Below are positions 1 to 64,000 of a stretch of DNA of 64,000 bases, one piece after another. Within the stretch, counting starts at the first letter, position 1. Every line of letters begins with the position of its first letter. Made by a program: the position numbers and the translations under genes. The stretch is from Gulosibacter macacae. Its GTDB lineage: Bacteria; Actinomycetota; Actinomycetes; Actinomycetales; Microbacteriaceae. The notes below the pieces were generated by a model, which saw only the letters and a list, made by a program, of their open reading frames with translations, had not been told where the DNA came from and ran no database searches. The stretch is from the NCBI RefSeq assembly GCF_003865375.1, contig NZ_RQVS01000006.1, positions 1 through 64,000 of the forward strand, read 5' to 3'.

Positions 1-130
1 GCCGCCGACCCTCGACTACACCCTCAACTGCGAAGAGCCCGTTACGATGCGCGAGACCGGCCGCGATATGAGTTCGAAGTACAAGGAGACCTCGCGCGGC
101 GGTCTCGCGGTGAACGTCGTCGAATGCTGA
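1..130 (+). CDS. sdaA: L-serine dehydratase, C-terminal fragment (partial)
   Basis: This is the last 42 codons of a gene that begins before the window; the frame starts at base 2 and ends in TGA at 128-130. The visible tail contains MRETGRDM, then [14 protein letters not shown] and a terminal VVEC. This matches the conserved C-terminus of iron-sulfur L-serine ammonia-lyases, where the last Cys helps hold the [4Fe-4S] cluster or occupies the active site. The enzyme converts L-serine to pyruvate and ammonia in the cytoplasm. Only the tail is visible, so the one-chain architecture is assumed. Confidence 0.8.
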
Positions 131-452
131 GGTGGCTCGTTGGGTGGGTCTCGATACGCCTCCGCTTCGCTGCGGCTACTCGACCCCCCATGGCATCTCT
201 GGTTCGTCGAGTAGCGACGCGTATCGAGACGCCGCCTGCAACCAAACGAGGAAGGTCCCCAAACCCGCCCTCGCGATCTTGCTCAGCATCCGGTAGTGCG
301 CAATTCACATTGCCATGTGCGCTGGTGCATCTTGGGTGGCCGTAATCAATAAGAGTTGGCCCATGCCATGAGCCCCAGGAACCTCGATTGCCCGCGAGGT
401 GCGGGGTTGATGCTCGCCGCCTGATCGCTACCGACTTCCTCGTTCGGTCGTG
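131..452. other. Intergenic region with a dispersed palindromic repeat
   Basis: No credible gene is seen in these 320 bases between the converging sdaA tail and the DIP1984-family gene. The left half holds a TCTCGATACG-type palindromic repeat (annotated separately). The remainder shows no clear terminator or promoter. Confidence 0.6.
148..230. repeat. TCTCGATACG-family palindromic repeat, copy 1
   Basis: Outer arms GTCTCGATACG (148-158) and CGTATCGAGAC (220-230) are exact inverted repeats. Inner arms TACTCGAC (177-184) and GTCGAGTA (206-213) are also inverted. The same arrangement recurs at 8341-8421, 30789-30866 and about 40015-40153, always at gene ends. The elements look like REP-type intergenic palindromes that can form cruciforms or RNA hairpins. 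Confidence 0.8.
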
Positions 453-929
453 TTACTCGAGCAACTCCGTTCGCCAATTGAGTTCCTGCAAGCGCGTGTC
501 GAGTTCGCGATGGCGCTTGGCCCACTCATCGGCGCTTCGCTGCAGGCCGCCGCCATCAATCGTGGAAACGAGACGAATCTCGGTGCGCGTAGCTCGCACC
601 GCGCCGAATCCGCCGCCGAAGTCGCCGGCGGCAGCGGCCGCGAGTTCTTTGAAGATGCGCTGACGCGTTGCTGCCTCATCGCGTTCAGCAATGGCATCGG
701 TGATCGTGCGGTCCTTGTCGTACGCGGTCGCCGCATTCGTGCGGTTGATGGCCTGCACGAGGGTGGTGTGATGGCGAAGTGCGCGGTCAAGTTCCGAGAT
801 GAGCACCTGCGGGTCTTCGGCCGGGGTTTCATCTTCTTGGATGCGCGCATAGCGCGTGATGCGGGCGCGCAAATCCTCGATGCGGCGATGGAGTGCCGCC
901 CGCTCGATCAGGGCTTCAGCGATGCGCAT
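453..929 (-). CDS. DIP1984 family protein
   Basis: A 158-residue protein, Arg/Glu/Ala-rich and largely helical, starting MRIAEALIERAALHRRIEDL. The start, the following heptad-like pattern and the mid-region with AINRTN and AERD match the DIP1984 (septicolysin-like) family of small cytoplasmic proteins of unknown function. There is no signal peptide or membrane segment. The ATG at 929 is preceded by GAGAAAG, a plausible ribosome-binding site. It lies just downstream of the SDR gene on the same strand (14-base gap), so co-transcription is likely. The biochemical role is not known. Confidence 0.75.
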   Translation of the reverse strand: MRIAEALIERAALHRRIEDLRARITRYARIQEDETPAEDPQVLISELDRALRHHTTLVQAINRTNAATAYDKDRTITDAIAERDEAATRQRIFKELAAAAAGDFGGGFGAVRATRTEIRLVSTIDGGGLQRSADEWAKRHRELDTRLQELNWRTELLE

Positions 930-943
930 GGTTTGCGTCTTTC

Positions 944-1768
944 TCAGTCAACGAAGGCGTCGGGGTAGAGCTCTGACTCGGCGACGCCGGGGGAGTACTT
1001 CGCGAAGTCGGTGACCCCCGCATCCCGCAGCACGTCTTCGCAGAGCAGCGTCTGCCCAGCCATCGCGGCAGCCTCACCGACCAGCACGGCGTGCGCCGCA
1101 TCCGAATACAACTCGACCGTGCGCGAGCGGCGGTAGACCTCTTCGCCACCGAGAATATTGAGCACTGCGGCGGTCTGAATGGTCGTGCGTGGCCACAAGC
1201 ATCCGGCAGTAATGCCCGTCTCGGCACCGATTCCGAGCGTCGCCAGCGTCATGCCGTACTTCGCGAGCATGTAGGCGGGGTAGGCCCCGAGCCAGCGCGG
1301 GTCGAGGTTGAGTGGCGGCGAGAGCGTGAGGATGCGTGCATCCTCACTCGCCTGTAGGTGCGGCAGCGCAGTGCGCGTGAGCAGGAACGTGCCGCGGGTG
1401 TTGATGTCATGCATGAGGTCGAAGCGCTTCATCTCGATGGCGGCCGAACCGCCGAGATTGATCGCCGAAGCATTGTTCACGACGATGTCGATCCCGCCGA
1501 ACTCTTCGACGCAACGCGAGACGGCCTCGCGCACATCGTCCTCATTGCGCACATCACCAACGATGGGCAGGGCACGGCCGCCCGCATCCCGAATCTCGTC
1601 AGCGGCGGTGAATACCGTGCCGTCGAGGGCGGGATGCGGGTCGGCCGTCTTCGCGAGCAGGGCGACGTTCGCGCCATCAGCGGTGGCACGCCGGGCAATC
1701 GCGAGTCCGATGCCGCGGCTGCCGCCACTGATGAGTAGGGTGCGACCTGCGAGCGAGGCTGGGCTCAT
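944..1768 (-). CDS. SDR family NAD(P)-dependent oxidoreductase
   Basis: A 274-residue short-chain dehydrogenase/reductase. The nucleotide-binding motif is SGGSRGIG (TGxxxGIG class) near residue 14. NNAS follows near residue 98, and the catalytic YMLAK (YxxxK) lies near residue 166. The C-terminal half, with GCLWPRT and a VGEAA segment, resembles the HSDL2-like branch of SDRs; the substrate cannot be read from the sequence. The start codon overlaps the stop of the upstream DUF937 gene by 4 bases (ATGA, 1765-1768), so the two are probably translationally coupled. Confidence 0.85.
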   Translation of the reverse strand: MSPASLAGRTLLISGGSRGIGLAIARRATADGANVALLAKTADPHPALDGTVFTAADEIRDAGGRALPIVGDVRNEDDVREAVSRCVEEFGGIDIVVNNASAINLGGSAAIEMKRFDLMHDINTRGTFLLTRTALPHLQASEDARILTLSPPLNLDPRWLGAYPAYMLAKYGMTLATLGIGAETGITAGCLWPRTTIQTAAVLNILGGEEVYRRSRTVELYSDAAHAVLVGEAAAMAGQTLLCEDVLRDAGVTDFAKYSPGVAESELYPDAFVD

Positions 1769-2427
1769 CGGCGGCCGCCGCCAAGCAGACCGCCGAGTGA
1801 ACCGAGGAGGTCACCGAGACCGCCGCCGCCCTGGCTGCTGCCGCTGCCACCACCGAGGATGCCACCGAGCAGGTCACCGAGACCACCCTGGCCGACGGCC
1901 TGGTCGTTGCCGGTCTGGCCGGGGAAGATGGGCGCCTCAGCGCCGCGGTTTGTTTCGGCCGGCTCGACCTGACGCTCGACTGGCTCCGACTGGCGCTGCA
2001 CCGGCTCGGCGGCCGGGGTGTCCTTCTGACCGAACAGGCGCGAGGCAAGCCAAGCCATGGCGATCGGGGCGATGATCGGCAGGAGCTTCTGGATGAGGCT
2101 CGTGTCGGTGCCGCTCTTTGCCGCAACCTTTTCGGCCACTGCTCCCTCGTTCGAACCGAAGATGTGGTGCGCGATCTTCGCGCCATCTTCGGTGTCGATG
2201 TCCGCGACGTTGGGGTTGTCAAGCAGGCTGGTGTTGCCCGCGTGCTGGCTCAGTGCGTTCTCAAGCGAGGCGGCACCCTGCGGGTCCTGCGCGTTTGCCT
2301 GCATGCCGCCAACGAGTGAGGGCAGGAGGTTCTGGATGGCCTCCGACGCCTGGGCGGGGTCGATGCCAAGCTGAGCAGCGATCTGCTCGACGGGGATCGA
2401 CTTGAGAAGTGAGTTGAGTTCAGACAT
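1765..2427 (-). CDS. DUF937 domain protein
   Basis: A 220-residue protein of the DUF937 family: the N-terminal 120 residues carry LLPSLVGGMQANA and a NVADIDTEDGAKIAHHIFG segment typical of YidB-like bacterial DUF937 proteins. One hydrophobic stretch (about residues 125-145, PIIAPIAMAWLAS) is followed by a Pro/Glu-rich linker and a Gly-rich tail with repeated GGLGDLLG units. I chose the ATG at 2427 over an in-frame ATG 16 codons upstream because an AGGAGG site lies immediately before it. The function is unknown. The gene is coupled to the downstream SDR gene by a 4-base overlap. Confidence 0.8.
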   Translation of the reverse strand: MSELNSLLKSIPVEQIAAQLGIDPAQASEAIQNLLPSLVGGMQANAQDPQGAASLENALSQHAGNTSLLDNPNVADIDTEDGAKIAHHIFGSNEGAVAEKVAAKSGTDTSLIQKLLPIIAPIAMAWLASRLFGQKDTPAAEPVQRQSEPVERQVEPAETNRGAEAPIFPGQTGNDQAVGQGGLGDLLGGILGGGSGSSQGGGGLGDLLGSLGGLLGGGRR

Positions 2428-2620
2428 TGATCCTCCTGCGGAGTTGGCCCGAGGGATTGGGCGTGTGTCACACATGCAAGCAGGTCGGGCCTGATGCTGA
2501 GGTGAAAAATGGACTATTACGCAGAATGAAGTCGGTTTCGCTCAGCAAACTCTCAGCACATATTCTTGAGCGCGTATCCGGTGTGACTTCTCCACCGGCA
2601 CCTCCTGAAAGGACCCCACC

Positions 2621-3538
2621 ATGGCACGCTTCCGTAAGCTGTTCGCCGCCGCCGGTGCGCTCGCGCTCGCCGTGGGCCTGTCGGCCTGTGCCGGCGCGAA
2701 CACCCCCGCCGCCACCGACGGTGCATCGAGCATCGAGGGCTACAACGGCGAGACCATCAAGATCGGCGTTGTCGGCGCATCCGACGAGTACTGGACGACC
2801 TACAAGGAAGCCGCTGCTGCCGAGGGCATCACTATTGAACTCATCGACTTCGCTGAGTACAACCAGCCGAACCCGGCCCTCGCCGCGGGTGAGCTCGACC
2901 TCAACCAGTTCCAGCACGTGCTCTACCTCGCGCAGTACAACGTTGCTGACAACGAGACGCTCGTGCCGATCGGCGCGACCGCGATTTACCCCCTCGGTCT
3001 CTACTCGACCAAGCACGACTCGGTCGACTCGATTCCTGAGGGCGGCACCGTTGGTGTTCCGAACGACCCGTCGAACCGCGCTCGTGCCCTGCTCGTGTTG
3101 CAGTCGGCCGGCCTGATCACGCTCAAGGATGGTGGCTCGCCGTTCTCGGACCTCACCGACATCGACGAGGCTGCCTCGAAGGTGAAGGTCACCGAGCTCA
3201 ACGCTGACCTCCTCGCCAACTCGCTCGGCGACCTCGAAGCCGCGATCATCAACAACGACTTCATCAAGGACGCCGGTCTCGAAGCATCCGATGCTATCGC
3301 GCAGGATGACCCGAACGACCCGGCCGCCCTCTCGTACGCGAACATCTTCGCGGCACGCGCTGACGACGCCACCAAGCCCGTCCTCCTCAAGCTCGTTGAG
3401 ATCTACCAGACCAACGCCGAGGTGCAGGCTGGCGTGCTCGAGAACTCGGGCGGCACCGCAGTCATGCTGACCACCCCGGCAGCTGACCTCGAGGCCCAGC
3501 TCCACAAGGTCGAAGACGACGTTCGCGCCCAGGGCTAA
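2621..3538 (+). CDS. metQ: MetQ/NlpA-family methionine-binding lipoprotein
   Basis: A 305-residue solute-binding lipoprotein with a signal peptide and lipobox LSAC near residue 23, so it should be anchored to the outer face of the membrane. The mature part has the NlpA fold signatures: ETIKIGVVG at the start, then FAEYNQPNPALAAGELDLNQFQH and VPNDPSNRARALLVLQ, the latter diagnostic of methionine-binding MetQ. It precedes metN and metI and should deliver D/L-methionine to that transporter. The start ATG follows GAAAGGA. No S-box or other SAM riboswitch is recognisable in the 193 bases upstream. Confidence 0.92.
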   Translation: MARFRKLFAAAGALALAVGLSACAGANTPAATDGASSIEGYNGETIKIGVVGASDEYWTTYKEAAAAEGITIELIDFAEYNQPNPALAAGELDLNQFQHVLYLAQYNVADNETLVPIGATAIYPLGLYSTKHDSVDSIPEGGTVGVPNDPSNRARALLVLQSAGLITLKDGGSPFSDLTDIDEAASKVKVTELNADLLANSLGDLEAAIINNDFIKDAGLEASDAIAQDDPNDPAALSYANIFAARADDATKPVLLKLVEIYQTNAEVQAGVLENSGGTAVMLTTPAADLEAQLHKVEDDVRAQG

Positions 3539-3573
3539 TCACCCTGTTGCCGAATCGCTCGATTCAGTAGCGT

Positions 3574-3610
3574 GAGCGCGCATCCCATCTTTATGGTGGG
3601 ATGCGCGCTC
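3574..3610 (+). terminator. Strong hairpin between metQ and metN
   Basis: A perfect 14-bp stem (3574-3587 with 3597-3610, left arm GAGCGCGCATCCCA) closes a 9-base loop. No T-tract follows. It may act as a processing or partial-termination site that lowers metN-metI expression relative to the binding protein, a common stoichiometry in ABC importers. Confidence 0.6.
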
Positions 3611-3660
3611 AACGCCGTATGGCCGCCCCGAAGCTACGGGGAGAGGAAAGGATCGCTCGC

Positions 3661-4722
3661 ATGACGATGATCAAAATGCGCGATGTGGTGAAGGAGTACC
3701 CCGGTCGCGGGCGTAACGCCGAGCCCATCCACGCGGTTGACGGTGTGAGTCTCGACATTGAGCCGGGCAGTATTTACGGGGTGATCGGCTATTCCGGTGC
3801 CGGTAAGTCGACGCTCGTGCGGCTGATCAACGCGCTCGAACCGACCTCTTCGGGCTCGATTGAGATTGATGGCGAAGAGATCGTTGGTAAGTCGGAATCG
3901 CAGCTGCGCGAGGTGCGCACTGAGATCGGCATGATCTTCCAGCAGTTCAACCTCTTTAACTCACGCACGGTCGCCGGCAATGTGGCCTTCCCGCTCAATA
4001 TCGCGAAAGTTGAGCCGGCAGAACGGAATGCTCGGGTCAAGGAACTGCTCGAGTTCGTTGGCCTCGGTGACCGTGCCAAGGCCTATCCCGACCAGCTTTC
4101 GGGCGGTCAGAAGCAGCGCGTCGGCATCGCTCGCGCACTGTCGACCTCGCCGAAGATCCTCCTCGCTGACGAATCGACGAGCGCCCTCGACCCGCAGACG
4201 ACCTCGGATGTGCTCGACCTGCTCGAGCGCGTCAATCGCGAGCTGGGCATCACCATCGTCGTGATCACCCACGAGATGGATGTCATTAAGCGCCTCGCCA
4301 CCCACGTGGCAGTGATGGAAAACGGCCGCGTCGTCGAAAACGGCGCGGTTTACGACGTCTTCTCGAACCCGCAGCATCCGGCCACCCGCCGCTTCGTGTC
4401 GACCGTCGTGCCCGGCGCACCGGAGGGCCGCGAACTCGAAGTGCTCTGCGAGCGCCACCCGGGCCGACTCATTGCGATCACGCTCAACGACTCGGGCACC
4501 GGCCAGCGCGAGGTGCTCGGTCGCCTCGTGCGCGATGGCGTCGGTGCCGAGCTCATTGCCGGCGGGATGCACGAGATCACCGGCCGCTCGTTCGGTCACC
4601 TTACCTTCGCCCTCACCGGCGACGACGCTCGCGTCGACGAGTCGATCGCCGCGGTGCGCGAGATTGCCGAGGTTGTTGAACTTGAGCGCGTGGATGCGGC
4701 AAGCGCGAAGGCGGGTGCCTGA
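3661..4722 (+). CDS. metN: Methionine ABC transporter ATP-binding protein
   Basis: A 353-residue ABC ATPase. Walker A is GYSGAGKST, with Q-loop FQQFNLF, signature LSGGQKQR and Walker B ILLADESTSALD, followed by the switch His in VVITHEMD. The C-terminal ~75 residues form a NIL domain, the ligand-sensing regulatory domain of MetN that lets cytoplasmic methionine shut the transporter down. I start it at 3661 (MTMIKMRDVV), preceded by AGGAAAGG. An ATG at 3601 lies inside the hairpin arm and would add 20 non-conserved residues. The stop overlaps the metI start by one base (TGATG). Confidence 0.93.
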   Translation: MTMIKMRDVVKEYPGRGRNAEPIHAVDGVSLDIEPGSIYGVIGYSGAGKSTLVRLINALEPTSSGSIEIDGEEIVGKSESQLREVRTEIGMIFQQFNLFNSRTVAGNVAFPLNIAKVEPAERNARVKELLEFVGLGDRAKAYPDQLSGGQKQRVGIARALSTSPKILLADESTSALDPQTTSDVLDLLERVNRELGITIVVITHEMDVIKRLATHVAVMENGRVVENGAVYDVFSNPQHPATRRFVSTVVPGAPEGRELEVLCERHPGRLIAITLNDSGTGQREVLGRLVRDGVGAELIAGGMHEITGRSFGHLTFALTGDDARVDESIAAVREIAEVVELERVDAASAKAGA

Positions 4723-5402
4723 TGTATTACCAGGATCGCAACCTTGATCGCCTCGGGGAGCTACTCCCGAGCCTGCCGGAACAGCTCGCACTCACCCTCA
4801 TGCTCGTCGCTGTGGCGATGGTCATCGGTGGTGGTCTTGGCCTCGTGCTCGGCACGACGCTCTACGCCACCCGCCCGGGCAATGTGCTCGAGCACCGGGT
4901 GATCTACAACATCCTCAACGTGATCGTGAATATCTTCCGACCGATCCCGTTCATTATCTTGCTCGCGGCGCTGCAGCCGTTTGCCCGCGCGATCATTGGC
5001 GTCGGTATCGGTGATCCGATGGCGATGTTTGCGATGTCGACGGCCGCGACCTTCGGCATCTCGCGATTGGTGGAGCAGAACCTCGTGACCGTACCGCCCG
5101 GTGTGGTTGAGGCGGCACGAGCTGCCGGTGCGGGCCGTTTGCGCACGCTCCTCACCGTCGTCATTCCTGAGGGTCTTGGCCCGCTCATCCTTGGCTACAC
5201 CTACGCGTTCATTGCGGTCATCGATATGTCGGCGATGGCGGGTGCGGTCGGCGGCAGTGGTCTTGGTAACTTCGCGCTGCAGTACGGCTACCGTCAGTTC
5301 AACCCGTACGTCACTTGGGCTGCGGTGATTGTGATCATCATCGTCGTGCAGCTCGTGCAGTTGCTCGGCAACTGGCTGGCGCGCCGGGTCATGCGTCGCT
5401 AA
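4722..5402 (+). CDS. metI: Methionine ABC transporter permease
   Basis: A 226-residue inner-membrane permease with about five hydrophobic segments. The MetI-type cytoplasmic coupling region reads VEAARAAGAGRLRTLLTVVIPEGL, matching the EAA motif. The segment NIFRPIPFIILL is characteristic of MetI. The start ATG overlaps the metN stop codon, implying coupled translation and a 1:1 ATPase:permease ratio. It completes a standard MetNIQ importer. Confidence 0.92.
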   Translation: MYYQDRNLDRLGELLPSLPEQLALTLMLVAVAMVIGGGLGLVLGTTLYATRPGNVLEHRVIYNILNVIVNIFRPIPFIILLAALQPFARAIIGVGIGDPMAMFAMSTAATFGISRLVEQNLVTVPPGVVEAARAAGAGRLRTLLTVVIPEGLGPLILGYTYAFIAVIDMSAMAGAVGGSGLGNFALQYGYRQFNPYVTWAAVIVIIIVVQLVQLLGNWLARRVMRR

Positions 5403-5417
5403 CTGGGCTCACGCTTG

Positions 5418-5452
5418 GCCGCTGAGCCGTTCCCCGGGGACGGTTCAGCGGC
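5418..5452 (+). terminator. Terminator-like hairpin after metI
   Basis: A 13-bp GC-rich stem (5418-5430 with 5440-5452, one G-T pair) closes the loop TCCCCGGGG, 15 bases after the metI stop. There is no T-run, as is usual for high-GC actinobacteria. Confidence 0.65.
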
Positions 5453-5485
5453 TCCCGGTTTGCTCGCCCGTAAACTCGTAGAGAT

Positions 5486-5995
5486 ATGTCCGCCTGGCGC
5501 CGCAGCGCCCCGACCGATTGGAGCTCGTCCATGCGGTTCCGAGTCGGTGCCTACGGTGTGATCGTGCGCGACAAGCAGATTCTGCTCGCGCATTGGAACT
5601 CTCGGGGTCGGTCGGGATGGACGCTCCCGGGCGGTGGCATTGAGCCGGGCGAAGACCCGTATGACGCGGCGCTGCGTGAGATCACCGAAGAGACCGGTTA
5701 TGTCGCCGAGATCGATTCGTTGCTCGGTGTCGATTCGATCATCGTGAATGCGCACAATCGCCGGCGCAAGGGTCGCCCGGCTGAAGCGCCGTTGCAGAAC
5801 GTGCGTGTCGTCTATCAGGCGCATGTGGTGGGTGGCGAACTGCGGGCCGAAGAAGATGGCACCACCGATGAGGCGCGCTGGTTCGACCTCAGCGAGGTGA
5901 AGACGCTGCGCACCGTGTCACTCGTTGGCGTTGCGATGCGCCTCTACTACGAGCGCCCGCGCACCGGGCACCTCGACAACCTCAAGAAGAAGTAG
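5486..5995 (+). CDS. NUDIX hydrolase
   Basis: A 169-residue NUDIX protein. The NUDIX box begins GGGIEPGEDP and ends REITEETGY, with the catalytic Glu residues in place (about residues 52-74). These enzymes hydrolyse nucleoside diphosphates linked to another moiety; the substrate is not evident here. An alternative start at 5531 (MRFRVGAYG) would remove a poorly conserved 15-residue N-terminus and cannot be excluded. It faces the minus-strand membrane-protein gene across a shared palindromic terminator. Confidence 0.85.
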   Translation: MSAWRRSAPTDWSSSMRFRVGAYGVIVRDKQILLAHWNSRGRSGWTLPGGGIEPGEDPYDAALREITEETGYVAEIDSLLGVDSIIVNAHNRRRKGRPAEAPLQNVRVVYQAHVVGGELRAEEDGTTDEARWFDLSEVKTLRTVSLVGVAMRLYYERPRTGHLDNLKKK

Positions 5996-6105
5996 CGCCG
6001 CGGCTGTCGAAGTCCGCGTACTGAGGCTCTTCGCGTGCTGAGGCCCTCGAAGCACGGCACCCAAGAGGGGATCTCGCGACCGTCACACAGGCACCACACA
6101 CGCCA

Positions 6106-6135
6106 AAGGGCCCCGGGATGCATCCCGGGGCCCTT
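6106..6135. terminator. Bidirectional palindromic terminator
   Basis: A 30-base perfect palindrome with 15-bp arms centred between 6120 and 6121 (left arm AAGGGCCCCGGGATG). It sits between the converging NUDIX and 6161-6772 genes and can terminate both. Confidence 0.8.
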
Positions 6136-6160
6136 GTGAGCGTGTGGAACGAGTTTCTCG

Positions 6161-6772
6161 CTAGCGCGTGGTCGGCTCGACCGTCTCGACGGGGGCGTCG
6201 AGCTCCTCGTCGGCGATCCAGAGATCGTCGTCGGCGCGGAAGGTTTGCCACAGGGCGTAGCCCACGGCGGCAATCGCGGCGACACCGGCACCGATGAGGA
6301 ACCAGCCACCGACGCCGGGGCCCTTCTTCTTCGGCGGCTCGGGCACGAGGTCGAAGCGGCGGCCGATCTCGGTGAGGCGCTTCGAGGCATCCTTCGAGAA
6401 ACCATCGGCGCGCTCTTGCAGCAGGTGCACGGCCTTGGCGTTCTTGTCAGACAATTCGCGCACGACACCGGCAACGCCGCCACCAACGGCAGCAAGTGCC
6501 GGAATCACGTTCTTCGACAGTGAACGCTCAGCGGTGTGCACGACGTCGCGGCCGCGGGCAATGCCGCCCTCAACAGCCGGGCGCAGGTTGTCGTCGTAGG
6601 CCTTGCGCACGTTGGGCACAACTTCGGACTCGGCGTAGATGCGGGCGCCCTCGCCAGCACGGCCTGCAAGTTCGCGGGCCTTGGCAATGACGACCTGCTG
6701 TTCCGACCAGAGACGGTCGGCGTCGTTGCGCAGACGGTTGAGCTTGCGCTTGTTCTTACGTGACAGAGCCAT
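6161..6772 (-). CDS. Helical single-pass membrane protein, unknown function
   Basis: A 203-residue protein with a basic N-terminus (MALSRKNKRKLNRLRND), then about 130 residues of charged, Ala-rich helix with coiled-coil character. One transmembrane segment follows near residues 156-175 (GWFLIGAGVAAIAAVGYALW), ending in a short acidic tail (ADDDLWIADEELDAP). No enzymatic motif is visible. The architecture, a long cytoplasmic helix before a C-terminal anchor, suggests a structural or scaffolding role, but this is inference. It is likely conserved in related actinobacteria because it sits in the conserved near-origin region. Confidence 0.6.
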   Translation of the reverse strand: MALSRKNKRKLNRLRNDADRLWSEQQVVIAKARELAGRAGEGARIYAESEVVPNVRKAYDDNLRPAVEGGIARGRDVVHTAERSLSKNVIPALAAVGGGVAGVVRELSDKNAKAVHLLQERADGFSKDASKRLTEIGRRFDLVPEPPKKKGPGVGGWFLIGAGVAAIAAVGYALWQTFRADDDLWIADEELDAPVETVEPTTR

Positions 6773-6922
6773 CGCTACCTCCGGGGTTGAATTCTGGTCG
6801 CTCTAGTCCTCATCCTTCCACGCAAACTCGCGTCAAAGCTGAATCGCAAAACGACGCGCGAATCACCTGAAAGAGACCTTCGCGCAGGTGACGCGGCGAC
6901 AAGGCGTGGGAAGATTGCCCGC

Positions 6923-7468
6923 ATGACCATTGCTACTCACGTTATGACGCTGCACACCAACCACGGCGACATCAAGCTCAACCTCTTCGGCAACCACGCC
7001 CCGAACACGGTGAAGATCATCACCGGCCTCGCCACCGGCGAGCTCGAGTGGGTTGACCCGCAGACCGGCGAGAAGCAGGAAGGCAAGTCCTTCTACGAGG
7101 GAGTCATCTTCCACCGCATCATCTCGGACTTCATGCTCCAGGGCGGCGACCGCACCGGCACCGGCACCGGCGGTCCCGGCTTCCAGTTCGACGACGAAAT
7201 CCACCCCGAACTCAACTTCAACGAGCCCTACAAGCTCGCCATGGCCAACGCCGGCAAGCAGTTCGGCCGCGGCACCAACGGCTCGCAGTTCTTCATCACC
7301 ACCGCCCCGACCACTTGGCTCATGGGCAAGCACTCGATCTTCGGCGAGGTTGCCGACGAGGCCTCGAAGAAGGTTGTCGACGAGATTGAGGCCGTCGACA
7401 AGGATGGCCGCGACCGTCCGCTCACCGACGTCGTGATCGAGTCGGTTGACGTCGAGCCCATCGCGTAG
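6923..7468 (+). CDS. ppiA: Cyclophilin-type peptidyl-prolyl cis-trans isomerase
   Basis: A 181-residue cyclophilin. Family motifs are FYEGVIFHRIISDFMLQGGD with the catalytic Arg, GTGGPGFQFDDE, the substrate-pocket stretch LAMANAG and GSQFFIT, and the loop with W and H before SIFGEV. It isomerises X-Pro bonds. With no signal peptide it should be cytoplasmic. The position beside the rhomboid and crgA genes matches the ppiA neighbourhood near oriC in many actinobacteria. Confidence 0.93.
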   Translation: MTIATHVMTLHTNHGDIKLNLFGNHAPNTVKIITGLATGELEWVDPQTGEKQEGKSFYEGVIFHRIISDFMLQGGDRTGTGTGGPGFQFDDEIHPELNFNEPYKLAMANAGKQFGRGTNGSQFFITTAPTTWLMGKHSIFGEVADEASKKVVDEIEAVDKDGRDRPLTDVVIESVDVEPIA

Positions 7469-7474
7469 TTCCCG

Positions 7475-8326
7475 TTGACGACCCCCACCGGCCCGGAACC
7501 AGGCACGCACAACCCCGACAACTATTGCTATCGGCATCCAGATCGTCAGAGCTTCGTGCTCTGCCAGCGATGCGGACGCACGGTCTGCGGTGAGTGCCAA
7601 ACTCCGGCCCCGGTGGGGGTTCGTTGTCCCCAGTGCATGGCCGCCGATCGCGCTTCGGTACCAAAGCGGCGGCGCGTGGCCACGGATGCACCGAAGGTCA
7701 CCTATGCGCTCATGATCATTTGCGCCGTGGTGTACGCGGCGCAGTGGGTCACGCAGTACTTCAATGTGCCGATCATTGATGCGCTCGGGGTCTATCACCC
7801 GGGCTACACCGATCTGCAGCACGGCGTGTATGAGCCGTGGCGGATGCTCACCTCAGTGTTCTTGCACGGCTCGCCCCTGCATCTCGCGTTCAATGTGCTC
7901 ACGCTGTGGATCTTCGGCCGCGCGCTTGAGCCGCTGTTCGGACGGTTGAGGTTTGCGCTGCTCTTCTTGACCGCCGGGCTCGGCGGCTCGCTCGCGGTCG
8001 CACTCATTTCACCGAATATCTGGGTCGTTGGCGCCTCAGGGGCGGTGTTTGGTCTGTTCGGTGCCTGGTTCGTGGTGCTGCGGCGCATGAAGGCCGATAT
8101 GACGCCGATGCTCGTGCTCATCGGCATCAACGTCGTCGTTGCCTTCCTGAATGAAGGCATTGCCTGGGAGGCGCATTTGGGTGGCCTCGTTGTCGGCGCG
8201 CTCTGCGGCTGGCTGATTCTGCGGGATCACGACAAGGCGTTCAAGACCCGCGCGTCAGTGTGGGCGATGATCGCGATTGCAATCGGATGCGTCGTGCTCG
8301 CGACGGCCGTGGGCGCGCTGCGCTAG
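7475..8326 (+). CDS. Rhomboid family intramembrane serine protease with N-terminal zinc finger
   Basis: A 283-residue polytopic protein starting at a TTG codon six bases after the ppiA stop. The first 55 residues contain a Cys/His zinc-binding motif (CYRHPDR, CQRCGRTVCGEC, RCPQC). Six transmembrane segments follow. GASGAVFGLFGAW holds the catalytic Ser, and EAHLGGLVVG holds the catalytic His on another helix. HLAFNVLTLW is the conserved HxxxN oxyanion motif. It should cleave transmembrane substrates; none is identifiable here. The zinc-finger fusion is common in actinobacterial rhomboids. Confidence 0.9.
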   Translation: MTTPTGPEPGTHNPDNYCYRHPDRQSFVLCQRCGRTVCGECQTPAPVGVRCPQCMAADRASVPKRRRVATDAPKVTYALMIICAVVYAAQWVTQYFNVPIIDALGVYHPGYTDLQHGVYEPWRMLTSVFLHGSPLHLAFNVLTLWIFGRALEPLFGRLRFALLFLTAGLGGSLAVALISPNIWVVGASGAVFGLFGAWFVVLRRMKADMTPMLVLIGINVVVAFLNEGIAWEAHLGGLVVGALCGWLILRDHDKAFKTRASVWAMIAIAIGCVVLATAVGALR

Positions 8327-8340
8327 TTGCGTTGCGCCTG

Positions 8341-8421
8341 GGTCTCGATACGCACTTCGTGCTACTCGACCAACCAAAGTAGGCCTCGTTGGTTGAGTAG
8401 GCCGAAGGCCGTATCGAAACC
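8341..8421. repeat. TCTCGATACG-family palindromic repeat, copy 2
   Basis: The arms GGTCTCGATACG (8341-8352) and CGTATCGAAACC (8410-8421) are inverted with one mismatch. Inner inverted words CTACTCGACCAACC and GGTTGAGTAG lie between them. It sits 14 bases after the rhomboid gene, at the 3' ends of two converging genes. Confidence 0.8.
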
Positions 8422-8436
8422 ACGGCTCACACAAAG

Positions 8437-8483
8437 TTATCCACAGCGCTATCCACAGCTGGGGATGAATTACACCGGTGTAA
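8437..8483. promoter_or_regulatory. DnaA-box pair and 14-bp palindrome
   Basis: TTATCCACA at 8437-8445 is a perfect DnaA box; CTATCCACA at 8449-8457 differs by one base, 12 bases on. A separate perfect palindrome TTACACCGGTGTAA spans 8470-8483, immediately beyond the crgA stop. The site lies between converging genes, so it is not an obvious promoter. It could be an accessory DnaA-binding site near the origin, which the gene neighbourhood suggests is close. Confidence 0.55.
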
Positions 8484-8491
8484 CTCCGGCG

Positions 8492-9214
8492 CTATTTCCA
8501 GTTCGTCATCATCAGGAAGCCGACCATGGCCACGCCGATACCGATGAGCAGGTTCCAGTCGCCGAGCACGGCAATTGGCAGACGCGCGCTCGACAGGTAG
8601 TAGACGAGAATCCAGATAAGACCGAGCAGCAGGAAGCCGAACATGATCGGCTTGAACCACACCGGGTTGCCCTCGTCGATGTTCTTCGACTTCGGCGTCG
8701 AGTAGCGCTGCTGCGCCTTCGTCATTGAATCGGTCTTCGCCTTCTCGGCGGCGGCCTTGGTCTCAGCGCGGGTCGGCTTCTTCGCCGTCGCTTGCTTGCC
8801 GCGGGCCTTCGCGGCGATCGCCTTCGAGCGCTCGATGCGCGCCTTTTCAGCGGCCTTCTTGTCAGTGCTCTTGGCAGTGGTCTTCGCGGTGCTCGATTTC
8901 AGGGATGCGGCGGGCTTGCGCTTGGTCGCGCCCTTGGCCGTTGTGCGCGTGGTTGCCGCGATCGTCGCAGTGGCGTCGTCTTCAGCCTCGTCGTCGAGAT
9001 CGCTCTCGTTGTCGTCCTCGACCTCAGCGTCAACGGCTTCATCGTCAAGCTCGTCGTCGCTATCGACGTCGTCCGCTTCGAGCGCAACGTTGTCGTCGTC
9101 GACGGTGTCAACCGCATCCGCGTCGTTGAGATCGGCAGTTTCGTCGGCGGCGACCTCGGCGTTCTTGGGCTCGAGATCGTCGGTCGCGTCGTTGAGGGGG
9201 GACTCCTTGGGCAT
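8492..9214 (-). CDS. crgA: Cell division protein CrgA with a long N-terminal extension
   Basis: A 240-residue protein whose last ~85 residues are a CrgA domain: RYSTPKSKNIDEGNP, then two transmembrane helices (VWFKPIMFGFLLLGLIWILV and LLIGIGVAMVGFLMM) separated by a short loop. CrgA recruits FtsZ, FtsI and FtsQ at the septum. Ahead of it lies an atypical ~155-residue extension: an acidic half (Asp/Glu/Val repeats) followed by a basic Lys/Ala/Thr half resembling histone H1-like tails. Usual CrgA proteins are about 90 residues. Start at 9214. It diverges from the sortase gene with only 23 bases between starts. Confidence 0.88.
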   Translation of the reverse strand: MPKESPLNDATDDLEPKNAEVAADETADLNDADAVDTVDDDNVALEADDVDSDDELDDEAVDAEVEDDNESDLDDEAEDDATATIAATTRTTAKGATKRKPAASLKSSTAKTTAKSTDKKAAEKARIERSKAIAAKARGKQATAKKPTRAETKAAAEKAKTDSMTKAQQRYSTPKSKNIDEGNPVWFKPIMFGFLLLGLIWILVYYLSSARLPIAVLGDWNLLIGIGVAMVGFLMMTNWK

Positions 9215-9237
9215 GCGCGACAGTCTACCGGCTTACA

Positions 9238-10041
9238 ATGGCGCGCATGACTCATGCGAACCGAGGTGAACGCGGCGCACGCCGCAAGCCGAAGCGGCGA
9301 CCCAAGGTCACCGTCTCTGGCGTGCTCGGTGAACTCCTCGTCACCCTCGGCGTATTCCTCCTGCTCTTCCTTGGTTGGAAGTACTGGCTCAACGACGTCA
9401 TCCAGGGCAGTGCCGAGGTCACGGCGAGCCAGACGCTGAGTCAAGAGCTTGGGCAACAACTCGAAACCCTCGCCCCAGTCGAGCTTGACCCGGCGGGCAT
9501 CCCGGTGCGCCCAATGCCGACGCAGAAAGCCGAACAATTCGCGGTGATCTATGTGCCGGCCTGGGGTGACGACTTCTCGCGGCGTATCGCCACCGACATC
9601 GATCGGCCGACCGTGCTCGACCAGAACTTCATTGGCGCGTACATGACCAACGACCCGGTCGGCGCCGTAGGCAACTTTGTTATCGCCGGTCACCGCATCG
9701 GTGCTGGCGCCCCGTTCGAGCGGCTCGCCGAGCTCCAATACGGCGACCGGATGTACGTCGAAACCGCCGATGGCTGGTACGTCTACGAGTACCGCTCGGC
9801 CGAGTACGTGCTGCCGACCGAAGTCTCGGTGCTCGCGAAGGTGCCCCGTCATCCCGAGTTGCCGGCCACCGAGCGGGTCATGGTGATGATGACCTGTAAT
9901 CCGCTGTTCTCGGTGGATGAACGCATCATTTCGTATTCAACGCTCGTCGACTTCGTGCCGCGAGCCGATGGTCCGCCTGAAGAGATCGCTGCGGCCTTCG
10001 CAGCCCGCGGCGACGGCCAAGACCACGGAGGTGACCTGTAA
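9238..10041 (+). CDS. Class E sortase
   Basis: A 267-residue sortase with a basic N-terminus and one transmembrane anchor (about residues 30-47), placing the catalytic domain outside. The catalytic triad is visible: His in VIAGHRIG (about 152), Cys in MVMMTCNP (about 220) and an Arg near residue 228 (SVDERII). Class E sortases of high-GC Gram-positives join LAxTG-type proteins to peptidoglycan. An ATG three codons downstream (9247) is an equally possible start. The stop overlaps the next gene by one base (TAATG). Confidence 0.88.
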   Translation: MARMTHANRGERGARRKPKRRPKVTVSGVLGELLVTLGVFLLLFLGWKYWLNDVIQGSAEVTASQTLSQELGQQLETLAPVELDPAGIPVRPMPTQKAEQFAVIYVPAWGDDFSRRIATDIDRPTVLDQNFIGAYMTNDPVGAVGNFVIAGHRIGAGAPFERLAELQYGDRMYVETADGWYVYEYRSAEYVLPTEVSVLAKVPRHPELPATERVMVMMTCNPLFSVDERIISYSTLVDFVPRADGPPEEIAAAFAARGDGQDHGGDL

Positions 10042-10223
10042 TGTACGGCGCACTTTGGCGGGTACTCCCGGGCCCCTGGCCGGTGAAGCTGTTGCTTCTG
10101 CTCATCCTGATTGCGGCAGTGCTGGCCGCGCTCGTGATCTGGGTCTTCCCCTGGGTCGACTCGTTCCTGCCGGGCTTGCTGCTCGAGGGTGATGTGACGA
10201 TCGGTGCTGGAATTACCGGCTAA
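10041..10223 (+). CDS. Small membrane protein next to class E sortase
   Basis: A 60-residue protein with one strongly hydrophobic segment (residues 13-38, rich in Leu/Ile/Ala) between an aromatic N-terminus (MYGALWRVLPGPW) and a short tail. Its start ATG overlaps the sortase stop, so the two are translationally coupled. I do not recognise a named family with certainty. Its position between the sortase and pknB matches small membrane proteins seen in this conserved actinobacterial neighbourhood; the function is unknown. Confidence 0.65.
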   Translation: MYGALWRVLPGPWPVKLLLLLILIAAVLAALVIWVFPWVDSFLPGLLLEGDVTIGAGITG

Positions 10224-10242
10224 GCCTGAATGGCTTCGCAAC

Positions 10243-10284
10243 AACGAAGTGCGGCCCACCTGACCAGGTGGGCCGCACTTCGTT
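10243..10284. terminator. Bidirectional terminator between the small membrane protein and pknB
   Basis: A perfect 19-bp stem (10243-10261 with 10266-10284; left arm starts AACGAAGTGCGGCCC) closes a 4-base loop, GACC. It separates converging genes and can serve both strands. Confidence 0.85.
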
Positions 10285-10299
10285 TACCCGGGAGGCGGA

Positions 10300-12117
10300 C
10301 TAGCCGTTGCCGTTCCCGTTATTGCCATTGCCGTTGTTGCCGTTATTGCCGCCTGGCGGGTTCGGCATATCGGTCGGCAGATCGACCGTTGGTTCAGGGG
10401 TCTCCACGACCTCGTCACCGGAGCAGAACGTCAGTGTGATCTGCGAGCCCTGCGATACCTTGCCCGGCGGAATCGATTGCTCGATGATTGGGTTGCCGTA
10501 TTCAGCCACACAGCTCGCGTCAGGGTTGCGAATAATCATCAGGCCGAGTCCGCCCGAGATCTCTTCCGCATCGGCGAGCGACATGCCCTCCAGGTCGGGC
10601 AAGGTGACCTGGCCGTTCGAGACGAAGAGGTCAACAGCCGAACCGGGTGCTGCCGGACGTCCGATGCCGGGCTCGGTGCGGATGACCTGACCCTCGGGCA
10701 CCGATGGCGAATCACTCGTGGTGACCGCGCCGAGCGTCAGCCCCGCCTGCTCAAGCGCCGCTCGCGCATCGGCTTCACTCATCCCCTGCACATTCGGCAC
10801 ATTGATTGATGAGGGGCCTGCAGAAACCGTGATCGTCACTGTCGACTGGAAAGCCACCGAGGAGTTTGCTGGCGGGTTCGAGGAAATAACCTGATCAATA
10901 GGGATATCAGCGCTTTGCTGGGTCTCCACCTTGGCGACGAGATCTTCCGCCTCGATGGCGGCGATCGCTTCATCCTTGGTGAGGCCAACGACCTGCGGGA
11001 CGGTCGCCGAGGCATCCGGCAATTGACCATCGCTGGGCAAGAGCGACACCCACACGAGCACGCCGATGATGACTGCGGCGAGGAGTGCCGCTGCGCCCCA
11101 GATCCACATGGCCGGTGGGCGGCGCTGTGCGGTCGGTGCGCGGTCGTCGTCGTTGCGCATCGAGTTGAGGGCCGATTCGGTGGCATCGACGGCGCTCGGG
11201 CCGGGGCCGAAGAGTTCGGTCGGGGTTTCGTCAACCGGCGCCTGCTGCGTGTACACCGGCATCACGCCGTTGAACGCCGCGAGGAGGTCGTGACGGAACT
11301 CGGCTGCCGTCTGATAGCGGTCTTCGCGTCGCTTCGCGAGCGCCTTGAGCACCACGGCGTCAAGCGCGGGCGTCACGGCCGGGTTGATCGAGCTCGGGCG
11401 CACCGGCGGTTCGGTGACGTGCTGATAGGCGACGGCAACGGCCGAGTCGCCCTGGAAGGGCACGCGGTCGGTGAGCATCTCGTAGAGCACCACACCGGCC
11501 GAGTAGAGGTCGCTGCGGCCGTCGACCTGCTCGCCGCGGGCCTGTTCGGGTGAGAAATAGGATGCGGTGCCCAAGATCGCGGTCGTCTGCGCGATCGTGC
11601 CAGCCGTGTCAGAGATCGCGCGGGCAATGCCGAAGTCGGTGACCTTGACCTGGTCTTCACGAGTGACCATGACATTGCCGGGCTTGATGTCGCGGTGCAC
11701 GACGCCGGCGCGGTGCGAGTACTCGAGTGAGGTGAGTAGGCCCGCCATATAGTGCGAGATCTTCTCGTCGCTGAGGTGCGACTCCGACATGAGGTCGCGC
11801 AATTGCACGCCGTCGATGTACTCCATGACGATGTAGGGAATGACGACTTCGAAGCCATCATGGCGCACGAAGGTATCTTCACCAGCGTCAAAGACCCGCA
11901 CGATGGTCGGATGCGTCATGCGCGCTGCTGCCTGCGCCTCCTGGCGGAAGCGGGAGCGGAACTCAGTCTCGGAGGCGAGGTTGGTGTGGAGCAGCTTGAC
12001 GGCAACGCGGCGACCGAGTCGCTCATCCGTTGCGCCATAGACCTCCGCCATGCCACCTCGACCAATGCGCCGACCGATGGTGTATCGGCCGGCGAGCGTG
12101 CGCTCGCCTTGCATCAC
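10300..12117 (-). CDS. pknB: PASTA-domain serine/threonine protein kinase PknB
   Basis: A 605-residue transmembrane kinase. The Hanks-type domain (about residues 1-275) shows the Gly loop IGRGGMAEVY, the VAVKLL lysine, HRDIKPGN and DFG, with a Thr-rich activation loop before GTASYFSPEQA. A single transmembrane helix lies at about 339-360. Outside are three PASTA domains, whose known ligands are muropeptides and lipid II, and a Gly/Asn-rich tail. The start may be GTG 12117 or the next codon ATG 12114; AAGGAG lies 8 bases before the GTG. It is the last gene of the fhaA-pknB operon, 132 bases after pknA. Confidence 0.95.
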   Translation of the reverse strand: MMQGERTLAGRYTIGRRIGRGGMAEVYGATDERLGRRVAVKLLHTNLASETEFRSRFRQEAQAAARMTHPTIVRVFDAGEDTFVRHDGFEVVIPYIVMEYIDGVQLRDLMSESHLSDEKISHYMAGLLTSLEYSHRAGVVHRDIKPGNVMVTREDQVKVTDFGIARAISDTAGTIAQTTAILGTASYFSPEQARGEQVDGRSDLYSAGVVLYEMLTDRVPFQGDSAVAVAYQHVTEPPVRPSSINPAVTPALDAVVLKALAKRREDRYQTAAEFRHDLLAAFNGVMPVYTQQAPVDETPTELFGPGPSAVDATESALNSMRNDDDRAPTAQRRPPAMWIWGAAALLAAVIIGVLVWVSLLPSDGQLPDASATVPQVVGLTKDEAIAAIEAEDLVAKVETQQSADIPIDQVISSNPPANSSVAFQSTVTITVSAGPSSINVPNVQGMSEADARAALEQAGLTLGAVTTSDSPSVPEGQVIRTEPGIGRPAAPGSAVDLFVSNGQVTLPDLEGMSLADAEEISGGLGLMIIRNPDASCVAEYGNPIIEQSIPPGKVSQGSQITLTFCSGDEVVETPEPTVDLPTDMPNPPGGNNGNNGNGNNGNGNG

Positions 12118-12249
12118 GAGGTGGACTCCTTCAGGGGTTGGGACTTCAGCAGACCCGCGTGCCTAGTGTGTCGCAGGTTGCATAAGTGACCATCGTAGCC
12201 ATCGACCGGCCAGCCTTCATCGTTCGCAAGTCACGATTGATGTCATCAT

Positions 12250-14052
12250 CTAGCCGTTCGGCGGTTGTGAATTGCCAGGCGGGTTGCCGTTGCCCGGGTT
12301 CGGATCGACGGGCTGACCCGATGGCGGTGTCGTGGGCGGGGGCGCCGGAATGTCAACCGTGTTCTGCGGCGAGAAGCCAGTGCCAACACCGTTACAGATC
12401 GCCTGATACGCGACGGTCACCGAAGTGGCACCCTCGTCAGCAACCAGGCCGGTGATCGTGCCACTGATGACGCCGGGGTTGTTCGCACCCGTCACCTGCA
12501 GTTCGTACCCACCAAACGCCTGACCATCGGGGCAGGTGTAGGGCGACCAGCTTGCCGTCACCGAGCGACCACCATCAAAGGCAAGCGAGGGCTGGGTGGT
12601 CGGTGCCTCGGCAGGAGCCTGCGGACCGTAGACCGTGAGCTCAACCTGCGAACCCTTGCGCACATTGCCGGTCGGGTTCACGTTCGTCACCTGACCCACC
12701 TGGTCGGCGCGGCTCGCGGCCGAACCCTCGGTGCGCACCGGCGTGAGACCGAGATCACGCAAGCGGTTGGCTGCGGTCTCGTAGTCGAGACCGATGAAGT
12801 CCTGCGCGTTAATGGCGACCGAATCGCTCGTGGGCGTTGGTGTGGGCGTGGGGGTGGGCGTCGCCGTGGTCGTTGTCGGTGCTGCCGTCGTCTCGGCCGG
12901 TCCGCCCTGGTTGAGCATCGCGAACCCGAACAGAGCCAGTGCCAGCGCAAGCAACACGATGGCTGCGATAAGAATCCACCGCCACGCACCCGACTTCTTC
13001 TCTTCCTCATCCTCGGTCTTGCGCAATTCAGCCCGAGTGGCGGGTGCGACAGCAGCTGCGGGCGCAGCGGTGCCGCCAAGGAGAGTGTCGAAGTCGTTGT
13101 CAGATTTTGGGTCGTCACGCACCGACTCTGCGCGCGTTGGTTGCAAGAGCTCGGTGCGGTCAAGGGGCGCAGTGGCCGTCGGTACTTCAGCCCCGGCGAG
13201 CACCGCTGGAACCGCCTGTGCCGCGCGAGCGGTGTCCCCGACCTTGAGCGCGCGGGCGGCGCGGGCGAACGCCTCCGCCGATTCCGGACGATCCTTCGGA
13301 TCTTTCGCGATCGCGGCGAGTACGAGATTGCGCACCGGTTCGGGCACAGTGACCGGCAGTGCAGGCGGAGCATCGTTGATGTGTGCCATGGCGATCGCGA
13401 CCTGTGATTCGCCGGTGAACGGGCGGCGGCCAGCCAGGCACTCGTAGGCAACGATGCCGAGCGAGTAAATATCGGTCGAGGGTGTGGCCGGATGCCCGGA
13501 GGCTTGCTCGGGGGAGAGGTACTGTACCGTCCCCATCACCTGGCCGGTGGCCGTGAGTGGCACCTGGTCAGCGATGCGGGCGATACCGAAGTCGGTGATC
13601 TTCACCCGGTTGTCGGGGGTGATGAGGAGGTTCCCAGGCTTGATGTCGCGGTGCACCAGGCCCGCCTTGTGCGCCGCGGCGAGGGCGGATGCGGTCTGCG
13701 CGACGATGTCCATCACCCGGTCGCCGGGGAGCACGCGTTCGCGCTCGATGATGGTGGACAGCGCCTCACCGGGAACGAGTTCCATGACGAGATAGGCCGA
13801 GCCGTCTTCCTCGCCGTAGTCATAGACGTTCGCAATGCCCTCGTGGTTGACGAGTGCAGCGTGTCTGGCCTCGGCGCGGAATCGCTCGAGGAAGCCGGGG
13901 TCGCCCATGTACTCGTCTTTGAGAATTTTGATCGCAACTTGGCGTCCGATCACGAGGTCGGTTGCTTCCCAAACCTCGCCCATGCCGCCAATGGCGATGC
14001 GGTTACCGAGCTGGTATCGGCTACCGAACGTGACTCCCTGCCCAGGCCTCAT
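12250..14052 (-). CDS. pknA: Serine/threonine protein kinase PknA-like
   Basis: A 600-residue transmembrane kinase. Kinase motifs are [24 protein letters not shown] (about 133-140), DFG, and [10 protein letters not shown] after the activation loop. A transmembrane helix spans roughly 355-380, followed by a Thr/Pro repeat linker. The extracellular part has one PASTA-like module ([20 protein letters not shown]), then a fibronectin-III-like segment and a Pro/Gly/Asn tail. M. tuberculosis PknA lacks extracellular PASTA domains, so this layout differs from the best-known homologue. The start overlaps the pbpA stop (ATGA, 14049-14052). Confidence 0.92.
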
Positions 14053-15509
14053 ACCTCAAGCACCGCCTTAATCACTTGCTGTCCAATCGTAGCGGCGAGT
14101 CCGTTACCGGTGCCGCTTTGCCCCATGCCGCCGCCGTCCTCGAGGACAACTGCGACGGCGACTTCTTGTCCGTCAACTTCGGCGAACCCGGTGAACCACA
14201 GCGAGTACGGCTCGCCATCGCCGTTTTCGGCCGTGCCGGTCTTGCCGGCGACAGCTACACCATTGATCTGCGCGTTCGTGGCGACACCGTGATCGACGCT
14301 ACCCTGCATCATCGACTGCAGGGCAGTTGCGGTTGCATCCGAAATCGGTGCACCAAACTCGGTTGCCTTCGGCGATGCGAGCACCTGCAGTGAGGGCGTG
14401 AGCACCTGCTTCACCAGGTTCGGCTGCATCATCGTGCCGCCGTTCGAAATCGCGGCCGACACGAGCGCCATCTGCAGCGGGGTCGTGCGCACATCGAACT
14501 GGCCGAAGCCGGTGAGTGCGGTCTGGGCGTTGTCGAGCTTCTCTTCTGGGTAGACGCTTGCGGTGGATGACATTGGCACGTTGAACGCCTGGTTGAAACC
14601 GAAGGCCTCGGCCATTTCGCGCAGCTTCGCGTCGCCAAGCTGCACGGCGAGCTGCGCGAACGGGATGTTGCACGACTGCTCGAGTGCCATGCGCAGGGTG
14701 GTGGTGTCGCCATCACCACATTTGGCGCCGTGGTTCGGGTTGTAGATCACATGTGACGAACCGGGAAGCTGCCACTCGTTCGGGTTCGGCAGCGCGCCGT
14801 CGGGCGTGGCGATGCCGGCCTCGAGCGCGGCGGCGGCAACGATGACCTTGAACACTGAACCGGGCGGGTTGAGATCGCCACCGATGCCACGATTGAACAG
14901 CGGATTTGAGGGGTTTTCGAGCAGCGCGTTGTAGTTCGCGATGACCTGCTCGTCGTCGTGCATCGCCAGCGTGTTGGGGTCGTACGTCGGCGTCGACACC
15001 ATGGCGAGAATCGCACCGGTCTTGGGGTCGATGGCGACGACGGCCCCGCGCTGGTCGCCCAGTGCATCCATCGCCGACTGCTGCGCTGCCGGGTTGATCG
15101 TGAGTTCGACCGCGGCACCAGCCGGAGTCTCACCGGTGAACAGACGCTGCAGACTCGTGAAGAACTGCGAATCTGACTTGCCGCTGAGTTCGGCGTTCAT
15201 TGCCTGCTCGATACCGGTGGCGCCCTGGTTGGCCGAGTAATAGCCGGTGACTGCCGAGTAGAGCGGGCCATTCGCGTACACACGCTGGTACATGTACTCG
15301 GTGCCGTCGGGCGTCGAGTACGCAATCGGCACTCCATCAACGAGGATGGGGCCGCGCTGCACCTGGTAGCTCGCGAGGAGCGTGCGCGTGTTGCGATCAT
15401 CCTGGGCGAGCGATTGCGCCTGGAAGACCTGGATGTAGGTCGACGAACCAAAGAGCGCCAGGAACATCACGAGGACGAAGATCCCGACGAGTCGAATATT
15501 GCGGCTCAT
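14049..15509 (-). CDS. pbpA: Class B penicillin-binding protein (PbpA)
   Basis: A 486-residue membrane-anchored transpeptidase. The N-terminal helix (residues 8-30) anchors it. The transpeptidase domain contains the active-site Ser in PPGSVFKV (SxxK, about residue 219), the SCN motif in LEQSCN, and KTGTAENG (about 421). These class B enzymes cross-link peptidoglycan together with an SEDS polymerase, here RodA encoded just upstream with a 4-base overlap (15506-15509). It is probably a phosphorylation or regulatory partner of the kinases in the same operon. Confidence 0.94.
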
Positions 15510-16909
15510 GCGCGGGCTCCCTTCGGAGTACTGCCGGCAGCCTCAGTGCGGATCGTGTCAGACAAGCGCAGCAGGATCGCCACGATGATCCAGTTCGCGA
15601 GCAAGCTCGAACCACCAGCCGCGAGGAAGGGGGTCGTGAGGCCCGTGAGTGGAATCACCCGAGTGACACCACCGACAACGATGAACACCTGAATGGCCAC
15701 GATGAAGGCGAGACCGGTCGCGAGCAGGCGACCAAAATCATCCCCACCCTCGTGACCAATGCGCAGGCCGCGCGCCACGAAGATGAGGTAGAGCGCGAGA
15801 ATCGCGAACAGGCCCGCGAGACCAAGCTCTTCGCCGAGTGCCGCGACGATGAAATCGCTCTCGGCAAGCGGGGTGATGTCAGGGCGACCGTGGCCGAGAC
15901 CCGTGCCAATGAGCCCGCCATTGCCGATGCCGAAGAGCCCCTGGACGAGCTGATAGCTACCGCCCTCGGCGTCGTAGAGCGCCGGGTCGAGCGGATTGAG
16001 CCAGGCCTGGATGCGGAAGTGCACATAGCTCCAGCTCAGCGCGAGGATCGTGCCGCCGCCAACGAAGAGCAAGAGGCCAATAATCACCCAAGACAGGCGA
16101 CCCGTCGCAACGAAGATCATCACGAGGAAGAGGCCGTAGTAGAGGAGCGAGGTACCGAGATCGCGCTGCAAGACGAGAATCGCCATACAGATCGCCCAGA
16201 CGACGATGATCGGGCCGAGGTCGCGCATGCGCGGCAGCCGCATCCCAAGGAAACGGCGCGAGACCATCGAGAGTGAGTCGCGGGCGGTCACGAGGTAGCC
16301 AGCAAAGAAGATCGCCAGTGCGATCTTCGCGATCTCACCGGGCTGGAAGTTGAACGGCCCCACCGAGATCCACACGCGCGCGTTCGCCTCGCTCACACCG
16401 AGACCCGGGATGAGTGGCAGGAGCAGCAGCACGAGGGCTGTGAGGCCGAAGAGGTAGGTGTAACGCTGCAAGAGGCGGTGATTACGCAGGAACACGAGCA
16501 CGACCGTCGCGATCACGACCGCGAGGCCCGTGTAGATGATCTGCGCCATCGACGAGTTGAGGACGAGCTCTTCAGTACGCGAATCGGCAAGGTCGAGGCG
16601 ATAAATCATCGCGATGCCGATGCCATTGATCGTGGTGGCGATCGGCAGCAGGAACGGGTCGGCCTTCGGGGCACGGAAGCGCAGCACCATGTGCATCGCG
16701 AGGGTGAGCGCGGCGACGGCACCGGCGAGCACGAGCACGCGCGTGTCGAACTTGCCGGTCACGCCGAGCTGCACCTGCAGGAGCGCAGCCAGCACGATCA
16801 CATAGGCGAACAGCAGGAAGCCGAGTTCCATATTGCGCAGGCCCTGCGGCCGCTCGCGACGGCGGGCGGGGGTGGCAGTAGGGCGGCTGTCAAGGTTGGT
16901 TTGCTGCAT
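15506..16909 (-). CDS. rodA: SEDS-family peptidoglycan polymerase RodA/FtsW
   Basis: A 467-residue polytopic protein with about ten transmembrane helices. SEDS signatures include FNFQPGEIAKIALAIFFAGYL, RDLGTSLLYYGLF and, near the end, IPLTGLTTPFLAAGGSSLLANW. It polymerises lipid II into glycan strands and pairs with the downstream PbpA. The longest open frame begins 35 codons earlier, but that part is antisense-like and overlaps pstP; I prefer ATG 16909 (MQQTNLDSRP), which overlaps the 3' end of pstP by 20 bases. A GTG just upstream (16912) is an alternative. Confidence 0.93.
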   Translation of the reverse strand: MQQTNLDSRPTATPARRRERPQGLRNMELGFLLFAYVIVLAALLQVQLGVTGKFDTRVLVLAGAVAALTLAMHMVLRFRAPKADPFLLPIATTINGIGIAMIYRLDLADSRTEELVLNSSMAQIIYTGLAVVIATVVLVFLRNHRLLQRYTYLFGLTALVLLLLPLIPGLGVSEANARVWISVGPFNFQPGEIAKIALAIFFAGYLVTARDSLSMVSRRFLGMRLPRMRDLGPIIVVWAICMAILVLQRDLGTSLLYYGLFLVMIFVATGRLSWVIIGLLLFVGGGTILALSWSYVHFRIQAWLNPLDPALYDAEGGSYQLVQGLFGIGNGGLIGTGLGHGRPDITPLAESDFIVAALGEELGLAGLFAILALYLIFVARGLRIGHEGGDDFGRLLATGLAFIVAIQVFIVVGGVTRVIPLTGLTTPFLAAGGSSLLANWIIVAILLRLSDTIRTEAAGSTPKGARA

Positions 16910-18146
16910 CACGCAACCTCTCCACGAGCGCCTGGGCGTCCTCGAGTGACGAGAACGGGATGGTCGAACGCACCTGCATGTGCTGGTAGGCCGGCAGGGA
17001 GTCGACCGATACATCCGTGGGTTGCACCACGTGGCTGAGCTCGATTGGTCCGAGCGTTGCCTTCACACCCTGGTAGATCGCCACGTGATCGTCAGCGATG
17101 CCGACGTAGTACTGCTGCTGCGTCCAGTTGTAGGCAAGCGCTGAGGTGCCGCCAATGAGACCGAGCATGAGCAGGATGGTCGTGGCCCAGCTGAAGCGGC
17201 GCCAGCGGCGGCGGCGCTTCTCTTCGGCGATGAGTTGTTCGAGAAACTCATCGCTCGGGGCCACGAACTCTTCGTTCTCGGGTCGCTGTGCGAGCCGGCG
17301 CCGCGATTGCAGCACATCGGGAACGATGCGCTTGATGCGGCGGCGCGGGGCTCGCGAGGTGTAACGCAGCGGGTTGGATGCGGCGCCAACGATCTTCGGG
17401 CGAATCGGCTCGAGGACGGTGTCGCCAATTTCGAGCACCACGACGGTGACGTTGTCGGGTGCGCCATTGTCGAGGGCAAGTTGCACGAGGTCGTCGCCGA
17501 CTTCGCGAGACGATTCGACCGTGCGAGCGAGCACCTCGGCCATCGCCTCTTCTTCGACATAGCTCGACAGGCCATCCGAGCAGAGCAACCAGCGGTCACC
17601 GGCGACCGCAGGTGCGACATAGGTGTCGACATCGGGGTCGGTTTCGACATCGCCGAGCACGCGCATGAGCACCGAGCGACGCGGATGCACGAGCGCTTCT
17701 TCGGGCGTGATGCGGCCGGCGTCGACGAGGCGCTGCACGAAGGTGTGGTCGATGGTGAACTGCATGAGTTCACCCTGGTGAAAGCGGTAGACGCGCGAGT
17801 CGCCGATGTGGCCGATGACGAGATCGTCGCCGACGAGTGTGATGAGGTCGGCGGTGGTGCCCATGCCCTTGAGTTCGGCGTGCTCAGCGACGGCTTCAAT
17901 GACGAGCTCATTGGCCTCGTGGAGGAGCTTTTCGAGGCCGACCTTCGCGTCGTTCACCGTGGCGAACTGCTGCTCGTTCTCGGCGAGGTACTTCACGACG
18001 ATCGAGGAGGCGACATCGCCACCGGCGTGGCCGCCCATACCGTCCGCGACACCGTGGATGTGATTGCCGATGAAGCCGGAGTCCTGGTTGTTTGACCGGA
18101 CTCGGCCCACGTGCGACACCGCACCCGCGCGAACGAACGTCGTCAT
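16890..18146 (-). CDS. pstP: PP2C-family protein phosphatase PstP
   Basis: A 418-residue metal-dependent Ser/Thr phosphatase. PP2C motifs in order: RSNNQDSG, VADGMGGHAGGD, GDSRVYRF, LLCSDGLSSYV and DNVTVVVLE, with Asp residues for the metal centre. The catalytic domain (about 1-240) is cytoplasmic. A transmembrane helix near 325-345 (ATTILLMLGLIGGTSALAYN) leads to a small extracellular C-terminal domain. It reverses PknA/PknB phosphorylation. I start at ATG 18146 (MTTFVRAG), one base after the fhaB stop, rather than an ATG ten codons upstream. Confidence 0.95.
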   Translation of the reverse strand: MTTFVRAGAVSHVGRVRSNNQDSGFIGNHIHGVADGMGGHAGGDVASSIVVKYLAENEQQFATVNDAKVGLEKLLHEANELVIEAVAEHAELKGMGTTADLITLVGDDLVIGHIGDSRVYRFHQGELMQFTIDHTFVQRLVDAGRITPEEALVHPRRSVLMRVLGDVETDPDVDTYVAPAVAGDRWLLCSDGLSSYVEEEAMAEVLARTVESSREVGDDLVQLALDNGAPDNVTVVVLEIGDTVLEPIRPKIVGAASNPLRYTSRAPRRRIKRIVPDVLQSRRRLAQRPENEEFVAPSDEFLEQLIAEEKRRRRWRRFSWATTILLMLGLIGGTSALAYNWTQQQYYVGIADDHVAIYQGVKATLGPIELSHVVQPTDVSVDSLPAYQHMQVRSTIPFSSLEDAQALVERLRDAANQP

Positions 18147-18147
18147 A

Positions 18148-18738
18148 TCACTGCAGCTCGAAGGTGGTCGTACCAATTCGAACTGACTTGCCAGGGCCGA
18201 GCGCGGTGGGCTGGCTTACCCGCTCGCCGTTGACATAGGTGCCGTTGGTTGAGTCGAGGTCTTGCACCATCCACTGGCCGTTCCAATTGAGCAGGCGCGC
18301 GTGGCGGGTGGAGGTGTAGTCGTCTTGGATGACGAGATCGGCATCGCGGGCGCGGCCGATCGAGATGGGTTCGCCGCGCAGTTCGAGTTCGTGGCCGCGC
18401 TTGGGGCCCGAGGTAATGACGAGCTTCTGCAGCTGCGGGGCCTGGTTACCGACCGGGTTGCCGCTCGATTGCGGGGATGATTGCTGGGATGCAGGCTGCG
18501 GCGCTGCCGACTGCGGGGCTGCAGCTGGGGGTGCGGCGTTCGCTGAGACCGGTGCAGGTGCATCCTGTTTAGCAGCGGCGAAAGTCTGCTGGCGCGATTG
18601 CTCCATCGCCTTCTGATAGTCCTTCGAGCGCGAGCCGAAGAGGTCACTGCGCAGGGCATAGATGATCGAGAACACGAAAATCCACATCATCGCCAGGAAC
18701 ACCAGGCGAATGACGAGCATCGTAAGTTCACCGCTCAT
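18148..18738 (-). CDS. fhaB: FHA domain protein FhaB (FipA-like)
   Basis: A 196-residue protein with an N-terminal transmembrane helix (about 5-30), a Gln/Pro/Ala-rich linker and a C-terminal forkhead-associated domain (about 105-196). The FHA core residues are present: ISIGRARDADLV, STRHARL (phosphothreonine-binding Ser/His) and DSTNGTYVNGERV. It should bind phosphothreonine on kinase substrates and link PknA/B signalling to division or wall synthesis. Its start overlaps the fhaA stop (ATGA, 18735-18738). Confidence 0.93.
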   Translation of the reverse strand: MSGELTMLVIRLVFLAMMWIFVFSIIYALRSDLFGSRSKDYQKAMEQSRQQTFAAAKQDAPAPVSANAAPPAAAPQSAAPQPASQQSSPQSSGNPVGNQAPQLQKLVITSGPKRGHELELRGEPISIGRARDADLVIQDDYTSTRHARLLNWNGQWMVQDLDSTNGTYVNGERVSQPTALGPGKSVRIGTTTFELQ

Positions 18739-19448
18739 CGCAGTCCTCCCGGTCGCTGCAGGAATCCGGTGTCATCGCCCGGCGCTGCCTGCGGGACGAC
18801 CTTGAAGAGCAATTGGGTGCGGCCGATCTCGACGAGGGAGTCGGGGGCGAGTGCCGAGTGGGCGACGCGGCGGCCATTGAGCTTCGTGCCGTTCGTTGAC
18901 CCGAGATCGCGGATGCCGGCGCGCTGGCCGTCCCACACGACTTCAGCGTGGCGACGCGAGGCGCCGGTGTCATCGATGGTGATGTCCGCATCCGCGCCGC
19001 GGCCGATGGTGTTCGCGCCCACGCGCAATGGGATGCGGTTCCCGCCGACTTCGAGCACTGGGGTCCAGAGCACACGCCCTTCAACCGAGCGCGATTCGAT
19101 GCGCAACTGGCCCTCGCCGAGGGTGTCGTCTTCGAGGAGCTTGATCGACAGGCCGCCAGCGAATTGATAGTGCTGGTGCGCGGCGTGCTGTTCGACCTCA
19201 TCCATGAGTGAATCGCGCAGCGACGAACCAAGGCTTGCGAGTCGGTCGTAGTCGGCCGGGGCCACCACGATGTGGAAGCGGTTGGGCACGAGCACGCGGT
19301 CGCGCGATACGATCGACGCCTTGGTGTCGATTTCGCGCTTGAGCGCGGAAACGATCTCGACCGGTTGCAGTCCCGACTTGAACGTCTTCGCGAACGCACC
19401 ATTGAAGGCGCGCTCGAGTCCGCGCTCTACCTTGTCGAGAAATCCCAC
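18735..19448 (-). CDS. fhaA: FHA domain protein FhaA with DUF3662 N-terminus
   Basis: A 237-residue protein, first in the seven-gene signalling operon. Residues 1-115 form the FhaA N-terminal domain (DUF3662; GFLDKVERGLERAFNGAF, then VLVPNRFHIVV). The C-terminal FHA domain has LRVGANTIGRGADADI, SRRHAEVVWD and STNGTKLNGRRV. In mycobacteria FhaA binds phosphorylated MviN and restrains peptidoglycan synthesis. I start at GTG 19448, which has GGAG six bases upstream and matches the family start; the open frame extends 47 unrelated codons further. Confidence 0.92.
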   Translation of the reverse strand: MGFLDKVERGLERAFNGAFAKTFKSGLQPVEIVSALKREIDTKASIVSRDRVLVPNRFHIVVAPADYDRLASLGSSLRDSLMDEVEQHAAHQHYQFAGGLSIKLLEDDTLGEGQLRIESRSVEGRVLWTPVLEVGGNRIPLRVGANTIGRGADADITIDDTGASRRHAEVVWDGQRAGIRDLGSTNGTKLNGRRVAHSALAPDSLVEIGRTQLLFKVVPQAAPGDDTGFLQRPGGLR

Positions 19449-19645
19449 GTGTGTCTCCAGTCGGCTCACCCTCTCTTGGCGGTGGGCCGACACTGTTCGG
19501 TCGGTCCGATTCTTGCGGGCGCGAGCGGTTGCCCGACCCTGGTCATCGTTGGAAGTGTAGTCAACCCTGCTTGGATGCACGGCATTCATTGTTTTTTGGC
19601 TCGCGTTCGCGCAACGTTCACGATGGTGCTAACGTAGACCGGCGC

Positions 19646-19732
19646 GCGCGAGTGGCGGAATAGGCAGACGCGCACGGTTCAGGTCCGTGTGCCCGTGAGG
19701 GCGTGGGGGTTCAACTCCCCCCTCGCGCACCA
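19646..19732 (+). tRNA. tRNA-Leu (anticodon CAG)
   Basis: Acceptor arms GCGCGAG (19646-19652) and CTCGCGC (19722-19728) pair perfectly, and CCA is encoded at 19730-19732. The anticodon stem CACGG/CCGTG frames TT-CAG-GT, with CAG at 19680-19682. A long variable arm marks a class II tRNA. The T arm is GGGGG-TTCAACT-CCCCC. The position upstream of the fhaA-pknB operon, divergently oriented, matches other actinobacteria. Confidence 0.97.
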
Positions 19733-19738
19733 AATCGC

Positions 19739-19772
19739 AGGTCCCGCATCCAATTATTAGGATGCGGGACCT
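19739..19772 (+). terminator. Terminator after tRNA-Leu
   Basis: A 13-bp perfect stem (AGGTCCCGCATCC at 19739-19751 with 19760-19772) closes the loop AATTATTA and is followed by TT. It lies 6 bases after the tRNA CCA end. Confidence 0.88.
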
Positions 19773-19847
19773 TTGCGTTGGTGGCGGCTGGCCCAAAGTC
19801 GTGCGGCGCTTGGGAATCAACTGGCGAGTACGTGCGTTTGCATCGAC

Positions 19848-20882
19848 ATGAAGAAGTTTGGCTTTCTCTCGTTCGGTCACTACGCCGATGTCCCCGGGTC
19901 GCGCGTGCGCACCGCCGCCGACATGCTCCGTCAGAGCATCGACCTCGCGGTTGCCGCCGAAGAGGCTGGTATCGACGGCGCCTACTTCCGCGTGCACCAC
20001 TTTGCGCGCCAAGCCGCCTCGCCGATTCCGCTACTCGCCGCCATCGGTGCGCGCACCTCGCGCATTGAGATGGGTACCGGCGTAATTGACATGCGCTACG
20101 AGCAGTCGGCGCAGCTTGCCGAGCAGGCGAGCGCCGTTGACTTGATTTCAGGCGGGGAGCGCCTGCAACTCGGTATCTCGCGCGGTTCACCCGAACCGGC
20201 GCTGCGAGGCTGGGAGTCGTTTGAACGCATCCCCGGTCCTGGCGAGAACGCGATTGATATGGCGCGTCGCCAGGCGCTTGAACTATTGCGCGCGCTCGAG
20301 GGCGAGGGAATCGCACCCGCCGACCCTGAGCAGGCGCACGACCGAGCTGTGCTCACACCCGAGGGCAAGCTGCGCATCGAACCGCGCAGCGAGTCACTTC
20401 GTCAGCGCATCTGGTGGGGTGCTGGTTCGCGCTCGACCGCGCTGTGGGCTGCCGAGCACGGCTTCAATCTGCAATCGTCGACGCTTTTGCTTGAAGACGA
20501 CGGTCGCGAACTCGGCGATCTGCAGGCCGAGCAAATTGAGCAATACCGTGACGCTTGGCGCGAGGCCGGCTGGGATTGGGAACCGCGCGTGAGTGTTTCG
20601 CGCAGCATCATCCCGATCGTCGACGAGGAGTCGGAGCGCTACTTCGGTATTCGCGCCCAGGCCGAGCGTCGCGACCAGGTCGGCGTGATCGACGGTGTGC
20701 TCGCGCGCTTTGGCCGCAGCTACATCGGTTCGCCCGACCAGATCGTCGAAGAACTGCGCCAGGATGCGGCGGTCATGGCCGCCGACACGGTGCTCGTGAC
20801 GGTGCCAAACATGCTCGGCGTGGAGTTCAATGCGCGGCTGTTTGAGTCACTCGCGAAGGACGTCAAGCCACAGCTCGGCTAG
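19848..20882 (+). CDS. LLM class flavin-dependent oxidoreductase
   Basis: A 344-residue luciferase-like monooxygenase fold protein. It begins MKKFGFLSFGHY and carries the TIM-barrel landmarks RIEMGTGVIDMRY, SAVDLISGGERLQLGISRG and RIWWGAGSRSTALWAAEHG, ending in a segment with YIGSPDQIVEEL. Such enzymes use reduced flavin to oxidise small organic substrates; the substrate here is unknown. The frame is open 25 codons further upstream, into the tRNA terminator, so ATG 19848 is preferred. It appears monocistronic. Confidence 0.87.
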   Translation: MKKFGFLSFGHYADVPGSRVRTAADMLRQSIDLAVAAEEAGIDGAYFRVHHFARQAASPIPLLAAIGARTSRIEMGTGVIDMRYEQSAQLAEQASAVDLISGGERLQLGISRGSPEPALRGWESFERIPGPGENAIDMARRQALELLRALEGEGIAPADPEQAHDRAVLTPEGKLRIEPRSESLRQRIWWGAGSRSTALWAAEHGFNLQSSTLLLEDDGRELGDLQAEQIEQYRDAWREAGWDWEPRVSVSRSIIPIVDEESERYFGIRAQAERRDQVGVIDGVLARFGRSYIGSPDQIVEELRQDAAVMAADTVLVTVPNMLGVEFNARLFESLAKDVKPQLG

Positions 20883-20896
20883 CGCTTGCGGTGCAT

Positions 20897-20935
20897 AGGG
20901 TCCCAGTTCACGCGGCTGCGTGGGCTGGGGCCCTT
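20897..20935 (+). terminator. Imperfect terminator hairpin after the LLM oxidoreductase gene
   Basis: AGGGTCCCAG (20897-20906) pairs with CTGGGGCCCTT (20925-20935) with minor mismatch, and an inner CACGC/GCGTG stem adds to it. A T-rich stretch (TTCTTGT) overlaps and follows the right arm. Confidence 0.6.
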
Positions 20936-21013
20936 CTTGTATTCGACAGCGTGATTTCTTGGCAAGGTGCATTTTTTCGGGCGCGGGGTTGCGCTTGCGC
21001 CGGGTGATACGCC

Positions 21014-21038
21014 AAGTTAGGTAAGGCTTACCTAACTT
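21014..21038 (+). promoter_or_regulatory. DtxR/IdeR-type iron box (perfect palindrome)
   Basis: Arms AAGTTAGGTAAG (21014-21025) and CTTACCTAACTT (21027-21038) form a perfect 25-base palindrome around one G. The inner 19 bases (21017-21035) match the DtxR/IdeR/DmdR1 consensus TTAGGTTAGGCTAACCTAA at all but two symmetrical positions. It lies 38 bases upstream of the siderophore-uptake operon start, so Fe(II)-bound repressor should silence the operon when iron is plentiful. Confidence 0.9.
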
Positions 21039-21076
21039 CGGTGATTCCCACCGTGAGCCTGACTGAAAGTTCCACC

Positions 21077-22102
21077 ATGCGCTCTCTTCGATCGGCGGCA
21101 CTGCTCGCGATCGCCCTTGCCCTCACCATCACCGGATGCACCGCGTCGCCGGGCAGCCCCGACGCCACCAGCGGCGCATCCGAGCGAGACAGTGCTACCT
21201 TCCCGATCACGATCGAACACGCCCTCGGTTCCACCACCGTTGAGACCAAGCCCGAGCGCGTCGCCACGGTCGCCTGGGCCAACCAAGAAGTGCCCCTCGC
21301 GCTTGGCATCGTTCCCGTCGGCATGAGCAAGGTCACCTGGGGAGACGACGATGGTGACGGCGTGCTGCCATGGGTCGAGGACAAACTCACTGAGCTCGGC
21401 GCTGAAACTCCGGTGCTCTTCGACGATGCAACCGGCATCGACTTTGAAGCAGTCGCCAACACGAACCCCGATGTGATTCTCGCCGCGTACTCCGGTCTCA
21501 CGCAGGATGAGTACAACACGCTCTCAAAGATCGCTCCGGTCGTGGCCTACCCGGGCGTCGCTTGGGGCACCTCGGTCGATGACATGATCACGCTCAACGC
21601 CACCGCCCTCGGACTCGCGAGCGAGGGAGAGACGCTACGACAGCAATTGCATGACCAAGCCACGGCTGCACTCGACAAGCACTCAGTGTTGCAAGACAAG
21701 CGCATCCTCTTCGTTGTGATCGACCTGAGTGACCTGAGCCAGATCAGCCTCTATAGCGCCCACGACACCCGCCCTGGTTTCTTCAAGGACCTCGGCCTGC
21801 CGCTGCCAGCTGAGGTGGAGCGCGTGACCGCGCAAACGAGTGAGTTCTATTCGACGGTGAGCGCTGAGGCGGCCGATGTCTTCAACGATGTCGACCTCAT
21901 CGTCACCTACGGCGATGACTCGCTACTCCCGACTCTGCAGGCCGACCCGCTGCTGTCGAAGATTCCCGCGGTCGCGAACGGGCACGTCGCTGTGCTGCCG
22001 AACGAAACGCCACTCGCTGCCAGCGCGAACCCCTCGCCGCTGTCGATTCCGGCCACCCTCAACGACTACTTCGCGCTGCTTGCCGCACCGCTGTCGAAGT
22101 GA
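21077..22102 (+). CDS. Iron-siderophore ABC transporter substrate-binding lipoprotein
   Basis: A 341-residue class III (FecB/BtuF-type) binding lipoprotein. The signal peptide has lipobox ITGC at about residue 19. The mature protein contains ALGSTTVETKPERVATVAWANQ, NPDVILAAYSG and, near the end, SKIPAVANGHVAVLP, all typical of the ferric-siderophore family. Start at ATG 21077; an upstream in-frame GTG (21041) lies just after the iron box and is less likely. It is the first gene of the iron operon; the particular siderophore cannot be deduced. Confidence 0.9.
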   Translation: MRSLRSAALLAIALALTITGCTASPGSPDATSGASERDSATFPITIEHALGSTTVETKPERVATVAWANQEVPLALGIVPVGMSKVTWGDDDGDGVLPWVEDKLTELGAETPVLFDDATGIDFEAVANTNPDVILAAYSGLTQDEYNTLSKIAPVVAYPGVAWGTSVDDMITLNATALGLASEGETLRQQLHDQATAALDKHSVLQDKRILFVVIDLSDLSQISLYSAHDTRPGFFKDLGLPLPAEVERVTAQTSEFYSTVSAEAADVFNDVDLIVTYGDDSLLPTLQADPLLSKIPAVANGHVAVLPNETPLAASANPSPLSIPATLNDYFALLAAPLSK

Positions 22103-23199
22103 CAATCATGCGCAGGCCGGTCGTCGCGATTCACCCCGCGGCGACCGCGCCGACGACTCGTAGCCCGGATGACCGAGTGCAGGCACCGTCACCGATCGCC
22201 GCGCGGCGATCAGCAGCCGCCCTCGCGATTCCCGCGCTCCTCGTCGTGCTCGGGATGCTCGTGCTCGCCTCCTTCGTCTTCGGCGTTCGGGATGTGACGT
22301 TCGGCGACGTCATCGCCGGGATGCAGGGCCAGACCGACACGATTGCCGAGGCTGCCGTCGCCGCCCGCGTTCCGCGCACCATCCTCGGAGTGCTCGCGGG
22401 CGCCGCGCTCGCAATCTCGGGCGCGGTCATGCAGGGCATCACCCGAAATCCCATTGCCGATCCGGGGATCCTCGGCGTCACCTCGGGCGCAGCGTTCGCG
22501 GTCGTGCTCGGGCTCGCCGCCTTTGGCCTGACAAGTTCGTGGGGCTTTATCGGCATGGCGATCATCGGCGCGGCCGGTGCCGCCGCCTTCGTCTACGGAG
22601 TTGGCTCGCTCGGGCCCGATGGGGCGACCCCGCTCAAGCTCGCGCTTGCGGGGGCCGCGGTCACCGCCGCGCTTACCTCGCTCGTGGCCGCCGTGCTCTT
22701 GCCGCGCGCCGACCTCATGCAGGGCTTTCAGTCGTGGCAGATCGGTGGGCTCGGCGGCGCCGATTGGTCGAAGCTCGCTGCGTTGGCTCCCATCATCGTG
22801 CTGGGCCTGGCCATCTGTCTCTCGGGTGCGGGCGGGCTCAATGCCCTCTCGCTCGGCGACGACGTGGCGGTGAGCCTGGGCGTGCAGGTCACCCGCACTC
22901 GGCTCATCGCGGCAACTGGCGCGGTCATCCTTGCCGGCGCGGTGACGGCGATCGCCGGTCCCATCGCCTTTGTCGGCCTGGTCGTACCGCACCTTTGCCG
23001 CATCCTCGCCGGTGCCGACTACCGCTGGTTACTGCCGCTGTCGGGGATCGCCGGGGCGATCCCCCTGCTCGCGAGCGATGTGATCGGACGGCTCGTCGCT
23101 CCGGCGAACCAAGAGATCCAGGTGGGCATCGTCACCGCGCTCATTGGCGCGCCGGTGTTCATCTGGGTGGTACGCAAGCGATCGGTGCGGGCGCTATGA
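22099..23199 (+). CDS. FecCD-family iron-siderophore ABC transporter permease (1)
   Basis: A 366-residue permease with about nine or ten transmembrane helices. FecCD motifs: RVPRTILGVLAGAALAISGAVMQG, NPIADPGILGVTSGAA, then the cytoplasmic ATPase-contact region near LGDDVAVSLGVQV and PIAFVGLVVPH. It starts at GTG 22099, overlapping the binding-protein stop (GTGA), or at ATG 22108. The residues before about 40 are a Pro/Ala-rich cytoplasmic lead. It should form a heterodimeric channel with the following permease. Confidence 0.9.
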   Translation: MTIMRRPVVAIHPAATAPTTRSPDDRVQAPSPIAARRSAAALAIPALLVVLGMLVLASFVFGVRDVTFGDVIAGMQGQTDTIAEAAVAARVPRTILGVLAGAALAISGAVMQGITRNPIADPGILGVTSGAAFAVVLGLAAFGLTSSWGFIGMAIIGAAGAAAFVYGVGSLGPDGATPLKLALAGAAVTAALTSLVAAVLLPRADLMQGFQSWQIGGLGGADWSKLAALAPIIVLGLAICLSGAGGLNALSLGDDVAVSLGVQVTRTRLIAATGAVILAGAVTAIAGPIAFVGLVVPHLCRILAGADYRWLLPLSGIAGAIPLLASDVIGRLVAPANQEIQVGIVTALIGAPVFIWVVRKRSVRAL

Positions 23200-24251
23200 G
23201 TCTGCAGACTGAGTCGAGCACCACGCCACTGCCCGACAGCATCCTGCGCCTGCACCACGCGCGCAATCAACACCAGTTGCGCACCACCGCCGGCCTCGCC
23301 GCAGTCGTGACTGGGCTCGTGCTCCTCACCCTCATGACCGGCGAGCGATGGTACGGCCTCGACACCGTGCTGGCGGTGCTAAGCGGCGACCAGATTCCCG
23401 GCGCTTCATTCACGATCGGCGAACTGCGGCTCCCGCGGGTTGTGCTCGGCGTGCTCGCTGGTGCGGCCTTCGGACTGGCCGGTGTCATCTATCAAACGCT
23501 GCTCCGCAATAGCCTCGCCTCACCCGACATCATCGGCGTGAGTGGTGGTGCGAGCGCTGCGGCCGTGTTCGCGCTCGTGGTGCTCAATTGGAGTGGGACG
23601 GCGGTTTCGCTCCTCGCGCTCGCGGGCGCCGTCGCCACCGCGCTTGCCGCCTACTTCCTCGCGGCGCGCGGTGGAGTCGTGCCGACTCGAATCATCCTGA
23701 TCGGTCTGGGCCTTGCCGCGATGCTGCAAAGCGTCATCGCCTATCTCCTCTCGCGGGCACCGCAATGGGACATTCAATCGGCGCTGCAGTGGATGACCGG
23801 CAGCCTCAACGCCGCCGCGTGGGATCGCATCGGGCCGCTCGCCCTCGTCACTGCCGTGCTCATTCCGCTGCTCCTGGCTCGTGGCAATGATCTTGGGATG
23901 CTTCGCCTCGGTGACGACACCGCCACCGCACTCGGGGTGCGCACCAACTCGACCCGCCTCATCCTGTTACTCGGCGCGACCGTGCTCCTCGCCACCGCCA
24001 CGGCCGCCACCGGACCAATCGCCTTCGTCGCCTTCATGGCCGGGCCGATTGCTGGGCGCATCACGGTGCCCGGGAGCAATCTGCTCGTGCCCGCGATGCT
24101 CGTCGGTGCCGCGCTCGTACTTGGCGGCGATCTCGTTGGCCAGGTTGTCTTGCCCGACCGCATGCCGGTCGGCGTCGTCACCGGCGCCATTGGCGCACCA
24201 TTCCTACTCGCACTGCTCGTGCGTGCACAACGACAGGGGAACCTGCGATGA
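23196..24251 (+). CDS. FecCD-family iron-siderophore ABC transporter permease (2)
   Basis: A 351-residue second FecCD permease. Motifs are RLPRVVLGVLAGAAFGLAGVIYQ, NSLASPDIIGVSGGAS, RLGDDTATALGVRT and GPIAFVAFMAGPIAGRI, about nine helices. The frame is open far upstream inside permease 1, but ATG 23196 overlapping the previous stop (ATGA) is the credible start. It pairs with permease 1 and the ATPase downstream. Confidence 0.9.
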   Translation: MSLQTESSTTPLPDSILRLHHARNQHQLRTTAGLAAVVTGLVLLTLMTGERWYGLDTVLAVLSGDQIPGASFTIGELRLPRVVLGVLAGAAFGLAGVIYQTLLRNSLASPDIIGVSGGASAAAVFALVVLNWSGTAVSLLALAGAVATALAAYFLAARGGVVPTRIILIGLGLAAMLQSVIAYLLSRAPQWDIQSALQWMTGSLNAAAWDRIGPLALVTAVLIPLLLARGNDLGMLRLGDDTATALGVRTNSTRLILLLGATVLLATATAATGPIAFVAFMAGPIAGRITVPGSNLLVPAMLVGAALVLGGDLVGQVVLPDRMPVGVVTGAIGAPFLLALLVRAQRQGNLR

Positions 24252-25066
24252 CTCAATCACACCGCCTCGCGGCCGAACAGCTCGAACTCGGGTACGGAAC
24301 GCAGCGCATCATTAGCGAGCTCGATCTGCAGATCAGCGACGGCAAGATCACCGTGATCGTCGGCGCAAATGGATGCGGTAAGTCGACCCTCCTGCGCGCG
24401 CTCGCCCGCCTCCTGCCGCCGCAAGCGGGCCAGGTGTTGCTCGATGGCGAGCCAATTCAGCAGCAGGCGACCCGAGAGGTGGCGCGCAAGCTGAGCCTGC
24501 TGCCGCAATCACCGATCGCGCCCGAGGGGATTACCGTGGCCGATCTCGTCGGCCGGGGGCGGCATCCACATCACTCGGCGTTTGCCCGGTTCAGCCGCCA
24601 CGATGCGGAGGTCGTGGCGCAGGCGCTCGCGGCGACCGGCATCGTCGATCTTGCTGAGCGCAGTATCGATGAGCTCTCGGGCGGCCAGCGCCAACGCGTC
24701 TGGATCGCCATGGCAATCGCCCAGCAGACCGAGCTGCTGCTACTCGATGAGCCGACCACCTACCTCGATATTGCGCATCAGATCGAGGTGCTCGACCTCG
24801 TCACCGATCTGAGCCGCACACGCGGCACGACCGTGGTCATGGTGCTGCACGATCTCAACCTCGCGGCCCGCTACGCCGATGAACTTGTCGCCATGAAGGG
24901 TGGCCGTGTGGTGGCGGCGGGTCCTCCCGAAGAGTTGCTCACCGCTGAGCTGGTTGAGCAGGTGTTCGGCCTCCGCAACGAAATCCTGATGGATCCGGTT
25001 TCTGGCCGACCCATCGTCACCCCGATTGGAAGGCACCATGACCGCAGTCTTGAATACCACCGCTGA
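24248..25066 (+). CDS. Iron-siderophore ABC transporter ATP-binding protein
   Basis: A 272-residue FecE/FepC-type ATPase. Walker A is GANGCGKST, signature LSGGQRQR, Walker B LLLLDEPTTYLD, then the D-loop and the switch His in VVMVLHDLNLAARY. HHSAFARFSRHD, between the Q-loop and signature, is typical for siderophore uptake ATPases. The start overlaps the permease 2 stop (ATGA). The 3' end overlaps the next gene by 29 bases. Confidence 0.93.
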   Translation: MTQSHRLAAEQLELGYGTQRIISELDLQISDGKITVIVGANGCGKSTLLRALARLLPPQAGQVLLDGEPIQQQATREVARKLSLLPQSPIAPEGITVADLVGRGRHPHHSAFARFSRHDAEVVAQALAATGIVDLAERSIDELSGGQRQRVWIAMAIAQQTELLLLDEPTTYLDIAHQIEVLDLVTDLSRTRGTTVVMVLHDLNLAARYADELVAMKGGRVVAAGPPEELLTAELVEQVFGLRNEILMDPVSGRPIVTPIGRHHDRSLEYHR

Positions 25067-25997
25067 ACTCGGCACCCCCTATCTCCTTGCGCGGGCGACC
25101 GTGCTGGACGTGGCGCGGGTGTCGCCGAACTTCATCCGCATCCGATTTGGCGGTGAAGAGCTTGGCGAGATCGGCACGCTCGGGGATGTGGCCGATGTGC
25201 GCATCAAGCTCGTGTTTCCGCCTGACTCCGGAGTGCTGCCAGAGATCGATCGGGCCGGCGATTGGTGGGAGGCGTTTCTCGCCGTGCCCGAGGCGGACCG
25301 CGGCTCGGTGCGCACCTACTCGATTCGCGAGCTCATCGTGGGCGAGCGCGGCACCGAGGTTGTTGTTGACTTCGTGCGGCATCTCGCGCCTGGTTTGAGC
25401 GGACCGGCCTCGCGCTGGGCGGCGGCGGCGCGCGTGGGAGATGAGGTGTATCTCGTGGGGCCACGACGGGGGCATGCGGATCGTCCGGGCATTGAGTACG
25501 CCCCGGGCGGTGCGGCTGAGGTGGTGCTTGTGGGCGATGAAACTGCGGCGCCAGCGATCGCGCGCATTCTCGAGGATGCCCCGCCTGAGCTACGCGGGGC
25601 CGCGTTCATTGAGGTGCCCGAAGCGGCTGATGAACTCGAGATTGCGGCACCGGTCGGGGTTTCGGTGAGCTGGATTGCGCGGGACCGCGAGGAGCACGGA
25701 GTGCGGCTCATCACGGTGGTGCTTGACTATCTCGAGACGCCGGCTCCGGCGGAGGTGCGGGTGCGTGACCTCGAAGGCGAGGACCTCGTGTGGGAGACGC
25801 CGATGTTCTCGCAATCGGGCGAGCAATTGCCGGAGCCGAGTGGTGAGCTGGCTAGCGGCGCGCGCTACTTCTGGATCGCCGGTGAGAGTGCGGTGGTGAC
25901 GACGCTGCGCCGCCAACTCGTGAAGGGCCTCGGCATCGACCGCACGTCAGTGGCCTTCATGGGGTACTGGCGCCGCGGCGTGGCCATGCGCGGCTAG
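25038..25997 (+). CDS. Siderophore-interacting protein (FAD ferric reductase)
   Basis: A 319-residue SIP-family reductase. The N-terminal FAD-binding barrel has VRTYSIREL (RxYS FAD motif), preceded by NFIRIRFGGEEL. The C-terminal NAD(P)H domain carries VGDETAAPAIARIL and FWIAGESAVVTTLRRQLV, ending in AFMGYWRRG, the family hallmark. It reduces imported ferric siderophores to release Fe(II) in the cytoplasm. ATG 25038 follows GGAAGG and lies inside the 3' end of the ATPase gene, so it is translationally linked to the operon. Confidence 0.93.
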   Translation: MTAVLNTTAELGTPYLLARATVLDVARVSPNFIRIRFGGEELGEIGTLGDVADVRIKLVFPPDSGVLPEIDRAGDWWEAFLAVPEADRGSVRTYSIRELIVGERGTEVVVDFVRHLAPGLSGPASRWAAAARVGDEVYLVGPRRGHADRPGIEYAPGGAAEVVLVGDETAAPAIARILEDAPPELRGAAFIEVPEAADELEIAAPVGVSVSWIARDREEHGVRLITVVLDYLETPAPAEVRVRDLEGEDLVWETPMFSQSGEQLPEPSGELASGARYFWIAGESAVVTTLRRQLVKGLGIDRTSVAFMGYWRRGVAMRG

Positions 25998-26008
25998 TGG
26001 GTCGGCCC

Positions 26009-26078
26009 GCAAGTGACCCTCTCGTGGTCAAGTGACCCACCCATGGGTGGGGGAGTTTGCCACGAGAGGGTCACTTGC
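26009..26078. repeat. CCCACCCATGGGTGGG-family palindromic repeat, copy A
   Basis: The outer arms form a perfect 19-bp inverted repeat (26009-26027 with 26060-26078, left arm GCAAGTGACCCTCTCGTGG). The centre carries the 16-bp palindrome CCCACCCATGGGTGGG at 26036-26051. It lies between the converging SIP and selB genes and contains the selB stop codon (26071-26073). Related copies lie at 29512-29560 and 36453-36515. Confidence 0.85.
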
Positions 26079-27876
26079 GACGGTGCGCGACCACCTCGCG
26101 GCGGGAGGCATCGATGCGGCGGGTGAGGCCGCGCTGGTCGAGTAATTCGAGGAGCGGCACGGCCACACGTCTGGTGGTGCCGAGCGCCTGCCGCGCCTCG
26201 CTCAGCGTGAATGGTTGCGGCAGGGTCGCCAGGATGCTCGCCGCTCGGGCAGGTGCCGAAGGCAGGAGCACGAGTCCCTCATCAATGCGCAAGAGTCGCC
26301 CGACTCGTTCGGCGGCAGCGAGTTCCTTCGCGCCGAGCCGGAGCGCCTTGAGGTCGTCGGCCTCGGGTGCGAGGAACGGCTTGGTGGCAAGCGTCGCCTC
26401 GAGCTTCGCGATACTCGCTTCGGCCGGGCCGAGATCGGCCTTCTGTCCAGGCACACGGATGCGGCCAGCCTCGGCCTCGAGGCGCGCGAGCTTCACGACG
26501 GCGCCAAGGAGTGCCGCATCCGGCAGCTTGAGTGCGTCGATCGCGGCATCTCGCGTGAGGCCGGGCGACAGAGCATCGCGCTTGGCATCGGCAGCAACCG
26601 CCGCACGCAATCGCTGTGCCCACTCGGTGAACTGCGGTTTCGTGACAAGCCAGGGCCCCATGCGGATGAGGTCACCCGCCGCCGCTTCGGGCAGGGCAAT
26701 GCCGAGCTGCTCCAAATGCGACGCGAGCATGGCGCCGCGCCGGGACACCTCAACCTCAGCCGAGCCCATTGGCGACATCGTCGCAAGCACGTCGGCACGC
26801 TTCGCGCCCGACCCACGACGTCGCAGCTGCGGCGGATCGACATCGAGCAATTGCACGCCGCCCATCACCGAGTGACTCCCCGGGTCGCGCAACACCATGC
26901 GATCGCCCACCCGCAATGGCAGCTCGCGACTCAGCTGCAATCGCGCGTGATCGGCACCAAATGGCCGCACGACCGCGGGCACGGCGGCGGTGCCCACATG
27001 CACCACGATCTCGCGCGGCACCTCGTCGAGGGCGAGCCCGCTCACGCGCCGCGCATCCACGAGCGAGGTCTGCCACCACGCACCGGGCGTGACGAGTGCA
27101 TCGCCGCGCTGCACGGCATCCACCGACACCCCGCGCAAGTTGAGTGCGACGCGACTCACCCCGGCGACGTGGTCGACGCTCGCACCGCGCGATTGCACAC
27201 TCCGTACCTCGACGCGGTCGGTGCGCTGCGCACCAGCCACAGCAAACGCATCCCCGCGGGCGACGGCGCCATCGGCGAGGGTGCCGGTGACGACGGTGCC
27301 GGCACCAGAGATCGAGAACGACCGGTCGATCCACAGGCGCATCGGGGCATCGGGATGCGGCGGGGGCACGGTCGCGAGGGCGGTGTCGAGAGCTTGGCGC
27401 AGCGCATCCAGCCCCTCGCCGGTGCGCGCGGAGACGGGCACAATCGTGGCGTTCGCCAGCTCGGTGGCGGCGAGGCGATCACGCACTTCGGCAGTGACTC
27501 CAGCGACCCCATCCGGTGCGAGGTCGATGCGCGTGAGTGCGACGACGCCGTGGCGAATGCCGAGTGACGCGGCCGCGGCGAGGTGGTCGGTTGATTGTTG
27601 TTGCCAGCCCTGATCGGCGGCGACGACGAAGAGCACGACCGGAGCCGGACCGAGGCCCGCGAGCATATTGCCGAGAAAGCGCTCGTGACCGGGTACATCG
27701 ACAAAGGCGACCTCGCGCCCCGAGGGGAGTTCGGTCCAGGCGAAGCCGAGGTCGATGGTGAGGCCGCGCCGCTGCTCTTCGGCCCAGCGATCGGGTTCGA
27801 TGCCGGTGAGCGCGCGCACGAGGGTCGATTTGCCGTGGTCGACGTGACCCGAGGTAGCGATGACGAAGCTGGTCAT
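26071..27876 (-). CDS. selB: Selenocysteine-specific translation elongation factor SelB
   Basis: A 601-residue GTPase. It begins MTSFVIATSGHVDHGKSTL (G1), with DVPGHE (G3) and the downstream beta-barrel domains of an EF-Tu-like factor, then winged-helix repeats at the C-terminus (about 400-601) that recognise the SECIS hairpin. It delivers Sec-tRNA(Sec) to in-frame UGA codons. I start at ATG 27876, overlapping the selA stop (ATGA); an earlier in-frame ATG at 27948 would add a non-conserved Arg-rich leader. The last residues are encoded inside repeat copy A. Confidence 0.94.
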   Translation of the reverse strand: MTSFVIATSGHVDHGKSTLVRALTGIEPDRWAEEQRRGLTIDLGFAWTELPSGREVAFVDVPGHERFLGNMLAGLGPAPVVLFVVAADQGWQQQSTDHLAAAASLGIRHGVVALTRIDLAPDGVAGVTAEVRDRLAATELANATIVPVSARTGEGLDALRQALDTALATVPPPHPDAPMRLWIDRSFSISGAGTVVTGTLADGAVARGDAFAVAGAQRTDRVEVRSVQSRGASVDHVAGVSRVALNLRGVSVDAVQRGDALVTPGAWWQTSLVDARRVSGLALDEVPREIVVHVGTAAVPAVVRPFGADHARLQLSRELPLRVGDRMVLRDPGSHSVMGGVQLLDVDPPQLRRRGSGAKRADVLATMSPMGSAEVEVSRRGAMLASHLEQLGIALPEAAAGDLIRMGPWLVTKPQFTEWAQRLRAAVAADAKRDALSPGLTRDAAIDALKLPDAALLGAVVKLARLEAEAGRIRVPGQKADLGPAEASIAKLEATLATKPFLAPEADDLKALRLGAKELAAAERVGRLLRIDEGLVLLPSAPARAASILATLPQPFTLSEARQALGTTRRVAVPLLELLDQRGLTRRIDASRREVVAHRRK

Positions 27877-29336
27877 GCGCACTCGGCAGCGCGCAGGGCA
27901 GCGATGATGGCGGTCGCGAGGGCGGCATCGTCGTGTGCGGGCACACAACGAAGGTCGACGAGGCAGCGATCGGCGTGGATGCGGGGGAGCACCGCCGGGG
28001 TGCCGGTGCGTAGGCGCGCGGCAGCATCAAGCGGTAGTGCGAGCGCCCAGCCGGCGAGCGGCACGCCGACTCCGCCGCCACCGCCGACGCGGCCGTCGTG
28101 GGGGATGACCTCGATCGCGGATGCGGTGCTTGCCTCGCTGCGCGTGTCTGTCGAGTCTTGGCTCGGTGCTTTCTCGCTGGCGGACGCGGCGATCGCGCCA
28201 GCGGTTGCGCCATCAGTAACGCCTGGTCGGGTCGCGGTAGCGAGGCCGTTCGCCACCCGCTCGGCGAGCTCGCGAGTGCGGGCGAGCAACGCATCCGAGT
28301 CGGCATGCAGCGCCTCGCGCACCGGCGAGGTGCCCGCCGAAACCGTGGCCTCGAGTGCCGCGAGGGCGAGCTTGTCGGCACGCACCGCACGAGCAAGCGG
28401 ATGCCGGGCGATCTGCGCGATCAGCTCGCTGCGGCCAAGCAGGATGCCCGACTGCGGACCGCCGAGCAGCTTGTCGCCGCTCGCAATCACGACGTCGGCG
28501 CCGGCGCGCAGGGCGCTCGCGGCATCGGGTTCGTCGGGGAGGAGTGGGTCAGGTTCGAGGAGTCCGGAGCCGAGGTCAGCGATGAGTGGCACGCCACGCT
28601 CGCGGCAAAGTGTGGCGAGCTCGGTGACCGTCGCCTCGGCGGTGAACCCCTCGACGCGGTAGTTGCTCGGATGAATTTTGAGCACGCATCCGGTTTTGTC
28701 ACTCAGCGCCGCTTTGTAGTCGTCGAGGTGCGTGCGATTCGTCGTGCCCACCTCACGGATGCGGGCACCGGTTGAGGCAATGAGGTCGCTGAGCCGGAAC
28801 CCCGCACCAATCTCGATGAACTCGCCGCGGCTCATGAGCACCTCGCGGCCGCCGGTCGGCGCGGTGCCAGCAAGTGTGGTCGTCGCGAGTACGAGTGCGG
28901 CCGCGGCGTTGTTGACGATGAGCGCATCTTCAGCGTCGGGGCAGGCGGCCAGGAGGGCGGCTCGGGCACCGGTGCCGCGGCGCGAACGCGTGCCCGAGGC
29001 GAGGTCGAGTTCGAGATCGACGTAGCCAGCCGCATCCACGACAGCATCGACCGCCGCCGGCGAGAGCGGCGCGCGGCCAATGTTTGTGTGCACGATCACG
29101 CCGGTTGCGTTGATGATCGGATGCAATGAGGCCGGCCGCTGCGACGACAGCGTCTCGAGCACAGTCGCCGCTACGGCCTCGGGTGGGAGTTCGCCGCGGC
29201 GGGCGCGGTCTTGGGTGGCGTGAATGATGCCGAGGACGACGCGTTCACCGAGGGCCGCGGAAGCCTGCTTGACCTCAGGCAGGGCGAGGAGCGTGTCGGT
29301 GCGGGGGATGTGGCGCCGCGGATCGTCATGCGTCAT
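27873..29336 (-). CDS. selA: L-seryl-tRNA(Sec) selenium transferase
   Basis: A 487-residue PLP enzyme that converts Ser-tRNA(Sec) to Sec-tRNA(Sec) using selenophosphate. Typical features: INATGVIVHTNIGRAPLS, YVDLELDLASGTRSRRG, NNAAAALVLA, MSRGEFIEIGAGFR, IREVGTTNRTH, and the PLP lysine in SGDKLLGGPQSG (about residue 289). A low-complexity Ala/Ser/Thr/Glu insertion of about 45 residues (roughly 367-412) interrupts the C-terminal part and is not usual for the family. It forms an operon with selB, downstream and overlapping by 4 bases. Confidence 0.94.
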   Translation of the reverse strand: MTHDDPRRHIPRTDTLLALPEVKQASAALGERVVLGIIHATQDRARRGELPPEAVAATVLETLSSQRPASLHPIINATGVIVHTNIGRAPLSPAAVDAVVDAAGYVDLELDLASGTRSRRGTGARAALLAACPDAEDALIVNNAAAALVLATTTLAGTAPTGGREVLMSRGEFIEIGAGFRLSDLIASTGARIREVGTTNRTHLDDYKAALSDKTGCVLKIHPSNYRVEGFTAEATVTELATLCRERGVPLIADLGSGLLEPDPLLPDEPDAASALRAGADVVIASGDKLLGGPQSGILLGRSELIAQIARHPLARAVRADKLALAALEATVSAGTSPVREALHADSDALLARTRELAERVANGLATATRPGVTDGATAGAIAASASEKAPSQDSTDTRSEASTASAIEVIPHDGRVGGGGGVGVPLAGWALALPLDAAARLRTGTPAVLPRIHADRCLVDLRCVPAHDDAALATAIIAALRAAECA

Positions 29337-29381
29337 GGCGGGCAGCTCCTCGGGTTCGTCGCGGTCGGTGAAACCCCATCC

Positions 29382-29476
29382 TGGCGGAGGCGGACGGGAA
29401 TCGAACCCGCCAGACCGAGGTACTCGGTCTCACTGGTGTTGAAGACCAGGGGGCCCACCAGGACCCAGACGCCTCC
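29382..29476 (-). tRNA. selC: tRNA-Sec (anticodon UCA)
   Basis: On the minus strand a 95-base tRNA begins GGAGGCG and ends CCGCCTCC-G-CCA, with acceptor arms pairing. The anticodon stem CTGGT/ACCAG frames CT-TCA-AC, giving anticodon UCA (29440-29442 on the plus strand), which reads UGA. The extended acceptor helix, long D stem and large variable arm (GAGACCGAG...CTCGGTCT) are typical of selenocysteine tRNA. It lies just upstream of selA on the same strand. Confidence 0.96.
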
Positions 29477-29511
29477 ATGCCGATGCAATCTACCACCGCC
29501 ACGGAAGTGGC

Positions 29512-29560
29512 CCTCTCGTGGCGTAGTTCCCCACCCATGGGTGGGGAACTACGCCATGAC
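29512..29560. repeat. CCCACCCATGGGTGGG-family palindromic repeat, copy B
   Basis: A 36-base perfect palindrome spans 29520-29555 (left arm GGCGTAGTTCCCCACCCA). It is flanked by CCCTCTCGTGG on the left and ATGACGCCCACC on the right, flanks shared with copy C. It lies between tRNA-Sec and selD, i.e. in the divergent region of the selenium genes. Confidence 0.85.
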
Positions 29561-29753
29561 GCCCACCATTGGAATCGCGGCTCCACAACTGCGAGCCAGA
29601 TACGCAATTACCGCGCAACCCTGAGCCTTCACGCCATCCCCGAGCCGTGCATCGCTCAGGTTTGGCGTGATGGCTCCCAAGACGGCTCAGGTTTGGCATG
29701 AAGGCGCACCCTCGACCGGCGCCCCCAAACACGCCCCGCCTAGACTCGCCCAC

Positions 29754-30770
29754 ATGACTGCTACGCCCGAGACTCTTGCCAACCTCTCCGCCGAGCTGCG
29801 ACTCACCGGTTTCGCCGCGGGTGGCGGATGCGCCTGCAAGATTCCGCCGGGCGAGCTCGAGCAGGCGGTCGCCGCGCTCACCGGCCAGCACCATGACGAC
29901 GTCATTGTGGGCCTTGACGATGGCGATGATGCCGCGGCAGTCCGCATCCAAGACGGACTCGCCGTGCTTTCGACCGCCGACTTCTTCACCCCGGTGGTCG
30001 ACAGCGCCTACGACTGGGGCCGCATCGCCGCCGCGAACGCGCTCAGCGACATCTATGCCATGGGCGGCACGCCGGTCGTCGCCATCAACCTCGTCGGCTG
30101 GCCGCGCGAAAAGCTACCGATGGAACTCATGACCGAGGTGCTGCGCGGCGGCCTCGATGTCGCCAAGCAGGTGAATGTGCCGGTCATCGGCGGTCACTCG
30201 ATCGACGCGCCAGAGCCGATCTACGGCATGGCCGTCACGGGCACCGCGCATCCCGATCGCCTGCTGCGCAATGACGCCGCCGAGCCCGGCTTGCCGATCA
30301 CGCTCACGAAGCCGATCGGCAGCGGCATCCTCAACAATCGGCACAAGCGCACCGGCGAGGTGTTCGCCGAAGCTATTGACGTGATGACGCAGCTGAATCA
30401 GGATGCGTCGGCTCGCGCGCTCGCGGCCGGTGCGAAGGCGGCAACCGATGTCACTGGGTTTGGCCTCCTCGGCCACCTCTACAAGATGTGTCGCGCCTCG
30501 GGCGTGAGCGCCGTGCTCGACGCGAACGCGGTGCCGATGATTGCGGCGGCGGTGCGGTCGATCAATGAGGGCTACGTTTCGGGTGGCTCGCAGCGCAATC
30601 TTGCGTGGGTGCGCGAGCATCTCGACGTGGATGCGGGGGTCAGCGAAGAGCTGCTGCTCCTGCTTGCGGATGCGCAGACCTCGGGTGGCTTGCTCGTGGT
30701 GGGCGAAGTGCCCGGGTATCCGGTGATTGGTGAAACCGTCGCCGGGGATGCGCGGATCCGCATTCGGTAG
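29754..30770 (+). CDS. selD: Selenide, water dikinase SelD
   Basis: A 338-residue enzyme making selenophosphate from selenide and ATP. The catalytic region reads GGGCACKIPPGEL: a Cys occupies the position that is Sec in some SelDs, followed by the essential Lys. DDAAAVRI, STADFFTPVVD and NALSDIYAMGG give the ATP/Mg-binding Asp residues. SelD supplies SelA. I start at ATG 29754 (MTATPETLA); the frame continues upstream without conserved residues. It is transcribed away from tRNA-Sec, selA and selB and towards the formate dehydrogenase genes, with which it converges. Confidence 0.95.
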   Translation: MTATPETLANLSAELRLTGFAAGGGCACKIPPGELEQAVAALTGQHHDDVIVGLDDGDDAAAVRIQDGLAVLSTADFFTPVVDSAYDWGRIAAANALSDIYAMGGTPVVAINLVGWPREKLPMELMTEVLRGGLDVAKQVNVPVIGGHSIDAPEPIYGMAVTGTAHPDRLLRNDAAEPGLPITLTKPIGSGILNNRHKRTGEVFAEAIDVMTQLNQDASARALAAGAKAATDVTGFGLLGHLYKMCRASGVSAVLDANAVPMIAAAVRSINEGYVSGGSQRNLAWVREHLDVDAGVSEELLLLLADAQTSGGLLVVGEVPGYPVIGETVAGDARIRIR

Positions 30771-30788
30771 GTGAGTTGCGTGGCGGGG

Positions 30789-30866
30789 GGTCTCGATACG
30801 CGGCTTCGCCGCTACTCGACCAGCCAATCCTGGTTGATCAAGTAGGCCGAAGGCCGTAGCGAGATC
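30789..30866. repeat. TCTCGATACG-family palindromic repeat, copy 3
   Basis: GGTCTCGATACG (30789-30800) is partly inverted as CGTAGCGAGATC (30855-30866), with the shared inner words GCTACTCGACCAGCC and AGTAGGCCGAAGGCC. It fills the gap between the converging selD and fdhC genes; its right end overlaps the fdhC stop codon at 30865. Confidence 0.75.
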
Positions 30867-31971
30867 AGACCGTCGTGATCGAGTCGTCGGTGATGCCGGC
30901 GGCGCGGCGGGCGGCCAAGCGCGCCTTCTGCGGCTCGATTACGTGACGCGGGTCGTGCACCGACTCGAGCCCAGCATCCAACACCCCAAAACGCGTGAGT
31001 GCTGAGGCACCCACCAAGCACACGCCCGACGCCACGGCCACGAGGCGCGAGCGACCCGCAAAGATCGAGCCCACACCACCGGCAACCGCGAGAATCTCCG
31101 CAAACTTGAGCATCTTGCCGGGCTCGCCGGTTTCGAGCGGTTCGCGCTCGGCGGGATGCATCGCATCCTTCATCACGTGCATCGACACCACGTCACCAAC
31201 GACACCAATGCCACCAAGGATGCGCGCCGGCAACGTCTGTCGCTTCGAGGTCGTGATCATCGCCACGCCCGCAGAAGCGAGCGACGCCGAGCTCGCAAAC
31301 ACGTAGGGCAGGTGCTTGCGCGAGGCATTCCACACCGGGTTTGCCGTGTCATTGATGAGCACCGCGGTGTAGACCGCAAGGGGCGCCGCCAACAGCGCCG
31401 AGCCAGCACCGGCTACGTTTTCGGTTGCCTCGAGCACGCGGCGGCCGGAGCGGCGCAGCGGCTTCGGCAGGATGAAACCGTGCGTCATGCGCACGAGCTC
31501 CGACAGCGCCGGAATCGCGGCCAGGGCGCTGAAGCCACCGAGTAGCCACGAGCCGAGACTCATCGGCGAAGTCACTTTAAACGTGCGGAACATGTTCAAG
31601 AACCGCTCGGGACGCCCCAGGTCAGCAATGAGTGCCAACGCGCCAGCGCCTGCTGCGCCTAACGCCGTCAACCGCGAGTTGCGGCGTAGCTTCCGAAGTC
31701 CCGCAAGCTGCGCGCCAAAGCCGAGCAGCGCCGAACCGCCAGCGATACCGCCGAGCACGAAATACAGGCCGATCTCGTGCTTCCACGGTGGCGCCTTCAC
31801 AATCGGGCGACCGTAGTACGACGAGAACTTGACGTCATCGACCATCGACATCTCGCGCGAACCGTCGCCACCACCGGCACCAGGGCGCGACGCCGGTCGC
31901 GGACCTTCGCGGCGGCGCTTGCGGCGCGGCGGCTCCGGCGGACGATACGAGTCAAAAGTCGACGTGGTCAC
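30865..31971 (-). CDS. NrfD-like membrane subunit of formate dehydrogenase
   Basis: A 368-residue integral membrane protein with a basic Pro/Arg N-terminus (PPRRKRRREGPR) and about eight hydrophobic helices. PPWKHEIGLYFVLGGIAGGSALLGFGAQL matches the first helix region of NrfD/PsrC quinone-interacting subunits, and ADLGRPERFLNMFR is the second NrfD hallmark. It should pass electrons from the FdhA/FdhB pair to menaquinone. I start at GTG 31971, which has GGGAG five bases ahead; an ATG at 32001 is possible. It is the last gene of the fdhA-fdhB-fdhC operon. Confidence 0.82.
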   Translation of the reverse strand: MTTSTFDSYRPPEPPRRKRRREGPRPASRPGAGGGDGSREMSMVDDVKFSSYYGRPIVKAPPWKHEIGLYFVLGGIAGGSALLGFGAQLAGLRKLRRNSRLTALGAAGAGALALIADLGRPERFLNMFRTFKVTSPMSLGSWLLGGFSALAAIPALSELVRMTHGFILPKPLRRSGRRVLEATENVAGAGSALLAAPLAVYTAVLINDTANPVWNASRKHLPYVFASSASLASAGVAMITTSKRQTLPARILGGIGVVGDVVSMHVMKDAMHPAEREPLETGEPGKMLKFAEILAVAGGVGSIFAGRSRLVAVASGVCLVGASALTRFGVLDAGLESVHDPRHVIEPQKARLAARRAAGITDDSITTV

Positions 31972-32010
31972 AGCACTCCCAATTTCACAGCATTCCGCCA
32001 AACACGCTGC

Positions 32011-33075
32011 CTAGCGGCGGCCGCCCAGGAAGGCTACCGCGACGGCGGCGAGCATCCCAGCAGCGGCGACGGCGGCCGTCTTGAACATCTGCGGCAGGTC
32101 CTTGGTCGGCACCCGCGGGTCCGGCGGCAGGCCGTACACCTCGGGTTCATCGAGCAGCAAGAACACCGAGCCGGTGCCACCGACGCCATCGTTCGGGTTG
32201 GCCCCGTAGAGCCGCGCCTCAGTCATGCCCTGGGCGTGCAATTGCTCGACGCGCGCCTGCGCATCGACAACGAGCGACTCGCGGTCACCGAACTTGATCG
32301 AAGTGGTCGGGCACGTCTTCGCGCAGGCGGGCTGGTCACCAACAACGAGGCGGTCGTAGCAGAGGGTGCACTTGTTTGCGGTGCCGCGGTTCGGCACCTC
32401 CTGCTCGAAGTCGTTGACGTGCTCGGCGCGATCCGACTTCGTTTGCACCGTGCCGTCATCGCGTCGCTCGATCACACCGAAGGGGCAGCCGGCAACGCAG
32501 GTGCCGCAGCCATTGCAAACATCGGCCTGCACGACGACCGTGCCGAACTCGGTGCGGTAGAGCGCACCGGTCGGGCAGACGTCGAGGCAGCCCGCGTAGG
32601 TGCAGTGCTTGCAGACATCTGACGACATGAGCCAGCGGAACTCGGGGGTGTCGGGCGGTGCAGTATCCGTGGATGCAGCACTCGCGTTCGCGAAGGCGGC
32701 CGCCGGTCCCTCGGGTGGCCGCACGGTCGGCATGCCCAGCGACACCAAGGCGCGACCCGACTCGCGGGCCACCTCGATGCGCTCCTCATCCTGTTCGATG
32801 AACGCGACGTGTCGCCAGGTGTTCGCACCGAGCGAGCCGGTGTTGTCGTACGACGAACCGAGTAGCTCGAAATCGCCGTCCTGCGGATTGCGGTTCCACT
32901 CCTTGCACGCCACCTCACAGGCCTTGCAGCCGATGCAGATTGAGGTGTCGGTGAAGAATCCCTTGCGTTCGTGGTCGTGGTCCCAGTGCACCGCTGCGGC
33001 CGGGTCGTGTGCGGCGGCATCGTGGCCGTCGTTGCCGAAGGTGCTCAGGCGTCGGTCGTCGAAGGTTTGGGTCAC
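32011..33075 (-). CDS. fdhB: Formate dehydrogenase iron-sulfur subunit
   Basis: A 354-residue ferredoxin-like electron-transfer subunit. Four Cys clusters are visible: CIGCKACEVACKEW, CKHCTYAGCLDVCP, CNGCGTCVAGCP and CTLCYDRL...ACAKTCP, sufficient for four [4Fe-4S] centres. A C-terminal hydrophobic helix (AAVAAAGMLAAVAVAFLGG) probably anchors it. GTG 33075 overlaps the fdhA stop (GTGA) and has AGGAGAAG upstream. It bridges the catalytic subunit and the NrfD-like membrane protein. Confidence 0.92.
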   Translation of the reverse strand: MTQTFDDRRLSTFGNDGHDAAAHDPAAAVHWDHDHERKGFFTDTSICIGCKACEVACKEWNRNPQDGDFELLGSSYDNTGSLGANTWRHVAFIEQDEERIEVARESGRALVSLGMPTVRPPEGPAAAFANASAASTDTAPPDTPEFRWLMSSDVCKHCTYAGCLDVCPTGALYRTEFGTVVVQADVCNGCGTCVAGCPFGVIERRDDGTVQTKSDRAEHVNDFEQEVPNRGTANKCTLCYDRLVVGDQPACAKTCPTTSIKFGDRESLVVDAQARVEQLHAQGMTEARLYGANPNDGVGGTGSVFLLLDEPEVYGLPPDPRVPTKDLPQMFKTAAVAAAGMLAAVAVAFLGGRR

Positions 33076-36000
33076 CGTTCTTCTCCTGTCGGCCAAGCGC
33101 CAGCGTCGGGCGCGCGGGAGGCATCGTCATCGGCGACGGGCACATCGGCGTTGGTAGCCGCATTGCCCGCGTGCGCGATCGAGGCGTCGTAGCGGCCCTC
33201 TTCGAGATCGGATGCGTAGGGGTTTGGTTCGCCGGCCACGGCGATTCCAGCCCGCTCGCGGTACTCCTCAACGAGCTGCAACAGTTCCGGCCCGCGCGGG
33301 CGGCGACCCGGGCGAATATCGCAGGCGCCGGTCTTCGAGTCCTGAATGAACACATTCGGGTCGAGGGTGAGGCCGATGAGGTCGTTCACCGAGTCGCCGG
33401 TGACGACCGCATCCTTGCCGACTGCCCAGTGATAGGGCAGACCGATCTGGTGCACCTGCTGGCCGCCCGCGGTGACCGGACGCACGCGCTCAGTCACGAG
33501 CACGCGCACCTCGATCGCCGTGCGCGGCGAGATGATCGTCGCCCAACCGTAGGGTTCGAGGCCGCGCAGCTCGGCGAGCTCTGGCGAAATCTCGGCGAAA
33601 AGTTCTGGCTGGAGTTCTGAGAGCACCGGCAACCACCGGCTCATGCCGCCGGCAGTGTGGTGCTCGGTGAGCCGGTAGGTCGTGAACGCGAACGGGTAGA
33701 CCTCGCTGCCCGCGAGCCCACTCGAGGGCTTCATCGGGTTGTCATCACGGTCAAAGAACACCTGCGTCGGCGGATGCTGCTGGCCATAGACCGCGTTGCC
33801 GATCGGCGATTCTTGCGCCTCGTAGTGCGTCGGCAGTGGCCCATCCACGACACCGGAGGGCGCGAAGAGCCAGCCTTTGCCGTCGGGCTGCATGATGAAC
33901 GCATCGGTGCCCGAGAGCGCGGCGGGGCCAGTGGCACCCGGCTCCGGCACCGCATCCGGGGCGCGATCGATGGGGAAGTCGGGAACGTCGGGGCCCGCCC
34001 AGCGGCCAGCCTCGGCATCCCACCACATGAGCTTCTTGCGCTCGCTCCAAGGGCGGCCGTCGGCATCTGCCGAGGCACGGTTATAGAGGATGCGGCGGTT
34101 TGCTGGCCAGGCCCACGCCCAGTTCGACGACATCTCGTCTTGCTCGGCGCGGGTGGGGCGCTGGTTCGACCGGTTCACGCCGTCGGCGTAGACGCCCGCG
34201 TAAATCCAGCAACCGCCAACGGTTGAGCCATCGGCGCGGTACTGGCCGAAGCCCGAGAGCGGTTCGCCGGTGGCGACGTCGTAACCGTTGATTTCGCGGA
34301 GCACCGCTTCGGGGTCGGGCTCGCCGTGCTCGTCGACGGGGTAGTCCCAGGTGAGGTGCTGCAGCGGCAGATCGCGCGGATCGGTCGAGTCGGCGAGCCG
34401 CTCACGCAGGCGCTTGCCGAACTCGTAAAAGAAGTGCAGCTCGCTCTGCGCGTCTCCGGGCGGGGCGAGCGCGGCTTCGCGCCACTGCACCATGCGCTGG
34501 GTCTGCGTGAAGGTGCCGGATTTCTCCATGTGGTTCGCGGCTGGCAGGAAGAACACCTCGGTCTCGATGTCTTCGGTGCGCATCTCGCCGGTCTCGATCT
34601 CGGGACCGTCCTTCCACCAGGTGGCGGTCTCGATCATGTTGTAGTCGCGCACGACGAGCCACTTGAGGTGGCTCATACCGAGGCGCTGCATCCGGCCGTT
34701 TGCCGAGCCGACAGCCGGGTTCTGGCCGAGGATGAAGTACCCGTCGACCTCATCGCGGAGCATCCGCATCACGGTCTGGTAGGTGCCGTGGGCGCCGTTG
34801 AGTCGCGGCAGGTAGTCGTAGGCGAAGTTGTTCTCGGGCGTTGCGGCCTCGCCCCACCAGGCCTTGAGCAGGCTCACGGTGTAGGCGTCGGCGTTCGTCC
34901 AGAAGCTCTTCTGCTCTTGCGGGCCGACGGCTTCGATGTAGTCGTCGAGGGTGTCGTGCACTCCCGCCACCGGCATCGGCAGGTAGCCGGGGAGCAGGTT
35001 GAAGAGCGTCGGAATATCGGTCGAACCCTGAATCGAGGCGTGACCGCGCAGCGCCATGATGCCGCCACCCGGGCGACCCATATTGCCGAGGAGGAGCTGC
35101 AAAATCGCGGCGGTGCGGATGTACTGCGCACCCTGCGCGTGCTGGGTCCAACCCACGGCGTAGGCGAAGCAGGTGGTGCGCTCGCGGCCGGAGTTCTCGG
35201 TGATGGTCTTCGCGAGGTAGGCGAAGTCGGCCGGCGAAATGCCGCAGACCTCTTCGACGAGTTCGGGGGTGTAGCGCTGGTAGTGGCGCTTGAGGAGCTG
35301 GAAGACCGAACGCGGATGCGTCAGCGTCGGATCTTGTTCGGCCGCGGCCCCCGGGGCGGTGGGGCGGCCGGAGCCATCCGCATCCGCGTACGACCAGGTG
35401 GTGCGGTCGTAGGTGTTCGTCTCGGGATCGAAGCCGGAGAACAGCCCGTCGAGGTCTTCCGGGTCTTCGTAGCCCTCGGTGATGATCGTCGCGGCGTTCG
35501 TGAATGCGCGCACGTACTCGTCGAAGTAGAGCTCGTTCGTGAGCACGTGGTTGATGAGCGCGCCGAGCAGCACGATGTCGGAACCGACGCGGATGCGCAC
35601 GTGCTTGTCGGCAATTGCCGTCGTTCGGGTGAAGCGGGGGTCGACATGAATGATCTTCGCGCCGCGTGCCTTCGCTTCAGACACCCATTGGAAACCAACT
35701 GGGTGTGCTTCGGCCATGTTCGACCCCTGAATGACGACGCAATCAGCATTCGCCATGTCCGCGAGGGACTGGGTCGCACCACCGCGCCCGAACGAAGCTC
35801 CCAAACTGGGAACTGTGGCGGAGTGTCATATGCGCGCTTGGTTTTCGATCTGGATTGCTCCAGCCGCAGTGAAGAGCTTCTTGATCAGGTAGTTCTCTTC
35901 GTTGTCGAGGGTTGCGCCGCCGAGTGAGGCGATGCCCATCGTGCGACGCAGGGGCTTGCCGTGCTCGTCACGGTCTTCCCACCAATTGCGTCGTGCGTCG

Positions 36001-36392
36001 AGAAAGCGGTCGACGATCATGTCGATGGCCGTGTCGAGATCGAGCTTCTGCCAATCGGATGCGCGGGGGGCGCGGTAGAGCACCTCGGTGATGCGTCCGG
36101 GCCCGTTGGCAAGTTGCTGGCTGGCGGCGCCCTTGGGGCAGAGGCGGCCGCGGGAGATGGGGGAGTCCGGGTCGCCTTCGACCTGGATGACCTTGTTGTC
36201 TTTGGTGTAGATGAGCTGGCCACAGCCGACGGCGCAATAGGGGCAGACGCTGCGGGCAACGCTGTCGGCACCGGCGGTGCGCGGCGTCGTGTCGCGCTGT
36301 CGTTGTGAGGTCACGGCGGGGCCACGGCCGGAGGAGTCTCCCGACGAGAACTGCCGGAAGACCGGCCAATTCAAGAAGGTCGGGCCAGACAT
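33072..36392 (-). CDS. fdhA: Selenocysteine-containing formate dehydrogenase catalytic subunit
   Basis: A molybdopterin-dependent enzyme of 1106 residues if the in-frame TGA at 35826-35828 (codon 189) is read as Sec. The N-terminal [4Fe-4S] site is CPYCAVGCG (Cys 50, 53, 57) with a further Cys in GRLCPKG. Residues around the Sec read NQARI-U-HSATVPSLGASFGRGG, matching the Sec/Cys site of formate dehydrogenases; the rest continues through the MGD-binding domains (VIQGSNMAEAHPVGFQW, FILGQNPAVGS) without interruption. No twin-arginine signal is present. ATG 36392 (MSGPTFLNWP) is the likely start. Electrons should pass to FdhB. It oxidises formate to CO2. Confidence 0.93.
35796..35828 (-). promoter_or_regulatory. 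Sec UGA codon and SECIS-like hairpin
   Basis: The UGA (minus strand, 35826-35828) is followed after 11 bases by a 7-bp stem, AGTTCCC (35814-35808) with GGGAGCT (35802-35796, one G-U pair), around loop AGTTT. Stem position, size and a G/U-containing loop fit bacterial SECIS elements read by SelB; E. coli fdhF has a comparable arrangement. Confidence 0.75.
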
Positions 36393-36452
36393 GGGAGGGA
36401 GTTTATCGCAGTGCCACCGGTGCTCGCTGAGCCATGGTGCCGCCACGCCGTG

Positions 36453-36515
36453 AGTGGCCCTCTCGTGGCGAAGTACCCCACGCATGGGTGGGGTAGAACG
36501 CCACGACGCCCACCC
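36453..36515. repeat. CCCACCCATGGGTGGG-family palindromic repeat, copy C
   Basis: A degenerate copy with centre CCCCACGCATGGGTGGGG (36477-36494) and outer GTGGCG (36465-36470) / CGCCAC (36499-36504). Flanks AGTGGCCCTCTCGTGGCG and GACGCCCACC match copy B. It lies between the divergent fdhA and azlC genes, so it may overlap their promoters. Confidence 0.78.
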
Positions 36516-36573
36516 TTGCGGGGCGCGCCACGCCCAACTTGGCGGCGCCGCGCGAGGGGAGCACAATGTCTGG

Positions 36574-37299
36574 ATGCCCGAATCACCTCACCTCGACACC
36601 TCGCGCTGGCGTGACGCCGCCTGGTGGCCCGAGTTTCGTAAGGGGCTTGCCGACGGGGCACCGGTGTTTTTCGCCTTCTTGCCGCTCGGGTTGTCGTTCG
36701 GCATGTACGGCGTCGCGCTCGGGCTCGAGTGGTGGTGGGTGACCCTCACGGGGCTCATCATCTTCGCCGGGTCGATGGAGTTTCTCGCGGTGGGGATGCT
36801 CGTGGCCGGTGCGCCGATCGCGAGCGCGGCCACGACGGCACTGTTCGTCAATTCGCGGCACGTGTTCTATGGACTCTCAGTGCCGCTGGAACGCATCCGC
36901 AATCCCATCGCGCGGGCCTATGCCATCCACGCGCTCACGGATGAGGCCTATGCGGTGCTCGGATCGAAACCACGTGATGAACTCACCGGTCCGCGCATGC
37001 TCGCTGTTGGTGCATCCACGCACTTCTACTGGACCGCCTCGACGACGGTTGGGGCGCTCGCGGCGAGCCTGATTCCCTATGACCTTTCGTTCATGGGGTT
37101 CGCGATGACGGCGCTCTTTGTGGTGCTCACGCTTGAGGCGCTCAAACAGAACCGCGAGATTGGGCTGTTTGGTGCCGCGGTGCTCATCGGCCTTCTCGGC
37201 AACTTGCTTGCGGGCGAGCTCATGCTCTTGCTCTCGCTAGTCGTCTACTTCTTTGTCGCCCTCATCGTGGTGTCGCGTCGACGGGGGAGGGTGGCATGA
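36574..37299 (+). CDS. azlC: AzlC family branched-chain amino acid exporter subunit
   Basis: A 241-residue polytopic protein. It shows AzlC motifs: FRKGLADGAPVFFAFLPLGLSFG, FAGSMEFLAVGML, FVNSRHVFYGLSVP and HALTDEAYAVL, with six or seven helices. With AzlD it forms an exporter of branched-chain amino acids or analogues. ATG 36574 follows a GAGGGGAG sequence; the open frame extends upstream into repeat copy C without conserved residues. Its stop overlaps the azlD start (ATGA). Confidence 0.9.
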   Translation: MPESPHLDTSRWRDAAWWPEFRKGLADGAPVFFAFLPLGLSFGMYGVALGLEWWWVTLTGLIIFAGSMEFLAVGMLVAGAPIASAATTALFVNSRHVFYGLSVPLERIRNPIARAYAIHALTDEAYAVLGSKPRDELTGPRMLAVGASTHFYWTASTTVGALAASLIPYDLSFMGFAMTALFVVLTLEALKQNREIGLFGAAVLIGLLGNLLAGELMLLLSLVVYFFVALIVVSRRRGRVA

Positions 37300-37616
37300 A
37301 TGTTTGGCATTCGCTCGCGATCATTGGTGTGAGCGCGCTGGTCACCTTCTTCTTGCGTGCGACGCCATTCATGGCGGGCAAGTGGCTGCGTGAACAGCCA
37401 CTTGTGCGCGATCTCAGCCTGCTGTTGCCGATCGGTGTGATGACGGTGCTCGTGCTCTATTCGGTGCGCGATATCTCGTGGGCGGGTTGGGCGTGGGTGC
37501 CGCCGGTGCTCGGCATCGCCGTGACTGCGGGCTTGCACCTTTGGCGTTGGAATGTGTTGCTCAGCCTCGTCGGCGGCATCGCGGCGTATGCGCTGGCCCT
37601 TTGGGTGCTGGGCTAG
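37296..37616 (+). CDS. azlD: AzlD family branched-chain amino acid exporter subunit
   Basis: A 106-residue protein with four hydrophobic helices. TFFLRATPFMAGKWLRE and LLLPIGVMTVLVLYSVRD are characteristic of AzlD. It is coupled to azlC by a 4-base overlap; the two small proteins act together. Confidence 0.9.
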   Translation: MNVWHSLAIIGVSALVTFFLRATPFMAGKWLREQPLVRDLSLLLPIGVMTVLVLYSVRDISWAGWAWVPPVLGIAVTAGLHLWRWNVLLSLVGGIAAYALALWVLG

Positions 37617-37640
37617 TTACTTTTCCCGCGACTGTGAGCC

Positions 37641-37684
37641 AAAGCGGCGTGTGGGAGCCCCGAGGGGCTCCCACACGCCGCTTT
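37641..37684. terminator. Bidirectional terminator after azlD
   Basis: A perfect 21-bp inverted repeat (37641-37661 with 37664-37684, left arm begins AAAGCGGCGTGTGGG), with an AAA/TTT outer edge giving a short T-tract on both strands. It lies between the converging azlD and MMPL genes. Confidence 0.88.
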
Positions 37685-37701
37685 CGCTCGTAGTTGCTGA
37701 G

Positions 37702-39900
37702 CTACTCCTCACCCACCGCCAACTTCGACGGCCACCACACCTTGCGACCAATATCGGTCACGAGCGCCGGCACGAGCAACGAACGCACGATGAAGGTGTC
37801 GAGCAGCACACCGAACGCGACGATGAAGGCCAGCTGCGCGAGGAACATGATCGGCAGCACGGCGAGCGCCGCAAATGTAGCCGCGAGCACGATACCGGCC
37901 GAAGTGATCACGCCACCGGTCACCGCAAGACCGCGCTGCACACCCTCGCGGGTGCCGTGCACGAGCGACTCTTCGCGCACTCGGGTCATGAGGAAGATGT
38001 TGTAGTCGATGCCGAGCGCCACGAGGAAGACGAACCCGTAGAGCGGCACCGAGGGGTCGGCGCCCGGGAAGTCGAACACGTAGTTGAACAGCAGCGCCGC
38101 CACACCCATCGCGGTACCGAACGAGAGCACCGTCGTCACCACGAGCAGCAGCGGCGCGACGATCGAGCGCAGCAGCAGCATCAGGATGAGCGTGATCACG
38201 AGCAGCACGAGCGGAATGATGAGGTTTCGGTCGTTAACCGAGGTGGTGTTGGTGTCGAGGGCCGTGGCGGTGACACCGCCGACGAGCGACTCCGGTAGCT
38301 GCTCGCGGATCTCGATGACCGTCGCCTGCGCCGCATCCGAGTCTGCGGCGTCGGTGAGGGTCGCCTGCAGGAGCACCTTGCCGTCGACGACAGTCGGCGC
38401 CGGCGCGGGGGTTCCGGGCGGGCCGAAGGCCTGGATGCCGTCCTCGGTCACGGGCGCGGTGCCCGCGGCCGAATCGGATGCGGTGACTGCAACCGAGCTG
38501 ATGCCCTCGAGACCGAGGAGCGCCGTGGCAGTCTGCTGGAGTTCTGCCTCGGGCACGATGACGTACGCGGGCGAGCCGGAACCGCCGGGGAAGTGCTCGC
38601 CGAGGGCCGCCTGGCCGTCGCGCGCTTCGGATTCGCCGAGCACGAACTCACTCGCCGGCACGCCTTCGGCCTTGAGCTGCAAGCTGAAGGCCGCAAGCAC
38701 GGCGAGGATGATGGTGGTGCTGATCCAGATGGCGCGCGGGGCGCGCTGCACCCAGCGGGCAAGGCGCGGCCAGAAACCATTGCCGTGAATCGCTTCATCT
38801 TCGGCCGACCACGAGGCGTCGAACTTGGCGCGGCGCGGCCAGAACGCGGCACGGCCAGCCCAGAAGAGTAGCGCCGGGAGGAGCGTGAGCGCTGCAAGCA
38901 TCGAGAACACGATGCCGATGGCAGCGACCGGGCCGAGCGTCGAGTTCGTCTTGAGATCGCTGAACAGCAGCATGAGCAGACCCGCGATCACCGTGCCGCC
39001 CGAGGCGAGCACCGGCTCCCAGGTGCCGCGCAGGGCCGCCCAGGTCGCATCCCACTTCGATTCGTGCTCGCGCAGGGTCTCGCGATAGCGCGCGACATAG
39101 AGCAGTGAATAGTCGGTAGCCGCACCGATCACGAGGATGAATAGGATGCCCTGCGTCTGGCTGCTGAGGAGGAGAATCTCCCACTTCGCCAGCCACCACA
39201 CGAGCAGCAGTGCCGTGCAGAGGGCAAAGAGGCTCGTCGCGAGCACGATGAACGGCAGCATCGGCGAGCGGTAGACGATGATCAGGATGACGAGGACGAC
39301 ACCGAGCGCGACGAGGAGGAGCAGGCCGTCGATGCCGGCGAAGCTCGCGGAGAGGTCGGCGGTGAAGCCGGCGGGGCCCGTTACCTGCACGGTGAGATCA
39401 TTGGGCGTTTCGGCAAGCACGTCGCGCAGTTCGGGGACGGTTTCGCCGGGGAGCACCGAGGAATCGAGGGCGACGAAGGCTTGAGCTGCGAGGCCGTCTT
39501 CAGAGGGAATAACCGGGGAGGTCTCGAGCACGTGGTTGATGTCAGTGATGGCCGTGAGCGCCTCGTTGATCGCAGTGAAGTCGGCGTCGGTGAGCGCATC
39601 GGGCGATGACCAGACGATGATCGCCGGGATGGCGTCTTCGCCGAGGAAGCTGCCGAGCTGTTCCTGCACCGCGGTGGCATCGGCTGATTCCGGCAGATAG
39701 AGGGTCTGGTCGTTGACGGCGACTTCGCTCACCTTGCTGAACAGCGGTCCGCCCTGGCCGGCACCGACGAGCCAGGCGACGATGAGGAGCGCGGGAATGA
39801 GGATGCGTAGCCACTTTGCCCAGCCCGGGCCGCCGCGGCGGATGGCAGGTGGCGCCGTTTCAGTTGGTGGCGCGGATTCGAGTGTTGTTTGCTTCGGCAC
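37702..39900 (-). CDS. MMPL family (RND-type) transporter
   Basis: A 732-residue membrane protein with the duplicated MMPL/RND layout: one N-terminal helix, an extracellular domain of about 160 residues, five helices, a second helix and extracellular domain, then five more helices (about 12 in total). Motifs include IGAATDYSLLYVARYRE and VALGIDYNIFLMTRVREE, the paired Asp-Tyr segments used in proton transfer. Such pumps move lipids, siderophores or drugs across the membrane; no substrate can be assigned. It stands alone between a terminator and a repeat-rich gap. Confidence 0.88.
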   Translation of the reverse strand: MPKQTTLESAPPTETAPPAIRRGGPGWAKWLRILIPALLIVAWLVGAGQGGPLFSKVSEVAVNDQTLYLPESADATAVQEQLGSFLGEDAIPAIIVWSSPDALTDADFTAINEALTAITDINHVLETSPVIPSEDGLAAQAFVALDSSVLPGETVPELRDVLAETPNDLTVQVTGPAGFTADLSASFAGIDGLLLLVALGVVLVILIIVYRSPMLPFIVLATSLFALCTALLLVWWLAKWEILLLSSQTQGILFILVIGAATDYSLLYVARYRETLREHESKWDATWAALRGTWEPVLASGGTVIAGLLMLLFSDLKTNSTLGPVAAIGIVFSMLAALTLLPALLFWAGRAAFWPRRAKFDASWSAEDEAIHGNGFWPRLARWVQRAPRAIWISTTIILAVLAAFSLQLKAEGVPASEFVLGESEARDGQAALGEHFPGGSGSPAYVIVPEAELQQTATALLGLEGISSVAVTASDSAAGTAPVTEDGIQAFGPPGTPAPAPTVVDGKVLLQATLTDAADSDAAQATVIEIREQLPESLVGGVTATALDTNTTSVNDRNLIIPLVLLVITLILMLLLRSIVAPLLLVVTTVLSFGTAMGVAALLFNYVFDFPGADPSVPLYGFVFLVALGIDYNIFLMTRVREESLVHGTREGVQRGLAVTGGVITSAGIVLAATFAALAVLPIMFLAQLAFIVAFGVLLDTFIVRSLLVPALVTDIGRKVWWPSKLAVGEE

Positions 39901-40014
39901 AGTGCTCCTCGGCGGTAGTCGCAGAAGTGTAGGGACACTTCATTGTGCCGCGCTGTGCACCCACCCGGATCGGCCAAATGGGTGGGATTGGCTGGCGCCG
40001 CAACACCTGGGTGG

Positions 40015-40153
40015 TCGAGACCGGCGCGGATCTCGATACGGCTGCGCTTCGCTCCGCCTACTCGATCAGCCAAATTTGTTGGGTGGTCGAGTAGCGAAGC
40101 GAATCGAGACCGCCGCGGATCTCGATCCGGCCCTACGGGCCTACTCGATCAGC
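40015..40153. repeat. TCTCGATACG-family palindromic repeats, cluster 4
   Basis: Several inverted words occur together: GATCTCGATACGG, CTACTCGATCAGCCAA (plus), TTGGGTGGTCGAGTAGCG, GAATCGAGACCGCC, GATCTCGATCCGG and CTACTCGATCAGCCAA again. This is at least one full palindromic unit plus half of another. The cluster covers most of the 232-base gap after the MMPL gene and runs about 20 bases into the hemA reading frame, supplying its last codons and stop. Confidence 0.75.
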
Positions 40154-41464
40154 CAATGTTTGTGCGTGGGGGCACCCTTCGAGGGCCTCAGGGCGCGAAG
40201 GTCGAGCGGGGGCGACTTCCTGGCTGAGCTCGCCCGCTTCGAGTTCGACACGGATGCCGAAGAGAAGTTCCAGCGCATGCTCGGCCTCGGCCGCGCGGCC
40301 CTCGCGAGCGAGTTGCTTGATGCGCAGTGTCGGCTCGTGCAAGAGCGCATTGCCAAGCTTCCGCAGCGCCTCCGACGTCGTCTCATCATTGGTCAAACGT
40401 GCCGACTCCGTCTCAACCTGCTCAGTTACCGACGACCGGAACTTCGCAATTGCAGCCGCGGCGCGCTGCTCGCGGCGATCATCCTGAAACTCCTTCGCCG
40501 CACGCGCGACGATGCAGCGGGCGAGTTCGGTGGTGCCGAGGTCTTCGAGGGGTGCGTGCATCCGCAACGTCTCGATGTCGAGGAGGTCGACGCCCGCGAT
40601 CTTGCCGACGAGCGGGTCGACATTACGCGGCATGCCGAGGTCGATGATGAGCTGGGATGCGGTCGAGCCCGGTGCGATGCGTGAGTTGCGCACGAGGTCG
40701 TAGTCGAGCACGTACTTATCGGTCGCCGAGCAGGTGACGACGAGATCAGCACTCGAGAGTCGTTCAGCCAGTCGACCCTCTTCGATCGGGTCAACGGATG
40801 CGTAACGCTCGGCAAACGTGTGGGCGCGGCCCGAGGGGGAGTAGACCCCAACCTTGCGCACGCCGCGCGTCTCCAGCGCCTTGAGCGTGGCGCCCGCATA
40901 GGCGCCGGTGCCGACGAGCACAACATTCGCGCGCTGCCAATCGATGGCCTGCGAGCGAGCAAGATCGAGCGCGAGGCTCACAAGCGAGCGGCCAGCGCCG
41001 GCGAGGTGGGTGCGCGACTTGACACCCTTCGAGGTCGTCGCGGCTGACTGGAAGAGCTTTTCGAGATCGCTCGTCGTGAGTTGCGCCTTGCGCGCGTCGG
41101 TGAGTGAGCGGCGCACCTGGCCGGCGATTTCATCCTCGCCAATGGCAACCGACTCGAGACCGGATGAGACCGCGAAGAGGTACTCGGGCACATCCCGGTC
41201 ACCATGCACGCGGATGTGGGCGCGCAGATCGTCTTCGGCGACGCCGACGGTGCGGGCGAGGGCTGGCAAGAAGTGGTCGAAGGCGTGGGCGTTCGTGAGA
41301 TCGAGGTAGATCTCGAAGCGATTGCAGGTCGAAAGAACCACGCCGCCGTCGATGCCCGGCGTCTCACGGATGAGGTTTTCGAGGTCAGTGACGCTCGCGC
41401 CGGTGAGGCGCTCGAGAAGGGAGAACCCGGCGGAACGATGGTTCGCACTGACACATACGAGCAT
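40133..41464 (-). CDS. hemA: Glutamyl-tRNA reductase
   Basis: A 443-residue enzyme catalysing the first committed step of the C5 heme route, glutamyl-tRNA to glutamate-1-semialdehyde. The catalytic Cys is in VVLSTCNRFEIYLD (about residue 47). GLESVAIGEDEIAGQVR and VLVGTGAYAGATLKAL (NADPH site) follow, and IDLGMPRNVDP is also diagnostic. The last ~7 residues (LADRVGP) are encoded by a dispersed palindromic repeat, so the C-terminus may have been changed by repeat insertion. It diverges from hemE across 69 bases that must hold both promoters. Confidence 0.95.
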   Translation of the reverse strand: MLVCVSANHRSAGFSLLERLTGASVTDLENLIRETPGIDGGVVLSTCNRFEIYLDLTNAHAFDHFLPALARTVGVAEDDLRAHIRVHGDRDVPEYLFAVSSGLESVAIGEDEIAGQVRRSLTDARKAQLTTSDLEKLFQSAATTSKGVKSRTHLAGAGRSLVSLALDLARSQAIDWQRANVVLVGTGAYAGATLKALETRGVRKVGVYSPSGRAHTFAERYASVDPIEEGRLAERLSSADLVVTCSATDKYVLDYDLVRNSRIAPGSTASQLIIDLGMPRNVDPLVGKIAGVDLLDIETLRMHAPLEDLGTTELARCIVARAAKEFQDDRREQRAAAAIAKFRSSVTEQVETESARLTNDETTSEALRKLGNALLHEPTLRIKQLAREGRAAEAEHALELLFGIRVELEAGELSQEVAPARPSRPEALEGCPHAQTLADRVGP

Positions 41465-41533
41465 GATCAGGCGATTCTACGCGAAACCGCCTGCCCACGG
41501 CGCTCACCGGTTAAATGAGCCACAATTGACTGA

Positions 41534-42643
41534 ATGAGCACCATTCTTTCTGCCGACCACCCGCTTGTTGATGGTCGCACCGCCGACGCCCCGCTCGTTC
41601 GGGCCTCACGCGGTCAGCGTTCCGAGACTCTCCCCGTGTGGTTCATGCGTCAGGCTGGCCGCTCGCTCCCCGAATACCGCGAACTGCGCGTCGGCATCGA
41701 CATGCTCGACTCCTGCCTGCGCCCCGAACTCGCGAGCGAGATCACGCTGCAGCCCGTGCGCCGCCACGGCGTCGACGGCGCGGTGTTCTTCAGCGATATC
41801 GTCGTGCCGCTCAAGCTCGTCGGCATCGACGTCGACATCGTGCCGGGTCGCGGCCCGGTGTTCGCGAACCCCATCCGCACGCCCGAAGACGTGCGCGAGT
41901 TCGCGGCCCGCCTGCGCGGCGAGACTCGCCCGGAACTCTTCGCCCCGATTGCCGAAGCCGTCGCGCTCACCGTCGCCGAACTCGGCTCGACCCCGCTCAT
42001 CGGTTTCGCTGGCGCCCCCTTCACCCTCGCCGCCTACCTCGTCGAGGGCGGTCCCTCGAAGGATCACCTGCGCGCCCGCGGTCTCATGCGCGCCGAGCCC
42101 GAAGCTTGGAACGAACTCGCCCGCGCGATCGCCGAACTCAGCGCCGCCTTCCTCGAAACGCAGATCCTCGCCGGCGCCTCGGTGGTGCAGTTGTTCGACT
42201 CCTGGGCCGGATCACTCTCGCGCGAGGTGTACCGCACCTCGGTCGCGCCCTCCAGCGCAATTCCGCTCGCGCACGCCGCAACGTTCGAGACTCCGGCGGG
42301 CGAACGCATCCGCTCAATTCACTTCGGTGTTGGCACGGGCGAGCTACTCGCCGATATGCACGAGACCGGCGGCGATGTGCAGGGCGTTGACGATCGCATC
42401 CCGCTTGATGAGGCGGCACGACGCCTGCCCGGCGTACCACTGCAGGGCAATATCGACCCCGCCACGCTCTTTGCCGGTGACGCCGTGCTTCACGAGCACA
42501 CCCGCGAGGTCGTGCGTCGCGGCCAGGCGGCGCCCGCACACATCGTCAACCTCGGCCACGGCGTACCGCCCGAAGCCGACCCGACCGTGCTCACCCGCCT
42601 CGTCGAGTTCGTGCACACGCTTCCGGGTGACGGCGCGGCATGA
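41534..42643 (+). CDS. hemE: Uroporphyrinogen decarboxylase
   Basis: A 369-residue cytoplasmic enzyme converting uroporphyrinogen III to coproporphyrinogen III. Signature 1 is WFMRQAGRSLPEYRELR, with the substrate-binding FSDIVVPLKLVGIDVD, GFAGAPFTLAAYLVEGG, and near the end NLGHGVPPEADP. It heads the plus-strand heme operon, and its stop overlaps cgoX (ATGA). Confidence 0.96.
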   Translation: MSTILSADHPLVDGRTADAPLVRASRGQRSETLPVWFMRQAGRSLPEYRELRVGIDMLDSCLRPELASEITLQPVRRHGVDGAVFFSDIVVPLKLVGIDVDIVPGRGPVFANPIRTPEDVREFAARLRGETRPELFAPIAEAVALTVAELGSTPLIGFAGAPFTLAAYLVEGGPSKDHLRARGLMRAEPEAWNELARAIAELSAAFLETQILAGASVVQLFDSWAGSLSREVYRTSVAPSSAIPLAHAATFETPAGERIRSIHFGVGTGELLADMHETGGDVQGVDDRIPLDEAARRLPGVPLQGNIDPATLFAGDAVLHEHTREVVRRGQAAPAHIVNLGHGVPPEADPTVLTRLVEFVHTLPGDGAA

Positions 42644-43968
42644 CCCACATCGCCGTCATTGGCGGCGGGATTGCCGGGCTCGCCGCGACGCGACGCCTCG
42701 CGCTCGCAGGCGCACAGGTAACGCTCTTTGAGGCCAGTGACCGCCTCGGCGGGATGATTCAGCCGGGCAGAATCGACAACCTCACCTTCGACATTGGTGC
42801 CGAGGCGTTTGCCGTGCGCGGCGGGGCGGTCGCGGCGCTCGCAACCGAACTCGGTCTCGGTGACGACCTCGTTGCCCCGCGAACGCTCGGCTCCTGGGCG
42901 CACGGCGCGGCAGGTGGTTACCGCCTTCCGGGGGGCGGTCTCGTGGGTATTCCGAGCGCGCTCGAGTCGGAAGCTGTTGACCCAGCCCTCGAGGCCGCGA
43001 TCGGTGCCGAGGGGGTCGCGTCGGTGCACGCCGAGGCGGCGCTTGACCCGGCAATTGGCGCGGATGCGGGTTCGCTCGCCGAACTCATCCGCGCTCGCTA
43101 CGGCGACACGGTGCTTGAGCGGCTCGTGGCGCCGGTCGTGCGCGGGGTCTATTCACTCGACCCGGATGTGGTCGATCACCGCGTGCTCGTACCGCAGCTT
43201 GCGCGGCGGCTGGGGCAGCACGGCTCGCTCGGAGCCGCGGTCGCGTCGTTACGCGCTGCCGCGCCCGCGGGAGCGCTCGTGAACACGGTGCGCGGTGGGA
43301 TGCATCGCCTCGTCGCTGCCCTCGTGGCCGAGACTGCGCGGCTCGGCGTCGAGGTGCGTCTAGGTGAATCGATGCACGTCGATGATGCGCGACTTGCACG
43401 CTTCAACGGCACCCTGGTCACCGTCGGGTCAGCGCTCGGCGATACTGCCGAGCCGATTTCCGCCGAGGTTGTCGCGATGCTCGTCGACGCACCCGAGCTT
43501 GATGCGCATCCTCGTGGCACTGGCTTGCTCGTCGCCGACGCCCGCGAGGTCGAGGCGAAGGCGCTCACCCACGCGACGGCGAAGTGGCCGTGGCTTGCCG
43601 AAGCGGCCGGCGCGGGCCGGCACCTGCTGCGACTGTCCTACGGGGCGCGACCCGGTGCATCCGCCGCCCGCACCCTCGAGCTCAGCGACGGTGAGCTGCG
43701 CACCCGGGCGCTCGCCGACGCCACCACGCTCCTCGGTACGCCGCTACCCGAGCGCCAGGTTGTCGGACTCGCGCGCCAGCACTGGCGCATCCCGGCACCC
43801 TCCGCCCGGCTCGGCCGCCCAGCCGAACTTGCCGCGCTGCGCGAGCGCATCGCCAACACCCCGCGGCTCGAGGCGGCCGGCACCTGGATCGACGGCACCG
43901 GCCTCGCACTCGTCATCCCCGCCGTCGATCGGGCGGTCGAACGTCTGCTCGCCGCGAAAGTTTCCTGA
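42640..43968 (+). CDS. hemY: FAD-dependent coproporphyrinogen/protoporphyrinogen oxidase
   Basis: A 442-residue flavoprotein. The dinucleotide fold GGGIAGLAATRRLALAGAQ is followed by a Glu in TLFEASDRLGG, and LVAPVVRGVYSLDP is typical of the HemY/CgoX family. In Gram-positive bacteria with HemQ this enzyme acts on coproporphyrinogen III (CgoX). The operon here, with hemQ and a ferrochelatase directly downstream, supports that use. ATG overlaps the hemE stop. Confidence 0.92.
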   Translation: MTHIAVIGGGIAGLAATRRLALAGAQVTLFEASDRLGGMIQPGRIDNLTFDIGAEAFAVRGGAVAALATELGLGDDLVAPRTLGSWAHGAAGGYRLPGGGLVGIPSALESEAVDPALEAAIGAEGVASVHAEAALDPAIGADAGSLAELIRARYGDTVLERLVAPVVRGVYSLDPDVVDHRVLVPQLARRLGQHGSLGAAVASLRAAAPAGALVNTVRGGMHRLVAALVAETARLGVEVRLGESMHVDDARLARFNGTLVTVGSALGDTAEPISAEVVAMLVDAPELDAHPRGTGLLVADAREVEAKALTHATAKWPWLAEAAGAGRHLLRLSYGARPGASAARTLELSDGELRTRALADATTLLGTPLPERQVVGLARQHWRIPAPSARLGRPAELAALRERIANTPRLEAAGTWIDGTGLALVIPAVDRAVERLLAAKVS

Positions 43969-44007
43969 ACCCATCCATCCGGGCTCGCACCAGGGCCCAA
44001 ACCTAGA

Positions 44008-44736
44008 ATGAGAACCATGTCGACTCCGCAGTCTGAAGCCCAGCCCACCTCGCTCACGCAGTACACGATGTATTCGGTGTTCCGTCGGCCACCGGGAGCG
44101 CCGAAGATCACCGAACTCGACGCCGCCCTGCGCGAACTCGACGAAGCCCTCGCCCCGAACGAGGCCGATGGCGTGATCGTGCGCGGCTTCTACGACGTCT
44201 CGGGCTTCCGCCAAGACGCTGACGTGCTCGTGTGGACTCACGGCGAGCACCCCGAAGCGCTGCAGGCGGCCATTCGCCGCATCCGCACGACGCCGCTGTT
44301 CGAACAGCTCGACCTCAGCTGGCAGGTCGTCGGCGTGCACCGCGCGGCCGAGTTCAACGAGCGCCACATGCCGGCGTTCATGTACGGCAAAGAGCCCAAG
44401 AGCTGGATCTGCATCTACCCGTTCGTGCGCTCCTACGAGTGGTACCTGCTCGACGAAGCCGAGCGCTCGGTCATGCTGCGCGACCACGGCATGCGTGGCA
44501 GCGCGTTCACCTCGGTGCTCGCGAACACGGTCGCGGCGTTTGCGATCAGCGACTACGAGTGGATGCTCTCGTTCGAAGACGATGAACTCCTCAACATCGT
44601 CGACATGATGCGCGACCTGCGCTACACCGAGGCCCGCCGCCACGTGCGCGAAGAGACGCCGTTCTATACCGGCCGCCGCATTGAGACCGCGGAACTGCCA
44701 CTCGTGTTGCGTCACGTGAAGTCGCTCGAGGCATAG
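44008..44736 (+). CDS. hemQ: Coproheme decarboxylase HemQ/ChdC
   Basis: A 242-residue chlorite-dismutase-fold protein that oxidatively decarboxylates coproheme to heme b using peroxide. YTMYSVFRRPPG near the start, PKSWICIYPFVRSYEWYLL (with the conserved Tyr) and LRDHGMRGSAF (with the putative heme-ligand His) match actinobacterial HemQ. Two ATGs three codons apart (44008, 44017) are both possible. It lies 39 bases after cgoX and two bases before the ferrochelatase gene. Confidence 0.94.
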   Translation: MRTMSTPQSEAQPTSLTQYTMYSVFRRPPGAPKITELDAALRELDEALAPNEADGVIVRGFYDVSGFRQDADVLVWTHGEHPEALQAAIRRIRTTPLFEQLDLSWQVVGVHRAAEFNERHMPAFMYGKEPKSWICIYPFVRSYEWYLLDEAERSVMLRDHGMRGSAFTSVLANTVAAFAISDYEWMLSFEDDELLNIVDMMRDLRYTEARRHVREETPFYTGRRIETAELPLVLRHVKSLEA

Positions 44737-44738
44737 TC

Positions 44739-45983
44739 ATGGCTGCCGAGAACCTTGGCCGCAAGGCCCCGCCCGCATCCGATGCCCCGCTCGCCGAGGG
44801 CGCCGTCGTTTCTGCCGCGACCGACGCGGTGAAGGACGGCGCGAAGTGGGCGAGTGCGCCCACTTCCTATGACGCAATTCTGCTCGCCTCATTCGGTGGC
44901 CCTGAGGGGCAGGATGACGTCATCCCGTTCCTCCGCAATGTCACCGCTGGCCGCGGCATCCCCGACGCTCGCCTCGAAGAGGTGGCGGTGCACTACCGCG
45001 CCCACGGCGGCGTGAGCCCGATCAACGAGCAAAACCGCGAACTGCTCGCGGCGCTTGAAGCCGAGATCGCCCGCCGCGGCATCAACCTGCCGGTCTATTG
45101 GGGCAACCGTAATTGGGGTCCCTATGTCGTGGATGCGGTGCACGCCGCCCACGAGGCTGGCGCCACAAAGCTGCTCGGCTTGGCGACGAGCGCCTACTCG
45201 TCGTACTCGTCGTGCCGCCAGTACCGCGAAGACTTCGCGGATGCGCTCGAGGCTTCGTCGCTGCAGGGGGTCGTCGAGATCGACAAGGTGCGCCCCTACT
45301 TCGATCACCCGGGCTTCGTCGAGCCCTTCGTCGAGGGACTCGTTGACGCGGTGCGCGATTTGGCTCAGGGCTCGGATGCCTTCGGTGCAGAAGACATCGA
45401 AGTGCTGTTCACCACGCACTCGGTGCCGATGAGCGATGCGGCGAAGTCGGGCCCGGCTGAACTTGGTTACGGCGAGGGCGGCGCGTACTTCGCGCAGCAC
45501 ATGGCCGTAAGCGAGGTCGTTATTGCGCAGGCACAGGAGCGGCTTGCTGAAGCCGGACTCGACCTGCCGTTGCACTGGCAGCTGGTCTTCCAATCGCGCT
45601 CTGGCCCGCCCTCACAACCCTGGCTCGAACCCGACATCAACGACGTCATTGAAGAGCTACCGGCAGCTGGCCGCCGCGCCGTCATCGTCGTGCCGATTGG
45701 CTTCGTGTCGGACCACATGGAAGTGCTCTGGGATCTCGACAACGAGGCGCGCGAATCGGCCGAAACCGCCGGACTCGCGTTCCGCCGCACCCCGACCCCG
45801 GGCGTGCATCCGGCCTATGTGGCTGGGCTGGTCGACCTGTTGCTTGAGCGCATCAACGGGGTACCCGCCGATGAGCGCGAGGCGTGCACCGACCTCGGCC
45901 CCGCGTTCGATGTCTGCCGCGCGGGTTGCTGCGAGAACGAGCGACTCGGCTTCCGGCCGGCGGTCGCCGGGCTCAAGCCGTGA
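44739..45983 (+). CDS. hemH: Ferrochelatase (coproporphyrin type)
   Basis: A 414-residue enzyme inserting Fe(II) into coproporphyrin III (CpfC). ILLASFGGPEG, the loop with YWGNRNWGPYV, FTTHSVP (His metal ligand) and VVPIGFVSDHMEVLWDLD are family motifs. The C-terminus has clustered Cys (ACTDLG and VCRAGCCENE, about residues 383-397), compatible with the [2Fe-2S] cluster of actinobacterial ferrochelatases. An Ala-rich N-terminal extension of about 40 residues precedes the catalytic domain. The stop overlaps the hemC start (GTGA). Confidence 0.94.
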   Translation: MAAENLGRKAPPASDAPLAEGAVVSAATDAVKDGAKWASAPTSYDAILLASFGGPEGQDDVIPFLRNVTAGRGIPDARLEEVAVHYRAHGGVSPINEQNRELLAALEAEIARRGINLPVYWGNRNWGPYVVDAVHAAHEAGATKLLGLATSAYSSYSSCRQYREDFADALEASSLQGVVEIDKVRPYFDHPGFVEPFVEGLVDAVRDLAQGSDAFGAEDIEVLFTTHSVPMSDAAKSGPAELGYGEGGAYFAQHMAVSEVVIAQAQERLAEAGLDLPLHWQLVFQSRSGPPSQPWLEPDINDVIEELPAAGRRAVIVVPIGFVSDHMEVLWDLDNEARESAETAGLAFRRTPTPGVHPAYVAGLVDLLLERINGVPADEREACTDLGPAFDVCRAGCCENERLGFRPAVAGLKP

Positions 45984-47044
45984 CCGCCGAGACTCGCGAG
46001 CTGATCGGCGCGGCAGGTTCGTTGCCGATCGTGCGCGTCGGCACTCGCGGCTCAAAGCTCGCCGTCGCGCAAACGCGACAGTTTGTCGAGCGCTTGGCCG
46101 CCGCATCCGGTCGTCAATTTGAGCTCGTGCGCGTGACGACGCACGGCGACGTCAACCGTGCGTCGCTGTCGACCCTCGGCGGTCAGGGCGTGTTTGCCAC
46201 CGAGTTGCGCGAGGCGCTGCGGGCGGGCGAGGTTGACCTCGCGGTGCACTCGCTCAAAGACCTCCCCACCGCACCCGCGCCCGGGCTGTCGCTAGTGGCG
46301 CATCCGGCTCGTGAAGATGCCCGCGATGCGCTCTGCGCGCGCGACGGGCTTACCTTTGCCGAGCTGCCGGAGGGTGCGCTCGTCGGCACCGGCTCGCCGC
46401 GTCGCATTGCGCAGCTGCGCCGGGTGCGACCCGACCTCGAGCTGCGTGATATTCGCGGCAATATCGACACGCGCCTCGGCTTCGTCGAGCACGGCGAACT
46501 GGATGCGGTGCTCCTCGCCTGTGCGGGCCTCGCCCGGCTTGGTCGCGAGGAGTCGGTAACCGATCGCTTTGGCCTGGACGAGTTTCCGACCGCGCCCGGG
46601 CAGGGTTCGCTCGCGATCGAGGCGCGCGAGGGCTGGGTGCTTGAGACGGTGACTGGTGGCGATGGGCTGGCCTTGGTCGATGACGCCGCGACCCGTGCGG
46701 CCGTGGACGCCGAGCGCGGCGTGCTCAACGGTCTCGACGCTGGCTGCTCGGCGCCGGTTGGCGTGCACGCGGTCGTTGACGGCGGCGTATTGCGCGTGCA
46801 CGCGCGGGTCTACGGGCCCGATCGCTTTGCCGAGGCGCACGGAGAAATCGAGATTGATCTCGGGACTGTGCGCGATGCATCCGTGGCGATCGCTGGCGGG
46901 ATGCGCGGCACGCGCGCGACCGGCCCGATGCCCGACCACGAACCGGATGCGGTGGTCGTTGGCGCGTACGCACCGGCCGTGCTCGCGGCGCAGCTGGTGA
47001 GTGAGCTCTTTGCGCAGGGTGCCGGTGAGTTCATCGTCGAGTGA
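45980..47044 (+). CDS. hemC: Hydroxymethylbilane synthase
   Basis: A 354-residue porphobilinogen deaminase. It begins with VRVGTRGSKLAVAQT; THGDVNR, AVHSLKDLPT, VGTGSPRR, LRDIRGNIDTRL and LDAGCSAPVGVHA follow. The Cys in the last motif (about residue 255) covalently binds the dipyrromethane cofactor. GTG 45980 overlaps the ferrochelatase stop. The frame is open further upstream inside hemH, but without conserved residues. Confidence 0.95.
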   Translation: MTAETRELIGAAGSLPIVRVGTRGSKLAVAQTRQFVERLAAASGRQFELVRVTTHGDVNRASLSTLGGQGVFATELREALRAGEVDLAVHSLKDLPTAPAPGLSLVAHPAREDARDALCARDGLTFAELPEGALVGTGSPRRIAQLRRVRPDLELRDIRGNIDTRLGFVEHGELDAVLLACAGLARLGREESVTDRFGLDEFPTAPGQGSLAIEAREGWVLETVTGGDGLALVDDAATRAAVDAERGVLNGLDAGCSAPVGVHAVVDGGVLRVHARVYGPDRFAEAHGEIEIDLGTVRDASVAIAGGMRGTRATGPMPDHEPDAVVVGAYAPAVLAAQLVSELFAQGAGEFIVE

Positions 47045-48311
47045 GGCTGACGAACTGGCCGAGGTGAATAGCTCAAGTGAGCTGACCGCGGCCACAGCGT
47101 CAGGAGATCGGGCGGCCGCGAGCGAGCCCAACGCCCAGGCCCAGGCGCTTGGTCGAGAACGCTTGCGCGGCGTGCGCGTGCTCGTGCCGCGCGGTGGGGC
47201 GCACGGCGAGAAGATGGCGGCCGAGGTCGCCGCGTTCGGCGCTGAGCCGGTGATTGTGCCGATGATCGATTTCGCGCCGGTCGTGGGCGACGAGGCTGTT
47301 GAGTTGCGGGCGCGGCTCGCTGCGCTCGCGGCGGGGGAGTATGACTGGCTCGCCGTGACGAGCCCGCGCAATGTCGAGATGCTGGTGCACGCGCTCGGCG
47401 CATCCGCTGCGGCGGGCGGTGACGGTGCCGGCGCCGACACGCGTGCCGACACCCACGCCGAGGCGAACCCCGGGCTACTAATCCGCGCGCTCCCGCCTAA
47501 TCCGCGCGCTGCAACGCGCGGATTAGGCGGCAACGAGCGGTTTAGTGATCGCGAGGCCGCCGAAGCGTCACCCGGTGGCGTGACCGCCGGCGCACCCGCC
47601 GCCGCCGACGCCGTGAACCCCGTGCCGCTAATACGCGCGCTCCCGACTAATGCGCCCGCTGCAGCGCGCGGTTTAGGCGGCAACGAGCGTATTAGTGAAC
47701 TCGAGATCGCTGCCGCCAGTGCACCATGCGTCGGCAGCGACGCCCGCACGCGCCTCGCCGACGCGATCCCGGCGAACACGCGCGTCGCCGCCGTCGGCAC
47801 CGGCACGGCGAAGGCGCTCGCGCGCCACGGCGTCACCGCCGACTTCGTGCCCGCTGGCGAACAATCCGCACGCGGCATGATCCAGGAGTGGCCGGAACCG
47901 GGCGCCCGAGTGCTCTGGCCGCACTCCTCGGCCGCCCGCCACACGATTCCGCTCGGCGTGAAGCTGCGCGGAGGCAAGGTCGATGCGCCCATTGCCTACC
48001 ACCCAGCCTCAGCACCGCTCAGCGACGACCACCTGGCAGATCTGCGAGCGGGCCGCATCCCAATTGCCCTCGTGACAAGCGGCATGATCGCGCGCGAACT
48101 TGCACATCGCCTCGACGGCGTGCGCATGCCCGTCGTGTCGATCGGACCCATCACGACCGAGGATGCACGGGAGGTCGGCCTCCCCGTCGTGGCCGAGGCC
48201 GCCGAGCCGAGCATCGCCGCGATGCTCAACGCACTCGCGAAGGCAGCAGCGAAGCCCGACCTCGCATCCGCCCTTCCCGATCTTGCGGCGGCACTCGGTC
48301 GACGCGAGTAG
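47001..48311 (+). CDS. hemD: Uroporphyrinogen-III synthase with repeat-encoded insertion
   Basis: Up to 436 residues, whereas HemD proteins are usually about 250-270. The N-terminal synthase part (about 56-130: [15 protein letters not shown], then [16 protein letters not shown]) and the C-terminal part (about 245-436: [32 protein letters not shown]) are separated by about 100 extra residues. This insert contains two in-frame copies of a 68-bp palindrome, encoding [18 protein letters not shown] and [18 protein letters not shown]. The frame stays open, so the enzyme is probably functional with a surface loop. The start is uncertain: GTG 47001, 47025 or 47064. It overlaps hemC. Confidence 0.85.
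47478..47545. repeat. 68-bp palindromic element in hemD, copy H1
   Basis: Starts CTAATCCGCGCGCT and ends AGCGGTTTAG. The inner stem is a perfect 16-bp inverted repeat (CCGCCTAATCCGCGCG, 47493-47508, with 47515-47530) around a 6-base loop. It lies within the hemD coding frame and encodes about 23 residues there. Confidence 0.9.
47628..47695. repeat. 68-bp palindromic element in hemD, copy H2
   Basis: Starts CTAATACGCGCGCT and ends GAGCGTATTAG, exactly 150 bases (50 codons) after copy H1 and therefore in the same reading frame. The inner stem is less perfect than in H1. The sequences just before H1 and H2 also resemble each other (GCCGAC...GAACCCCG), so the pair may come from a tandem duplication of a 150-base unit. 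Confidence 0.88.
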
Positions 48312-48381
48312 CGTCAGGCCTAGCAATCAGGGCCGTGCGCCCACCAGTTCTCTCACCGACCGTCCTAGTGGAGGAAGTCCC

Positions 48382-49359
48382 ATGTTGCGTCCAGTGATCC
48401 GTCCCCGTCGCCTGCGTCAATCGCCCGCCATGCGCGCGCAGACGCGCGAGCTGCGGGTGCATCCGAGCGAGCTCGTCCTGCCCGTGTTCGTGCGCGAAGG
48501 CCTCAACGCCCCGCAGGAAATCACGTCGCTACCGGGCATTCAGCAGCACACGCTCGACTCGCTGCGCGGCGTCGTGGCCGAGGCGGCCGAGGCGGGCGTT
48601 GGCGGCATCATGCTCTTCGGCGTGCCCGAAGAACGGGATGCGATTGGCTCGGGAGCGACCGACCCCGAAGGCATCCTCAACCAGGCGATTTCAGCGGTTG
48701 CCGCGGAAGCGGGCGGCGCGCTCACCGTGCAGGCCGACCTCTGCCTTGACGAATTCACCGACCACGGCCACTGCGGTGTCGTCGACGAGCGCGGTCGCGT
48801 CGACAATGATGCGACCCTGCAGCGCTATGCCGAAATGGCCGTCGTGCAGGCCGAAGCCGGTGCCGAGATCATCGGCATGTCGGGCATGATGGACGGTCAA
48901 ATCGCCGTCGCTCGCGAAGCGCTCGACGCCGCCGGGCACGAGGATGCGGTGCTCCTCGCCTACTCAGCGAAGTACGCATCCGCGTTCTACGGACCCTTCC
49001 GCGAGGCGGTTGATTCGCAGTTGCAGGGCGATCGGCGCACCTACCAGATGGATCCGGCCAACCGACGCGAGGGACTGCGCGAGGCGCTGCTCGACGTGGA
49101 AGAGGGCGCCGACATCGTCATGGTGAAGCCGGCGATGAGCTACCTCGATGTGCTCGCGGATGTGTCGGCCGAGTCGATCGTGCCGGTTTGGGCCTACCAG
49201 GTGTCGGGCGAGTACGCGATGATCGTCGCCGCCGCGCAGCACGGCTGGATCGACCGCGCCGGAGCTGTGGCCGAGTCGATCGTGTCGATTCGCCGGGCCG
49301 GGGCGGATGCGGTGCTCACCTACTTCGCGGTGGAGTACGCCCGGGCGTTGCGCGCGTAG
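48382..49359 (+). CDS. hemB: Delta-aminolevulinic acid dehydratase (porphobilinogen synthase)
   Basis: A 325-residue enzyme condensing two 5-aminolevulinate molecules. Catalytic lysines are in [13 protein letters not shown] and [13 protein letters not shown]. The metal-binding stretch reads [14 protein letters not shown]: two Cys of the usual zinc triad are kept and the middle one is Asp. ATG 48382 is preceded by GAGGAAG; the open frame runs 94 codons further back, inside hemD. It lies 70 bases after hemD. Confidence 0.95.
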
Positions 49360-49784
49360 CGTGCCCCGCGTGCCGTGGTCCGCGTAGCGCGCTAACGCAC
49401 GCGCAATGCGCGTCGAGTCCTCATCGCATGGGTGGTGGCTCACGTTAGGTGCCGCTGACTGGTGCGCTACGGATCTCGGCGCGCGGCCTCCGGCGGATTC
49501 CGCATGCTCCTATCCCACTAATACGCGCGCTTCCGACTAATACGCGCGCTGCAGCGGGCGTATTAGTCGGAAGCGCGCGGATTAGGACTCGTCCGGCTGG
49601 CGGTCGGCCTCAGCGTGCGAGCGGCCGGGCGCGGCGGACGAGGTGAGGTCAAAGCGCGCGGGGTGAGGTCGAAGCGCGCCAGAGGTGCGGCCGATGCAAC
49701 ATGCTGACCCCGCCACCTCGCAACGCACTCACGACACCGGCCTACGATGGAGAGTCCTGCATCCGTGTCTTGAGGAGCCACGCC
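49360..49784. other. Intergenic region between hemB and hemL with palindromic and tandem repeats
   Basis: No credible gene. It contains the 68-bp palindrome copy H3 (49518-49585) and a two-unit 20-bp tandem repeat (GGTGAGGTCAAAGCGCGC at 49642-49659, repeated with one change at 49662-49679). The last ~80 bases must carry the hemL promoter if it is not transcribed from hemB. Confidence 0.6.
49518..49585. repeat. 68-bp palindromic element, intergenic copy H3
   Basis: The most symmetrical copy: the left 34 bases are complementary to the right 34 at 32 positions. Each arm carries two direct copies of CTAATACGCGCGCT, 19 bases apart. Length and layout equal those of H1 and H2 in hemD. Confidence 0.9.
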
Positions 49785-51146
49785 ATGACCACTTCTGCCG
49801 ACTGGTTCGACCGCGCCCGCGCTGTAACTCCGGGTGGGGTGAACTCGCCCGTGCGTGCGTTCGGCTCAGTGGGCGGCACCCCGACCTTCACGGCCGAGGC
49901 TGACGGAGCCTGGATCACCGATGTTGACGGGAACCGCCGCGTCGACCTCATCTGCGGCTGGGGTCCCCTGCTACTTGGCCACTCGCATCCTGAGGTCGTG
50001 GCGGCCGTGCAAGACACCGCAGCCAAGATGATGTGCCCGGGTGGCTCGACCCCCGGTGAAGTTGAGCTCGCCGAAGCCATCGTGAAGCGCCTCGAGGGTT
50101 CGGGCGTTGATGAGGTGCGCCTCGTCTCGACCGGCACTGAGGCGACCATGACTGCAATCCGCCTCGCTCGCGGCGCAACTGGCCGCGACCTCATCGTGAA
50201 GTTCGCCGGCTGCTACCACGGCCACTCCGACGGCCTGCTCGCAGCCGCCGGCTCGGGCCTCGCCACCCTTGCGCTGCCGGGGTCTGCCGGTGTGCCCGAA
50301 GCCATCACCGCGCAGACCATCGTCGTGCCCTACAACGACCTCGACGCCGTGCGCGCCGCGTTCGCCGAGCATGAGGGCCGCATCGCCGCGGTCATCACCG
50401 AAGCGAGCCCCGCGAACATGGGTGTCGTGCCCCCGGCACCGGGCTTCAACCGCGACCTCGCGGCGATCTGCCACGACAACGGTGCGCTCCTCATTTGCGA
50501 TGAGGTGCTCACCGGTTTCCGCACGGGACCTGCCGGCTGGTGGGGCCGCGAGCAGGAAGACCCCGAGCGTGGTGGCTGGCAGGCCGATATCTACACCTTC
50601 GGCAAGGTCATCGGTGGCGGGATGCCCGTCGCCGGTCTCGGGGCCCGCCGCGAAATCATGGACCACCTCGCACCCCTCGGCGCCGTCTACCAAGCAGGCA
50701 CGCTGAGCGGCAACCCGGTGGCCGTCGCCGCCGGTATCGCGACGCTGCGCCTCGCGACCGATGAGGTCTACGCGACGATTGATGCCGCATCCGACCGCAT
50801 CATTGCCGCAGCCCGACGCGAGTTTGCGCGCGTTGGACTGCCGGTGGCCGTACAGCGCGTGCGCAACCTCTTCTCGTTTGCTTTCGGTGACGGCGAGGCG
50901 CTCGGCTGGACGGGTCGCGACGAATTCGGCGTGAGCGCTCCGACGAACGAGGATGAGGTCAAGCGTCAGGAATCGTGGCGCTACCCGGCCTTCTTCCACG
51001 CCATGCTCGACGCAGGCGTGAACCTGCCGCCGAGTGTCTTCGAGGCGTGGTTCCTCTCATCGGCACACGACGAGGATGCGCTCGCGGCAATCGAAGCTGC
51101 ACTCCCGGCGGCTGCCGATGCGGCCGCCGCGGTGACGCGCCCGTAA
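49785..51146 (+). CDS. hemL: Glutamate-1-semialdehyde 2,1-aminomutase
   Basis: A 453-residue PLP enzyme forming 5-aminolevulinate from the HemA product. Motifs: PGGVNSPVRAFG, DGNRRVDLICGWGPLLLGHSHP, STGTEATMTAIRLARGATGRD, KFAGCYHGHSD, LLICDEVLTGFR, and the PLP lysine in TFGKVIGGGMPVAG. ATG 49785 follows GAGGAG. It closes the plus-strand heme cluster; with hemA it makes the C5 entry route complete. Confidence 0.96.
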   Translation: MTTSADWFDRARAVTPGGVNSPVRAFGSVGGTPTFTAEADGAWITDVDGNRRVDLICGWGPLLLGHSHPEVVAAVQDTAAKMMCPGGSTPGEVELAEAIVKRLEGSGVDEVRLVSTGTEATMTAIRLARGATGRDLIVKFAGCYHGHSDGLLAAAGSGLATLALPGSAGVPEAITAQTIVVPYNDLDAVRAAFAEHEGRIAAVITEASPANMGVVPPAPGFNRDLAAICHDNGALLICDEVLTGFRTGPAGWWGREQEDPERGGWQADIYTFGKVIGGGMPVAGLGARREIMDHLAPLGAVYQAGTLSGNPVAVAAGIATLRLATDEVYATIDAASDRIIAAARREFARVGLPVAVQRVRNLFSFAFGDGEALGWTGRDEFGVSAPTNEDEVKRQESWRYPAFFHAMLDAGVNLPPSVFEAWFLSSAHDEDALAAIEAALPAAADAAAAVTRP

Positions 51147-51168
51147 CGCCGCACGTTTGATGCGGTGG

Positions 51169-51293
51169 CGAGGGGCTGAGATCCCCTCGTTGCCGTGTCG
51201 TCCCTTCGTTCGCGGGAGGCTCGCTGGTGACATCCCTCGATGACCGTGACCTCCCCTCATCCTGGGCGGTGGTCACGGCGATGAGGGGATGAC
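51169..51293 (+). terminator. Hairpins between hemL and glpD
   Basis: A 7-bp stem CGAGGGG/CCCCTCG (51169-51175 with 51183-51189) lies 22 bases after the hemL stop. A larger structure follows: CCGTGACC (51244-51251) pairs with GGTCACGG (51271-51278), and CCCCTCATC (51254-51262) is complementary to GATGAGGGG (51280-51288), giving alternative folds. It probably terminates hemL transcription. Confidence 0.55.
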
Positions 51294-51375
51294 GCGCAGC
51301 CGCCAAGCCGCATCCCGTCACCCCACCGCCAACCGTGTGAAGCCAACCGTTACCGCACACTGCCAAAATGAGCGG

Positions 51376-53079
51376 ATGCGAGCCCCCACACGCGAGAACG
51401 TCGCCGCCCTGCAAGCGCGGCCGCACGCCGAAGTCCTCATCATCGGCGGCGGCATCAACGGGCTTGCCACCTTCCGCGAGCTCGTCACCCAGGGTGTCGA
51501 CGTCGCGCTCGTCGAGCGTGACGACTTTGTCTCTGGTGCCTCCTCAGCCTCGAGCCACATGGTGCACGGTGGCATCCGCTATCTCGAAAACGGCGAGTTT
51601 CGACTCGTGCACGAGGCGGTCGTCGAACGCAATCTGCTGCTGCGCAACGCCCCGCACGTGGTCAAGCCACTCGTCACCACCATCCCCATCTTCCGCACCT
51701 GGGCGGGCATTCTCGCGGCGCCAAAGCGGCTACTGTTCACCCACCGCGCGGGCGAACGCCACGAGCGCGGCGCGGTACTTATCGCCATCGGCCTGAGCAT
51801 CTACGACCTGTTCTCGCGCGGCCGCGGCGCCGTGCCGTTGCACCGCTTCCGCACTCGCGGCGCATCCCTGCGCGCCTACCCCGACCTCAACCCGGGCCTG
51901 CGCTTTACCGCTACCTACTACGACGCCTCGATGCACGACCCCGAGCGGCTCGCGCTCGATGTGCTTGCCGACGGCATCCAGGGTGGCGGCCGCGCGGCGA
52001 ACTACCTTGCGGCGGTCGGCTCCCGCGACGGTGCCGTCGTCGTGCGGGATGCGCGCACCGGCGAAGAGTTCGAAATCCGCGCCGATCTCGTGATCAACGC
52101 GAGTGGCCCCTTCACTGACCTCACGAACGAAGCGCTCGGGCTCACCACCCGCTTCCTCGGCGGCACCAAGGGGTCGCACATCGTGCTCGATCATCCGGAA
52201 CTCCTCGCCGCCACCCGCGGTCACGAGCTCTTCTTCGAGAACTCCGATGGCCGCATCGTGCTCATCTACCCGCTCAAGGGCCGCGTGCTCGTCGGCACCA
52301 CCGACCTCGACACCGATGTGCGCGAGACGCCGGTGTGCACCGATGCTGAAATCGATTACTTCTTCGGACTCGTGCGCCACGTGCTCCCCGGCATCGAGGT
52401 GAATCGCTCGCATATCGTGTACACCTTCGCGGGCATCCGGCCGCTGCCAAGCCACGAGGGCCTCGCGCCGGGATTCGTCTCGCGCGACTATCGCATCGAG
52501 CGCGCCTCGCTCGGCGCGACGCCTCTCCTCAGCCTTGTCGGCGGTAAGTGGACCACCTTCCGCGCGCTCGGTGCCCGCCTCGCCGCCGAAGCCATGGACG
52601 TCATAGGGGCAGATCGTCGTCGCGACACGAAATCGAACCTCATCGGCGGCGGCATCGGCTTCCCGACCACCGCGAAACGGCGCGCTGCCTGGCTGCAACG
52701 GCACGCATCCGGTCATCCGCTCGCACTCGCCGAGCGGATGCTCGATCGCTACGGCACCCGTGCCCGGCACCTACTCGCCGAGATTCCCGTGGATGCGGCT
52801 GAACTCTCGCAGGTGCCCGGCTGGTTCGCGCAAGAACTCGCCTGGCTTGCGCGCGAGGAACAGGTGGTGACGCTCGCCGATGTGGTGCTGCGCCGTACGC
52901 CGCTCGCCTTCCTTGGTGGGCTCACGGTTGCGGCGCTGCGCGAGATCGCTGCGGTGATTGCGCCGGTGCTCGACTGGGATGCGGCGACCATCGATGCCGA
53001 GGTCACGAGCATCATCGAGTTGCTCGCCACGCGACACCGGGTGGATGTGGTGAACGGCGGCCTCGCGCCCGAGGCGTAG
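51376..53079 (+). CDS. glpD: Glycerol-3-phosphate dehydrogenase/oxidase
   Basis: A 567-residue FAD enzyme oxidising glycerol-3-phosphate to dihydroxyacetone phosphate. The FAD fold is VLIIGGGINGLATFREL; GASSASSHMVHGGIRYLENGEF, VINASGPFTDL, PLKGRVLVGTTDLDT and GGKWTTFRALG are GlpD hallmarks. The C-terminal ~120-residue helical domain is present. ATG 51376 (MRAPTREN) is chosen over an upstream in-frame ATG at 51289 that falls inside the hairpin region. No GlpF/GlpK gene is nearby. Confidence 0.94.
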   Translation: MRAPTRENVAALQARPHAEVLIIGGGINGLATFRELVTQGVDVALVERDDFVSGASSASSHMVHGGIRYLENGEFRLVHEAVVERNLLLRNAPHVVKPLVTTIPIFRTWAGILAAPKRLLFTHRAGERHERGAVLIAIGLSIYDLFSRGRGAVPLHRFRTRGASLRAYPDLNPGLRFTATYYDASMHDPERLALDVLADGIQGGGRAANYLAAVGSRDGAVVVRDARTGEEFEIRADLVINASGPFTDLTNEALGLTTRFLGGTKGSHIVLDHPELLAATRGHELFFENSDGRIVLIYPLKGRVLVGTTDLDTDVRETPVCTDAEIDYFFGLVRHVLPGIEVNRSHIVYTFAGIRPLPSHEGLAPGFVSRDYRIERASLGATPLLSLVGGKWTTFRALGARLAAEAMDVIGADRRRDTKSNLIGGGIGFPTTAKRRAAWLQRHASGHPLALAERMLDRYGTRARHLLAEIPVDAAELSQVPGWFAQELAWLAREEQVVTLADVVLRRTPLAFLGGLTVAALREIAAVIAPVLDWDAATIDAEVTSIIELLATRHRVDVVNGGLAPEA

Positions 53080-53303
53080 CCGGCGCAGATACCGCCACCA
53101 TCCGTCAGGTCCATACCCCGGACCCACGGGCAACTCGCGCACTCCGTCTGTATTCGTGTGGACCAGGGTCGGTTCCGAAGCATGGCTGAAATTCCGTGAA
53201 AACAAGGCACATTCACGTTCGCTCTGTCTGAAATGATGCTGTGGAAATCCTGCGTGGGACGCCTTGAAGCGATCCTGCGGGTGTTCAAGCGGAAAGGAAG
53301 GTC

Positions 53304-54812
53304 ATGACGGCGACACCGTCACCACAAGAAGGTATCGGCGAAGTATCACCCCATTGGAAGGCTGGCCCCTTCGAGGTTCGCTTGCCATTTGTGCACTATC
53401 GAATCGAGTGGCCGGACTACACCCAGGGTCTGGTTATGTGTGCTGTGGACCTCGCGGCGATCCCACTCATGGTCGATCTGCTGGAGATGCCGTTCGAGGC
53501 GGCATTGGCCGTCGTGCTACTCAACGGGTTGCTCTATCTCACGCATCACCTCCTAGGTGACCCAGTTGTCCCAGGCTGGATTACTCCCGCAATCCCGTTG
53601 CTCGTCGCGTATTGCGAAACCTTCCCAGTAGGCGAGGAAAGGGTGCAAGCGCTTATTGCGTTCCAACTCTTGTTGGGAGTGTTCTCAATCACGCTCGGTG
53701 CAACTGGGCTCGCTTCGCGTGTGGTCCAGTTCATCCCACCCGCACTACGAGCTGGCATCATCGTCGGCGCAGGCTTCTCGGCGATCTATTCGGTGTTCGC
53801 TGAAGGTGGTCGCTTCCACCTGTTCCCAATCACAATCACGGTTGCAGTTGGACTCGCATTCCTACTGATGTACTCGAAGGGCTTCCAAAAGCTACGCCAG
53901 CAGTCAAGGGGATGGATGCTGCTCGGTTCGCTGGGTATCCTGCCATCAATTCTTGTCGCGGTGATTGTCGCGCCCCTGGCTGGCGAGGCACCGTGGCCGA
54001 ACATTGAGTGGGGCATTAGCTGGCCCGACTTCGCCACGCTTTGGAGCCAGTACACGGTGTTTGGCGTCGGAATCCCACCGGCCCACATGTTCCTTACGGC
54101 AATTCCAACAATGCTCGCCGCCTACATCGTGGTGTTCGGCGACGTGCTGCAAGCCAAGGCTGTGCTCGCCGAAGCCGACGGCGTTCGTCGCGACGAAGCT
54201 GTGGTCTACAACCCGAACCGTGCTCACCTCATCTTCGGCGGTCGCAACGCGGTTATGTCGATCATCGGCCCGGATGTGGCCATGTGCGGTCCGCTTTGGG
54301 CTGCAATGCACGTCGTTATCGTTGAGCGCTACAAGCAGGGACGCAATGCCATGCGTTCGATCTTTGGTGGGTCGGGTTCGTTTCGTTGGGGAACGAACAC
54401 CGGTCTCCTGCTTCTTCCCATCGTCACCCTCGTGCAACCGATCCTTGGTGTCGCGCTTGCCCTCACGCTCGTAATTCAAGGGTTCGTGAGTGTACGCGTC
54501 GGCATTATGGAAGCGCGTAACCAAACGGATCTAGGAATCGCAGGCGTCACCGGAGCGGTGCTGGCAACCCAGGGAGCAACTTGGGGCTTCGTCACTGGCA
54601 TCATCTTGGTGCTCGTGGTGTACGGCCGTAGCTTCTTCACCAGCAAGCGTGACGGCACACTCACGCCGCTCGAAGAGCTTGTCGAAGCCGCGCCGGGCGG
54701 CGACGTCCTCATTTCTGGGGAAACACCCGCTACTGATCCTTCATCGGTGCCACGGCGAGACGACGAGCCTAATGACGACGATCCCGAAAGGAACAAGTCA
54801 ACGCCAAGCTAG
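53304..54812 (+). CDS. Polytopic permease (NCS2/SulP-like), substrate unknown
   Basis: A 502-residue membrane protein with 12 or more hydrophobic helices and a hydrophilic, acidic C-terminal tail (from about 455). The general plan (VPGWITPAIPLLVA, FIPPALRAGIIVGAGFSAI, a PDVAMCGPLW segment) recalls xanthine/uracil (NCS2) or SulP permeases, but I cannot place it firmly. AAGGAAGG precedes ATG 53304. Codon choice is less GC-biased than in neighbouring genes (more cca, gta, ctt, gga), which suggests later acquisition. It is monocistronic with a very strong terminator. Confidence 0.7.
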   Translation: MTATPSPQEGIGEVSPHWKAGPFEVRLPFVHYRIEWPDYTQGLVMCAVDLAAIPLMVDLLEMPFEAALAVVLLNGLLYLTHHLLGDPVVPGWITPAIPLLVAYCETFPVGEERVQALIAFQLLLGVFSITLGATGLASRVVQFIPPALRAGIIVGAGFSAIYSVFAEGGRFHLFPITITVAVGLAFLLMYSKGFQKLRQQSRGWMLLGSLGILPSILVAVIVAPLAGEAPWPNIEWGISWPDFATLWSQYTVFGVGIPPAHMFLTAIPTMLAAYIVVFGDVLQAKAVLAEADGVRRDEAVVYNPNRAHLIFGGRNAVMSIIGPDVAMCGPLWAAMHVVIVERYKQGRNAMRSIFGGSGSFRWGTNTGLLLLPIVTLVQPILGVALALTLVIQGFVSVRVGIMEARNQTDLGIAGVTGAVLATQGATWGFVTGIILVLVVYGRSFFTSKRDGTLTPLEELVEAAPGGDVLISGETPATDPSSVPRRDDEPNDDDPERNKSTPS

Positions 54813-54820
54813 GCGACGCT

Positions 54821-54872
54821 AAGTCGAGGGGGTGGCCACTCGCATATGTGCGAGTGGCCACCCCCTCGACTT
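54821..54872 (+). terminator. Long terminator after the permease gene
   Basis: A perfect 24-bp inverted repeat (54821-54844 with 54849-54872, left arm begins AAGTCGAGGGGGTGG) closes a TATG loop nine bases after the stop codon. Confidence 0.88.
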
Positions 54873-54925
54873 CACTGGCATTGTTCACGCCGGCGCATCC
54901 TGCCCAGTGACTAGACTGGAAAATC

Positions 54926-56137
54926 GTGAAAGCGCTGCTCCTCGAAAACATCCACCCCGACGCCGCCCGCCTGCTTGAAGGGGAGGGAATCGAGGTCGAA
55001 ACGCGCAAGGGCGCACTCGACGAGAACGAGCTGATCGAAGCGCTCGAGGGAGTCGACCTCCTCGGCATCCGCTCGAAGACCATGGTCACCCGTCGCGTGC
55101 TCGAAGCCCGCCCCGACCTCATCTCGGTTGGCGCGTTCAGCATCGGCACGAACCAGATCGACCTCGACGCCGCAGCCGAGACTTCGACCGTCGTGTTCAA
55201 CGCGCCCTACTCGAACACCCGCTCGGTCGTTGAGCTGGCCCTTGGCGAGATCATCAACCTCGCCCGTCACATCGGCGACCACAACCGCAAGATGCACGAT
55301 GGCCTCTGGGACAAGACCGCGAAGGGCTCGCACGAGGTGCGCGGTCGCACGCTCGGCATCGTCGGCTACGGCAACATCGGTTCGCAGCTCTCGGTGCTCG
55401 CCGAATCGGTCGGCATGCGCGTCTACTTCTACGACATTGTCGACCGCCTCGCGCTCGGCAATGCGGTGCGCTGCTCGACGCTTGAAGAGCTGCTCGAAAC
55501 CGTTGAGACGGTTTCGGTGCACGTTGACGGTCGCGCCGAGAACAAGAACATGTTCGATCGCGAGACCTTTGCGATGATGCGCCCCCGCACGCTCTTCCTC
55601 AACCTCTCGCGCGGTCACCTCGTCGACCTCGAGGCACTGCGGGATGCACTGCTCTCGGGTCACATTGCTGGCGCCGGTGTCGACGTGTTCCCGGTCGAGC
55701 CGAAGAAGGCGGGCGACCCGTTCGAGTCGGTGCTCCAGGGCATCCCGAACGTGATTCTCACCCCGCACATCGGCGGCTCAACTGCCGAGGCGCAGGAAGA
55801 CATCGGCCGCTTTGTTGCCGGGAAGTTCCGCGACTACGTGAAGACCGGCTCGACCTACATGTCGGTGAACCTGCCCGAGGTGCAGCTCGACAAGCTCAAG
55901 AGCGGCGCACGCCTACTGCACCTGCACCGCAACGAGCCGGGCGTGCTCGCGCACGTCAACTCGGTGCTTGGCGAGTACGGCGTGAACATTGACAGCCAGC
56001 ACCTCGCGACCCGCGACGGCTACGGCTATGTGGTCACCGACTGCGGCAACGGCGTACCGCAAGAAGCGATCGATGCGATCCGCGCACTTCCGGCCACGAC
56101 GCGCCTCAGCGTCGTGGGCGAACTGCGCGGCGCGTGA
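54926..56137 (+). CDS. serA: D-3-phosphoglycerate dehydrogenase
   Basis: A 403-residue NAD enzyme starting serine synthesis. Substrate residues lie in GIRSKT and FSIGTNQIDL. The NAD fold is GIVGYGNIGSQLSVLAE, followed by NLSRGHLVDLEAL and the catalytic His in ILTPHIGGSTAEAQED. A C-terminal ACT domain (about 330-403) can sense serine. It starts at GTG 54926; ATG does not occur in a plausible position. The 3' end overlaps the next gene (GTGA). Confidence 0.94.
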   Translation: MKALLLENIHPDAARLLEGEGIEVETRKGALDENELIEALEGVDLLGIRSKTMVTRRVLEARPDLISVGAFSIGTNQIDLDAAAETSTVVFNAPYSNTRSVVELALGEIINLARHIGDHNRKMHDGLWDKTAKGSHEVRGRTLGIVGYGNIGSQLSVLAESVGMRVYFYDIVDRLALGNAVRCSTLEELLETVETVSVHVDGRAENKNMFDRETFAMMRPRTLFLNLSRGHLVDLEALRDALLSGHIAGAGVDVFPVEPKKAGDPFESVLQGIPNVILTPHIGGSTAEAQEDIGRFVAGKFRDYVKTGSTYMSVNLPEVQLDKLKSGARLLHLHRNEPGVLAHVNSVLGEYGVNIDSQHLATRDGYGYVVTDCGNGVPQEAIDAIRALPATTRLSVVGELRGA

Positions 56138-56523
56138 CCGAACCCTCCACAGTGCCGGCAAGCGAGCCGGCACCGGGCGGCAGCTCGACGGAACCCGCCG
56201 AGTTGCCGCCGCGTTCGCGCGCCGTCACTGCGCTCGTGCTCGGTATCGTGTCGGCGATTCCATCGCTGATGTCGACGGTGATGGTGGTCGGCACGCTGGC
56301 CGATTCACCAGCGTATGCTCCGCTCGTTATCTTCCTCGCGATCATGTGGACCGGCTGGTTCGCGCTCCCCGCAGGCGTGATCGCCATGGTCATGGGCGTG
56401 AAGTTCCGTGACGACGACCGGAAGTTCGCGCGCCTCGGCCGGTGGGGATTCCTCTTGCCAGTGTTCGCCACGATCTGGATGCTCTTCATCGCGTTCCTTG
56501 CGGTCGCCGTCTCGACCCAATAG
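56134..56523 (+). CDS. Small membrane protein, paralogue 1 of 3 (DUF4190-like)
   Basis: A 129-residue protein: a Pro/Ser-rich lead (about 30 residues), then three hydrophobic segments. The core RSRAVTALVLGIVSAIPSL...LADSPAY aligns with the proteins at 56597 and 58252. GTG 56134 overlaps the serA stop codon. The layout resembles DUF4190 membrane proteins; the function is unknown. Confidence 0.7.
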   Translation: MTEPSTVPASEPAPGGSSTEPAELPPRSRAVTALVLGIVSAIPSLMSTVMVVGTLADSPAYAPLVIFLAIMWTGWFALPAGVIAMVMGVKFRDDDRKFARLGRWGFLLPVFATIWMLFIAFLAVAVSTQ

Positions 56524-56596
56524 CCAGTTACTAGGACTCGCGAACGCGCCTTCAATCTGCCCAGGGCCGCACAAGTCCGCGTGACACCATGGGGGC

Positions 56597-56965
56597 ATGT
56601 CGAACCGGCCGCTTGATTCACTGCCCGAGGCAAGCCGCGGGCCGCGGACGCCGTCACCGGGACGGGCAAGCGCGACGCTCATTCTCGGCATCCTGTCGGC
56701 GCTGCCGTTTCTCGCGGCGATTGTCATCGAACTCGTGATTCTCGCTGATTCCCCGAACTATCGGGGATTCGGGTCAATGGTGCTCGCGCTCACCTGGTGG
56801 CTCATCATCCCGATGTTCGTCATCACGCTCATCCTCGGATTTCGTCAATCGCAAGGCAGGCTCGGTCGCGCCACGCAGATTGGCTTCTGGCTGCCGATCG
56901 GAGCGCTCGCGGCCTACGGCATCTTTTCGCTCATCATCACGATGATCTACGGCTCGCGCTTCTGA
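56597..56965 (+). CDS. Small membrane protein, paralogue 2 of 3 (DUF4190-like)
   Basis: A 122-residue protein with a Pro/Arg lead and three hydrophobic segments. The core PSPGRASATLILGILSALPF...LADSPNYRG is clearly homologous to paralogues 1 and 3. It lies 73 bases after paralogue 1 and converges with the 376-residue membrane protein. No catalytic motif is seen. Confidence 0.7.
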   Translation: MSNRPLDSLPEASRGPRTPSPGRASATLILGILSALPFLAAIVIELVILADSPNYRGFGSMVLALTWWLIIPMFVITLILGFRQSQGRLGRATQIGFWLPIGALAAYGIFSLIITMIYGSRF

Positions 56966-56974
56966 ACCGCGCGG

Positions 56975-58105
56975 CTAGTGCCGCATCGCCTGGCCCAGCC
57001 GATCTTCGAGGAGTTCATGCTGCGCGATGCCGAGTTCCAGCCAGGCAATCTTGCCTGCCAGCACGCGCCGCTGGCGGTCGCTGTGCAGCGGGATGCGCGT
57101 GCCCGAGCTGAGGATGCGGCGCAGGTCGCCTTCGAGCGCAAACCAGGCGATGAGCGGCACGACCACCTGCAGGAGGGAAATCACGATGCCGAGGCCCGCG
57201 TCGTACTCAATGAACTCGAAGTCGAAGATGACGGCAAGTTGCGCGGTGATGACCACGAGAAGTAGCCCCACCCAAAACGCGATGCGTCCGAGCATCCCGT
57301 CAGCGGGGCGACTCTGCGGAAAGCGGCCGAAGTCGCTATGCCAGAGCGGCAGTACGACAAGCGCAAACACGAGTGTGGCCGCGGCGGCAGCGACCCACGC
57401 ATCCAAAGACATGAAAATCGTGACGGCGATGAGCGTGGTGCCAATCGCAATTGCCCACCACAGTCGGCTCGTGCGCTGGATGCGATTGTGCGCATCCGTG
57501 CGGGCGTGCCGAGCCAGCTGCTGATCGAGTGTGCGTAGGCGTCGCAACTCGCCACGGTCTCGGGCGAGCGAGTCGCGAACGGATGCGAGATCGACCCGGT
57601 TGGCGGCGAAGAGGCCGCAGGCAAGTGCACCGATGAGCACAGCGCAGAGGGTTTCTCCGGCGTGCGTGAGATTTGCTGGTGAGACGAGCGGCTTGTTGTG
57701 AAACATCGCGAGGAAGCGCACCCACCCGAGCAGAATCGCGATCAAGCCAACTGCCGTCGACGCGAGCGCACCGAGGTTTTCGAGGAACTCCGAGAGCCCG
57801 TCGCCGTACTCGGCATCGCGGCGCGTGGCGATCACGGTTGGGATGAGGATGGTCGCCACGAGCGTGACCGCGGCGGCGAGCATGATGATCGTGTTCGAGT
57901 TCCACAGCCCGGCGTTGAGCGCAGCAACCAGCGGCGCCGACTTCGAATGAAAGACCTCGGCGATGAACCCGAACGGGAGGGGTACCAGCAGAAACGTGAT
58001 GAAGAGCGTCGCCGCCGTCGTGAAGCGCTGCCGACGCAATTGCCGCTTGAGCCAGCCCGGTGTCGCGAGCGCAACGACGCGGGTTCGACTCACGCGGGTG
58101 CTCAT
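56975..58105 (-). CDS. Polytopic membrane protein, unknown function
   Basis: A 376-residue protein with about eight transmembrane helices and a central charged, helical stretch (about 185-225, with RDSLARDRGELRRLRTLDQQ). No known family could be assigned. GGAGG lies seven bases before ATG 58105. It is encoded on the opposite strand, between paralogues 2 and 3 of the small membrane proteins. Confidence 0.65.
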   Translation of the reverse strand: MSTRVSRTRVVALATPGWLKRQLRRQRFTTAATLFITFLLVPLPFGFIAEVFHSKSAPLVAALNAGLWNSNTIIMLAAAVTLVATILIPTVIATRRDAEYGDGLSEFLENLGALASTAVGLIAILLGWVRFLAMFHNKPLVSPANLTHAGETLCAVLIGALACGLFAANRVDLASVRDSLARDRGELRRLRTLDQQLARHARTDAHNRIQRTSRLWWAIAIGTTLIAVTIFMSLDAWVAAAAATLVFALVVLPLWHSDFGRFPQSRPADGMLGRIAFWVGLLLVVITAQLAVIFDFEFIEYDAGLGIVISLLQVVVPLIAWFALEGDLRRILSSGTRIPLHSDRQRRVLAGKIAWLELGIAQHELLEDRLGQAMRH

Positions 58106-58251
58106 CTGCGCCTCCAGCTCTCATGACGTTGGCCCGCCGACCTCAGTGGGGACAGGCCCCAATGCTAGTGGCGCGCGCATCCTTGCTCTCAGCACGCGCC
58201 GTTGGCACGCGCCCTCAGCATCCGTCGCGGTAGATGCGTCAAGCTACTGCC

Positions 58252-58611
58252 ATGACCGGCGAACCCCAAGTCGCGAAGCGGCCCTTCGACGGCACACCCT
58301 CAAAGGGTCGCGCCACGTGGACACTCGTGCTCGGCATTCTGGGCAGCCTGCCGTTCTTCGGCGCGGTCATCATTGACACCATCATCATCAACGATTCGCC
58401 GAGCTATGCGGGCATGGGGCTCGCGATGATGGGGCTGGGTCTTGGCGGGGCAGCGGTGCCGCTCTCACTGGTCGCCATTTGGCTGGGTGCCGGGTACACC
58501 AAGGGTAAGTACGGGCCCATGGCCACCTGGGGCTTCGCGATCCCGCTCGTTGCGTATCTCTCGCTCGGCGTCTTTTGGCTCATCGCCAACCCGATCAAGG
58601 CAGGCGGGTAG
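58252..58611 (+). CDS. Small membrane protein, paralogue 3 of 3 (DUF4190-like)
   Basis: A 119-residue protein, or 125 if the ATG at 58234 is used. After a short lead the core PSKGRATWTLVLGILGSLPF...INDSPSYAG aligns with paralogues 1 and 2; three hydrophobic segments follow. No strong ribosome-binding site precedes either start. It converges with the glycosyltransferase gene. Confidence 0.68.
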   Translation: MTGEPQVAKRPFDGTPSKGRATWTLVLGILGSLPFFGAVIIDTIIINDSPSYAGMGLAMMGLGLGGAAVPLSLVAIWLGAGYTKGKYGPMATWGFAIPLVAYLSLGVFWLIANPIKAGG

Positions 58612-58623
58612 TGGGGCACCGGC

Positions 58624-59865
58624 CTAGAGGTTCTCGGCAACCTCGTCGGTGAGTTCGCGGCGCAGATCGGTTGGCCGCGGGAGCGGTGTGCCGAACAATC
58701 GCATGGGCAGTGAGTAGGTCGAGAGCGTGTTCGATCGCGCCCAGTGGCGATCGATCGCGAGCTCGTAGAAGTCGACCAAGCGCTCAGTCGCCGCGCGCCA
58801 CGAGTACTGCTTGGCTTCGAGTCGGCCGGCTGACCCCATCGGCGTGCGCAACTCAGCGTCGAAGAGCAGCGACTCGAGCTTCGCCACGAACTCAGCCACA
58901 TTGCCCGGCTCATAGAGCAGTCCGCTCGACCCCTCGGTCACTGCGAACGGGATGCCGCCCGCTCGCGCGCCGACGACGGGTACGCCCGAGGCCATCGACT
59001 CCAACGCCACAAACCCGAGCGTCTCCGTGCGCGAGGGGAACGCAAACACATCGGCCGACGCAAACGCCGCAGCCAACGCATCCCCTGACATATAGCCCGT
59101 GAACACCGTGTTCGTGCCGGCGAAATCGCGCTCGAGCTCATCGCGATCGGGGCCCGAGCCGACCATCGCAAGCCGCACCCCGCGCGGTCCGAGCTGGCGA
59201 ATCGGCTCCACCAGCTCGCGCAGCTGCTTCTCTTTCGACATGCGGCCGATGTAGATCATCAGCTTGTCGTCGGGGTTTCCATCGGTGAGCCGCTCGCGCA
59301 TCTCGGCCGATGCCCGATCGGGACGATAGCCGACCGTATCGATCGCTTTTGGCCAGAGGTCCACGCGCTCGATGCCGAGATCCTGCGCCCGCTCGACCAT
59401 CTGCGGCGAGGTGCAGAGGTTCACCTCGGCAAGGTTATGAATCCAGCGGATGTACTTTGTACCCGCCCGGCGAATCGGCCCGAGCCCCAACGCATCCGCG
59501 TACTTCGGTGTATCGGTGTGAAACGACGAGAGCATCGGCAGATCGCGGCGCGCGGCCGAAAGCGAACCGTATGCCGCCAGCGCCACGGGATTCACGAGAT
59601 GCACCACATGCGGCGCAAACTCCTCGACCTCGCGGGCAATATTCGGCGTCGGCAAGCCCACCTTGAGCTCGGGATACCAGGGCCGTGCCGAAAACGAGTT
59701 CACACGCACGACGCGGGCTCCGGCGTAGTTCGACGGCGCATCCCCGGGCGCGAAAATGAGCACTTCGTGCCCAAGCGCCGTGAGCTGTTCGACCGTGCGC
59801 AACACCCGGGTCACCACGCCGTCGATCTTCGGCAAGAAGACCTCGGTGAAGATGGCGATGCGCAT
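58624..59865 (-). CDS. SQD2-like GT4 glycosyltransferase (probable sulfoquinovosyl or mannosyl transferase)
   Basis: A 413-residue GT-B glycosyltransferase. The C-terminal donor site has ETLGFVALESMASGVPVV (EX7E). The middle region LWPKAIDTVGYRPDRASAEM followed by GRMSKEKQL closely follows plant SQD2, which transfers sulfoquinovose to diacylglycerol. Actinobacterial mannosyltransferases of the MgtA/PimB group share the general pattern, so the sugar cannot be fixed from this gene alone. The adjacent SQD1-like gene, 13 bases upstream on the same strand, favours sulfoquinovose. Confidence 0.75.
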   Translation of the reverse strand: MRIAIFTEVFLPKIDGVVTRVLRTVEQLTALGHEVLIFAPGDAPSNYAGARVVRVNSFSARPWYPELKVGLPTPNIAREVEEFAPHVVHLVNPVALAAYGSLSAARRDLPMLSSFHTDTPKYADALGLGPIRRAGTKYIRWIHNLAEVNLCTSPQMVERAQDLGIERVDLWPKAIDTVGYRPDRASAEMRERLTDGNPDDKLMIYIGRMSKEKQLRELVEPIRQLGPRGVRLAMVGSGPDRDELERDFAGTNTVFTGYMSGDALAAAFASADVFAFPSRTETLGFVALESMASGVPVVGARAGGIPFAVTEGSSGLLYEPGNVAEFVAKLESLLFDAELRTPMGSAGRLEAKQYSWRAATERLVDFYELAIDRHWARSNTLSTYSLPMRLFGTPLPRPTDLRRELTDEVAENL

Positions 59866-59878
59866 TGGGTCGCGCTAC

Positions 59879-61111
59879 TTAGGCGACCGGCGCCGAGACT
59901 GAAGCGGGCACGCCAGCTTGCTGGTTCTGCGTCCAGAGCGAGGTGGCCGGAATCTTCGAGTGGTCGGCGCGATCAGCGTACTTGCGCGCGATCTCAGTGA
60001 CCTCGAGCAGCAGGCCCTCGGCGAGCTTCGTCGGGTTGAGACCGAGGTCAAGGAACGTCTCGTTGCGCACATGCAACTCGTTCTCGGCCGCCTCATTGCG
60101 CGGGTTCGGCACAAGCTCGACCTTTGCATCCGCGATTTTCGCAATAAGTTCGGCGAGATCGCGCACACGGTGCGTCTCGGTCATCTGGTTGAAGATCATC
60201 ACTCGGTCGCCGGCAGCCGGCGGGTTCGTGAGCGCGATCTCAACACAGCGCACCGTGTCTTGGATGTGGATGAACGCACGCGTCTGGCCACCGGTGCCGT
60301 GCACCGTGAGCGGGTAACCGACCGCAGCCTGCATGAGGAAGCGGTTGAGCACCGTGCCGTAGTCGCCGTCGTAGTCGAAGCGGTTGATGAGGCGCTCGTC
60401 GAGGGCCGTTTCAGCGGTGTTCGTGCCCCACACGATGCCCTGGTGCAGGTCGGTGATGCGCAGCTTGTCGTTCTTCGCGTAGTAGGCGAAGAGGTTCTGG
60501 TCGAGCACCTTGGTGAGGTGGTAGACCGAGCCCGGGTTCGTCGGGTAGAGAATCTGCTGCGGGATGCGGTGGGGCTCGGTGGGGTTGCCCTGCTCGTCTT
60601 CGTCGGCGGTCACCTCAATGTCGAGGTAGCCCTCGGGAATCTTCATGCCCGCGGTGCCGTAGCCGTAGACGCCCATGGTGCCGAGGTGCACGAGGTGCAC
60701 ATCGCGACCCGAGTCGACGATGCCGGTAAGTACGTTGTTCGTGGCGTTGACGTTGTTGTCGACGGTGTAGCGCTTGTTCTTCGGTGACTTCATCGAGTAG
60801 GGCGCGGCACGCTGCTCGGCAAAGTGCACCATGGCGTCGAGTTCTTCATCGCGAATGAAGTTGACGAGCTTGTCGTAGTCCTGCGCGACGTCAATGCTCT
60901 CGAAGCGCAGCTGCTTGCCAGTGAGTTCTTGCCAGGTGGCGACACGCTCTTCGATCGAGGCGATCGGAGTGAGCGACTCGGCACCGAGCTCTTCGTCGAT
61001 ACGGCGACGCGAAAGGTTGTCGACAATGACGACATCGTGACCGACGTTCGAGAGATGGAGGGCCGTCGGCCAGCCGCAGAACCCGTCGCCACCAAGGATT
61101 GCGATCTTCAC
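59879..61111 (-). CDS. UDP-sulfoquinovose synthase (SQD1-like)
   Basis: A 410-residue SDR-family sugar-nucleotide enzyme. GGDGFCGWPTALHL, ESLTPIASIEERVATW, VHFAEQRAAPYSM, LGTMGVYG (catalytic Thr), SVYHLTKVLD (Tyr/Lys), NRFDYDGDYGTVLNRF and VPNPRNEAAENE match SQD1 throughout its length. SQD1 makes UDP-sulfoquinovose from UDP-glucose and sulfite. An insertion around residues 160-175 (ADEDEQGNPTEP) differs from plant SQD1. GTG 61111 has GGAG six bases upstream. It probably forms an operon with the SQD2-like transferase. Confidence 0.85.
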   Translation of the reverse strand: MKIAILGGDGFCGWPTALHLSNVGHDVVIVDNLSRRRIDEELGAESLTPIASIEERVATWQELTGKQLRFESIDVAQDYDKLVNFIRDEELDAMVHFAEQRAAPYSMKSPKNKRYTVDNNVNATNNVLTGIVDSGRDVHLVHLGTMGVYGYGTAGMKIPEGYLDIEVTADEDEQGNPTEPHRIPQQILYPTNPGSVYHLTKVLDQNLFAYYAKNDKLRITDLHQGIVWGTNTAETALDERLINRFDYDGDYGTVLNRFLMQAAVGYPLTVHGTGGQTRAFIHIQDTVRCVEIALTNPPAAGDRVMIFNQMTETHRVRDLAELIAKIADAKVELVPNPRNEAAENELHVRNETFLDLGLNPTKLAEGLLLEVTEIARKYADRADHSKIPATSLWTQNQQAGVPASVSAPVA

Positions 61112-61227
61112 GTGTAACTCCATCACCCGCGGCGAGGCCGCGCTCAACTCTCGGAAACTCACCCCATGTTAGGCGGGCGCGTTAACGGTGGCTGAATTGT
61201 GACGCAGTCTGGAAATGCCTGGATGCG

Positions 61228-61686
61228 CTATGGTTCAAGCCGCCCAGCGGCCGCCTCGCCGTCGATGAGGTCGGCGTCATCATCGAACTCGATGTCGAGC
61301 TCGAGTACCTCCTCGTCACCGCCACCAATGATGCGGCCGGAGCCGCGGGCGCCGGTAAGCGCGCCGGTACCGGAGTCGGGCACGATCTTGAGCACCGCAT
61401 CCGCGTCATTGAACTGCCCGCGCGTGAGCGTCGAGGTGTGCCAAAAGCTGAGGGTGCCGGTGCGACCGAGAATCTCACCCTCGAAGGCATCGATCGCAAC
61501 ATAGGTGCCGGAGCCGACCGACTCGTTAAAAGCCCCGGCGAAGAGCACCTGGCTGCTGCCGCGAAGCGACTCGCCTTCGACGACGCGGACAATGAAGGCG
61601 CCGCCGAGCGGTGCGGCGGTGGTGACGTCGACGGCCCGACCGTTCGCGTCCCAAGATTCAATGCGGAAGACTCCAGATGCGCGCAT
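61228..61686 (-). CDS. DUF3224 domain protein
   Basis: A 152-residue beta-rich protein. SSQVLFAGAFNESVGSGTYVAIDAFEGEILGRTGTLSFWH and DSGTGALTGARGSGRI match the DUF3224 family, small cytoplasmic barrel proteins of unknown role. ATG 61686 (MRASGVFRI) is preferred to an ATG 17 codons upstream, which overlaps the divergent gene's start region. Confidence 0.82.
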   Translation of the reverse strand: MRASGVFRIESWDANGRAVDVTTAAPLGGAFIVRVVEGESLRGSSQVLFAGAFNESVGSGTYVAIDAFEGEILGRTGTLSFWHTSTLTRGQFNDADAVLKIVPDSGTGALTGARGSGRIIGGGDEEVLELDIEFDDDADLIDGEAAAGRLEP

Positions 61687-61754
61687 GTCGAAAGCGTGGC
61701 AGTAGCGGCTGGGAAACGCATCCGCCTCACAGGGCAACGTGGCACCCTGGAGCC

Positions 61755-62192
61755 ATGACTGACTACCAGGACGTAATGCTCCCGCTCTCGGCCGAGGAGA
61801 ACCAGAAACTGCTCTCGTCGCAGTCGCTGGGACGCCTGGTGGAGCGCATTGGCGAGCGCATCGAAGTGTTCCCCATCAACTTCTGGAGCGATGGCAAGCG
61901 CATCGTCTTCCGTACCGCTCCGGGCACGAAGCTCGCGGGTCTCGTCGCCGCCGACGAGATCATCCTTGAAACCGACTATGTCTCGGAGCATTCGGCGTGG
62001 AGCGTCGTGGCCCGCGGTACCGCGCGCATTCTCGAGGGCGAGGCCGAGGTGGCCGAGGCTGAGTCGCTCGACCTGCGACCACTCATTCCCACGGTGAAGC
62101 GCGTGTTCGTTGAGATCACGATTGATCGACTCGACGGCCGCCGTTTCGTGCTTGGCAATGAACCCGAGGCAGAGCCCGAGACCATCGCGTGA
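61755..62192 (+). CDS. Pyridoxamine 5'-phosphate oxidase family protein
   Basis: A 145-residue split-barrel flavin-binding protein. LSAEENQKLLSSQSLGRLVERIG, VFPINFWSDGKRIVFRT, KLAGLVAADEIILETDY and SVVARGTARIL are family landmarks (PNPOx-like, often binding F420, FMN or heme). No PNPOx catalytic C-terminus is present, so vitamin B6 synthesis is unlikely. ATG 61755 follows TGGAG. The stop overlaps the next gene (GTGA). Confidence 0.83.
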   Translation: MTDYQDVMLPLSAEENQKLLSSQSLGRLVERIGERIEVFPINFWSDGKRIVFRTAPGTKLAGLVAADEIILETDYVSEHSAWSVVARGTARILEGEAEVAEAESLDLRPLIPTVKRVFVEITIDRLDGRRFVLGNEPEAEPETIA

Positions 62193-63241
62193 GTGAGGCG
62201 GATGAACCGGGCGTCGACTTCACTGCCGACGACCCGGTCGTTGAAGTGGTCGTGCGCGAAGCGCTCGCGACCGGTGGCGTGCCCGAGGTCGTAGCCGTTG
62301 CCGACGACCCGGAGGGCTTGTTTGCGGCGGCCTTGCTTGAGCTTGGGGCACGCGAGGTGCGCGTCTTTGACGACGATGGTTCGGAGGCACTACCCGCTGG
62401 CGCTTCGGCGTTTGGTCTTGAGCGTGGCTGGGCTGCGGACGTCGAACTCGTCGTCGGTCGCCTGCCGAAAACTCTCGCGGCATTGGATGAACTCGGTGAG
62501 GTGGCGGCGCAATTCGCAGACCCAGCAGTACGCGTCATTCTGGGCGCGCGGCAACAGCACCTCGTGCACTCGATGAACGATGCGCTCGGCCAGTCGTTTG
62601 GTTCGGTGCGCGGATCGCGTGGACACCGGAAGTCGCGAGCACTTGTTGCGACGGAACCGCGTGCGGGGCTCACGCCGCGGTATCCGCTCGTGGGCCGCAT
62701 CCCCGAACTCGATCTCGAAGTGCGGGCGCACGGTGGCGCCTTTGCCGGTGCGGCCTACGACCTCGGCACCCGGGCGCTGATTGACGCGCTTGACGGTGTT
62801 GATCTTGGTGACCCAGCGGTAGTGGTCGATCTCGGTTGCGGCACGGGCGTGCTTGCCTGCGCCTCGGCGCGAGAGTTCCCGGAGGCGCGCGTGATCGCAA
62901 CCGATCGCGCATGGTCGGCGGTCGCTTCGGCCGCGGCGACGGCGGCAGCGAACGGCCTTGAGGTCGAGATCTTGCGTGCCGACGCTGGGGCCGGGATTGC
63001 CGATGGCACGGTCGACCTCATCCTCTGCAATCCGCCATTCCACGACGGTCGAGATGTCGACCCCGGCATGGCGAATCGGCTTTTTGCGGCAGCGGCGCGG
63101 ATGCTGCGACCCGGCGGCATGATCGTCACGGTGTTCAACTCACACCTCAAGCACCGCCAGCATCTCGAGCGCATCGTCGGGCATACCCGGCAGCTTGATC
63201 GCACCGCGAAGTTCACGGTGACGCTGACGACGCGGCGGTAG
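62189..63241 (+). CDS. RsmC/RlmG-like class I SAM-dependent methyltransferase
   Basis: A 350-residue protein. The N-terminal half has VVGRLPKTLAALDEL, typical of the substrate-side domain in RsmC/RlmG. The C-terminal methyltransferase domain has VVDLGCGTGVLACASA (SAM site) and LILCNPPFHDGRD, the NPPF motif of N2-guanine methyltransferases acting on rRNA. GTG 62189 overlaps the preceding stop. Assignment to 16S or 23S rRNA is not possible from sequence alone. Confidence 0.85.
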   Translation: MSEADEPGVDFTADDPVVEVVVREALATGGVPEVVAVADDPEGLFAAALLELGAREVRVFDDDGSEALPAGASAFGLERGWAADVELVVGRLPKTLAALDELGEVAAQFADPAVRVILGARQQHLVHSMNDALGQSFGSVRGSRGHRKSRALVATEPRAGLTPRYPLVGRIPELDLEVRAHGGAFAGAAYDLGTRALIDALDGVDLGDPAVVVDLGCGTGVLACASAREFPEARVIATDRAWSAVASAAATAAANGLEVEILRADAGAGIADGTVDLILCNPPFHDGRDVDPGMANRLFAAAARMLRPGGMIVTVFNSHLKHRQHLERIVGHTRQLDRTAKFTVTLTTRR

Positions 63242-63252
63242 CGTTGCGTTCT

Positions 63253-63308
63253 TGTCACGCCTGCGTGCCCTTGAGGTAACTCCACCTCGAGGGCACTCCA
63301 CGGTGACA
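63253..63308. terminator. Nested bidirectional terminator
   Basis: An inner 13-bp stem (GTGCCCTTGAGGT, 63265-63277, with 63284-63296; one G-T pair) lies inside an outer TGTCAC/GTGACA pair (63253-63258 with 63303-63308). It lies between the converging methyltransferase and NUDIX genes. Confidence 0.72.
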
Positions 63309-63319
63309 GAAATGCGGCC

Positions 63320-63838
63320 CTAGCCGAGTGACCCGGGCGGCGGCACCGGAGGCAAACCGGTCGCCGGGTCATCACTGGCCACCGCGCTCGACAAATCAGC
63401 GCCGAAGATAAAGCTCTTGCGCACGAACTCGCCAGCGAGCGCGAACGGGAGCCAGTGGCGCGCATCCGACCACATTTCGTCATAGGGAATCGCGTCGAGC
63501 GCAAACCACTCGGGCACGAGCTCGTCTGATTCGACAGGTTCGCCGATCCACTCGCGGCAGAGGTACACCCACGACTCCTGTGACCATGACGGCTTCGTCG
63601 GGAAGAGATAGGTGAGTAGGCCCGTGTGCCGCAACGCCGCAATGTCAACGAAGAGCCCCGCCTCCTCTTCTATCTCGCGAATTGTCGCGCGCCGAGGATG
63701 CTCGCCGGGTTCGAGCTTGCCGCCGAGCCCCACGAGTTTGCCAGCGCCGAGTCCGAGCTTCTTGCGTCCGAGCAACACTTCGATACCGTCCGCGCCATCG
63801 CGGAGCAGGTAGGCGACACACACCTGCGGAAGAGCCAT
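63320..63838 (-). CDS. MTH1-like NUDIX hydrolase (8-oxo-dGTP diphosphatase type)
   Basis: A 172-residue NUDIX protein. The NUDIX box starts GGKLEPGEHPRRA and ends REIEEEAGL. The MTH1-type stretch WSQESWVYLCREWIGEPVESDELVPEWFALDAIPYDEMWSDARHWLP continues after it. Likely role: removal of oxidised purine nucleotides. It has no operon partner in the window. Confidence 0.85.
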   Translation of the reverse strand: MALPQVCVAYLLRDGADGIEVLLGRKKLGLGAGKLVGLGGKLEPGEHPRRATIREIEEEAGLFVDIAALRHTGLLTYLFPTKPSWSQESWVYLCREWIGEPVESDELVPEWFALDAIPYDEMWSDARHWLPFALAGEFVRKSFIFGADLSSAVASDDPATGLPPVPPPGSLG

Positions 63839-63931
63839 GTGCCAAGCGTAGACCGCTCGCCTCGCCGCCGGAATCGGGCGGCGCCAAGGCGCGCGCCACT
63901 ACCGTGGGGCGGGAGCAATACGGGAGGCGAA

Positions 63932-64000
63932 ATGCAGGATGTGCTCGAACTGCTCGGTGGCTGGATGCCGCTGCAGCGATGGTACGCGGGTCGGGGAGAG
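63932..64000 (+). CDS. Probable maltokinase-like protein, N-terminal fragment (partial)
   Basis: Only 23 codons are visible, from ATG 63932 to the window end, with GGGAGGCG as ribosome-binding site. The peptide contains LLGGWMPLQRWYAGRGE, resembling the N-terminal cap of actinobacterial maltokinases and related phosphotransferases (LPRQRWFAGKG pattern). The assignment is tentative because most of the gene lies outside the window. Confidence 0.5.
   Translation, partial: MQDVLELLGGWMPLQRWYAGRGE

Follow-up and report, generated by a model that had tools for sequence, protein, structure and literature searches.

The window, the whole 64,000-nucleotide stretch of Gulosibacter macacae DNA that we analysed, carries the genes hemC, hemD, hemB and hemL and, among them, three copies of one 68-bp palindrome family, which we call F1. 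A preliminary description, made from the letters alone, had placed two of these copies (H1 and H2) in the open frame of hemD and assigned them to the same family as the intergenic copy H3; its coordinates, the frame and the 150-base spacing of H1 and H2 proved exact. The features of the locus are as follows.

45980 to 47044, + strand: hemC, upstream neighbour of hemD
47001 to 48311, + strand: hemD open reading frame, 436 aa from the GTG at 47001 (start perhaps 47025 or later), uroporphyrinogen-III synthase, PF02602
47385 to 47762, + strand: HemD insert region, query residues 102-227, absent in relatives, predicted to be disordered
47446 to 47595, + strand: 150-bp unit 1, H1 with its flanks, edges approximate
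47478 to 47545, + strand: H1, F1 palindrome with a 68-bp core (72 bp counting the conserved ends, C-R and Y-G) and subfamily C at each of its four unit sites
47596 to 47745, + strand: 150-bp unit 2, H2 with its flanks, edges approximate
47628 to 47695, + strand: H2, F1 palindrome of mixed subfamily (A,G,C,A)
48382 to 49359, + strand: hemB, downstream neighbour of hemD
49518 to 49585, + strand: H3, F1 palindrome in the hemB-hemL gap
49785 to 51146, + strand: hemL

The arms of H1 are 86% complementary and those of H2 79%. As RNA, H1 is predicted to fold at -46.3 kcal/mol (z -6.6), H2 at -30.5 kcal/mol (z -2.3, matched by 3 of 200 shuffles) and H3 at -55.6 kcal/mol (z -12.5). An Rfam search of positions 47300-49700 gave four matches to miRNA families, all far under the gathering score, which we took as chance.

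The HemD insert

The hemD product matches PF02602 with an E value of 6.9e-40, and the NCBIfam HemD models stay under their cut-off both for this protein and for the HemD of Gulosibacter chungangensis (the protein of strain KCTC 13959 is 100% identical to that of our congener G002). H1 and H2 encode the similar peptides quoted in the preliminary description, a likeness that stems from the DNA: every F1 copy (32 of 32) leaves exactly one frame open on each strand. An opposite-strand open reading frame across hemD (46292-47992) had no Pfam match and was rejected as a coding candidate.

At the site of the palindromes, HemD has a loop of 142 residues, compared with 19-21 in relatives, an insert of about 121-123 residues for which the two 68-bp palindromes account for only about 45. 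Congener HemD proteins align over the site without the insert. Across 80 family genomes HemD was matched in 76, 75 of them besides our own, and 74 of these 75 proteins span the site in one piece without an insert; the remaining match (G039) starts past it. The loop is also short in all 80 named loci, the best 80 of 509 and thus biased towards ungapped relatives (77 by script; L115, L118 and L174 by eye). The alignment with relatives that the preliminary description had proposed thus found no long linker in the congeners, in 74 of 75 family genomes or in those best 80 loci.

An AlphaFold2 model of HemD scored at least 90 at 231 of 389 residues, with the core blocks mostly above 90, and all 13 Foldseek matches with E of 0.001 or less were HemD structures. 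Residues 94-115 and 117-197 of the insert scored below 50 and are bracketed by two helices of a single domain, 75-91 and 199-208. The insert is thus probably a disordered, floppy surface loop. The preliminary description had HemD enlarged by about 100 residues between its two domains; the insert is somewhat larger than that, and in the predicted structure it lies inside one alpha/beta domain and not between the two. This is probably the second domain, judged by general HemD topology, with profile alignments to PDB structures as the sole help.

The F1 family in the genome and its relatives

The host genome (2.82 Mb in 37 contigs, the window being bases 1-64000 of contig C34) yielded 31 F1 places including H1 in a BLAST-type search combined with a local scan. 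With a covariance model built from these 31 places, and 150 candidates scored in each of 11 genomes, 32 copies in the host genome scored no lower than 73 bits; they are spread over 10 contigs, on which ground chance or an assembly artefact was rejected. Below them stand two degenerate places at 31.6 and 26 bits. A genome-wide count, also proposed at the outset, thus returned 32 copies and not three, two of them in an open reading frame, and the idea of a palindrome tolerated in frame within a conserved gene held up.

All 32 copies are 68 bp long, with no indels in 68 columns (31 aligned; the 32nd is 68 bp by the covariance model). Four 14-bp units near CTAATMCGCNCGYT, two of them direct and 19 bp apart and two inverted, make up each copy, which is a hairpin without a loop, and the consensus ends read CRCTAAT...ATTAGYG. 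Because two bases beyond each end are conserved, 54 of the 64 ends having C at -2 and 57 a purine at -1, the element may be 72 bp rather than 68. No copy (0 of 32) is flanked by a target duplication of at least 3 bases, whether its bounds are set at 68 or at 72 bp. In three copies (C5:83430, C34:139261 and C35:51343, in loci L028, L023 and L026), one further unit lies 32 bp upstream and the spacer contains GCATCC.

According to the approximate calls of a simple gene finder that had the window as its training set, 30 of the 32 copies lie between genes (17 between convergent, 11 between tandem and 2 between divergent ones) and two are coding, both in hemD; 28 of the 30 lie downstream of at least one gene. 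Among gaps of at least 30 bases, 16 of 28 with a copy were convergent compared with 10 of 78 without (Fisher p 1e-5), both sets being taken from regions around copies and the copy-bearing gaps being longer. Pfam matched 49 of the 53 flanking proteins scanned, and the last of the 54 flanking genes, hemC, has an NCBIfam match; the Pfam families were varied, with no functional theme by eye. The copy at C7:18840 overlaps the gene predicted upstream of it, which Pfam assigns to the Na+/H+ antiporters, and provides the stop codon of that gene.

The hexamer GCATCC points at F1 from within 25 bases at 13 of 64 ends (10 copies), against about 2.6 expected, and in the opposite direction at none. The GGATGC/GCATCC pair occurs 194 times in the window, compared with 61 expected from dinucleotides and 130 from a higher-order model. 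It is above expectation in congener loci as well (122 versus 37) and in 79 family loci pooled (857 versus 379), and not above expectation in two Clavibacter loci.

F1 was found in none of the 10 congener genomes, and a genus-wide family was rejected: with 150 candidates scored per genome, nothing exceeded 25 bits, and the weak matches of 17-25 bits look by eye like unrelated hairpins. One palindrome of congener G007 was rejected as a family, with one locus each in G007 and G006. A search of other Microbacteriaceae with H3, scoring at most two candidates per genome, found F1 in none of 397 genomes (congeners included), and it showed just two copies in the host genome. H3 had no match in a plasmid collection, and H1 none in a phage collection; the single IMG/VR match to a half-element pattern was non-palindromic by eye and was set aside. 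The exact 27-base invariant pattern, which diverged relatives would escape, matched nothing among GTDB species contigs, a set from which the host species is possibly absent. Among the papers listed in our literature searches, mostly those outside subscription, we found no description of such palindromic elements in Gulosibacter, Microbacteriaceae or Actinobacteria.

Across the 32 copies, 27 of 68 columns are invariant (22 with both strands pooled), compared with 1.3 expected if changes fell evenly; since that model ignores common descent, the figure indicates uneven change and not, by itself, selection. The invariant columns may nevertheless reflect selection in place rather than recent spread. 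Variable columns recur at unit positions 6, 10 and 13, the others being invariant. At four linked sites (columns 6, 25, 44 and 63), 27 of the 32 copies carry the same type throughout, 19 CCCC and 8 AAAA, and five are mixed, as expected from the copying of masters.

The arms also vary together. In 31 copies, mirror columns pair in 89.8% of cells, compared with 84.5% in shuffles and 30-45% in slid controls; there are 57 double-change cells against 27.5, and the covariation score is 0.164 against 0.083, neither value being reached in 500 shuffles. Two sterner counts stayed near the shuffles: 11 double-change pairs versus 9.6 (reached by 105 of 500) and 25 further pair types versus 23.1 (98 of 500). 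Within the CCCC subfamily the observed symmetry was reached by none of 2000 shuffles, and in the eight AAAA copies it was not unusual (292 of 2000, or 214 of 2000 with random turning). Copying from two masters, hairpin selection and arm-to-arm template switching, which makes hairpin arms match through double changes (PMC8794818, like the other papers cited here available as a partial text), could each contribute.

Further families and known repeat systems

The window holds two further kinds of palindrome, F2 and F3.

26008 to 26079, + strand: F2 palindrome, 72 bp, in a convergent gap
29502 to 29573, + strand: F2 palindrome, 72 bp, in a divergent gap
29620 to 29691, + strand: F3 element, a diverged F1 relative with 22 of 36 arm pairs, adjoining an F2 copy
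36449 to 36520, + strand: F2 palindrome, 72 bp, in a divergent gap

F2 has 26 copies in the genome, 72 bp long and gapless when centred, all of them intergenic by the same approximate gene finder (13 convergent, 8 tandem, 5 divergent). Its symmetry is below that of F1, averaging 26.4 of 36 pairs (range 20-32). A 20-base core, allowing up to three mismatches, occurs at 22 places in the host genome and at none in 10 congeners. F2 was rejected as a sequence relative of F1, their arms agreeing at the chance level of 13 of 36 bases. By eye, its outer arms seemingly take two forms, mixed between copies, and GGATGC/GCATCC points at F1 ends and not at F2 ends.

F3, with AAACCTGAGCCTTCCCGCC units, was uncovered through a weak F1 match at C12:73135 (other loci L223, L224, L229 and L230). 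It occupies up to six places in the host genome, one of them a 25-base piece at a contig end and two with E above 0.001, and none in 10 congeners; in five copies 21-24 of 36 arm positions pair. Its arm agrees with that of F1 at 23 of 36 bases (0 of 100,000 shuffles), a comparison that is not independent, F3 having been found via the F1 model. The best internal lag is 19 bp in all three arms (F1 14/17, F3 11/17 and, as a raw count, F2 9/17). One scan counted 6 long palindromes in the 64-kb window versus 6 in 439 kb of hem loci from 79 named relatives and 1 in 44 kb of 12 congener loci (two overlapping), the relatives' loci not being a random sample. In congener G001 the hemB-hemL gap, the one occupied by H3 in the window, contains an unrelated 65-bp palindrome (L037 3151-3215).

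It is conceivable, and we put it forward tentatively, that the genome hosts an undescribed repeat class. Its members would be palindromes 72 bp long, built from four units that are spaced 19 bp apart within each arm, and would make up three or more families (32 F1 copies, 26 F2 and up to six F3). Neither a known transposase nor a target duplication would be involved in their spread, and their DNA would be under position-specific constraint, or re-copied, even inside the hemD frame.

F1 resembles the REP, BIME and REPIN elements of the available texts (PMC3733652, PMC3116915) in being a short, mostly intergenic palindrome with inverted pairs and a hairpin, in its preference for convergent and tandem gaps, in its occasional in-gene copies and in sharing its genome with other types. 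According to the part of PMC3733652 at hand, REPs inside genes (some double in one open reading frame), the same gap preference and several species-specific types per organism are known, as are in-gene palindromic repeats well beyond Rickettsia. The placement of F1, with 30 of 32 copies intergenic and 28 of those 30 downstream of a gene, is likewise that of a REP. However, F1 has neither a GTAG nor a CGTC end motif, consists of four units without a loop, and has 32 copies where REPs usually exceed 100 (PMC2817692, in part). A RAYT gene (Y1_Tnp, PF01797) was found in none of 11 genomes, the host included, and was detected in 5 of 14 control genomes; with no Y1_Tnp in its own genome, a RAYT-driven spread of F1 was rejected. 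MITEs are similar as short inverted-repeat elements of many copies that lack a transposase gene, but differ by the target duplication that 0 of 32 F1 copies show. In a search for an autonomous partner that used the 14-bp unit, with up to two mismatches, three isolated units among the matches listed, inspected over 190 bases, showed no second end.

The tolerated palindromes had originally been likened to Rickettsia palindromic elements. These are about 150 bp long and often fused in frame, with nearly half in open reading frames in R. conorii (PMC10969869, partial text). F1 is like them in its in-frame insertion into a conserved gene, absent from relatives, and in encoding a similar peptide at each place. 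Only 2 of its 32 copies, in one gene, lie in an open reading frame, though, and 30 are intergenic, which sets F1 apart from the Rickettsia elements as that text describes them, and the likeness was not sustained. Because the REP end tag, the RAYT gene, the REP copy number and the Rickettsia share of in-frame copies are all missing, we filed F1 as a variant of interspersed palindromic repeats that is neither a REP nor a Rickettsia element. Quasi-palindrome correction by template switching would fit the mirror covariation, and would account for the upkeep of symmetry but not for spread.

Origin of the hemD pair

The exact spacing of H1 and H2 had suggested the duplication of a unit after one insertion. 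Their flanks agree at 32 of 47 bases, which no other pair among the 496 reaches (the mean is 17.2 with sd 2.9, and the runner-up has 30), and which exceeds all 2185 phase-matched windows (maximum 26). The 14-base arm GGCGGCAACGAGCG is present in H1 and H2 and in none of the 30 other copies on either strand. Because these flanks match best of all 496 pairs, the sequence supports a putative in-frame 150-bp duplication behind the pair, even though H1 and H2 belong to different subfamilies. The palindromes themselves agree at 60 of 68 bases, H1 being closer to the copy at C2:84842 (63 of 68), and the nearest matches of both are other F1 copies and not each other. None of the eight differences falls at a column invariant in the other 30 copies, and seven are within the 18 most variable of the 68 columns (p 2e-4). 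Judged by these columns, the pattern is that of two family members and not of random change after a duplication. A supposedly private H1/H2 base at column 54 was discarded, being present in 2 of the 30 other copies once orientation was made uniform.

These differences could also mean that H1 and H2 arose by two independent insertions into an already long linker, with no duplication. The contrast of CCCC in H1 with AGCA in H2, the restriction of their differences to family-variable columns, and the existence of other F1 doublets, 130 and 157 bp apart, whose flanks are not alike (no more than 19 of 47 bases), all fit such a history. It leaves unexplained, however, why the flanks of this pair match best of 496 and why its 14-base arm is in no other copy, and we regard it as possible but doubtful. 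A duplication with later copying from other members of the family would accommodate both the flanks and the differences, and so would constraint on the DNA. The H1 hairpin is weaker than those of 26 of the 30 intergenic copies and that of H2 is the weakest of all 32; two copies give only a hint that strong hairpins are worn down within a translated gene. In mitochondrial coding palindromes, arm identity decays over time (PMC6649704, as far as the available text goes).

We conclude that F1 is probably a REP/MITE-like non-autonomous repeat, one copy of which was captured in HemD and then duplicated there. F1 would spread through one genome by a mobiliser other than a Y1 (RAYT/IS200) transposase of its own genome and survive mainly at the 3' ends of genes. 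One copy would have landed in a HemD surface loop, in the sole stop-free phase of three, and an in-frame 150-bp duplication would then have doubled it. The ribosome would read through the palindromes to give a disordered loop, leaving the fold intact and the enzyme presumably active. This mobility is deduced from one genome of the species, in which neither a transposase partner nor an empty F1 site was found, the congeners being too distant for intergenic alignment. The case bears on two general problems, the spread of short palindromes in the absence of a transposase and the uptake of one by a protein that keeps its function. One genome offers a countable set of 58 copies in two families and a small third, with exact lengths and two marked subfamilies, and the single in-gene capture is a testable peptide and enzyme.

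A role for F1 as host-selected 3' hairpins, either two-way terminators or stabilisers of mRNA 3' ends between convergent genes, would make the hemD pair an accident. Such a role could account for the prevalence of convergent over tandem and divergent gaps, for the invariant columns and for a mirror covariation that persists within the CCCC subfamily. Against it stand the two sterner covariation counts and the ordinary symmetry of the AAAA copies, the lack of a T tract in the single stretch with an F1 copy that was scanned, two copies inside a gene and 10 local convergent gaps that lack F1. Moreover, a purging of copies near promoters would give the same placement, which is reported for REPs in the accessible part of PMC3733652, and we consider a hairpin role unlikely. 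The recurrence of variable columns at the same unit positions, together with the 19-bp lag shared by three families, might instead point to the four 14-bp units as sites for a host DNA-binding protein, a chromosome organiser or regulator. The varied flanking genes, the scarcity of F1 in divergent, promoter-bearing gaps and the failure to find it in the congeners make this quite improbable.

Ribosomes are known to hop across short inserts in mitochondria and in phage T4, and the predicted hairpins of -46 and -31 kcal/mol in hemD might be skipped in this way or excised from the RNA, so that the palindromes would remain untranslated. Yet the hemD frame runs through both copies without a stop, although two of the three phases are closed, and codon scores in the hemD frame are positive (coding) on either side of H1 and of H2, so we give hopping or excision very little credence. 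A HemD-family paralogue of 320 aa lies on contig C5 of the same genome, outside the hem cluster (L199 614-1576), and because of it a damaged hemD may be less costly to the cell.
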